DNA of 31,641 nt from a virus. The stretch is taken from IMG/VR virus record IMGVR_UViG_3300047393_000007, positions 1 through 31,641 of that record. The stretch is one strand, 5' to 3'. The notes below the pieces were generated by a model. That model was given only the letters and a program-made list of their open reading frames with translations, was not told the DNA's origin and ran no database searches. The position numbers and the translations under genes are program-made. Below, piece after piece: positions 1 to 31,641 of this stretch (positions are counted from its first letter, which is position 1; the number at the start of each line of letters is the position of its first letter).

Positions 1-1
1 G

Positions 2-1420
2 TTTAAAGGCAGAGGTATATCTGAACAAACACTTATAGATTTAAAAATAAGTGAAGGTTCCGAATTTATGCCACAAACAGGGAAAAACGAGAATGTAATA
101 AAGTTCAATTATTACATGGGAGATCAACTGATAAATATAAAATATAGAGATGGCAGAAAAAACTTTAAGTTATTTAAAGGTGCTGAAAAAGTATTTTACA
201 ATATAAACAGTGTGATTGGATATGAATACTGCGTTATAGTTGAAGGCGAAATGGATGTTTTAGCATTACACGAAGCTGGAGTTACAAACGTAATATCTGT
301 TCCAAATGGTGCTACTTTAAACACGAACAATCTAGACTACTTAGATAGTTGTATAGATTACTTTGACGACAAAGATAAAATTATATTAGCAGTTGATTCT
401 GACGCTGCTGGTCAAGCATTACAGTCAGAGTTAATTCGTAGGTTAGGTTCAGAAGTTTGTTATTTAGCATCGTTTGAAGATTGTAAAGATGCTAATGAAT
501 ACTTGTTAAAGTATGGTAAAGAAAAGTTATCACAGCGTATATCGCAAGCAAGACCTGTTCCTTTAGAAAATGTAAAAACATTTAAAGACATAGAAGATGA
601 TGTTACAGATTTTGTTAAAAACGGTTTTAAACCTGGATTCCAAGTTGGACTCGATAATTTTGACAGTATTTTTTCCACTTATACTGGTCAATTTATTACT
701 GTTACTGGTATTCCTAGTTCTGGTAAGTCCGACTTTGTAGATCAAATGATAGTTGGTTACAATGCTAAATATGGTTGGAAAACAGCTTTTGCTTCACCAG
801 AGAATCAACCTACTTATTTACATGCTCATAAACTAATGCGTAAAACCTGGGGTGATATGCCTACGCCTGAAGAGATACATGGTGATAAATGGAATCAAAT
901 AGCAGGTCACGTAAATGACAGTTATTATTTTATAGACATGGAACGATATACTTTAGAATCAGTGCTTAGAAAAGGTGCTGAATTGGTTAAACGAAAAGGT
1001 ATTAAGTGTCTAGTTATAGATCCATTTAACAAGGTTAGAGCAACAGATGCTTCAGGAGATGTAAATGTATATACTTTAGAATATCTACAACAAATAGAGG
1101 TGTTTGCTAAAAAGTATGACGTACTTGTTATCGTTGTTGCTCACCCAACTAAAATGTATAAAGATAGAGAAGGTAAAATAGAAGAACCTACTATGTATAA
1201 TATTAAAGGTGGTGGTGAATGGTACGATGCGTCTTATCACGGGTTATTAGTTCACAGAAACTATGAGGACAAAACCGTAAAAGTAAAAGTACTTAAAGTT
1301 AAGTTTCAAAATCTAGGTGAAAACGGAGCTGAAGCACATTTTAGATGGGAACCAAAATCAGGTTGTTTTTTACCTCATGTTCCTATTGATGCTTCTGGTG
1401 ATAAAATGCCTTGGGACTAA
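2..1420 (+). CDS. Primase-helicase, T7 gp4-like (5' end outside window)
   Basis: Replicative primase-helicase that unwinds DNA and primes lagging-strand synthesis. The frame is open from base 2 with no stop before the ATG at 68, and the 22 extra residues (including GRGIS) read as primase sequence, so the gene starts upstream. Numbering from the first visible residue, a Toprim domain has EGEMD at about 81-85 and the acidic DSD at 132-134. A DnaB/gp4-type RecA domain follows, with Walker A GIPSSGKS at 236-243, Walker B VIDPF at 338-342 and the histidine motif VVAHP near 378-382. The N-terminal zinc-binding domain would lie outside the window. The stop overlaps the next gene by one base (TAATG). 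It heads the + strand replication module. Assignment is firm; the true start is not visible. Confidence 0.95.
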   Translation, partial: FKGRGISEQTLIDLKISEGSEFMPQTGKNENVIKFNYYMGDQLINIKYRDGRKNFKLFKGAEKVFYNINSVIGYEYCVIVEGEMDVLALHEAGVTNVISVPNGATLNTNNLDYLDSCIDYFDDKDKIILAVDSDAAGQALQSELIRRLGSEVCYLASFEDCKDANEYLLKYGKEKLSQRISQARPVPLENVKTFKDIEDDVTDFVKNGFKPGFQVGLDNFDSIFSTYTGQFITVTGIPSSGKSDFVDQMIVGYNAKYGWKTAFASPENQPTYLHAHKLMRKTWGDMPTPEEIHGDKWNQIAGHVNDSYYFIDMERYTLESVLRKGAELVKRKGIKCLVIDPFNKVRATDASGDVNVYTLEYLQQIEVFAKKYDVLVIVVAHPTKMYKDREGKIEEPTMYNIKGGGEWYDASYHGLLVHRNYEDKTVKVKVLKVKFQNLGENGAEAHFRWEPKSGCFLPHVPIDASGDKMPWD

Positions 1421-1554
1421 TGGATACTAAAGAAAAATGTAGCATGTGCAAATGGTGGCCAGCAACTACAAAATGTGGCAAATGCGAGTCTTGTTACGGT
1501 ATATTACAACATTGGATAAAAAATAATATATTTAAACGTAAAATAGACAAATAA
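1420..1554 (+). CDS. 44-aa cysteine-rich zinc-ribbon-like microprotein
   Basis: A 44-codon frame starting at the ATG that overlaps the primase-helicase stop by one base and ending immediately before the next ATG, so it fills the gap exactly. The protein has five cysteines, spaced as CSMC, then CGKC and CESC sharing the middle cysteine region, followed by a basic C-terminus. Such paired CxxC knuckles are typical of small zinc-binding folds that contact nucleic acid or protein, but no family is recognised. Perfect fit into the operon and the cysteine spacing make it a likely gene; its role is unknown. It could act with the helicase or nucleotide enzymes next to it, which is inference from position only. 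Confidence 0.7.
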   Translation: MDTKEKCSMCKWWPATTKCGKCESCYGILQHWIKNNIFKRKIDK

Positions 1555-1803
1555 ATGGCTATTAAAAAAGTACAAATAGACATGGGTGATTATATGTATT
1601 CAACTAAAGAGTTTGAAGCATATAGATGGTGTACTGAAAATGGAATATATATAAGTCCAGTAGCAAAGTCTACCTTAGAATGGTTTATATCGATAGAAAT
1701 GAATAAAAAAATCCACATAAGTCCAGATGCTTATAAAAAAGTGGATGTGTGGAAACAGTTGTTTAAATTTTATATGTACTATTATGACAAATATAAAAAG
1801 TAG
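1555..1803 (+). CDS. Hypothetical protein, 82 aa
   Basis: An 82-aa protein of unknown function. It begins directly after the stop of the Cys-rich microprotein and its last 20 bases overlap the start of the thymidylate-synthase-like gene. Tyr, Lys and Trp are abundant and the C-terminus (residues 66-82) is a Tyr/Lys-rich amphipathic stretch. No signal peptide, membrane segment or catalytic motif is visible. The head-to-tail overlaps on both sides support it as a real member of the operon. Confidence 0.65.
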   Translation: MAIKKVQIDMGDYMYSTKEFEAYRWCTENGIYISPVAKSTLEWFISIEMNKKIHISPDAYKKVDVWKQLFKFYMYYYDKYKK

Positions 1804-2422
1804 TTTTAAAAATGCTAATGAAGCATACACGTATTTATTAGATAAAATTATACTCGAAGGAGTTGATTTTGATGATACAAAAGCTTTGTTTAATGTAGGT
1901 TTCTATATAGAAAATCCAACAGATAATTCGATAAGAGATCTAAGTAGAAAATGGAATCCAGTTTATGCTATGCGAGAATGGATGTGGTACTTGTCTGGTG
2001 ATCCTAGCGCTGTTGAAATATCTAAACATGCTCCAATATGGAAAAACATGATGGATGAAAACGGTTATGTTAGATCAAACTATGGTTGGCAATGGAAACG
2101 TAATGACCAAATAGGCAAAGTAATAGATTTGTTAAAATCAAATCCTAACACTAGAAAAGCAACTATATCTATATACGATGGAAAAGAAATAGATACGTAT
2201 TCTAACGACACGCCTTGTACATACGCTGTTCAGTTTACAATATTAGACGGTAAATTAAATATGGCTGTTCTAATGCGTTCTAATGATCTCTGGTATGGTT
2301 TCTGTAACGATCAATTCTGTTTTTCAAACTTACAAGCAGACATTGCTCATATATTACAAGTAGAAATTGGTACTTATTATCATTTTGCTCATAATTTACA
2401 TTTATATAACGATAAACTATAA
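1784..2422 (+). CDS. Thymidylate-synthase-family enzyme, probably dCMP (hydroxy)methylase-like
   Basis: 212-aa member of the thymidylate synthase/dCMP hydroxymethylase family, which adds a one-carbon unit to C5 of a pyrimidine nucleotide using methylene-tetrahydrofolate. ATG 1784 is preferred over the in-frame ATG 1727 because the extra 19 residues do not resemble the family and would extend the overlap. Against E. coli ThyA, from the catalytic cysteine on there are no gaps: C145 (=C146) in TPCT, R165 (=166), D168 (=169), H206 (=207) and Y208 (=209). E65, W86 and Y100 match E58, W80 and Y94. Position 177, Asn in thymidylate synthases, is Asp here (D176), the residue that makes T4 gp42 read dCMP. 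His147 is Thr. The protein stops about 50 residues before the usual C-terminus. Either dCMP hydroxymethylase or dCMP methylase is possible. Confidence 0.85.
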   Translation: MTNIKSSFKNANEAYTYLLDKIILEGVDFDDTKALFNVGFYIENPTDNSIRDLSRKWNPVYAMREWMWYLSGDPSAVEISKHAPIWKNMMDENGYVRSNYGWQWKRNDQIGKVIDLLKSNPNTRKATISIYDGKEIDTYSNDTPCTYAVQFTILDGKLNMAVLMRSNDLWYGFCNDQFCFSNLQADIAHILQVEIGTYYHFAHNLHLYNDKL

Positions 2423-2427
2423 CTAGA

Positions 2428-2607
2428 ATGGAAGAGAAAAAAACAATAGAATTTTGGAAAGATGGTGAATACGCCGCGAAAGGCGGTTATTTCGTTAGAA
2501 GCGAAATAAAGACTTTTTTAAACAAATTAATTGACAATGGTTTAGAACCAGTTGGATTAATTGTAGATTTAGAGTCTTTTAACTTAGAAGTAATTGTAAA
2601 AGAATAA
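2428..2607 (+). CDS. Hypothetical protein, 59 aa
   Basis: A 59-codon frame between the thymidylate-synthase-like gene (5-base gap) and the MazG fusion gene (2-base gap). The protein is acidic with a predicted strand-helix-strand pattern: KTIEFWKDG, a helix around SEIKTFLNKLIDNG, then a hydrophobic strand GLIVDL. No family is recognised. It was checked as a frameshifted C-terminus of the preceding enzyme and does not resemble one. Its tight fit in the operon is the main support. Confidence 0.65.
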   Translation: MEEKKTIEFWKDGEYAAKGGYFVRSEIKTFLNKLIDNGLEPVGLIVDLESFNLEVIVKE

Positions 2608-2609
2608 AA

Positions 2610-3449
2610 ATGACATATTATTTATATCACATCTTTGGTAAAAAGATAGGTGTCACGTGTAATCTTAAAGATAGATTAACAACACGACAAGGTTATGCCT
2701 GTGGAGAATATGAAGTTCTAGATTCTAGCGACGATATAGATTATATATCTGCAAAAGAATTAGAACTTCAACTTATCTACGGTTATAAAATAGACAGACA
2801 AACTTATAAACAACTAATAACTAAACAATCAAATAAATCTATGGTATTAAATGTAACTGAACAAACAACAACTTTTCCGTATCCTTTAAATAAACTTAAA
2901 GGTAATCTAATGGACAATCTGGGATTAGAAATAGATACCACATTTGGTAAATATGTGTTAAATCCAAAACTTGTAGATTGGATTATTAAAAATGCTAAAA
3001 CATCTATGTACAATCCTTCTAGGTGTTATGTCTACAACAAAGCTATGGATGAATTCTTTAAACAAGAAGAACCTGGAATTAGTCCTCCCGCAAAACAAGT
3101 TCCAAATGTATATGACTTAATTAGAGAATGGGCAGATACTAGAGGAATTTACAGAAACGGAGATACTAAAACTCAATTCGCTAAGTTAATGGAAGAATCT
3201 GGCGAACTTGCTAGAGCTATTCTTAAAAATGATAGAGTAGAATTTATTGATGCTATTGGTGATATGATTGTGGTGTTAACTAATTTAGCTGCTTTAGAAG
3301 GTTTAAAAGTTGAAGACTGTGTAGTATCAGCTTACGACGTTATTAAGTCTAGACAAGGCAAAATGGTTAATGGTACGTTTGTCAAAGAACAACCACAGAC
3401 TCAAAACGGATTAGAAGTTTCAAAATCTAAAATGTTACAAACGCTATAA
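2610..3449 (+). CDS. GIY-YIG-like domain fused to MazG-like NTP pyrophosphohydrolase
   Basis: A 279-aa two-domain protein. Residues 1-70 resemble the GIY-YIG/T5orf172 nuclease fold: an aromatic first strand (YYLYHI), KIGVTCNLKDRL resembling the conserved lysine-isoleucine-glycine and arginine region, and a glutamate-rich helix (AKELELQ). Residues 80-150 form an unknown linker domain rich in aromatics. Residues 167-255 are an all-alpha MazG-type nucleotide pyrophosphohydrolase with the metal-binding pattern EESGE (195-199) and EFIDAIGD (211-218), which hydrolyses NTPs or dNTPs to monophosphates. Two bases separate it from the upstream gene and one from the downstream gene. Between a dCMP-type enzyme and a ribonucleotide reductase, clearing a competing dNTP such as dCTP is plausible but inferred. 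The MazG call is firm; the nuclease-like call is moderate. Confidence 0.8.
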   Translation: MTYYLYHIFGKKIGVTCNLKDRLTTRQGYACGEYEVLDSSDDIDYISAKELELQLIYGYKIDRQTYKQLITKQSNKSMVLNVTEQTTTFPYPLNKLKGNLMDNLGLEIDTTFGKYVLNPKLVDWIIKNAKTSMYNPSRCYVYNKAMDEFFKQEEPGISPPAKQVPNVYDLIREWADTRGIYRNGDTKTQFAKLMEESGELARAILKNDRVEFIDAIGDMIVVLTNLAALEGLKVEDCVVSAYDVIKSRQGKMVNGTFVKEQPQTQNGLEVSKSKMLQTL

Positions 3450-3450
3450 T

Positions 3451-3660
3451 ATGAAAGAATCGTTTGAAGATTATCTAAGTAGATTAAAAGATAGAAGAGA
3501 CGAAGATAGTTATAAATATACAGATGAAGATTTTAAATTATATAAAGACTATATTCAGGATTGTTGTGAAACAGGATTAAGTGTTTACAAATGTTTAGAA
3601 TTTATGTGGTTTAAAACAAAAGAAGCTGAAAATAATTTTAAAGAATTAAATTTAATATGA
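3451..3660 (+). CDS. Hypothetical protein, 69 aa
   Basis: A 69-aa highly charged, helix-rich protein (Glu, Asp, Lys and Arg dominate) with a cysteine pair, DCCETG, near the middle. It starts one base after the fusion gene and its stop overlaps the next start as ATGA. No domain is recognised. The compact spacing supports translation with its neighbours. Confidence 0.65.
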   Translation: MKESFEDYLSRLKDRRDEDSYKYTDEDFKLYKDYIQDCCETGLSVYKCLEFMWFKTKEAENNFKELNLI

Positions 3661-4058
3661 AAGAAAAATTAATTGAGTTTAGAGATCCAATTGTAGAACG
3701 AGTTGTTGAAAAGTTTGTATCTAGATCAGACGTAGGGTTTGCTAAATACGGAACTACATTACACGAAGAGCGTACCATAAAAATGAAAGGTCTTTTTAAA
3801 TATCTAAATGATGTTCAAGAGGAATTAATGGATGCGGTGCTATACATACAAGCGTGTAAAGAGGAAGTTCAGGATCTAACAGAAGAAATGTTGCTTGAAA
3901 AATTCAGAGAAGTTGATATGATTGGTTTTGATGAAATGCAAGTAAATGACTGTGATGGTGGACATCATTATTCTTTTACTATAGATGAAGACGACGAAAG
4001 AATGAAAGTAATTGGTCAAAACGGTAATGACGGATTACATTATGAAGAGAATAAGTAG
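3657..4058 (+). CDS. MazG-like nucleotide pyrophosphohydrolase candidate
   Basis: A 133-aa protein. Its N-terminal half looks like the small phage pyrophosphohydrolases of the MazG superfamily: a helix with RSDVGFAKYGTTL (23-35), a spacer, then QEELMDAVLYIQ (54-65), where EELMD fits the ExxED-type metal-binding helix. The C-terminal third is acidic and probably disordered (TIDEDDE), with HH at 103-104. Family members hydrolyse dNTPs such as dATP/dGTP or dCTP; the substrate cannot be told here. It overlaps both neighbours (ATGA upstream, 17 bases with the endonuclease gene). This would be the second MazG-type protein in a row. Only one half of the usual acidic motif is clear, so confidence is moderate. 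Confidence 0.6.
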   Translation: MKEKLIEFRDPIVERVVEKFVSRSDVGFAKYGTTLHEERTIKMKGLFKYLNDVQEELMDAVLYIQACKEEVQDLTEEMLLEKFREVDMIGFDEMQVNDCDGGHHYSFTIDEDDERMKVIGQNGNDGLHYEENK

Positions 4059-4497
4059 AAAAAAAGGACCAGTAGTATCAAAGAAGGTAACATATAACGG
4101 TGTTACCTTTGCTTCTGGTTTAGAAAAACACATGTATAAAGCGTTGTTAGATGCGGGTATAGACTTTGACTATGAAGGAGAGGTATTTGAATTATTACCA
4201 TCATTTAATTTTACTAACAGATGTTTTGAAAGACAATCAAACGGCAAAGGTGAATTCATAGATAGAGGTTGTAAAAAAGTGTTAAATTTAAAATATACTC
4301 CTGATTTCGTTGGAGAAGACTTTATTATAGAAACAAAAGGAAGAGCTAATGATTCATTTCCTTTACGTTGGAAAATGTTTAAAGAATGGATGATAAAGAA
4401 TGACGACAATAGAACATTGTATAAACCGCAAAATCAAGCAGAATGTATGAAAACAATAGAATTAATTTTAAAACAAAGACAAGATGACTTCAAGTAG
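4042..4497 (+). CDS. Endonuclease I, T7 gp3-like Holliday junction resolvase
   Basis: A 151-aa PD-(D/E)XK nuclease of the phage endonuclease I type, which resolves branched DNA and helps degrade host DNA in T7. The full catalytic set is visible: E28 in FASGLEK, D88 in YTPDF, and E97 and K99 in ETKG. The spacing matches T7 gp3 (SGLE, TPDF, ETKG). The start at 4042 (MKRISRKK) is chosen because the in-frame ATG at 4012 adds ten residues with no family similarity and lengthens the overlap with the preceding gene. A Cys-containing insertion (60-78) lies between strands. It ends overlapping the next small gene by 14 bases. It probably processes replication or recombination intermediates before packaging. 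Confidence 0.88.
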   Translation: MKRISRKKGPVVSKKVTYNGVTFASGLEKHMYKALLDAGIDFDYEGEVFELLPSFNFTNRCFERQSNGKGEFIDRGCKKVLNLKYTPDFVGEDFIIETKGRANDSFPLRWKMFKEWMIKNDDNRTLYKPQNQAECMKTIELILKQRQDDFK

Positions 4498-4651
4498 TAA
4501 TTTACCAGAGAAAAAAGAGACTAGTTGGGAACTAGCGGTTGGATTATACCCAGGAATACTATTTGGCCTTAGAACATATCAAGAACCAACATTCGATACA
4601 CACGTGTTGTATTTACCATTTATTAACATTTTATTAACAATAGACAAATAG
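4484..4651 (+). CDS. Small protein, 55 aa, unknown
   Basis: A 55-codon frame overlapping the endonuclease stop by 14 bases and ending one base before the ribonucleotide reductase start. After a polar N-terminus, the body is moderately hydrophobic: a glycine/proline turn (GLYPGILFGLRTY) and a C-terminal LYLPFINILLTI stretch that could form a strand pair or a short membrane-associated segment. There is no signal peptide. Function is unknown. Exact packing between two certain genes makes it credible. Confidence 0.68.
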   Translation: MTSSSNLPEKKETSWELAVGLYPGILFGLRTYQEPTFDTHVLYLPFINILLTIDK

Positions 4652-4652
4652 T

Positions 4653-6521
4653 ATGAGTTTAACATTAGATAAACAAATCTTAAGTGACATTACCGTATAC
4701 ACAAAATATGCAAAATACGTTCCAAGTAAAGAAAGAAGAGAAACTTGGGAAGAGTTAGTTACAAGGAACATGGAAATGCATATTGCTAAATTTCCACATT
4801 TAAAAGAAGCAATTGAACAAATTTACAGAAATTTCGTCTTTAATAAAAAGGTACTTCCGTCGATGCGAAGTTTGCAGTTTGGAGGTAAAGCAATTGAACT
4901 TAATAATGCTCGTATTTATAATTGTGCTTTCTTACCTATTGATAGTATTCATAGTTTTAGTGAGACAATGTTTCTATTACTTGGAGGTACTGGCGTTGGA
5001 TATTCAGTACAGAATCATCAAATTGAAAAATTACCTGAGATTAGGAAACCAAACTACGATCGTAAGAAAAGATACGTTGTTCAAGACAGTATTATAGGTT
5101 GGGCAGATGCTGTTAAGGTTTTATTTAAGTCTTATACTGGAGGATTAACATCTCATATAGAATTTGACTTATCAGACATTAGACAAAAAGGTGCTTTGTT
5201 AATAACTGCTGGAGGAAAAGCTCCTGGTCCAGAACCATTAAGATTAGCGTTGGTTAAGATAGAAGCAATACTTAGAACAAAAGCAGATAGAACAAAGTTA
5301 ACAGATATTGAATGCCACGATATTCAATGTCATATTGCTGACGCTGTACTAGCAGGTGGAATTAGAAGAGCAGCAATGATTAGTTTATTTGATTTAGATT
5401 CTACAGCTATGCTGAATTGTAAGGCAGGTAACTGGTGGGAAGATAATCCGCAAAGGGGTAGGTCAAATAACTCAGTTGTACTATTAAGACATAAGATTGA
5501 TAAGAAAACATTTGACAAAGTCTGGGAAAGAATTGAAGCTTCTGGGTCAGGAGAACCTGGCATATATCTTACAAATGATAAAGATTGGGGAACTAATCCT
5601 TGCTGCGAAATTGCTTTACGACCTTATCAATTCTGCAACTTAACTGAGATTAATATGTCTGACATTAAAGACCAAGATGATTTTAATGCTAGATCATCAG
5701 CAGCATCATTTCTAGGTACATTACAGGCATCGTATTCTGATTTCCATTATCTACGTGACATTTGGAAAAAGAACACGGAGAAGGATGCCTTATTAGGTGT
5801 TTCAATGACTGGCATCGCCTCTAAATCTAACTTAGAATTAAATTATGAAGAAGCAGCTAACATTGTTAAAACAACAAATAAAGAAATCGCAAATCTACTT
5901 GGAATTAATGTGGCAGCTAGAACTACTGCAGTCAAACCCGCAGGGACAACTTCTTTGGTTCTTGGTACTTCTTCTGGGATTCACGCTTGGCACAATGACT
6001 ATTATATTCGTAGGATGAGATTAGGTAAGAACGAGGCGATCTATTCTTATCTTGCTATTAACCATCCAGAATTGTTAGAAGACGAATACTTTAATCCAAC
6101 AGTACAATCTGTTATTTCTGTACCTCAGAAAGCTCCTAATGGTGCTATTACAAGACATGAGTCTACATTAGACTTATTGGAAAGAGTAAAACTTATTTCA
6201 AGAGACTGGGTAAAACAAGGTCATACAAAAGGAAATAATACTCACAACGTTTCTTGTACTGTTTCTGTTAGAGATGATGAATGGAAAATTATTGGCGAAT
6301 GGATGTGGGCAAATAAAGATTATTACAATGGATTATCTGTATTACCTTATCACGGTGGAACATATAAACAAACTCCGTTTGAAGACTGTACTAAAGAAGT
6401 TTACGAGCAAATGATGTCTACTTTAAAAGATGTAGATTTATCTAAAGTAATAGAGGTTCAAGATAATACTAATTTTGGAGAATCAGTTGCTTGTGGACCT
6501 GCTGGATGTGAAATAACTTAA
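4653..6521 (+). CDS. nrdJ: Class II (adenosylcobalamin-dependent) ribonucleoside triphosphate reductase
   Basis: A 622-aa monomeric ribonucleotide reductase of the Lactobacillus leichmannii RTPR type, converting ribonucleotides to deoxyribonucleotides with a B12-derived radical. C91 (in NCAFLPID) corresponds to C119, and C328 (in FCNLTE) to C419; together they form the reducible pair. N315, C317 and E319 in NPCCE correspond to N406, C408 (thiyl radical) and E410, and the 11-residue distance from C317 to C328 is exactly that of RTPR. The tail CGPAGCE has C614 and C619, spaced like C731/C736. At 622 aa it is shorter than the 739-aa prototype, consistent with compact phage forms. The usual NPCGE glycine is Cys here. 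No small subunit is expected. It supplies dNTPs for the phage independently of oxygen but depends on cobalamin. Confidence 0.95.
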   Translation: MSLTLDKQILSDITVYTKYAKYVPSKERRETWEELVTRNMEMHIAKFPHLKEAIEQIYRNFVFNKKVLPSMRSLQFGGKAIELNNARIYNCAFLPIDSIHSFSETMFLLLGGTGVGYSVQNHQIEKLPEIRKPNYDRKKRYVVQDSIIGWADAVKVLFKSYTGGLTSHIEFDLSDIRQKGALLITAGGKAPGPEPLRLALVKIEAILRTKADRTKLTDIECHDIQCHIADAVLAGGIRRAAMISLFDLDSTAMLNCKAGNWWEDNPQRGRSNNSVVLLRHKIDKKTFDKVWERIEASGSGEPGIYLTNDKDWGTNPCCEIALRPYQFCNLTEINMSDIKDQDDFNARSSAASFLGTLQASYSDFHYLRDIWKKNTEKDALLGVSMTGIASKSNLELNYEEAANIVKTTNKEIANLLGINVAARTTAVKPAGTTSLVLGTSSGIHAWHNDYYIRRMRLGKNEAIYSYLAINHPELLEDEYFNPTVQSVISVPQKAPNGAITRHESTLDLLERVKLISRDWVKQGHTKGNNTHNVSCTVSVRDDEWKIIGEWMWANKDYYNGLSVLPYHGGTYKQTPFEDCTKEVYEQMMSTLKDVDLSKVIEVQDNTNFGESVACGPAGCEIT

Positions 6522-6530
6522 AACAATAGT

Positions 6531-7100
6531 ATGATTTATATAAAAGATAATTTCCTGGATGATGGATTAATAAAAGCAATGGACAAAGATGACAAGTGTT
6601 TTGAAAAGGTTGATTGTCCAGGAAAATCTTTTTGGATAAAGAGACCAACTCAGAAATTGTTAGACGAGATTCAAAAAACCATTGAATGGATTGAAGATAG
6701 AAAGATAATTCCTATTTTAGGTTTTATGAGAGAAGCTAAGGAAGGTCAAGATACTGACTGGAGAATACACAACGATTCAATAATAGAAGGTCAACAACCA
6801 GATAGAGCAGCTGTGTTGTATGTTTCAGAAGATAATTACGATGGAATAAATGGAACTGCTTTTTGGGAACATAAAGTGCACGGAGACACATTCGACAATC
6901 TAGATGTAGAAGAATATGATAGACTAATAACCTACGATGCTAATAATACAGATTTGTGGACTTTAAAAACAGTTGTAGGTCATAAACAAAACAGATTAGT
7001 TTCTTATCCATGTAATTATTTTCATAGTAAATATCCAAATGAATTCATAGAAAGTAGAAAAGTATTCGTAATATTTTATAAAACAGAAAATGGAAAATGA
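6531..7100 (+). CDS. 2-oxoglutarate/Fe(II) oxygenase-like protein
   Basis: A 189-aa protein resembling the small phage 2OG-Fe(II) dioxygenases (double-stranded beta-helix). Candidate iron ligands are H80 and D82 in the HxD motif IHND, and a distal histidine H165 in YFHSKYP; R176 in ESRKVFVIF is placed to bind 2-oxoglutarate. The strand RAAVLYVSED between them fits the fold. Its substrate is unknown: it could hydroxylate a protein, a small molecule or a modified base. It lies nine bases after the ribonucleotide reductase and overlaps the next small gene by 11 bases. Iron-site residues are read from motif order, so the fold is likely and the substrate open. Confidence 0.7.
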   Translation: MIYIKDNFLDDGLIKAMDKDDKCFEKVDCPGKSFWIKRPTQKLLDEIQKTIEWIEDRKIIPILGFMREAKEGQDTDWRIHNDSIIEGQQPDRAAVLYVSEDNYDGINGTAFWEHKVHGDTFDNLDVEEYDRLITYDANNTDLWTLKTVVGHKQNRLVSYPCNYFHSKYPNEFIESRKVFVIFYKTENGK

Positions 7101-7263
7101 AGAAGAATACGCAATGTCGTTTTTATTATACAAAGTGACAAGAGTAGAAGTTGTAGAACATTCTGAACGTGCTAACGGAAGAGTATATACTAATTATTCA
7201 GCAAAAGATGTTGAATTACAATATCAAGACGATGGTAAAACCTTAAAAATATTTATAAAATGA
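7090..7263 (+). CDS. Hypothetical protein, 57 aa
   Basis: A 57-codon frame that overlaps the oxygenase-like gene by 11 bases and the next gene by an ATGA junction. The protein has an acidic start, then alternating hydrophobic strands (SFLLYKVTRVEVVEH; DVELQYQDDG; LKIFIK), suggesting a small beta-rich fold. No family is recognised. Overlap at both ends supports it as a genuine gene. Confidence 0.62.
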   Translation: MENEEEYAMSFLLYKVTRVEVVEHSERANGRVYTNYSAKDVELQYQDDGKTLKIFIK

Positions 7264-7484
7264 AAGAACAAAGTTTAATTGAAATGAAAAACAAGATTGA
7301 TTCTTTAACTAGAGTAGTAGAATACTTAATTAAAGAATACCAACACTTAACTACATTAGCTTCTGGAACATCTCAGGTAATTAAAATGATGCCTGGTTAT
7401 GACGAAGCAATAGCAATACTTACTGAAAAGGCTAAAGATGAAATACTTGCAAAACAAGTAGAAGAAGATTTAAAAGTAACTTAA
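7260..7484 (+). CDS. Small helical protein, 74 aa, last gene of early module
   Basis: A 74-aa protein predicted to be almost wholly alpha-helical. Residues 1-30 form a likely coiled coil, and the second half carries VIKMMPGYDEAIAILTEK, a pattern like short conserved proteins in marine podoviruses, though I cannot name the family with certainty. It starts in an ATGA overlap with the 57-aa gene and is the final + strand gene; the structured noncoding junction follows at once. Function unknown. Confidence 0.72.
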   Translation: MKEQSLIEMKNKIDSLTRVVEYLIKEYQHLTTLASGTSQVIKMMPGYDEAIAILTEKAKDEILAKQVEEDLKVT

Positions 7485-7488
7485 AAGT

Positions 7489-7583
7489 GCTATACACTAG
7501 ATAGCGAATCGTACCAGCGCGATAAGGAGGAGCAACGCCTTGTCTTAGACGAAAGAATAAATAGTTCAGCAACGAACTCGCTA
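7489..7583 (+). ncRNA. Candidate structured RNA, three-way junction
   Basis: Noncoding stretch with nested complementary segments. A closing helix pairs TAGCGA (7502-7507) with TCGCTA (7578-7583). Inside it are helix GATAAGG/CCTTGTC (7521-7527/7538-7544, one G-T wobble, 10-base loop) and helix GTTC/GAAC (7564-7567/7574-7577, 6-base loop). Both loops contain the same heptamer AGCAACG or its first six bases. An alternative hairpin GCTAT/ATAGC (7489-7493/7501-7505) excludes the closing helix, so two conformations are possible. 28 of 60 bases in 7501-7560 are G or C, well above the AT-rich surroundings. It directly follows the early operon and precedes a terminator hairpin, the layout expected of a 3'-end-derived small RNA. 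No matching RNA family is recognised, and folding was judged by eye only. Confidence 0.45.
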
Positions 7584-7591
7584 AATAAAGA

Positions 7592-7620
7592 AAAGGGGAC
7601 CACTTTCGTGAATCCCCTTT
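7592..7620. terminator. Bidirectional terminator hairpin between convergent modules
   Basis: An 8-bp stem AAAGGGGA/TCCCCTTT (7592-7599/7613-7620) is capped by an inner CAC/GTG helix (7601-7603/7608-7610) with a TTTC loop. Read on the - strand, the stem is followed by TTTTCTTTATTT, a good U-rich tail, so it best terminates late transcription. Read on the + strand the tail (CTCTATAT) is weaker. Its location between the ends of two facing operons fits a shared terminator. Confidence 0.75.
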
Positions 7621-7628
7621 CTCTATAT

Positions 7629-7665
7629 AGGAACGTTGAGTATGGTGCTCATTTTATTTGTTCCT
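7629..7665. other. Nested hairpin downstream of the last late gene
   Basis: AGGAAC (7629-7634) pairs with GTTCCT (7660-7665), enclosing a second stem TGAG/CTCA (7637-7640/7648-7651) with a 7-base loop. It lies ten bases beyond the stop of the 2489-aa gene on the - strand and before the terminator hairpin. It could be an extra termination or 3'-end protection element, or part of the junction RNA; nothing in the sequence decides. Confidence 0.4.
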
Positions 7666-7674
7666 GTTTATTTT

Positions 7675-10600
7675 TTAAAATCCACTTGATTTAAACTCTT
7701 CTGCTTCAAATGCTTTTACATCAAATTCTCCACTTGATTTTAATTTAACTTTACCAGATTCTCCTAAACCTAAATTGTACTTACTGTATCCAAAAAGAGA
7801 AAATATTCTTTGCCAAGTTTCATAATCTGAATTTAAAGCATTACCTACGTTTTGAATTTTAACTAATAATCTATCTACAGGTACATTAGTAGTTGCTGAA
7901 GTTATTGATGTAAGCGCTTCTATAGCGTAAGTGTTATCTATACTAAATCCTTTATATCTTATCTCATCTTTATTATATACATAAGCTTTATAGGATTTTG
8001 TAATAGCTCTAGCTTTAATACCTATTGACGGCGCTAAGTTTGCTATTTCTAACAATATATCTCCATAACCTTTTGGATCTTCACTTACTTCATAAGCTTT
8101 TACTATAGCGTTTTTCGCAGTAGCCAACATAGCTCCTTGTAATCCAGATCCTCTAAGTAAAGTATCCATAGTTCCCATGGTAGCTCTCATCATCGCAGAA
8201 TCATATTTACCAGCTTTAATCTCATCATCATCATCAAAGAACATAGAAAACAATGCGTTCTGAAGAAAGTTAAACATCATGTTCTGAATCGCAGAGTAAT
8301 ATACTATTTTAGCAATATTATTAGCAGCACTTCCTCTACCTTTAGCCAAATCTATAACAGATTTTTTTATTAATCTTGAATATTGCAATGGTGTGTTTTG
8401 AAAAGCAAGTATTAATCTTCCTTTAACACTAGCTTGATTCATTGATATTTTAGATACATCTGCTGACTGTTGAGACACTTCTGATACTTCGTAGAAATCA
8501 CGCATGGTCAAACGCTCCGCTTCTGTTTGATCTAGTCCTTGTTTTAAATAAGTATTAATTCTATTTCTATAAAAACCAGCACCACCAAAAGCTATAGCAA
8601 AACTATCTGCTAATCTAGTAGGCGCGTATCCATTCTTCAATATCCAATAATTAGCTGCTTTAAGTTTATCTAAAACGCTTATATTTCTTGGGTCATTCAT
8701 TATCTGAGCTAACTCAGCCTCTGCAACGTCGTTCATTAAACCAGATCTTCTATCTTTAAGATAGTCAGAGTTCCATATAGTTTGAAAATCACTCATATAT
8801 TGAGGTACGTTTAGTAATGCTTTTCCAGCTTTTAACACATTGTTGTCTGATGTATTGATGTAGTTGACAGCGCCTATTGTTTGTAATACTGCGGATCTAA
8901 TATTAGCAAACATAGTAACAGCTGTTGCTCCGTTTAACCAGTTTAAGAAATTATCATTCTGACCTTCTGCTCTGTTGCTTCCAGTTTTCATTCTATCTAA
9001 AGTATTTTTCAATGCTATAACGTATTTTCTACCATATATAGCTTCTATTTTACTTAGATTGTCTTTGGAAAATGCTTTTTCTATATTTTGAACCCAAGGT
9101 TCTAGATACTTAGCTCTATTTGATTTAGATATAATATTATTTATATCTCCAACAACACTTCCAAATCCCCAGTTATGACCAGGTTCAACATAACCATTAG
9201 CTTGTTTAGACAATAATGAAACGTCATCAGCAAATGCTCTTAATTGTTTATTACTTCTAACTATCTGTAATAAGTGAAATATATCTTTGTTGTCAAGACC
9301 AGGTATTTCATATCCAGCTTTTTTCCATAGATAAACCCTAACCGCTTGATCTGTTAAATAACCACCGTAACCAGAATCTTTCTTAAGTTCTTTACTTATT
9401 CCTTTATACTTTTTATTAATAAGTTCCTTCCAGTCTTTATACATTACCTGTCTAGCCTTCATCAAATTTAACATTGCGTCACTATAAGGTTTAAGTAAGT
9501 TATCTCTTAAAAAAGCTAACTGCTCTTCTCCTTTTGTTCCTTTAGCAGATCCTAAAGTGTATAACAATCCTTCAAAATCCTCGTCTTCTGGAGGTAGAAA
9601 CAACTCGTGTTTACCTATGTTTTTACCTAAATTTTTAGCCGTTTCAGGTGAAAATGTTTCAGAAGAAGCAATGCCTTTGTTTTCCTCTATGATGTCGTTT
9701 ACAGTTCCTTCTATGTTGTTATTTCTCTTTAAAGTTTCTTGATACTTTTTAGATTTAAAATCCAATGCATCCATTACTTGTTTAAGCAAAGGAGTTTCAG
9801 CAGTTTGACCAGGCATGAATTCAAAGTTGTTATACCCAGCAGCTGCTTTTTGAATTATCAAATATGCTGCCTCTTTATCCGTCATGTCTAATATGCTTGG
9901 AACTTTAAAAGTAACCTGTCCTCTGTTTATGGTAAGTAATTCATCTTGAAGTTGTTTTATTTTAACAGGATCACTTTCTTTTTTAAGTTCTTCTAGTATA
10001 CGATTTGATTCTATAGTATCAGCTGAAGTTGCCATTTTTGCATTTTTAATAGCATTGTCTATGTCTCTAGCAACAACCCATTGTTCTGAGAATGGAAGTC
10101 CTTCTAAGAAACTAGACGTATCTCCGTTTTCTTCTTCAGCTAAACTAAATTTAACAACATCAGATTTACCTTTAGCCATGCTTTCTAAAACCTGACCCCT
10201 GATAACGTCATCTTTTAGATCGTTATATAAGTTAATATTTCTTTCAGCTACTCTTTCTAAAAACTCAGGATTACGTATAAGTCTTCTAGCTTCTTGTAAA
10301 ACAAGAACGTCTCCAAACAACTCCATTAACGCAGTTCTTCTATCAAAATAAGCAGTAGCCCATAAAGGTTTGCCTGTTTTTTCATTAGACTCTGCTTCTT
10401 CAAATTGTTCTAATTCTTTTTTAGTTTTAGTGTCTCCATAAGTATTTATTATACGGGTTGCTTCTTCTATTCCATAATATGATTGTAAAAATTTTACTCT
10501 AGTTATATCACCTATTTTCTTTAAATTACCTTTTTCGTCAAATTCTTTTAGTCTAGGAGGTAGTTTTTTAGAAGCATAACTAGATTCTCCTGTTACTGGA

Positions 10601-13600
10601 TCTATAGGATGGTTTATGACATTATAAAGTAATTCCCATTGATTATACATAAAAGATTCTATTTCAGGACCATTTTTAAAAGTCATTCTTCTAGCCATAG
10701 TTTTAGACAATGTAGATAATTTTTCTTTGAAATTTCTATATTCTAATGTCTCTACGTTAGGTGATCTTAGTATCTCACGCGCCACATCATCCGTAATGAT
10801 TTTAGCAGGTGTATCTTGAATAGATAAAGCCTTAAATGTGTTTACCATCATTCCAGTAGAAAGATCATAAGATTTAAACGATTTTAAAGATTTTAATTCT
10901 TCTTTTTCTTCGTATGTTATATCTTTTTTTGCTTCTAATTCTAAACCACGTTTAAGATCTTTTAACTCGTTTTTTAACTCTGTTATTTTAACTGGATCAG
11001 TTTCTGTTTTTAACTTCCTACTAGCAGATACGGTTGGATCAGATGCTTCTGTGACGAAATTACTACCAAACGGTATAGTTTCTATGTCTAAATCTTTACC
11101 ATTTTCATCTACAAATCTAAATACTGGATTTTTAAGTAATATAGCTAATTTTTCTTGTTCAACTTCGTACTCTTGCGCGTTTTCAAATACACTATCGCCT
11201 TCATCCATTAAGTATGATTCATCTCCACCAAATCCATCTGATATTTTAGACTCTTTGAACATTTCACCTTCTATATCTTCAGTAAACTTTTGCGTAGTTA
11301 CATTACCAGAGTTTAACGCTACTTTCATTTTATTGTTAAGTTGAGAATTTATCCATGCATTTAAGTCCTCGTTCTCTTTTATAACACCTTTTTTACCCTT
11401 ATATCCTTTTTCGTCTTGCTTTTCTACAGTGTCCTTAAAGTCTTTACTAGTAGGATCAAAACCTTTTTCTATTAGTTCTTTTTTGAATTCCTCTCTTTTT
11501 TCAAAAAACTCTCTATTAAAGTTTCTTATATGAGGCATAAGTGCTATTTGAGTTTCGCTTATCATGTCTAATTCACTAAAGTCAGGTAAAGAACTATATC
11601 CAAGAGCTTTTGACTTACCTTTAATTATGTACTCATATTCTTGTAGTATGTTATATAATACTCTTTCTATAGCTGGGTTTTCATCTCTTCCTCTAGTACT
11701 TCCAACACTCCATTTTTCTTTGTCGTATTTACTATTTATATCTTTTTTTATCTGTTCAGATGATTTTCTATTATCAAGTGAGAATTTTATTTCTTTGGCT
11801 TGTTCTGTTGCAACAACAGGCGTAGGAGTTTTCATCCCAGTCTCTTTTCTTAAAGCTTCTCTATTAACTTCAGCTCCTTTATTGCCTAACTTTATCATTG
11901 CTTTGCCCCAAGTTCCAGATTCAACGCTTTTGTTATAGTCTTTTAAGAAGTTGTATACGTCTCTTCCAGATTCAAACTTTATATCTCTTAAACCTAGGTT
12001 TTGTAAAACTACTCTAATTACATCTTTTAATTTATTAAATGCGTTTTCTTCATACTTAACAGTTTTATTACTAATAGCATCGGAATATAACATTAAAGCT
12101 TCTTCCCACTTTTCACCTAAATTTTGGTTTATTTTTTCGTCATATTGTTCTTTTGTTATCTCGTTTGACTCTAACAATCTAGATAAAATAGTCTTCTTTT
12201 TTTTAAAATCTTCTGTGTATAAATTAAATCTCTTAAAAAATTCTTTAGGTAAAGGATTTTGTGCGTTTTCTTTAGAATCTTCAGATATTTTTAATTTAGT
12301 TAGTTCCTTAGATAAAGCAATTCCTAGCAACTGTTGTACTTCTGGGTCTTTTAAAGTTTCTCTTACTAATCCATGTAAAAATTCATGTTGACCAGTTTCT
12401 ACAGCTCCTCTTCTATATCCTATGTCGTCATTTACAAATATAAACTTTTTTCCATCTGGTATTTTAGAAGGATCAGTAGATATACTTTTTAAATAATTAG
12501 AAGTCATCATTACGCCTCGTTGTTTAGCATTATAACTTGCTTCTTCCTTAGGCATACCGAACTCATTTATAAAATAATCTTCTAACTGTTTTGTAGCAGA
12601 AACTCTATCGCTACTTTCGGAAAATGTTTTAAATTCAGTATTTTTAACAACTCCTTTTTCTATAGCTTTTGTTATAGATTTATTTTTTTGTCTTAAAGCA
12701 TCTTCATAACTAATTCTCCTTACACTTTCTCTTATGTCATCTATCTTGTCATCTATTTCTCCGTGAAAAGACTTATCTACTCTTTTCTTTTCTCCTTCTA
12801 ATTTACTAATTTCATCTAATTTTCTAAGAACAGGCATTGCTGATTCTGACGACACACTAGTTGGAAGTTTGTTTATGTTATTAGCGTAAATATCTACGTC
12901 TTCTTTTAACTTAGTTACTTGATCTATTGTAAATACTTTTTTACTAACTAAACCGTCTGCTATCTTATTAAATTCAATTTTATTCTTAGCTAAAGTACTT
13001 AACGAAGTTAGATTGTCTATGTTTTGATCTGGACCATGAAAACTAGGCATTTTCATTTTAGAGATTAAACCAGAAGAAATAAACGACAGTATAGACGTAT
13101 TCATGAAGTCGTCACCAGTCATTGTTTCATTCATAATTTTCTGACCAGCATCTCTATTAGTCATTCTGTTGACACCAATTTCTCCTGCCTGTTGTAAGTT
13201 CTCTTGAACAACTTCCTTTCCGCCTTCTTCTGCAAATTCTATTAGGTTTCTAGGTGTGTTTTTTATAATATCATCTATATAAGAAACAAAACCTTTTTCA
13301 CCTACTTTAAGATATTGATCCATTGCTTTTTTAATTATATTCTTAGAACCGAATATATTTTCAGCAACATTTGTCTGTGGGTTTATAACACCTGTAGTAC
13401 TATATAATATAGCCATTCTTTGAGCGGCTGTAGACGCTAGTTTAAAAGCATCTTTATCATTTATACCATTATCTCTAGCCGCTTTTAAAGTGTCTTCGTA
13501 TCCTTGAGAATAACCTAAAGCTCCTTGAGCAACCATAGAATAACCAGTACTTCTATCTAAAGGAACTTTTTTTAGTAACTGAGATGTATCATTTAATAAA

Positions 13601-15144
13601 GAAGTAAACTTACTACCTTGTTTTGCTCCAATTAAAGCCGCTCTTGTTTCTGTGGCTATCGCACCTAGTTGTCCAACTCCACGAGTAACCGCTGCTTGCA
13701 ATAACATATCAGCCATGACGCCTGATGTTTGAACAGCAGCTCCTTGAGTACTAAATACCCAGTCAGAAGCTCCATATTTAGAATCTTGTACTATTTTATT
13801 ATGCAGATCTTCATTAAATAGATCTGTTACTCTTATTTTAGAATCCTTATCATATACCTCTCCTTTTGAATCTACTATGTAGTTAGTACCTTTATAATTA
13901 ACAGCTTTACCAGACACATAAGATATACCTCTATCATCTGGTTTAACTAACTTATTTTCCTCATCTAACATTCTAATACCTTCAGCAGCAGTTTCCATCC
14001 CTAAAGCGCTATATGCGGTTGCACTTACCTGAGCAGTTCTATCTACTACAGCATTCCAACCGGCTTTACCTATTTTACTAGCGGTATCCCAAGAAAAGAA
14101 GTCTGTTCCTCCTTGTTTAGACTCTTGATATATTCTAACATTTTCAGCGTCTCTATCTTTAAGTTTCTGAGTTAGTATAGGAAAGTTTTTTTCAACATAT
14201 TTAGTAATACCTTTAGTATCAAATAATTCGTTGTGTACTATATTCTTTTCTTCTATCGCACCAGTTGCTATTTCTATATCTTGATTAAGATCTTGCTTAG
14301 TAAAGTCCCTACGTTGTTTGTCTTCCATGTACATGTTAAGTAACTTCTTTTTAGCAAGTTCTTTACTTAAACCTATATCATATCCACCCCATGCGTCTCT
14401 ACCTTCTCCTTTAAATAATCCTTTTTCTTCCTTATCTAAAAAATCGTTTTTATAACCTTGTTTATTTAAAAATCCATCAAAATCTTGAGTATTTATACCT
14501 AAACTTTGAAGTTCTTTACTCTTAAAGTTGTCATCAACAAAAGTATCAGGTGTACCTTGATTTGTTGAAGAATAATAAGCATAAGGATCAGTTATATCTG
14601 AATCTGTGTTATGTATACTTTCTTTAGCTTTTAATATTTTATACTTACTATTCTCTCCTAATTCACCTGTTACTGGATTATCTCTAAACTCATTTACAAA
14701 CTGTTGTATTTCTTCATCTGATCCATTAAATTTAACTTTTGTTTTAAATTCTTTTTTACCAGGAGCAGTTTGTATTTTTTGATCTTTCCAAGTTGCTTTT
14801 ACTTTAGCTTCGTTTTGTTTCAAATCATATAGACCTTTATAGTCGTCTATATATTTAACTGGATTCGCAGAAGGTGGAGGTAATATACCTCTGTTTTGCA
14901 TAGTATCTAAATCAGTCTGCGTCGGAAGTCTCCATTTTTTTGAATCCAAAGAACCATCCTTTGATGTTAAATCCGTATCTTTGTTCTGTGCCGTCGGTTT
15001 CTTCGATGTAGCGACCGCACTCTTCGCAACATCTTTTTGCTTTTTTGCTCCTGGATTTTTTACTAAAAAACTAGTTTTTTCAAACTGTGATTTACCTGAT
15101 AAGTCTACTTGAGATCCGTCCGATAATGTATATATTTCTTCCAT
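7675..15144 (-). CDS. Giant polyvalent internal virion protein with zincin motif (2489 aa)
   Basis: The largest gene here and the last of the late operon. By position, after gp14- and gp15-like genes, it corresponds to T7 gp16, an ejected internal virion protein. The N-terminal 110 residues are polar and low-complexity. Hydrophobic or Ala/Gly-rich helices occur around residues 460-700. HEFLH at 920-924, followed by G, is an HExxH zinc-metalloprotease motif of the kind embedded in phage polyvalent proteins. Long charged helical stretches follow. The C-terminal part, from roughly residue 2060, resembles the large polyvalent-protein-associated C-terminal domain, with hydrophobic segments such as MMFNFLQNALFSMFF before an acidic DDDDE. 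No lytic transglycosylase motif was seen, unlike T7 gp16. KFSL occurs at 1120 and 1665, DPVKI at 1383 and 1725. It is probably ejected into the host; the protease activity is inferred. Confidence 0.85.
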   Translation of the reverse strand: MEEIYTLSDGSQVDLSGKSQFEKTSFLVKNPGAKKQKDVAKSAVATSKKPTAQNKDTDLTSKDGSLDSKKWRLPTQTDLDTMQNRGILPPPSANPVKYIDDYKGLYDLKQNEAKVKATWKDQKIQTAPGKKEFKTKVKFNGSDEEIQQFVNEFRDNPVTGELGENSKYKILKAKESIHNTDSDITDPYAYYSSTNQGTPDTFVDDNFKSKELQSLGINTQDFDGFLNKQGYKNDFLDKEEKGLFKGEGRDAWGGYDIGLSKELAKKKLLNMYMEDKQRRDFTKQDLNQDIEIATGAIEEKNIVHNELFDTKGITKYVEKNFPILTQKLKDRDAENVRIYQESKQGGTDFFSWDTASKIGKAGWNAVVDRTAQVSATAYSALGMETAAEGIRMLDEENKLVKPDDRGISYVSGKAVNYKGTNYIVDSKGEVYDKDSKIRVTDLFNEDLHNKIVQDSKYGASDWVFSTQGAAVQTSGVMADMLLQAAVTRGVGQLGAIATETRAALIGAKQGSKFTSLLNDTSQLLKKVPLDRSTGYSMVAQGALGYSQGYEDTLKAARDNGINDKDAFKLASTAAQRMAILYSTTGVINPQTNVAENIFGSKNIIKKAMDQYLKVGEKGFVSYIDDIIKNTPRNLIEFAEEGGKEVVQENLQQAGEIGVNRMTNRDAGQKIMNETMTGDDFMNTSILSFISSGLISKMKMPSFHGPDQNIDNLTSLSTLAKNKIEFNKIADGLVSKKVFTIDQVTKLKEDVDIYANNINKLPTSVSSESAMPVLRKLDEISKLEGEKKRVDKSFHGEIDDKIDDIRESVRRISYEDALRQKNKSITKAIEKGVVKNTEFKTFSESSDRVSATKQLEDYFINEFGMPKEEASYNAKQRGVMMTSNYLKSISTDPSKIPDGKKFIFVNDDIGYRRGAVETGQHEFLHGLVRETLKDPEVQQLLGIALSKELTKLKISEDSKENAQNPLPKEFFKRFNLYTEDFKKKKTILSRLLESNEITKEQYDEKINQNLGEKWEEALMLYSDAISNKTVKYEENAFNKLKDVIRVVLQNLGLRDIKFESGRDVYNFLKDYNKSVESGTWGKAMIKLGNKGAEVNREALRKETGMKTPTPVVATEQAKEIKFSLDNRKSSEQIKKDINSKYDKEKWSVGSTRGRDENPAIERVLYNILQEYEYIIKGKSKALGYSSLPDFSELDMISETQIALMPHIRNFNREFFEKREEFKKELIEKGFDPTSKDFKDTVEKQDEKGYKGKKGVIKENEDLNAWINSQLNNKMKVALNSGNVTTQKFTEDIEGEMFKESKISDGFGGDESYLMDEGDSVFENAQEYEVEQEKLAILLKNPVFRFVDENGKDLDIETIPFGSNFVTEASDPTVSASRKLKTETDPVKITELKNELKDLKRGLELEAKKDITYEEKEELKSLKSFKSYDLSTGMMVNTFKALSIQDTPAKIITDDVAREILRSPNVETLEYRNFKEKLSTLSKTMARRMTFKNGPEIESFMYNQWELLYNVINHPIDPVTGESSYASKKLPPRLKEFDEKGNLKKIGDITRVKFLQSYYGIEEATRIINTYGDTKTKKELEQFEEAESNEKTGKPLWATAYFDRRTALMELFGDVLVLQEARRLIRNPEFLERVAERNINLYNDLKDDVIRGQVLESMAKGKSDVVKFSLAEEENGDTSSFLEGLPFSEQWVVARDIDNAIKNAKMATSADTIESNRILEELKKESDPVKIKQLQDELLTINRGQVTFKVPSILDMTDKEAAYLIIQKAAAGYNNFEFMPGQTAETPLLKQVMDALDFKSKKYQETLKRNNNIEGTVNDIIEENKGIASSETFSPETAKNLGKNIGKHELFLPPEDEDFEGLLYTLGSAKGTKGEEQLAFLRDNLLKPYSDAMLNLMKARQVMYKDWKELINKKYKGISKELKKDSGYGGYLTDQAVRVYLWKKAGYEIPGLDNKDIFHLLQIVRSNKQLRAFADDVSLLSKQANGYVEPGHNWGFGSVVGDINNIISKSNRAKYLEPWVQNIEKAFSKDNLSKIEAIYGRKYVIALKNTLDRMKTGSNRAEGQNDNFLNWLNGATAVTMFANIRSAVLQTIGAVNYINTSDNNVLKAGKALLNVPQYMSDFQTIWNSDYLKDRRSGLMNDVAEAELAQIMNDPRNISVLDKLKAANYWILKNGYAPTRLADSFAIAFGGAGFYRNRINTYLKQGLDQTEAERLTMRDFYEVSEVSQQSADVSKISMNQASVKGRLILAFQNTPLQYSRLIKKSVIDLAKGRGSAANNIAKIVYYSAIQNMMFNFLQNALFSMFFDDDDEIKAGKYDSAMMRATMGTMDTLLRGSGLQGAMLATAKNAIVKAYEVSEDPKGYGDILLEIANLAPSIGIKARAITKSYKAYVYNKDEIRYKGFSIDNTYAIEALTSITSATTNVPVDRLLVKIQNVGNALNSDYETWQRIFSLFGYSKYNLGLGESGKVKLKSSGEFDVKAFEAEEFKSSGF

Positions 15145-15154
15145 GTATATTTAA

Positions 15155-16948
15155 TTATTGTTTACTTGCTCTTTTAGCATATTGTTCTTGAGATTCACCT
15201 TTTTTCATTGGATTTTTCTTTACCCAATCCATTAATTTAGCATCTTCTAGTTTTCCTTGTAGCATTTTTATTTCACCAGCATTAGAAGTTTGGTCTAAAG
15301 CTAGTTTAACTCTATCAACTGCTGAGTTGACATTATATCCTTTTACAGACTTATAACCAGTACCTTCTTTTGTTAAAATCTCTCCAGCACCAACAACTTT
15401 ATTAAAAGCTGATTTTATATCTCCTTTAATATCTCCAGCATCATAAGCTTCTTGCATTGTTTTACCAGTATCATACTTTCCTTCTTTATAAGGTGAGTTT
15501 TGGTATCTTTTAAACACTTCTTCTCTTGTTAAGTATTTACTATTTGATCCAGATAGTTTATTTAAGTTGCTAACTAAACTTGCTCTTGTTCTATAATTTA
15601 CTTGACCTGTAGAAACTTTCTCTCCTTGTTTAGGAACATATCCTTGTATAATTTCGTTAAAATAATCAGTTTTATATGTAGTAGGTTCTGGTTTTCCTCC
15701 GTCTTCTCCTAATGTTGCTTTTGCATTAGCTCTTAATTCAGCTTCACTAGTCTTATCTTTTAAAGTAACATCTCCTGACGGGTTCCAATAAATAGTATTT
15801 CCATTTTCATCTTTAGTTTTTCTAAAGTCACGAGTCATGTTTTCAAAAGACTTATTTGTTAAAAGACTCTTTAATATACTTTTCTGTTCTTCAGGAGTTT
15901 TATTTTTAAATTCTTCATCATAAAATCCTATAGGTTGTTTTAAAGTGTAATTTAACATAGTTCTAAGTCTAGATGGACTATCAGCAGATAACATACCTAC
16001 AGCGGTTACTTCTGACTTTTGATCTATAGCAGCTCTAATTGCTTTTTCTTGAAGTCTTCTAGCTCGTATTTGAAACACATCTCCACCAACACCTCCTCCA
16101 GAATCTCCACCACTCGGTACATCTACTGTTTCTGTTTTTGGATTCAAATAACCTTCATATACCTCGCCTTTTTTATCAACGACGTCTTCTTTTGCTTTAG
16201 TGTAAAAAGTATCTAAACTTTCAACAGGAAGTAATAAACCACTGTCACCTTCTGCCTCTGATTTAGCAAATTTTTTAGAGTCTATCATAACGTCGAAAGC
16301 ACTACCATCATTATGTTTACCAGTAACTTTTAACATCAATCCTTCACCATTTTCATCTTCTGTAATATCTATATTAGTATCAGTATACAAAGATGTCATA
16401 CCGCCTAATATTTCAACGGCAGCTGTATTGTCTAATATTTCTTTATCTGTTTTACCGTCGATAACATGTCCACCTACTTCTCCAACTTTAATACCTTTAG
16501 TATCTAATCTCCAAGTAGCAGTTTGACCAGCTATTGACTTAGCAAAGTTAGCAGAAGAATCCATAAAAACATTAGCTTTTCTTATATTATCTAAATACTG
16601 TTGTCTTATCTTTGGATCTGTCTCGTTTAACAAAGCTATCCTAGAATCAGCAGCTAACGTTATTTTTTGTTGAACCATGTCATATACTTTAGCATCTACT
16701 GCATCGTTAACGGTTGACTCTTTTAACTTCCAGTCAGAAAGTTTTTCATTATAATAAAGATCTGTTTCATTCTTTTTATCTTGAAGTTTTTGAATCGTTA
16801 ATTTACGTTCTTTTTCTTCTTGACGTTTTCTTTCTCCAGCAACCATTATTCCTTGAGAAACAGAACTAGCAGCATTAGCAATAGCGGCTGAAACTATTTC
16901 ACTACCTCTACTAGGTTGTACCATAGGTGGATTTTCATAATATCCCAT
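15155..16948 (-). CDS. Internal virion protein, T7 gp15-like position (597 aa)
   Basis: A 597-aa protein of the ejection-protein block. The N-terminus has an Ala/Ser helix (residues 15-38) followed by a strongly charged coiled coil (ERKRQEEKERKLTIQKLQDK, about 39-58) and more helices. The middle contains a glycine-rich linker (SGGDSGGGVGGD, about residue 280), and the C-terminus is basic (Lys/Arg/Gln). No enzymatic motif is visible. It sits 25 bases after the gp14-like gene and 10 bases before the giant gene, in the gp14-gp15-gp16 order. Assignment rests on order and composition, not on recognised sequence identity. It would build the channel through which DNA enters the cell. Confidence 0.65.
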   Translation of the reverse strand: MGYYENPPMVQPSRGSEIVSAAIANAASSVSQGIMVAGERKRQEEKERKLTIQKLQDKKNETDLYYNEKLSDWKLKESTVNDAVDAKVYDMVQQKITLAADSRIALLNETDPKIRQQYLDNIRKANVFMDSSANFAKSIAGQTATWRLDTKGIKVGEVGGHVIDGKTDKEILDNTAAVEILGGMTSLYTDTNIDITEDENGEGLMLKVTGKHNDGSAFDVMIDSKKFAKSEAEGDSGLLLPVESLDTFYTKAKEDVVDKKGEVYEGYLNPKTETVDVPSGGDSGGGVGGDVFQIRARRLQEKAIRAAIDQKSEVTAVGMLSADSPSRLRTMLNYTLKQPIGFYDEEFKNKTPEEQKSILKSLLTNKSFENMTRDFRKTKDENGNTIYWNPSGDVTLKDKTSEAELRANAKATLGEDGGKPEPTTYKTDYFNEIIQGYVPKQGEKVSTGQVNYRTRASLVSNLNKLSGSNSKYLTREEVFKRYQNSPYKEGKYDTGKTMQEAYDAGDIKGDIKSAFNKVVGAGEILTKEGTGYKSVKGYNVNSAVDRVKLALDQTSNAGEIKMLQGKLEDAKLMDWVKKNPMKKGESQEQYAKRASKQ

Positions 16949-16973
16949 ATTTATAACTTTTTACTTTGATTTA

Positions 16974-17714
16974 TTATTTACCAAGACTAGCGTTAGAAGC
17001 TAAACCACCTGCTATGCTTCCAACGGCACTTATCCCAGCACCAATAGCCGCACTTTGAGCTTGTTTCGCAGCTGCTTGATTAGCCGAAGCCTGCGCTTCT
17101 TGACCAGCTAGTCTATTTAGTTTAGAAATATCTCTAGATTCTTGTTCTCCATATTTAAACTTAATAGCATCTGTTTCAGCGGTTTGTAATCTTTGAGCTT
17201 CTCCAAATTTGACCCCTTGAAGTCTTTGAGCTTCTTCTAATTTTGCTTTTTGCATATCAGCTTGTCCTTGAGCTTTTAACTTCTCATTATTTGCTTCTTG
17301 CTGTTCTATACTAGCGGAAACACCTTTTTTACTTTGCAACGCGGCTTGGGCTAAAGCAGTAGCTCCACCAGCGCCAGCTCCTGTTGCTCTTAATGTATCT
17401 AGAGTATTAGCTAATGATAAATCTGCTTCTTCTGCCTGCATTTTAGCAGCTTGAGTAGCTACTCCTAAGTTAGCAAAAGGATTACTTATCATTCCACTAA
17501 GATCTGTAGCTATTCCACTAAGATCAGTTACATTAGCATACGGATTTGGTATTGCTTGTCTATTTTTCTCTAAAGCAGTTATCTCACCTGCTCTTCTATC
17601 TGCTTCGTTTTTGTATCCTTTAGCTGCTTGTTTTGATTGATTTGCTTGGACCAAAGATCCACCAACTGCTAAAGCCGCCGCTCCTCCTGCTACGCATGCT
17701 GTTATTACTGCCAT
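16974..17714 (-). CDS. Internal virion protein, T7 gp14-like (246 aa)
   Basis: A 246-aa Ala/Gln/Gly-rich protein. A hydrophobic N-terminal segment (CVAGGAAALAVGGSLV, about 7-22) and a C-terminal glycine-zipper segment (AAIGAGISAVGSIAGGLA, about 221-238) flank a long Ala/Glu/Gln coiled coil with repeated EAQRLQ units near residues 160-180. This architecture, membrane-seeking ends around a helical rod, is typical of podovirus gp14-type ejection proteins that insert in the outer envelope. It abuts the acetyltransferase gene with a one-base gap. The family call is by architecture and position. Confidence 0.7.
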   Translation of the reverse strand: MAVITACVAGGAAALAVGGSLVQANQSKQAAKGYKNEADRRAGEITALEKNRQAIPNPYANVTDLSGIATDLSGMISNPFANLGVATQAAKMQAEEADLSLANTLDTLRATGAGAGGATALAQAALQSKKGVSASIEQQEANNEKLKAQGQADMQKAKLEEAQRLQGVKFGEAQRLQTAETDAIKFKYGEQESRDISKLNRLAGQEAQASANQAAAKQAQSAAIGAGISAVGSIAGGLASNASLGK

Positions 17715-17715
17715 A

Positions 17716-18123
17716 TTAAGTTATTTTTTTTGATATTTCATACGAAGGAGTTTCATCCACTGTATATCCTAATTTTTTATGAGTTTCAATTAAACTATTA
17801 CTTCTTGTTATACTAATTATAATAGTGTAACCTTGTTGTTTAGCTACGTCTTCTAGAGTGTTTATAAGCATCTCTAACGCATCTTTTCTATCTGATTCCT
17901 TATATGTTGGACTAGATATAATCCAGTCTAACCATGCAACCTTAGAATTAGATAAATACAGAAAACCAGCCGCAACTGGTTCTTCTCCTTTACATATCAT
18001 TATTCCTCCAAGTCCGTTTAAAGGTAGTACCTCTTTACTTACTTCTGGCCATCTCCACCATTTCCACCATGAAGACATTGTTTCCCAATCTGACTCGTTT
18101 AATGATCTAGCTTTTAATTCCAT
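17716..18123 (-). CDS. GNAT-family N-acetyltransferase-like protein (135 aa)
   Basis: A 135-aa protein with a GNAT-like fold: a beta strand EPVAAGFLYLS (about 48-58), the strand VAWLDWIISSP (62-72), then a helix of about 18 residues and the late strand TIIISITRSNS followed by THKKLGY (113-119), which matches the common GNAT ending. The pyrophosphate-binding loop lacks the usual Q/RxxGxG/A and has YKESDRKDA instead, so acetyl-CoA binding is not certain. The N-terminal WWKWWRWP cluster is unusual. It lies between a tail gene and the ejection-protein genes, so it may be made late and could modify a virion or host protein; the target is unknown. Confidence 0.72.
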   Translation of the reverse strand: MELKARSLNESDWETMSSWWKWWRWPEVSKEVLPLNGLGGIMICKGEEPVAAGFLYLSNSKVAWLDWIISSPTYKESDRKDALEMLINTLEDVAKQQGYTIIISITRSNSLIETHKKLGYTVDETPSYEISKKIT

Positions 18124-18138
18124 TTAATTTTATTTAAT

Positions 18139-19599
18139 TTAATAAGTAGAGTATTCGAAATTAGTTGATACTGAGAATAATTCTTTAACTCCTCCAACAT
18201 CTGTAACATTATCAGTTGACATGTCTACTGTAGATAAATATCCTTTTATTCCAGATATTTCATCACCATAGTTTATTTCTTCTTGGTTAGCTAAACTTTT
18301 ATTAATAAGAGCAGCCATATATTTATTTTCTTTTCTATCAAAACCAGCTCTATTTATAGGTGGATATAATATCTGTGGATAAGAATTACCGTAATCATCA
18401 TAAGCTCCTTCAACATAACTAAAAACAGAAGGATCATTAATACCGGTTAAAACGCCAGTTGTATCTTGACTACTAGAATAATTAACTCCAAGTAAATCAG
18501 GACCTGTAAAATCAGATGTAAAAGAATCAACTTGCCATCCATTTGCTCCTTCGTAGTTTACAGTATTAAATATTTTAACGTTACTAGGACTTGTATTGAA
18601 CACGAATCTAATACTAGATCCATATTGTGTACCATAAAAATTACATCTAGTATTTGCTGTCTCATCATAATGTAACCAAAGAGCTCCGTTTTTTACAGTA
18701 TATACTTTATTTTTTAAACTTATAATTTGAGATGGTTTAAAAGTTAGAAAACTAGAAAAACCATTAGATTGTTCATTATATGCTAAAGTACTATAACTAG
18801 TGTTAGGATTTGAGTTTGATTTTTGCATAGACAAAACGTACTGTTTATTATGTACATCCCAACCAGCTATTATACCACCGTTTCCATAAAACTTACTATC
18901 TATATTAGCAAACTCGTCTCTAAAGAAATCAGTCATACCATATTCTGATATTTCAGTTATACCATCTTGAGAAAGTCTTAAAACAGCATTTCTATATCTA
19001 TCTGTAAAATACTTCCTATAACCATAAACAGCAAAACTTTGAGGATCTTTACTTATACCATAATTACCAGCATATGCTTGAACCTGACCTATAACCACGT
19101 TAGAAGAAGTAATACTACCTCCTCCTTCCGCGGAGTATATAGCGTCTTTATCTATCAAAGCTCTACTAACTTTGTTTTCTTGAAATATTATTAAGTTAGT
19201 ATCTTCAGCATATATTTTTTGAATAGAACCATAAGTAGGATCTACGCTTTTAGTTATTTCTTCTCCTATAGAAAATTGATTAGTATTGTTTATACCTGTT
19301 CTAGAGTTAAAAACCCCAGAATATATTAAAGAACTAGATTTAGCTGAAGATGAATTATCGTCTTCAACTATATACGCTTTAACACCAAAATCAACGCTAG
19401 GATTCTCGTAACCTCCTTCTATTCTAGATTCCTCAACTACCCATTCTTTAATCTGTGATTGAACTATATTTGAAGCAGGCCAACCACCAACTGCTGCTGG
19501 TATACCAAAAGAACCACCCCAAATAGGATTGTCTGTTCCGTTAAATATTTTTTTTAATAAAAAAGTATTAAAAAACTTTACTTCTACAACTGCGGCCAT
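18139..19599 (-). CDS. Tail stabilisation-type structural protein (486 aa)
   Basis: A 486-aa beta-rich virion protein. The central region (DPTYGSIQKIYAEDTNLIIF, followed by a KVSRALIDKDAIY motif, about residues 138-180) and the KYFTDRYRNAVLRLS and DGITEIS segments (about 215-240) resemble the phage stabilisation-protein family of Bacteroidota phages, beta-propeller-like proteins at the tail-head junction. The first 140 residues are less typical. An in-frame stop lies 12 bases upstream of the start, so it is not translated as an extension of the 1054-aa protein. AAGGA stands three bases from the start, the only Shine-Dalgarno-like leader found in the window. Confidence 0.7.
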   Translation of the reverse strand: MAAVVEVKFFNTFLLKKIFNGTDNPIWGGSFGIPAAVGGWPASNIVQSQIKEWVVEESRIEGGYENPSVDFGVKAYIVEDDNSSSAKSSSLIYSGVFNSRTGINNTNQFSIGEEITKSVDPTYGSIQKIYAEDTNLIIFQENKVSRALIDKDAIYSAEGGGSITSSNVVIGQVQAYAGNYGISKDPQSFAVYGYRKYFTDRYRNAVLRLSQDGITEISEYGMTDFFRDEFANIDSKFYGNGGIIAGWDVHNKQYVLSMQKSNSNPNTSYSTLAYNEQSNGFSSFLTFKPSQIISLKNKVYTVKNGALWLHYDETANTRCNFYGTQYGSSIRFVFNTSPSNVKIFNTVNYEGANGWQVDSFTSDFTGPDLLGVNYSSSQDTTGVLTGINDPSVFSYVEGAYDDYGNSYPQILYPPINRAGFDRKENKYMAALINKSLANQEEINYGDEISGIKGYLSTVDMSTDNVTDVGGVKELFSVSTNFEYSTY

Positions 19600-19650
19600 A
19601 TTCCTTGTTTGTTATCATTAATATTATCACTTATTTAATCTTTAAATTAC

Positions 19651-19660
19651 ATGTATACAT
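19651..19660. other. 10-bp perfect palindrome in intergenic gap
   Basis: ATGTATACAT lies just before the 3' end of the 1054-aa gene, within the 62-base gap 19600-19661, one of the few gaps in the late module. Otherwise the gap holds only AT-rich sequence. It could be an operator or chance in AT-rich DNA; no second copy was noticed in other gaps, although GTATAC recurs in the hairpin loop at 24832-24849. Confidence 0.25.
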
Positions 19661-19661
19661 T

Positions 19662-22600
19662 TTATTGAGTATACACGAGACCTCCATCTGCAGAAGTCAT
19701 ATAGTTTGATTTATATACGTCTATTGATATAGTATAACTATATGGAATTGCAGAAGCCGGTAATGAGAAGTAAGTAGAAAAGTTTGTTGTTGGTCCAGCG
19801 GAACTAGCCGAAGCTGTTCTATTTATTCCACCAACTGTAACGCTTACGTTTGAAGTAGCACTTTGACCAGATGCAGCAGTTGCCGTAGCTTTAGCAGCGA
19901 AAGTAGCTCCTGCTCCAGTTATTGTAACCGTTCCAGAATACGAAGCATCTACATCTGAATATATCAATGTAGAAAAACTAATTGATTTAATAGCTGGATA
20001 GAAAACAGTTACATTAGTAGTTACAAATAGACCACTTGCTTCTGTTAATTTTACAACTAAATTGAAAATTCCTTCTAAAGAACTATTACTAGTTTTTAAC
20101 ATACCAGTTGAATCTATAGTGAATTGTGCAGAACCAGTTACGCTCCATGTTAAATCAGAAGTACTATTTCCTCCAAGTGGATTAGATCCATTATTTCCAA
20201 CGAATTGGAATACATCCAAATCTCCAGTTGCTTTATTCACGGTATCTGAAGGATATGTTGTTATAGCAGGTGAAACATTAGTTAGATTTCCAGTAGTAAC
20301 AAATGTCTTGTAAATCTCTGGAGAACCATCCATTACTTTAATTGTAAAAGTAAATGGATTTAAAGCAGCACCATTATAACCATAATAAAAGTATTTACCT
20401 GGAGTTGTTCTAATTCGATAGTTATATACACTACCAACTGATTGTCCTGGAACAGGTTCAATAATAAATTTATCTAATACAGATGAACCGTCTTGTGTAG
20501 TAGCACTTAATAACACGACACTATTTGGCTCTATAGTAGCATCTGCAATATTTGTAAAGTGAAAGTACGGTGAAGCAGTAGTTACAGTTCCATTAGTAGC
20601 ATCACCTTGAGCTTCTGTTAAATTAAAATTCCATCCAACTATATCTTTAAGAGTAAAAGTTGCTCCGTTCTGTATCGCATCATTAAGTTCACTTATTATT
20701 CCAGAAGAAGAAGTTTCCCAGTATATATCTAATTTAGAATCTACTGGTTTAGTCTCATATACTGACAAATTTATTACATTTGGAGTAGTCGTACTAGAAG
20801 GTATAACCCCTAATCTTTCTGGAGTAGATATTCTAGCTATAAGTGGATTAGAATTTATTTGATAAAAATTTAAGAACTCATTTGTTAATGTTACTGTAGT
20901 ATTGAAAAACAAAGAATTGTTATTTGCTATAGTACTTACTATTGAGTAAGAAGTTTTAGGATAATACATCTCGTTTTTATACGCAGTTGAATTATTATTA
21001 ACTCTTGGATAAAGAACAACACTACTTCTAAACTGCACTTGAGAAGGTCCAACTTCTGTTAAATCTCTAGGAACTTTATTTATATTATCATTTATCAATA
21101 CCACATGAGATGTTTTACCAATCTCTAAAAGTGTGTTAGTAGGATATGAGGACATGGTTCCAGGAAGATACACATTGTAGTATTCTTGTTCCGTTTGTTT
21201 AACTACTATTTTATATGAGTACCAACCCAATGGATTGTAAGAAGCGCTCGATGTATCTCCATTATATAAACCAGGCCAACCTAAAACTAAATCTGGATCT
21301 GTTGGAGATATAACGTTATTAAATAATACTTTCAATGAATTACCCGGCCAATAAGATATTTTAGTTGTAGTTGTATCACTAGAAGTTAAGTAAGGAGCAT
21401 ATAAAGAAGAAGCGACAAAAGTGTTACTAGATTCTGATGTTAACTTATTAGACAATATAACTCCTGATTCTCTACCAAACTTATCACATAGAATTATACC
21501 TACTTGGTAATTTCTATTTTGCTTAACGGAATGATTTGGATATTCTACGATACTTGTACCAGTGCCATTTGTAAATCCAAAACCATATTTAGTACCATAT
21601 CCAACGTTATAATCTAAGTACTTAGGATAGTAAAACTTATCTTGGTAATTACTGTAGACTATTCTATTACTAACTATTTCTTGTCCTAACGCTTTGATTG
21701 GTACTCTATCATTTACTCTTATTAAATCTCTTTCTGGAAGAGTTTTAAACGGTTTTTTAGATTGATATTCATATATATAAACCGTAGAAGAAGTGTCGAA
21801 AGTTGAATCAACAGGTATTAAATCTACAGCGTTTATAGCTATTTCATTAGCATCTTTGCACAGTATCTCTATATAAGATACTTTATATCTAGAGTTTAAT
21901 TGATTTTCAGCGCAAGGTAATTTTATTTGTAAAAATACATCGTTAACTTTATTTCTCATGAACTTTACGATTGTACTTCTATACGTATCTGCTTCATTAT
22001 CAGTTGTCGGCGTAGTAGTATTGTCGTACAAGAAATAACCATCTTGTTTTGGTATATATATTATTTGAGTAAAAGGTGCCATTATAGAATATTCTCCGTC
22101 TTCGAATTTATATCTATAACTAAATCTCATATACTTATCTTCTAAATAAGTTGGATCACCAGCATAACTAGAATTATAATATGGATTATTTGTAGTTCCA
22201 TTCGGTAGTTTTGGACTAACAACATCTAACATTGAAGATTCATAAGTACCCACTGGAACGCCAGATAAAGTACTTAGTCTAAATAACTCCATAGCGTGTG
22301 ATGGATTTATCTTTGCCACCGATATTTGTTCTTCATACTGATAATATGTTGAACTACTAGCTGCGTTTTTTACGTTTATCCTTCTAGGTTGATTTCTATT
22401 ATCTGTAAAAAATAATAAATCATCTATTAAGTTTATACCTAATACTGGATTTAACGTAGAAAAATTTAAAAAAGCACCTGAAACTAACTTGGTAGATGTT
22501 AAGTCTAAACTATTATATACATATATAAAGTTTTTAGCATCTTTATTATATGTCGGAATATTGTTGTTAGTTAAAAGTAAATATATGTTATTTTTTGAAT

Positions 22601-22826
22601 TATCTGTATATATACCTATACATTCTAGTCCAGTAGAACCTGTCAATGTATTGAAGTCAACAGCTAAACTATTACCTAAAACATTCTGTAAAGTACCTAC
22701 GTCTGAATTCTCGGATCTATTTACTTCCAAGTTTAACGCATAACGATATTCATTAGGTTGTAGTAATCTGTCATCTATATCTCGATTCATCTTAGCACCG
22801 AGAAAATTGTTTTTAATTTCAGCCAT
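19662..22826 (-). CDS. Large tail/stabilisation protein with Ig-like C-terminus (1054 aa)
   Basis: A 1054-aa virion protein. The N-terminus (NFLGAKMNRDIDDRLLQPNE, then YRYALNLEV and GTLQNVLGN) is characteristic of stabilisation-type tail proteins in Bacteroidota phages. The repeated strand pattern to about residue 480 suggests a beta-propeller. The middle (GWYSYKIVVKQTEQEYYNVY; HVVLINDNINKVPRDLTEVG, about 540-600) is a conserved structural module. From about residue 760 the sequence becomes Thr/Ser/Gly/Val-rich with cadherin/Ig-like strands (FQFVGNNGSNPLGG; TWSVTGSAQFTIDSTG), suggesting exposed binding domains for the host surface. It is followed after four bases by the gene upstream of it in the operon. 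Role in the tail is firm; receptor binding is inference. Confidence 0.78.
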   Translation of the reverse strand: MAEIKNNFLGAKMNRDIDDRLLQPNEYRYALNLEVNRSENSDVGTLQNVLGNSLAVDFNTLTGSTGLECIGIYTDNSKNNIYLLLTNNNIPTYNKDAKNFIYVYNSLDLTSTKLVSGAFLNFSTLNPVLGINLIDDLLFFTDNRNQPRRINVKNAASSSTYYQYEEQISVAKINPSHAMELFRLSTLSGVPVGTYESSMLDVVSPKLPNGTTNNPYYNSSYAGDPTYLEDKYMRFSYRYKFEDGEYSIMAPFTQIIYIPKQDGYFLYDNTTTPTTDNEADTYRSTIVKFMRNKVNDVFLQIKLPCAENQLNSRYKVSYIEILCKDANEIAINAVDLIPVDSTFDTSSTVYIYEYQSKKPFKTLPERDLIRVNDRVPIKALGQEIVSNRIVYSNYQDKFYYPKYLDYNVGYGTKYGFGFTNGTGTSIVEYPNHSVKQNRNYQVGIILCDKFGRESGVILSNKLTSESSNTFVASSLYAPYLTSSDTTTTKISYWPGNSLKVLFNNVISPTDPDLVLGWPGLYNGDTSSASYNPLGWYSYKIVVKQTEQEYYNVYLPGTMSSYPTNTLLEIGKTSHVVLINDNINKVPRDLTEVGPSQVQFRSSVVLYPRVNNNSTAYKNEMYYPKTSYSIVSTIANNNSLFFNTTVTLTNEFLNFYQINSNPLIARISTPERLGVIPSSTTTPNVINLSVYETKPVDSKLDIYWETSSSGIISELNDAIQNGATFTLKDIVGWNFNLTEAQGDATNGTVTTASPYFHFTNIADATIEPNSVVLLSATTQDGSSVLDKFIIEPVPGQSVGSVYNYRIRTTPGKYFYYGYNGAALNPFTFTIKVMDGSPEIYKTFVTTGNLTNVSPAITTYPSDTVNKATGDLDVFQFVGNNGSNPLGGNSTSDLTWSVTGSAQFTIDSTGMLKTSNSSLEGIFNLVVKLTEASGLFVTTNVTVFYPAIKSISFSTLIYSDVDASYSGTVTITGAGATFAAKATATAASGQSATSNVSVTVGGINRTASASSAGPTTNFSTYFSLPASAIPYSYTISIDVYKSNYMTSADGGLVYTQ

Positions 22827-22830
22827 TTAT

Positions 22831-24063
22831 TTAATGTTTAATCCATTTAGATTGACCTCTTAACACTTGTGTTATTTCTTCTAATTTAATATTAGAAAGT
22901 CTTATTTTAGTATTTCTTAATTTAGCTACTTTTTCCTGTTTAAGTCTTTGTACCAGATATTCTGGTTGATTTGCTCTATTAGCTATTATAGCATGAAGTA
23001 TGTAAGCATACATTGCCTCTTCTGCCATCTTAGGAATTCTAGAATCCATATCATAAGCTAGACCATCTGAAATGTATTCAAGAACTATTAACTTACCTAC
23101 TAGATCACTACTAAAAGATATTTTACCTTCTCTGTCGTTTATAGTAAAATAACCATTAATATTAGAAAATTGCGGATCAACTCCATATCTTCTTCCGTAA
23201 AAAGCATTTTGAACCCATGTATCTCCATTGTACCAATCACCAACAAAATTATTTATGTCATAACTTAAAGTTTTGTCGTTATTAGTATTCCATCTCTCTT
23301 CTGTTAATGAGTCACCTTCTATGTTGTCATTAAAACTATCTTGAATTGGAACGCCACTTGAATCTTGCAAAGGATTTTCGTATGGATTTATAGTAAGATT
23401 ATTTGCCGGATATATTATATGTTTTACACCGGCCATATCTATCCAAGACATGCGAACATAATTAACATAGTCTTGAGGTATTACAACGCTTAAACTTGGA
23501 GGAATATTTAACTCTTGTGATTTCACACTTTTTAAAGTATCATAACTAAACTCTTGCATACTTCTCTTAGCATGAAATATAACGTCAGTTCTTTTAACTG
23601 AGTTTATTAATTTACCAGTACCAACGTATCCAACTAAGAAATTATTGACAACATCGTTTAAAGTTATATAAGAATATCCACCGTAATTTTGTTCTACAGT
23701 GTCTCCGTACGCGTGACTATTTAGATCTGATGCGTTACTATAATTACCACCTTTTAATGTTTTTAATTGAACAACTAAGCAAGTTCCAACAAGTAATACT
23801 TCTGATATAGTTATAGTATTGTTTGAAACTGTATATGAAGATGTATATTCATCAAATGTTCCTGGAAGACCAGTTGCACTAACGTATAATTTAAAGTTGT
23901 TTAAAGCATAATCTACATTATCTGGATTACTATCTCCAAATACTAAATCAGTATTAAAAGTAGTTGTAAATGACTGTTGTATTCCGCTTTTGACAAAACC
24001 TTGTGCTCCTTCGTAATACTGTCTATTTGTTTCGGTTATTAAACCATTGTTTGGAGTTGGCAT
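22831..24063 (-). CDS. Neck/tail connector protein (410 aa)
   Basis: A 410-aa virion protein. Residues 1-130 form an extra N-terminal beta domain (tail-fibre-anchor-like FTTTFNTDLVFG region). Residues 130-400 match the common Bacteroidota-phage connector pattern: NDVVNNFLVGYVGTGKLI, KRTDVIFHAKRSMQEFSYD, a conserved proline-rich VIPQDYVNYVRM stretch, and a C-terminal helical part (MAEEAMYAYILHAIIANR) ending in a basic tail. By order, two genes after the 281-aa protein and before the large tail protein, it should sit in the head-tail joint. Exact equivalence to T7 gp11/gp12 or P22 gp4 cannot be settled by eye. Confidence 0.65.
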   Translation of the reverse strand: MPTPNNGLITETNRQYYEGAQGFVKSGIQQSFTTTFNTDLVFGDSNPDNVDYALNNFKLYVSATGLPGTFDEYTSSYTVSNNTITISEVLLVGTCLVVQLKTLKGGNYSNASDLNSHAYGDTVEQNYGGYSYITLNDVVNNFLVGYVGTGKLINSVKRTDVIFHAKRSMQEFSYDTLKSVKSQELNIPPSLSVVIPQDYVNYVRMSWIDMAGVKHIIYPANNLTINPYENPLQDSSGVPIQDSFNDNIEGDSLTEERWNTNNDKTLSYDINNFVGDWYNGDTWVQNAFYGRRYGVDPQFSNINGYFTINDREGKISFSSDLVGKLIVLEYISDGLAYDMDSRIPKMAEEAMYAYILHAIIANRANQPEYLVQRLKQEKVAKLRNTKIRLSNIKLEEITQVLRGQSKWIKH

Positions 24064-24070
24064 AATCTAA

Positions 24071-24799
24071 TTAATTTTTTGAGTTTACTTCTACTGATTG
24101 CGCTTGTTGTACAGCTGCTTGAACGATTTGAGGATCTTTTATAATTATACCTGCATACATTAGTATTTTTAATATAATAGTAGTTTGTTCTGTTTCGTGT
24201 AGTTCAAAGTTTCTAGAACCTGTTGAAGGAGTTCCAACAACATAAGCATTTGGATCATATATATATTGACCTCTAGTACCAACATTAAAACCCCAGATAG
24301 GATCAAGTGGTTTTCTAATATATGTACATGTTATTCCAGAAGTTATTGTAGATGGATATACAGTCAGTTTAACATTCTTAAGTTGATATACTGGCCAATA
24401 TAAAGATGGTTTTGTTATTGGAGATAGATTAAGTTCTAATAATTCATTTGGTTGAACGTATTGAACCTCTTTGTCTCCGTTATATATTACTGTCCCTATT
24501 TTATAAAATTGACTAGGAGACGTCGGCGTTATTGTAAATATACCAGAAGAATAAACACAGTCGCTAATATCTTGAAAAACAGATATTTTTTCTTCTAAAT
24601 TTTTTATACGATCACTATATTCACTGTCGTTCCCAGGTACACGAAGTTGCTGGTTTAGATCATCAAAATATTCGTTTAGTATCTCAAGTTGAACTTGTAT
24701 TGCTGTTTTATTAAAATCCTGTGGAGTCATATATCCACGTTGCTCTTTATTAAGAATTAATAAAACTGTTTTATAAACTGTATCTATATTTACTGCCAT
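24071..24799 (-). CDS. Head-tail joining protein candidate (242 aa)
   Basis: A 242-aa virion protein. A helical N-terminus (DTVYKTVLLILNKEQRGYMT, then a coiled-coil-like LNEYFDDLNQQL and RIKNLEEKISVFQDI, about 40-75) precedes a beta-rich core (ITPTSPSQFYKIGTVIYNGD; LKNVKLTVYPS; CTYIRKPLDP) and a C-terminal helix. That helix-beta-helix layout and its place ahead of the 410-aa connector are typical of tail-tubular-A or adaptor proteins. It lies behind the hairpin 24823-24858. The specific family is not recognised with confidence. Confidence 0.6.
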   Translation of the reverse strand: MAVNIDTVYKTVLLILNKEQRGYMTPQDFNKTAIQVQLEILNEYFDDLNQQLRVPGNDSEYSDRIKNLEEKISVFQDISDCVYSSGIFTITPTSPSQFYKIGTVIYNGDKEVQYVQPNELLELNLSPITKPSLYWPVYQLKNVKLTVYPSTITSGITCTYIRKPLDPIWGFNVGTRGQYIYDPNAYVVGTPSTGSRNFELHETEQTTIILKILMYAGIIIKDPQIVQAAVQQAQSVEVNSKN

Positions 24800-24822
24800 T
24801 TATTATATTTGTTATAATATTA

Positions 24823-24858
24823 AAGCGGTTACTGTATACTTATCTACAATAACCGCTT
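24823..24858 (-). terminator. 9-bp hairpin between virion genes, likely partial terminator
   Basis: AAGCGGTTA (24823-24831) pairs perfectly with TAACCGCTT (24850-24858) around an 18-base AT-rich loop that itself contains GTATAC. It lies in the 77-base gap between the 281-aa gene and the downstream 242-aa gene on the - strand. There is no long U tail (TAATATTATAAC follows), so it may attenuate, mark an RNA-processing point, or protect an upstream 3' end rather than terminate fully. The rest of the gap is AT-rich with no evident gene. Confidence 0.5.
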
Positions 24859-24876
24859 ATATATTGGTATTACACG

Positions 24877-25722
24877 TTATTTAAGTTTTTTCTCTATGGA
24901 TTTAAAGATTTGAATACCTTCATCTGTCTTGAAAAAAGCTGCCATTGCTGAATAAGGATTCTCGTCAAATGGAACGGTCATTAATTTTCTATCATTTTCA
25001 CCCCACATAAATGTTCTATTGTCTGGTGATAACTTTATAATATTAGATTCCGTTGCTCTAATAGCTATATTTCTAAGTTGCACATTGTCATCACTCGCTA
25101 GTTCTAAGAACAAAGAAGGATTTCTTCTAGCAAATAACAATAAGTCTCTTTTTACTTCCTTAGAACTCATCTTATTGACTCTAGAACCTACTTCTACACG
25201 TACAATAGCTTCAGCTTCATCAATGTCCATTTCAAATGCGGCATTCATTGCTTGCATTTCTAATTCTATGTAATCTAAATCATCACCTGCTTCAATCGTT
25301 GGATCAAATTCAGTATATTTAATACCTAGACCAGGATGATAGATTGATAACATTTTTTGTAAATTCTGTTTTTCTTTAGGAACGAATAATGTACCGTTCT
25401 CAAATACAACATGACCAAGTGTAACTTGACCTTTTTGCTCTTCAACAAATGGAGAGTTTTGATTTGTAGCGTATCTTAATTCTTTTTGATCGCCTGTTTC
25501 TTTATCAAACCATAACAATGGGTATCTCAAAGTATGCTTACATTGTAGCGTATACGTTAGAGGAGCATTACTATCTGCTACGAGATAAGTTCTGTCTTTT
25601 ATTTCCCAGTTATTTTTTGGAAGTTTAACTTCAATATATTTAGGTTTTTCAACCAATTCTATAGGATCTAACACTTCGATGTGTTCTAATGTTTTGATGT
25701 TTGTTTTTGCAGGATTTGCCAT
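24877..25722 (-). CDS. Virion protein next to major capsid gene, unknown role (281 aa)
   Basis: A 281-aa protein of the head module. The N-terminal part is rich in strands and Pro (VEKPKYIEVKLPKNNWEIKD). In the middle, TLRYPLLWFDKETGDQKELR and VFENGTLFVPKEKQNLQKML recall a family common beside the capsid gene in Bacteroidota phages. The C-terminal half is helical and acidic (residues 150-280). It is bounded by hairpins on both sides and so would form its own mRNA segment. A decoration or head-completion role is possible from position; none is shown. Confidence 0.65.
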   Translation of the reverse strand: MANPAKTNIKTLEHIEVLDPIELVEKPKYIEVKLPKNNWEIKDRTYLVADSNAPLTYTLQCKHTLRYPLLWFDKETGDQKELRYATNQNSPFVEEQKGQVTLGHVVFENGTLFVPKEKQNLQKMLSIYHPGLGIKYTEFDPTIEAGDDLDYIELEMQAMNAAFEMDIDEAEAIVRVEVGSRVNKMSSKEVKRDLLLFARRNPSLFLELASDDNVQLRNIAIRATESNIIKLSPDNRTFMWGENDRKLMTVPFDENPYSAMAAFFKTDEGIQIFKSIEKKLK

Positions 25723-25762
25723 AATATGATATAATTTAATAAATTTTTAAAAAGGTAATAAA

Positions 25763-25787
25763 TACCCCCGTAGTTTCAACGAGGGTA
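25763..25787 (-). terminator. Terminator-like hairpin after major capsid gene
   Basis: TACCCCCGT (25763-25771) pairs with ACGAGGGTA (25779-25787) around a 7-base loop. The one mismatch (C/A on the + strand) becomes a G-U wobble in - strand RNA, so the hairpin is better formed in late transcripts. Read on the - strand it is followed by TTTATTACCTTTTTAAAAATTT. It lies 15 bases beyond the capsid stop, in an 80-base gap that is otherwise AT-rich. It probably raises capsid mRNA relative to downstream genes by partial termination or 3'-end protection. Confidence 0.65.
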
Positions 25788-25802
25788 AATATCACCGGTT
25801 TG

Positions 25803-27266
25803 TTATACAGAAGCTGTGAACAACACGAAGTTGTTAGCCGCTTGAGTAACTAAACATCTTTCAGACAAGAAGTGTACTTGCATTGCATCAAGATCAGAAG
25901 TGTAAGCACCTCCAACAGATCCAGTAATCCAAGATTTCATACGTCTGTCATCTGCTTGGTTAGCTCTGTAACGAACGTGTAAGAAAGGTCTACGGATATT
26001 AGTACCTAATTGTTGGTCATATACTGTAGATGTTCCTGCTGGAACAAGTACTCCATCAATAGATGTATTAGCCATACCTCCACGAGTAGAAGCATCGTTT
26101 AAATATTTCCAGTCAGTTTTGTAGAAATCGTAAGATCCACGACGGAAACCAGAGAAACCTAAGTTTAATGCCATTTGCTCAGAGTTTTCAAATAAACCAT
26201 AAGCAACACCACCAGCACCTCCTGATGATAAAGAAGCAAGCATATCATCAAAGTCAAGAGAAGTAGCTCTGTTCAAGAAGAACATATTTTCTTCAACTGC
26301 ACCTTGAGTATCTAAGTTTTTCAAAATTGAATCGAAATCACCTAATCCAGAAGCAGCAGTAAAGTTATTTACAACATTACCTCTATCTTTAATAGCAGCG
26401 AATAAACCTTGTGTACCTTTGTAAACAGCACCATCACCAGTAGCAGCAATACCAGCAACACCTGATCCAGAAGCAGCTAATTCACCTTCAATTACTGACA
26501 TTTCCAAGTAATCTTCAAAACGTAGTCTTGTTTCTGACTCAGCTTTTAAATACCATAAGAAACCACCAGTACCATCTTCAGTTGCAACTTCAACCCAACC
26601 AATTTGAGCAGTATCAGAACCAGAAATTTGGTATCTTTCTTTGATGATTATAGGAGAGTTACTAAATTGAGTGAAAGAAGGAGTTACAGTATTGATTGTA
26701 GAATCTGTAGTACCTTTTTTAAACTCAGAACCGTATACGAAGATCTTAAGATCTGTAGCACCTGTGAAAACAACAGTATTACCAGCACCAGTAGTCAAAT
26801 CTAATTGAGTATAAGGAGCAACTGTAATAACAGCAGGGTTAGTTGTACCAGCAGTAGATGCAGTTACAAGAACTTTAAGTTCTTTACCTGTAGAAGGACT
26901 CATTACAACTAATGTTTGACCAACTGAAATTACGTTGTTAACAAAGTTTTTACCAGTTCCACCAACTACGAAAGTTAATGTAGTAGCACTAGCGCAAGTA
27001 ACGTTAGTATATGCAATGTGTAATCTATTTTGTTCAGACCAAATAACTTGATCAGAAGACATAGGCATTTCAGCTCCTACCATACGTAAGAATCCTGAAA
27101 GAGTTCTATTTCCAAAACGCTCTACTTCTTGTTCGTAGATTTCTGGTAAATATTGTTGAGCGAAATCATTACCAGTTCCATTAGTGAAGTTTAAGTAATT
27201 AGTTTCTAAAGCTGTTTGTTTTTGACTCGGTTTAATACTACCGAATTGTGGAGAGGCATTTGCCAT
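25803..27266 (-). CDS. Major capsid protein (487 aa)
   Basis: Major head protein. It lies directly after the scaffold gene and carries a conserved N-terminal signature (YLPEIYEQEVERFGNRTLSG, FLRMVGAEMPM, SSDQVIWSEQ, about residues 40-85) seen in capsid proteins of Bacteroidota phages. Residues about 90-190 form a Thr/Gly/Val-rich beta insertion (LTFVVGGTGKNF; VITVAPYTQLDLTTGAGN), a likely surface domain. The remainder alternates helix and strand, consistent with an HK97-type fold. Codon choice differs visibly from neighbours: more CGT arginine and C-ending two-fold codons (TAC, TTC, AAC, GAC), as expected for the most highly expressed virion gene. It starts 11 bases after the scaffold stop. 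Confidence 0.85.
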   Translation of the reverse strand: MANASPQFGSIKPSQKQTALETNYLNFTNGTGNDFAQQYLPEIYEQEVERFGNRTLSGFLRMVGAEMPMSSDQVIWSEQNRLHIAYTNVTCASATTLTFVVGGTGKNFVNNVISVGQTLVVMSPSTGKELKVLVTASTAGTTNPAVITVAPYTQLDLTTGAGNTVVFTGATDLKIFVYGSEFKKGTTDSTINTVTPSFTQFSNSPIIIKERYQISGSDTAQIGWVEVATEDGTGGFLWYLKAESETRLRFEDYLEMSVIEGELAASGSGVAGIAATGDGAVYKGTQGLFAAIKDRGNVVNNFTAASGLGDFDSILKNLDTQGAVEENMFFLNRATSLDFDDMLASLSSGGAGGVAYGLFENSEQMALNLGFSGFRRGSYDFYKTDWKYLNDASTRGGMANTSIDGVLVPAGTSTVYDQQLGTNIRRPFLHVRYRANQADDRRMKSWITGSVGGAYTSDLDAMQVHFLSERCLVTQAANNFVLFTASV

Positions 27267-27277
27267 AATCTTAAATT

Positions 27278-28456
27278 TTAATTGTTAAATTTTTTTGTTT
27301 GTATTCTTAGTTTTGAAGAATCAAAACCGCTAACTGACTTAACTCTTAAACCGTTTACAAATACTTCACCAGACGTTTGTCTTGGTTGACTTGAACTTGG
27401 GTTTTTTGAATTACTCATAACTTCTTTAACGGCATCTGCTTTCCCTTGTTCATAGAAATGCTGAGCTATTTTATCTGAGTTCATAGCGGTATACAAAGCC
27501 TTGTGATAATTCTTGCTGTCATTAATGTTTCCTTCTTTATCTAAGAACTTCCCGATAAAATTATTAATGTCAGATTGTTTCTCTACTAGTTGTTCATTGT
27601 TTTGGACACTATATCTAAATCTCTTTTCACCAACATTATATTCAAAACCTTTGAAATCGTTGTTAAATAATTTTTTAGTTTCCTGTTTAAACCTTTCATG
27701 CCTAGTTTTAGACTCGTCTTCGGATTGTTTGTATCGATTGAAAAAGTCAGAAGCTTCTTTTTGTTCTTGAGTTTGACCAGGTCTCAACTTGATTTCCTCG
27801 TAATATTCACTCTTTATTGACTCTAAGTGTTTCTTAGCTTTTGCAATCTCTTCTTTAAAAGCAAGTTTCTTTTTACGAATGTCTCGCTCTTCTTCTAAAT
27901 CCTCATCGTATTCAAAAGTGTCTTCCATTAAAAATTGGATTTCTTCTCTATCTAGATGAGGTTTTGTTCTTGTATAATATTCTTTTAATAGTGTTTTTTC
28001 GTCTACATTTGAATAGTCGGTATTCAATCTAACGTAATCTTCTACAGATCCACCAGTTTCTTCCATAAAAGCAACTAATTTTTCTATATTCTCTGGTAAA
28101 GGTTTCCCAGTAGCAAGTTGTTCTTGAACATGTTTCTCAACAATATCTATTTCTTCACTTGTGATTTCTTCAACAACATTTTCAAAGGACCTTTCGTTTC
28201 CTCGCTCCATTTCTTGCAGTTCCACTTCGGGTTGTTCTGTGCGTAACACGCTTTCATTTGTGCTTTGTTTTTGAATGGCATCTTCTTCTGTTTTATCTAA
28301 ACTTGGTATAACAACCTTTGTTACTTCCTGTTCAATCTTAGCGGTTGATAAATCGACTTTAACAACCTCATTTTCTTTACCTAAATTCTTAGGAGTTCTT
28401 GGACTTTTTTTAGCAGGCATTTTAAATTCACCTTCTTGTTTAATAATTTCTGACAT
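27278..28456 (-). CDS. Scaffold / capsid assembly protein (392 aa)
   Basis: A 392-aa highly charged, probably mostly helical protein. Residues 1-110 are acidic and disordered-like with basic KMPAKKSPRTPKNLGK near the N-terminus. Residues about 140-330 alternate Glu/Lys/Arg in coiled-coil-like segments, including EEERDIRKKKLAFKEEIAKA. The C-terminus is basic (NGLRVKSVSGFDSSKLRIQT), the usual capsid-binding end of scaffolds. Its place between portal and major capsid genes is the classical scaffold position. Twenty-two kilobases of late genes all run the same way, so it is coexpressed with them. No protease motif was found in it. Confidence 0.82.
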   Translation of the reverse strand: MSEIIKQEGEFKMPAKKSPRTPKNLGKENEVVKVDLSTAKIEQEVTKVVIPSLDKTEEDAIQKQSTNESVLRTEQPEVELQEMERGNERSFENVVEEITSEEIDIVEKHVQEQLATGKPLPENIEKLVAFMEETGGSVEDYVRLNTDYSNVDEKTLLKEYYTRTKPHLDREEIQFLMEDTFEYDEDLEEERDIRKKKLAFKEEIAKAKKHLESIKSEYYEEIKLRPGQTQEQKEASDFFNRYKQSEDESKTRHERFKQETKKLFNNDFKGFEYNVGEKRFRYSVQNNEQLVEKQSDINNFIGKFLDKEGNINDSKNYHKALYTAMNSDKIAQHFYEQGKADAVKEVMSNSKNPSSSQPRQTSGEVFVNGLRVKSVSGFDSSKLRIQTKKFNN

Positions 28457-28486
28457 AATATAATATAATTAGATAGTTGTTTTGTT

Positions 28487-30880
28487 TTACATTCCTAATC
28501 CTTCTAGTCCGCTAAACTGACTTGATTCAAAGTTCTGTGGTAATGAGTCATTACTTCTTTGATTTACTAATTGAGATTGTTGAGATGCTTGTATTCTAGT
28601 TCTTTCATCTTTTCTATCTTCTGCATTCTGTAAGTTTTGAGTATCTGACTGTGTTTTTAATTGTGCTAATTGCATATCGTATTGAAATTGCTGTTCCATC
28701 ATTTGAATTTTAAGTTGCATTTCAGTTTGCATCTTTTGCATTTCAAATTGAGACTTTGCTCTCTCTATATTTATTGTTTCCTGCGTTAACGCTTGTTGTT
28801 TTTGAACTTCGAATAAAGCTGCTTGTTGCGCAGTCTGTTGATTCGCTTGAGCCTGTACTTGTATATTAGCCATTTGAGCTTCTTGAGCAGCTTTTTGTTT
28901 TTTAGACTTTCTTAATTTTAGCATTTGATTTGCTAATTTAAGATTTTTAATCTGTCTAACATCAATAGCATCGTCTAAATCTATACCACCACTTTGCAAA
29001 GCAACTTGTATGTTCTGTTCAAGCATTGCTTTTTCTTCTTCATCTGGTTCTAATTCTAAATAAATTCCAAAGTCATGAAGATTAAGATTTTTTATTTCTC
29101 TTAAAGTAGCAGCGTTATAAGTTGTTATACTTTGTTCTAGTACTTTAGCTGTTAATGGATAATCTAAGCAATCAGCAACTCTAAGGGATATGTTTTCGCA
29201 CACTCTAAGAGTTAAATATATACTAGACTGTAATATATGCTTTGTAGCAGTATTTGACGCGTTAGCGGCCATCTTTTGTAAACCAACTAAAGTATCTTTT
29301 TCAACCATACTTCCATCGCGAGCTTCATTCAATCCAGTTACATCTCTTATCATTTGTAAATAATACTGATAAGTTTGTATCAACGCTGCTATTTTTGCTT
29401 GTCCAGAAGAACTGTTTAATTCTTGAATGGGAACTCTAGCTGAATTTTGACCACCTTCTTGCGTTAGTGACCTACCTACTATACTACCAGTTTGGAAGTA
29501 CATATTCAAAGCTTCTGCTGGATTGTAATTTGTACCATTTCCTAGATCGACTTCCATTAAACCATCTATATCAAGAAAAACTCCATCAGGAACTATCTTA
29601 GACATAACTTGTTGTAGTTTAAGATGCGTTAGTTGAATCATATCAGCAAATCCAGTTATTTTATTAACTGTTGAATCTATTCTGCCTTTATACATTCTAG
29701 GAGCACAAATAACATAATTCATTTCTACTTTCGTAGTATCAGCATAAGGTCTTGTCATATTTTCAGACAATTTCCATTCTAACATTGTGTTTGTTCCTAA
29801 TATCTTTGCCCCTGTATATAGAACTTCTATAGTTCTTGATACTCTTTCAAAGTTATCGTTTTGAGGAGGATTAAAATCATCTGTTTTTTCTATAGCTTTT
29901 TCAAGCCCGTTTTCCCCGTATTTTATTTTAAACACTTGATTCATATAAGTTTTATACTCATAGTATAATACCTGAACAGTGTTTTCATCGTAATTACCCC
30001 AACCAGTTATATATTGTCTATTACCTGGAGCTTGTTGTATTTTATATAGTTCTTCTTCCGTTATATCTGGAAACTGTTTTTTTAATTCTGGTATTGTAAC
30101 CGCTTTTACTTCTCCAACGTAATAAATATCGTCAAAATTAGGGTCTTCAGTATAAGAATATACTAAGTAAGCTGGATCAACATATTCAGCTCGTATACCT
30201 TCACTTACATTGAAACTAGTTTTCACAGCACCGATACCAAGAACCGTTAAGTCATAGTTTAATCTTCTTCTGGTCAAATCCCACTTGTTAGATGCTAATA
30301 CGTTATTTATCGCTTCTTCTTCAGCTATCTCTATAGATTGCTTATAAGATAGTTGCATGTGTAAGTCTAATTCTTCCTTAGTTTCTGGTAATTCATCTTT
30401 AGGTAATGGAGATGCTGAAAAATCCTTACCAGTAACTTCAGTAGCTTTAGCGACTAAGTCTTGAGAATACATATCTCTAAGTATTGCCAACGCGTAAGAT
30501 GTTCTTGCCTTTAAAGACTCTTGGTCTTGAGCGTATGCTTTTATGTCGTAAGTCTTATTAGACATTCCATTCACTACGATGTCTACAAATTTAGATATTA
30601 CAGGTACTGGTTTCCAATCTATATTTAAGTAAGATAAATCACCATTTATTGCCAACTCATCTTTATACTTCTGTACTGATTGTTCTCCTCTAGCGTATAA
30701 TCTTAACTGATGAAAATTATTCCAATTAGATACGTATCTATTCTGACTAGTTCTACCTTGATCAAACCATTCCTGTTCTATAGCGCGAGATACCTGTAGT
30801 CCATAAGCTTCTGATGCTTTTTCTGCATCACTAACAACCTGACTAGGAAAAGCGCTATTTGTATTTGTATATACGTTCAT
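28487..30880 (-). CDS. Portal protein (797 aa)
   Basis: Head-tail connector through which DNA is packaged and ejected. Early portal-type segments include LSYLNIDWKPVPVISKFVDI and VVNGMSNKTYDIKAYAQDQE (about residues 82-122); the central segment includes NKITGFADMIQLTHLKLQQV (about 404-424) and a TGLNEARDGS motif (about 513-522) common in T7/P22-like portals. From about residue 640 the protein is an almost continuous Gln/Glu/Met-rich coiled coil (QAQANQQTAQQAALFEVQKQ), which could form the long internal barrel seen in P22-type portals. The start overlaps the terminase stop as ATGA, implying coupled translation. The gene position right after terminase is classical. Confidence 0.88.
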   Translation of the reverse strand: MNVYTNTNSAFPSQVVSDAEKASEAYGLQVSRAIEQEWFDQGRTSQNRYVSNWNNFHQLRLYARGEQSVQKYKDELAINGDLSYLNIDWKPVPVISKFVDIVVNGMSNKTYDIKAYAQDQESLKARTSYALAILRDMYSQDLVAKATEVTGKDFSASPLPKDELPETKEELDLHMQLSYKQSIEIAEEEAINNVLASNKWDLTRRRLNYDLTVLGIGAVKTSFNVSEGIRAEYVDPAYLVYSYTEDPNFDDIYYVGEVKAVTIPELKKQFPDITEEELYKIQQAPGNRQYITGWGNYDENTVQVLYYEYKTYMNQVFKIKYGENGLEKAIEKTDDFNPPQNDNFERVSRTIEVLYTGAKILGTNTMLEWKLSENMTRPYADTTKVEMNYVICAPRMYKGRIDSTVNKITGFADMIQLTHLKLQQVMSKIVPDGVFLDIDGLMEVDLGNGTNYNPAEALNMYFQTGSIVGRSLTQEGGQNSARVPIQELNSSSGQAKIAALIQTYQYYLQMIRDVTGLNEARDGSMVEKDTLVGLQKMAANASNTATKHILQSSIYLTLRVCENISLRVADCLDYPLTAKVLEQSITTYNAATLREIKNLNLHDFGIYLELEPDEEEKAMLEQNIQVALQSGGIDLDDAIDVRQIKNLKLANQMLKLRKSKKQKAAQEAQMANIQVQAQANQQTAQQAALFEVQKQQALTQETINIERAKSQFEMQKMQTEMQLKIQMMEQQFQYDMQLAQLKTQSDTQNLQNAEDRKDERTRIQASQQSQLVNQRSNDSLPQNFESSQFSGLEGLGM

Positions 30881-31641
30881 TTATTATTTATTTTTGATGA
30901 AGAACCTGTATTGTCGTATTTCTTAATTCCCAAATTATATACCTTTCTTATTGTAGGATTAGAAGGAGTATATCTATTTTTGTTACATGCCATTATAGCT
31001 AAACCAGAACTAATAGAAGCATCAAAGTCAGTTCTATTATTTATATTAAATCTAGCCCAGTCGTTTAAGGTTCTATTAAAATACATATCTCCATATCCAT
31101 TCTCAGTAACACCAACGTATTCTTCTATATAAGATTCTATAGCTGATGCGTGAGCTTGTTTTATATCTTCACTGGAGTTTGGTATTCCTCCAATATCTTT
31201 TTCGGTTACAGATAAATTATTCCATATCTTATCTGGTCTATTCATTGAATATCCTCTATAACCTCTTCTTTTAAAATGAAATAATAATCTAGGTTTATTA
31301 TTTTCTGCTAATATAGGCATTCCATAAAAAACACATGCCATTAAAACTTCTTCAAAAAATATTTCAGCAGTTTGTGGTCTAGCTATATATTCTAAAAAGA
31401 AACTATTAGGTGGAACATCATCCATTGAAAACTTAGTAAGTCCACTTAAAGCACCGTTAGATCCTTTACCATCAACTGTACCAGATATATCATATGGGTC
31501 ACATCCAAAAGCTCCACAATGTTCGTTTCCTGGATATTTTAATCCATTCTTTATAATAATATTATTCTGAAGATGTACTGGTGGAATCCATGATATTAAA
31601 AATCTTCCGTCTTTATTTGGATAAAAAACGACTCTAGTATC
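30877..31641 (-). CDS. terL: Terminase large subunit, C-terminal nuclease part (5' end outside window)
   Basis: The frame stays open to the window edge; the ATG at 31425 is internal, since the 72 codons before it read as conserved terminase sequence. The visible 254 residues are the RNase H-like nuclease domain that cuts the concatemer. FGCDPYDISG holds the candidate first metal-binding Asp. Further in, MPILAENNKPRLL has the candidate second acidic residue (Glu) on a strand. A late DFDASISSGLAIMA segment may supply the last acidic residue. The ATPase half with Walker motifs would lie outside the window. The ATGA overlap couples it to the portal gene. Confidence 0.85.
   Translation of the reverse strand, partial: DTRVVFYPNKDGRFLISWIPPVHLQNNIIIKNGLKYPGNEHCGAFGCDPYDISGTVDGKGSNGALSGLTKFSMDDVPPNSFFLEYIARPQTAEIFFEEVLMACVFYGMPILAENNKPRLLFHFKRRGYRGYSMNRPDKIWNNLSVTEKDIGGIPNSSEDIKQAHASAIESYIEEYVGVTENGYGDMYFNRTLNDWARFNINNRTDFDASISSGLAIMACNKNRYTPSNPTIRKVYNLGIKKYDNTGSSSKINNK

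Follow-up and report, generated by a model that had tools for sequence, protein, structure and literature searches.

A predicted T4 gp42-type dCMP hydroxymethylase in an uncultured phage clade and its exchange with other Asp-177 enzymes in one operon slot

The locus and its genes

The window, as we call the whole 31,641-nt stretch analyzed here, comprises positions 1 to 31,641 of the virus contig IMGVR_UViG_3300047393_000007. Its portal and capsid proteins group the phage with Flavobacteriia podoviruses, among them Cellulophaga phi38:1 and the Flavobacterium elemo phages, and place it nearer still to the metagenomic genome MW202828. An open reading frame that runs from an ATG at 1784 to a stop codon at 2420-2422 encodes a 212-residue protein of the thymidylate synthase (TS) fold, referred to below as the window protein, which matches the Pfam family Thymidylat_synt (E 1.1e-26) and phrog_160 (E 1.6e-41), a PHROGs family named thymidylate synthase.

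The gene occupies a slot, X, in an operon with the order primase-helicase, 82-residue ORF, X and MazG (Table 1), and its start is overlapped by 20 bases by the end of the 82-residue ORF. A MazG domain lies downstream on the same strand in all 59 loci with enough sequence, at a median distance of 489 bases. The MazG-type part of the window also matches PF01503 and has at best a weak match in the PDB (1vmg, E 2e-4); this neighbor is a candidate supplier of dCMP from dCTP. Co-occurrence of TS domains with phosphoribosyl-ATP pyrophosphohydrolase domains (PF01503) has been found on modified contigs in the MetaGPA study (PMC8670742). The N-terminal part of the window's MazG-type protein, GIY-YIG-like by eye, is present in 46 of the 59 loci.

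The class II ribonucleotide reductase further downstream is swapped for a class I-type-looking pair in some hydroxymethylase-bearing relatives, G013 among them, and at least a small-subunit-like class I-type gene is seen in the relative G050. In the same gene block of the window, a possible 2-oxoglutarate/iron oxygenase, recognized by eye from an HxD...H...R pattern and with a weak match to DUF6445, might have a modified base or something else as its target.

Neither dNMP kinases of the DNMK (PF21448) and thymidylate-kinase (phrog_761) types nor a dCMP deaminase, a ThyX, a TAGT glycosyltransferase or a beta-glucosyltransferase resembling that of nattely turned up in searches of the window and 26 relatives. 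With the nattely beta-glucosyltransferase as query, the one match, in the relative G003, was weak and short (E 0.003), and we read it as chance.

Table 1. Features of the window and of related phage genomes, with the strand and basis of each assignment
Feature	Genome or locus	Position	Strand	Basis
Primase-helicase (Toprim + DnaB C) bounding the slot on its upstream side	Window	68..1420	+	Pfam/PHROGs
82-aa ORF, conserved just upstream of slot	Window	1555..1803	+	ORF list, locus comparison
Predicted dCMP hydroxymethylase (T4 gp42 type), 212 aa	Window	1784..2422	+	Pfam/PHROGs, homologue alignment, tree, AlphaFold model, structure matches
Glu65 codon; catalytic residue for methylene-THF opening (T4 E60, Ec E58)	Window	1976..1978	+	Alignment; role per PMC6400193
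Ser98-Asn99-Tyr100 codons (T4 S94-N95-Y96), part of hydroxymethylation signature	Window	2075..2083	+	Alignment
Asp142 codon (T4 D145), C-3 position, predicted to activate substrate water; Leu in TS	Window	2207..2209	+	Alignment
Cys145 (nucleophile) and Thr146 codons	Window	2216..2221	+	Alignment
Asp176 codon (Ec N177, T4 D179), base-reading residue	Window	2309..2311	+	Alignment
MazG-type nucleotide pyrophosphohydrolase domain (C-terminal), GIY-YIG-like N-terminal part by eye	Window	2610..3449	+	Pfam/PHROGs
Second small protein, NTP-pyrophosphatase-like by eye; phrog_11184, no assigned function	Window	3657..4058	+	Pfam/PHROGs
Class II ribonucleotide reductase	Window	4653..6521	+	Pfam/PHROGs
Possible 2-oxoglutarate/iron oxygenase	Window	6531-7100	+	By eye; weak DUF6445 match
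TS-type protein, family A	G050 (L402-L404)	about 43359-44231	-	Asp-177
TS-type protein, family B	G051 (L405)	4261-5052	+	Asp-177
Class I-type-looking ribonucleotide reductase pair	G013 (L107)	2045-5198	+	
Second TS-like paralogue	BF503P2 (L002)	17127-17933	+	
TS-type protein	Prevotella phage Lak-B7 (L112)	301-1302		
Hydroxymethylase-type protein	Maribacter phage Molly_1 (L088)	887-1966		

Active site and class of enzyme

When the window protein is aligned with E. coli ThyA and T4 gp42, its Cys145 falls opposite the catalytic C146 of the E. coli enzyme, Thr146 opposite H147 and Asp176 opposite N177 (T4 D179). The initial annotation had named the catalytic cysteine, a threonine in place of His147 and an aspartate in place of Asn177, and on all three, as on its residue numbering, the alignments agree with it. 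The residue at position 147 differs between the classes: TS have His, dUMP hydroxymethylases have Asn and dCMP enzymes have Thr. At the 18 catalytic, substrate and cofactor positions that we compared, the window protein is identical to T4 gp42 throughout, and the residues of folate catalysis are kept (E65, D168, G172 and Y208; T4 E60, D171, G173 and Y218).

Three further features had escaped the initial annotation: an aspartate, D142, three residues before the catalytic cysteine (C-3), the S98-N-Y100 element ahead of it, and the absence of the TS C-terminal tail, only 4 residues following the HxY motif as compared with 55 in E. coli ThyA. For the T4 enzyme, an Asp three before the catalytic Cys together with Ser-x-Tyr has been proposed as the mark of a hydroxymethylase (PMC6400193), and the published signature (Asp/Glu at C-3, Ser/Thr-x-Tyr) is present here as D142, C145 and S98-N-Y100. 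Positions 147 and 177 are also the top residues tied to modified cytosine by MetaGPA (PMC8670742), and the pair found in the window protein, Thr and Asp, is the one so tied.

An ordinary thymidylate synthase converting dUMP to dTMP might be expected from the family name in Pfam and PHROGs and from the fact that this is the sole TS-family gene found in these phages, in which no ThyX was detected. Thymidylate synthases differ, however, from the window protein and T4 gp42 at 177, 147, C-3 and the Ser position: the window protein has D176 rather than Asn, T146 rather than His and D142 rather than Leu, and it lacks the closing tail. Moreover, N177D/N229D mutants, as cited in PMC8670742, shift TS toward dCMP, and the family tree described below sets TS apart at 100/98. 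We consider a thymidylate synthase extremely unlikely. Nor did we find a clade of Asp-bearing homologues that are known thymidylate synthases, which the initial annotation had named as part of the evidence that would count against a dCMP enzyme. A dUMP hydroxymethylase is likewise not indicated, SPO1 gp29 and two dUMP-type phage enzymes having Asn at both 177 and 147.

Judged from its sequence, the ORF very probably encodes a dCMP hydroxymethylase that depends on folate and resembles T4 gp42 in type, an already known kind of enzyme, with 5-hydroxymethyl-dCMP as the most likely product. The initial annotation had left the choice between 5-hydroxymethyl- and 5-methyl-dCMP open; the presence of D142 and S98/Y100 and the absence of the TS tail favor the former over the latter.

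Conservation, phylogeny and predicted structure

The Asp, Thr and Cys at positions 177, 147 and the catalytic site are invariant among 58 homologues. All 80 fetched relatives (60-93% identity), together with the window, keep the motifs RSNDxWxGFCxD, SxYG, DxPCT and EWxWY, and dN/dS between the window gene and its five nearest relatives is 0.05-0.19. Given this invariance, the retention of the motifs and the low dN/dS, the Asp/Thr/Cys pattern is not a product of chance. In the family tree, TS split off at 100/98 and the dUMP-type (Asn) enzymes form a separate clade at 98/98. The window clade joins T4 gp42 at 85/85, a modest support, and the T4 branch is long.

An AlphaFold model built from 58 sequences (mean pLDDT 93.3, pTM 0.90) has as its best PDB match the CMP hydroxymethylase MilA (5jnh; Z 26.3, rmsd 1.4 over 208 residues), followed by 9iqc (Z 26.1), T4 dCMP hydroxymethylase (Z 22.6) and TS (21.8 and below). 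The structure prediction called for in the initial annotation confirms the TS-type fold but does not discriminate among substrates, because Foldseek and VIA-align give high scores to MilA, the RB69 type, T4 and TS alike.

As MilA is the nearest solved structure, a ribonucleotide-acting CMP hydroxymethylase of its type deserves mention. The ribose-selecting residues of MilA are Lys133 and Ala176 (PMC5175136), and the window protein has Arg124 and Ser166 in their place, the deoxyribose form of the pair; in common with MilA it has Asp at 177.

The high score of 9iqc, together with a shared fold, Asp-177 and Thr-147, might equally suggest a flavin-dependent 5-hydroxy-dCMP synthase like RB69 ORF048c, which has about 99% identity to 9iqc and 9iqu, both FAD/dCMP structures, and whose type has been described as a 5-hydroxy-dCMP synthase (PMC13390438). 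In the RB69 protein, however, Phe replaces the catalytic Glu, and the T4 residues Asp171, Gly173, Tyr218, D145 and S94 are replaced by Asn, Val, Phe, Glu and Thr, respectively. The window protein keeps all of these T4-type residues, including the folate-site E65, D168 and Y208 whose loss is characteristic of the RB69 type, and its BLAST identity over the alignments is 25% to RB69 as against 32% to T4 gp42. An RB69-type activity is highly unlikely on this evidence.

Exchange of Asp-177 enzymes in one slot

In two portal relatives, G050 and G051, full-length TS-type proteins, which define families A and B, respectively, replace the hydroxymethylase in the same slot. In each of them position 177 is Asp, C-3 is Leu and the tail is complete. 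Searches with these two proteins recovered 30 type A and 32 type B relatives, and all 62 lie beside the same neighbors and carry Asp-177. The 50 more distant homologues of A that stand outside the slot operon all have Asn at this position; one distant Asn-177 homologue (L516) with a weak MazG match nearby was judged not to represent the slot. Across the slot proteins that we examined, 142 homologues and that of the window, Asp-177 occurs without exception.

A further tree, with inner supports of 89/83 and 93/93, places A next to Asn-bearing enzymes as their sister and B in another part, and from these separate positions Asp-177 probably arose separately in the two families. The three slot types are interleaved on the portal tree, with at least 9 changes, although recombination of the slot against the portal gene would give the same interleaved picture. 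The N177D and N229D mutants of TS that PMC8670742 cites lead us, by analogy, to predict a dCMP methylase activity for both A and B.

The occurrence of two TS-type Asp-177 families of methylase-like appearance in the same slot, along with Asp-177 on a TS fold, raises the question of whether the window enzyme itself is a dCMP methylase forming 5-methyl-dCMP, as in phage Xp12 or the Asn229Asp L. casei TS. The window protein, however, has the putative water-activating Asp142 and Ser98/Tyr100 and is without the TS tail, whereas the TS-type slot proteins carry Leu at C-3 and the full tail, and we regard a methylase at this locus as very improbable. For the hydroxymethylase, a preference for dCMP over dUMP, as put forward in the initial annotation, is upheld by the active-site identity with T4 dCMP hydroxymethylase, by the tree, by the operon context of more distant homologues (see below) and by the refilling of the slot only by other Asp-177 enzymes.

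Taken together, these observations suggest a reading to which we give even chances: that in this clade the slot must hold a dCMP-acting enzyme; that its occupant has repeatedly been exchanged between hydroxymethylase and families A and B, which each gained Asp-177 and probably make 5-methyl-dCMP; and that the genomes alternate between hydroxymethyl- and methyl-cytosine and are shielded from Type II restriction without a T4-type kinase or glucosyltransferase. We found no earlier description of an exchange of Asp-177 enzymes in one slot. A literature search on modified cytosine in Bacteroidetes phages brought up nothing relevant. Repeated exchange with a constant Asp-177 would constitute a natural experiment on which residue matters.

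Restriction-site avoidance

We compared observed with expected counts of C/G-containing 4-bp palindromes in about 31.6 kb per genome and took a site with a ratio below 0.25 as strongly avoided. None of 47 Asp-177 phages (25 with the hydroxymethylase, 11 with A and 11 with B) shows strong avoidance. Of the 22 relatives that yielded no TS-family gene, 19 do show it, often with GATC, CATG or GGCC absent; some of these 22 contigs may be fragments, so that a TS-family gene could lie outside the contig. One further genome (G052, 37 kb) has no TS match and is too short to class. In three relatives with no TS-family gene (G030, G031 and G033; loci L413-L418), avoidance is extreme: GATC, CATG, CGCG and GGCC stand at 0 and CTAG at 0 or 1.

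The Asp-177 phages form one clade on the portal tree (100/100), which therefore offers only one independent contrast, and the Fisher p of 3e-14 is not usable as such. There is a precedent in coliphages, of which those with a hydroxymethylase avoid 2.4% of sites and those without 55.8% (Rusinov and co-workers, PMC6286503). The loss of avoidance in the clade lends moderate support to modified DNA, as a single evolutionary contrast among phages whose hosts are not identified. It also provides indirect backing for the modified cytosine in phage DNA that the initial annotation had raised as a possibility.

A pool enzyme whose product never enters DNA would fit with the failure to find an hmdCMP kinase of either family tested, and the loss of restriction-site avoidance argues against it by pointing to changed DNA. 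Together with the MilA-type activity considered above, this alternative is very unlikely. Incorporation of modified cytosine into the phage DNA is likely in our estimation, though less sure than the product of the enzyme.

Proposed mechanism and implications

In the mechanism that we propose, Cys145 would attack C6 of dCMP, whose deoxyribose would be selected by Ser166 and Arg124, and Asp176 would read and protonate cytosine N3. Glu65 would help to activate 5,10-methylene-tetrahydrofolate, the carbon of which would pass to C5. Once tetrahydrofolate (THF) has left, the exocyclic methylene would take up a water molecule held by Asp142 and Ser98/Tyr100; the products would be 5-hydroxymethyl-dCMP and THF. 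The MazG-type neighbor may convert dCTP to dCMP, both feeding the hydroxymethylase and clearing plain dCTP. The hmdCMP would then be phosphorylated, perhaps by a host kinase, and the hydroxymethylated nucleotide built into DNA by the host polymerase, which would protect the genome against many restriction enzymes of Type II. T4 requires its own kinase for hmdCMP. Our searches of the window and its 26 relatives turned up none of the kinases or glycosyltransferases tested, and both the route from hmdCMP into DNA and any sugar on the base are putative.

If this scheme is correct, a large uncultured phage clade would be added to the few viruses for which replacement of genomic cytosine has been predicted, and would achieve it with a minimal gene set in which we found no DNMK- or thymidylate-kinase-type kinase, glucosyltransferase of the kinds tested or dCMP deaminase. 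Such a gene set makes the step from hmdCMP to hmdCTP in these hosts directly testable. By marking its cytosines the phage would hide them from the restriction enzymes of bacteria. Lost avoidance of restriction sites connects the genes present with a predicted DNA chemistry, one that is readable from sequence alone.

Relation to known systems

T4 gp42 (PDB 1b5d, 6a9a) shares with the window protein its fold, the 18 compared active-site positions and the lack of a TS-type C-terminal tail. Identity between the two is 32% in a 168-column BLAST alignment, the window protein is 24 residues shorter after HxY and, unlike the T4 enzyme, it has no recognized phage kinase, dCMP deaminase or glucosyltransferase partner that we could find. 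Bacteroides phage BF503P2 gp42 (OP172671) is 46-47% identical over nearly its full length and has the same motifs and short tail; its assigned function comes from its annotation as 'Deoxycytidylate 5-hydroxymethyltransferase'. BF503P2 differs in having a dUTPase and a second, degenerate TS-like gene nearby, a paralogue that has lost the catalytic Glu and Gly173 and kept the Cys, Thr and Asp-177.

The TS-like proteins of the Enterococcus/Lactobacillus phages nattely, phi9183 and ATCCB are 37-40% identical to the window protein and share Asp-177 and Thr-147, but have a longer C-terminal part, with 59-75 residues after HxY. Beta-glucosyltransferase genes adjoin the homologues of nattely and ATCCB, a thymidylate-kinase-like gene and a dUTPase adjoin that of phi9183, and a kinase-like gene is found in nattely too. 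The TS proteins of the MetaGPA modified contigs (PMC8670742) have in common with the window the residues at 147 and 177 and the PF01503 partner.

Two additional phage proteins combine these features differently. The TS-type protein of Prevotella phage Lak-B7 has Leu at C-3, His at C+1 and Asp at 177 (LPYDLLS), residues by which it may be a dCMP methylase in a Lak megaphage. The hydroxymethylase-type protein of Maribacter phage Molly_1 has a mixed signature in which Thr-147 is paired with Asn-177, and its gene adjoins an annotated beta-glucosyltransferase.
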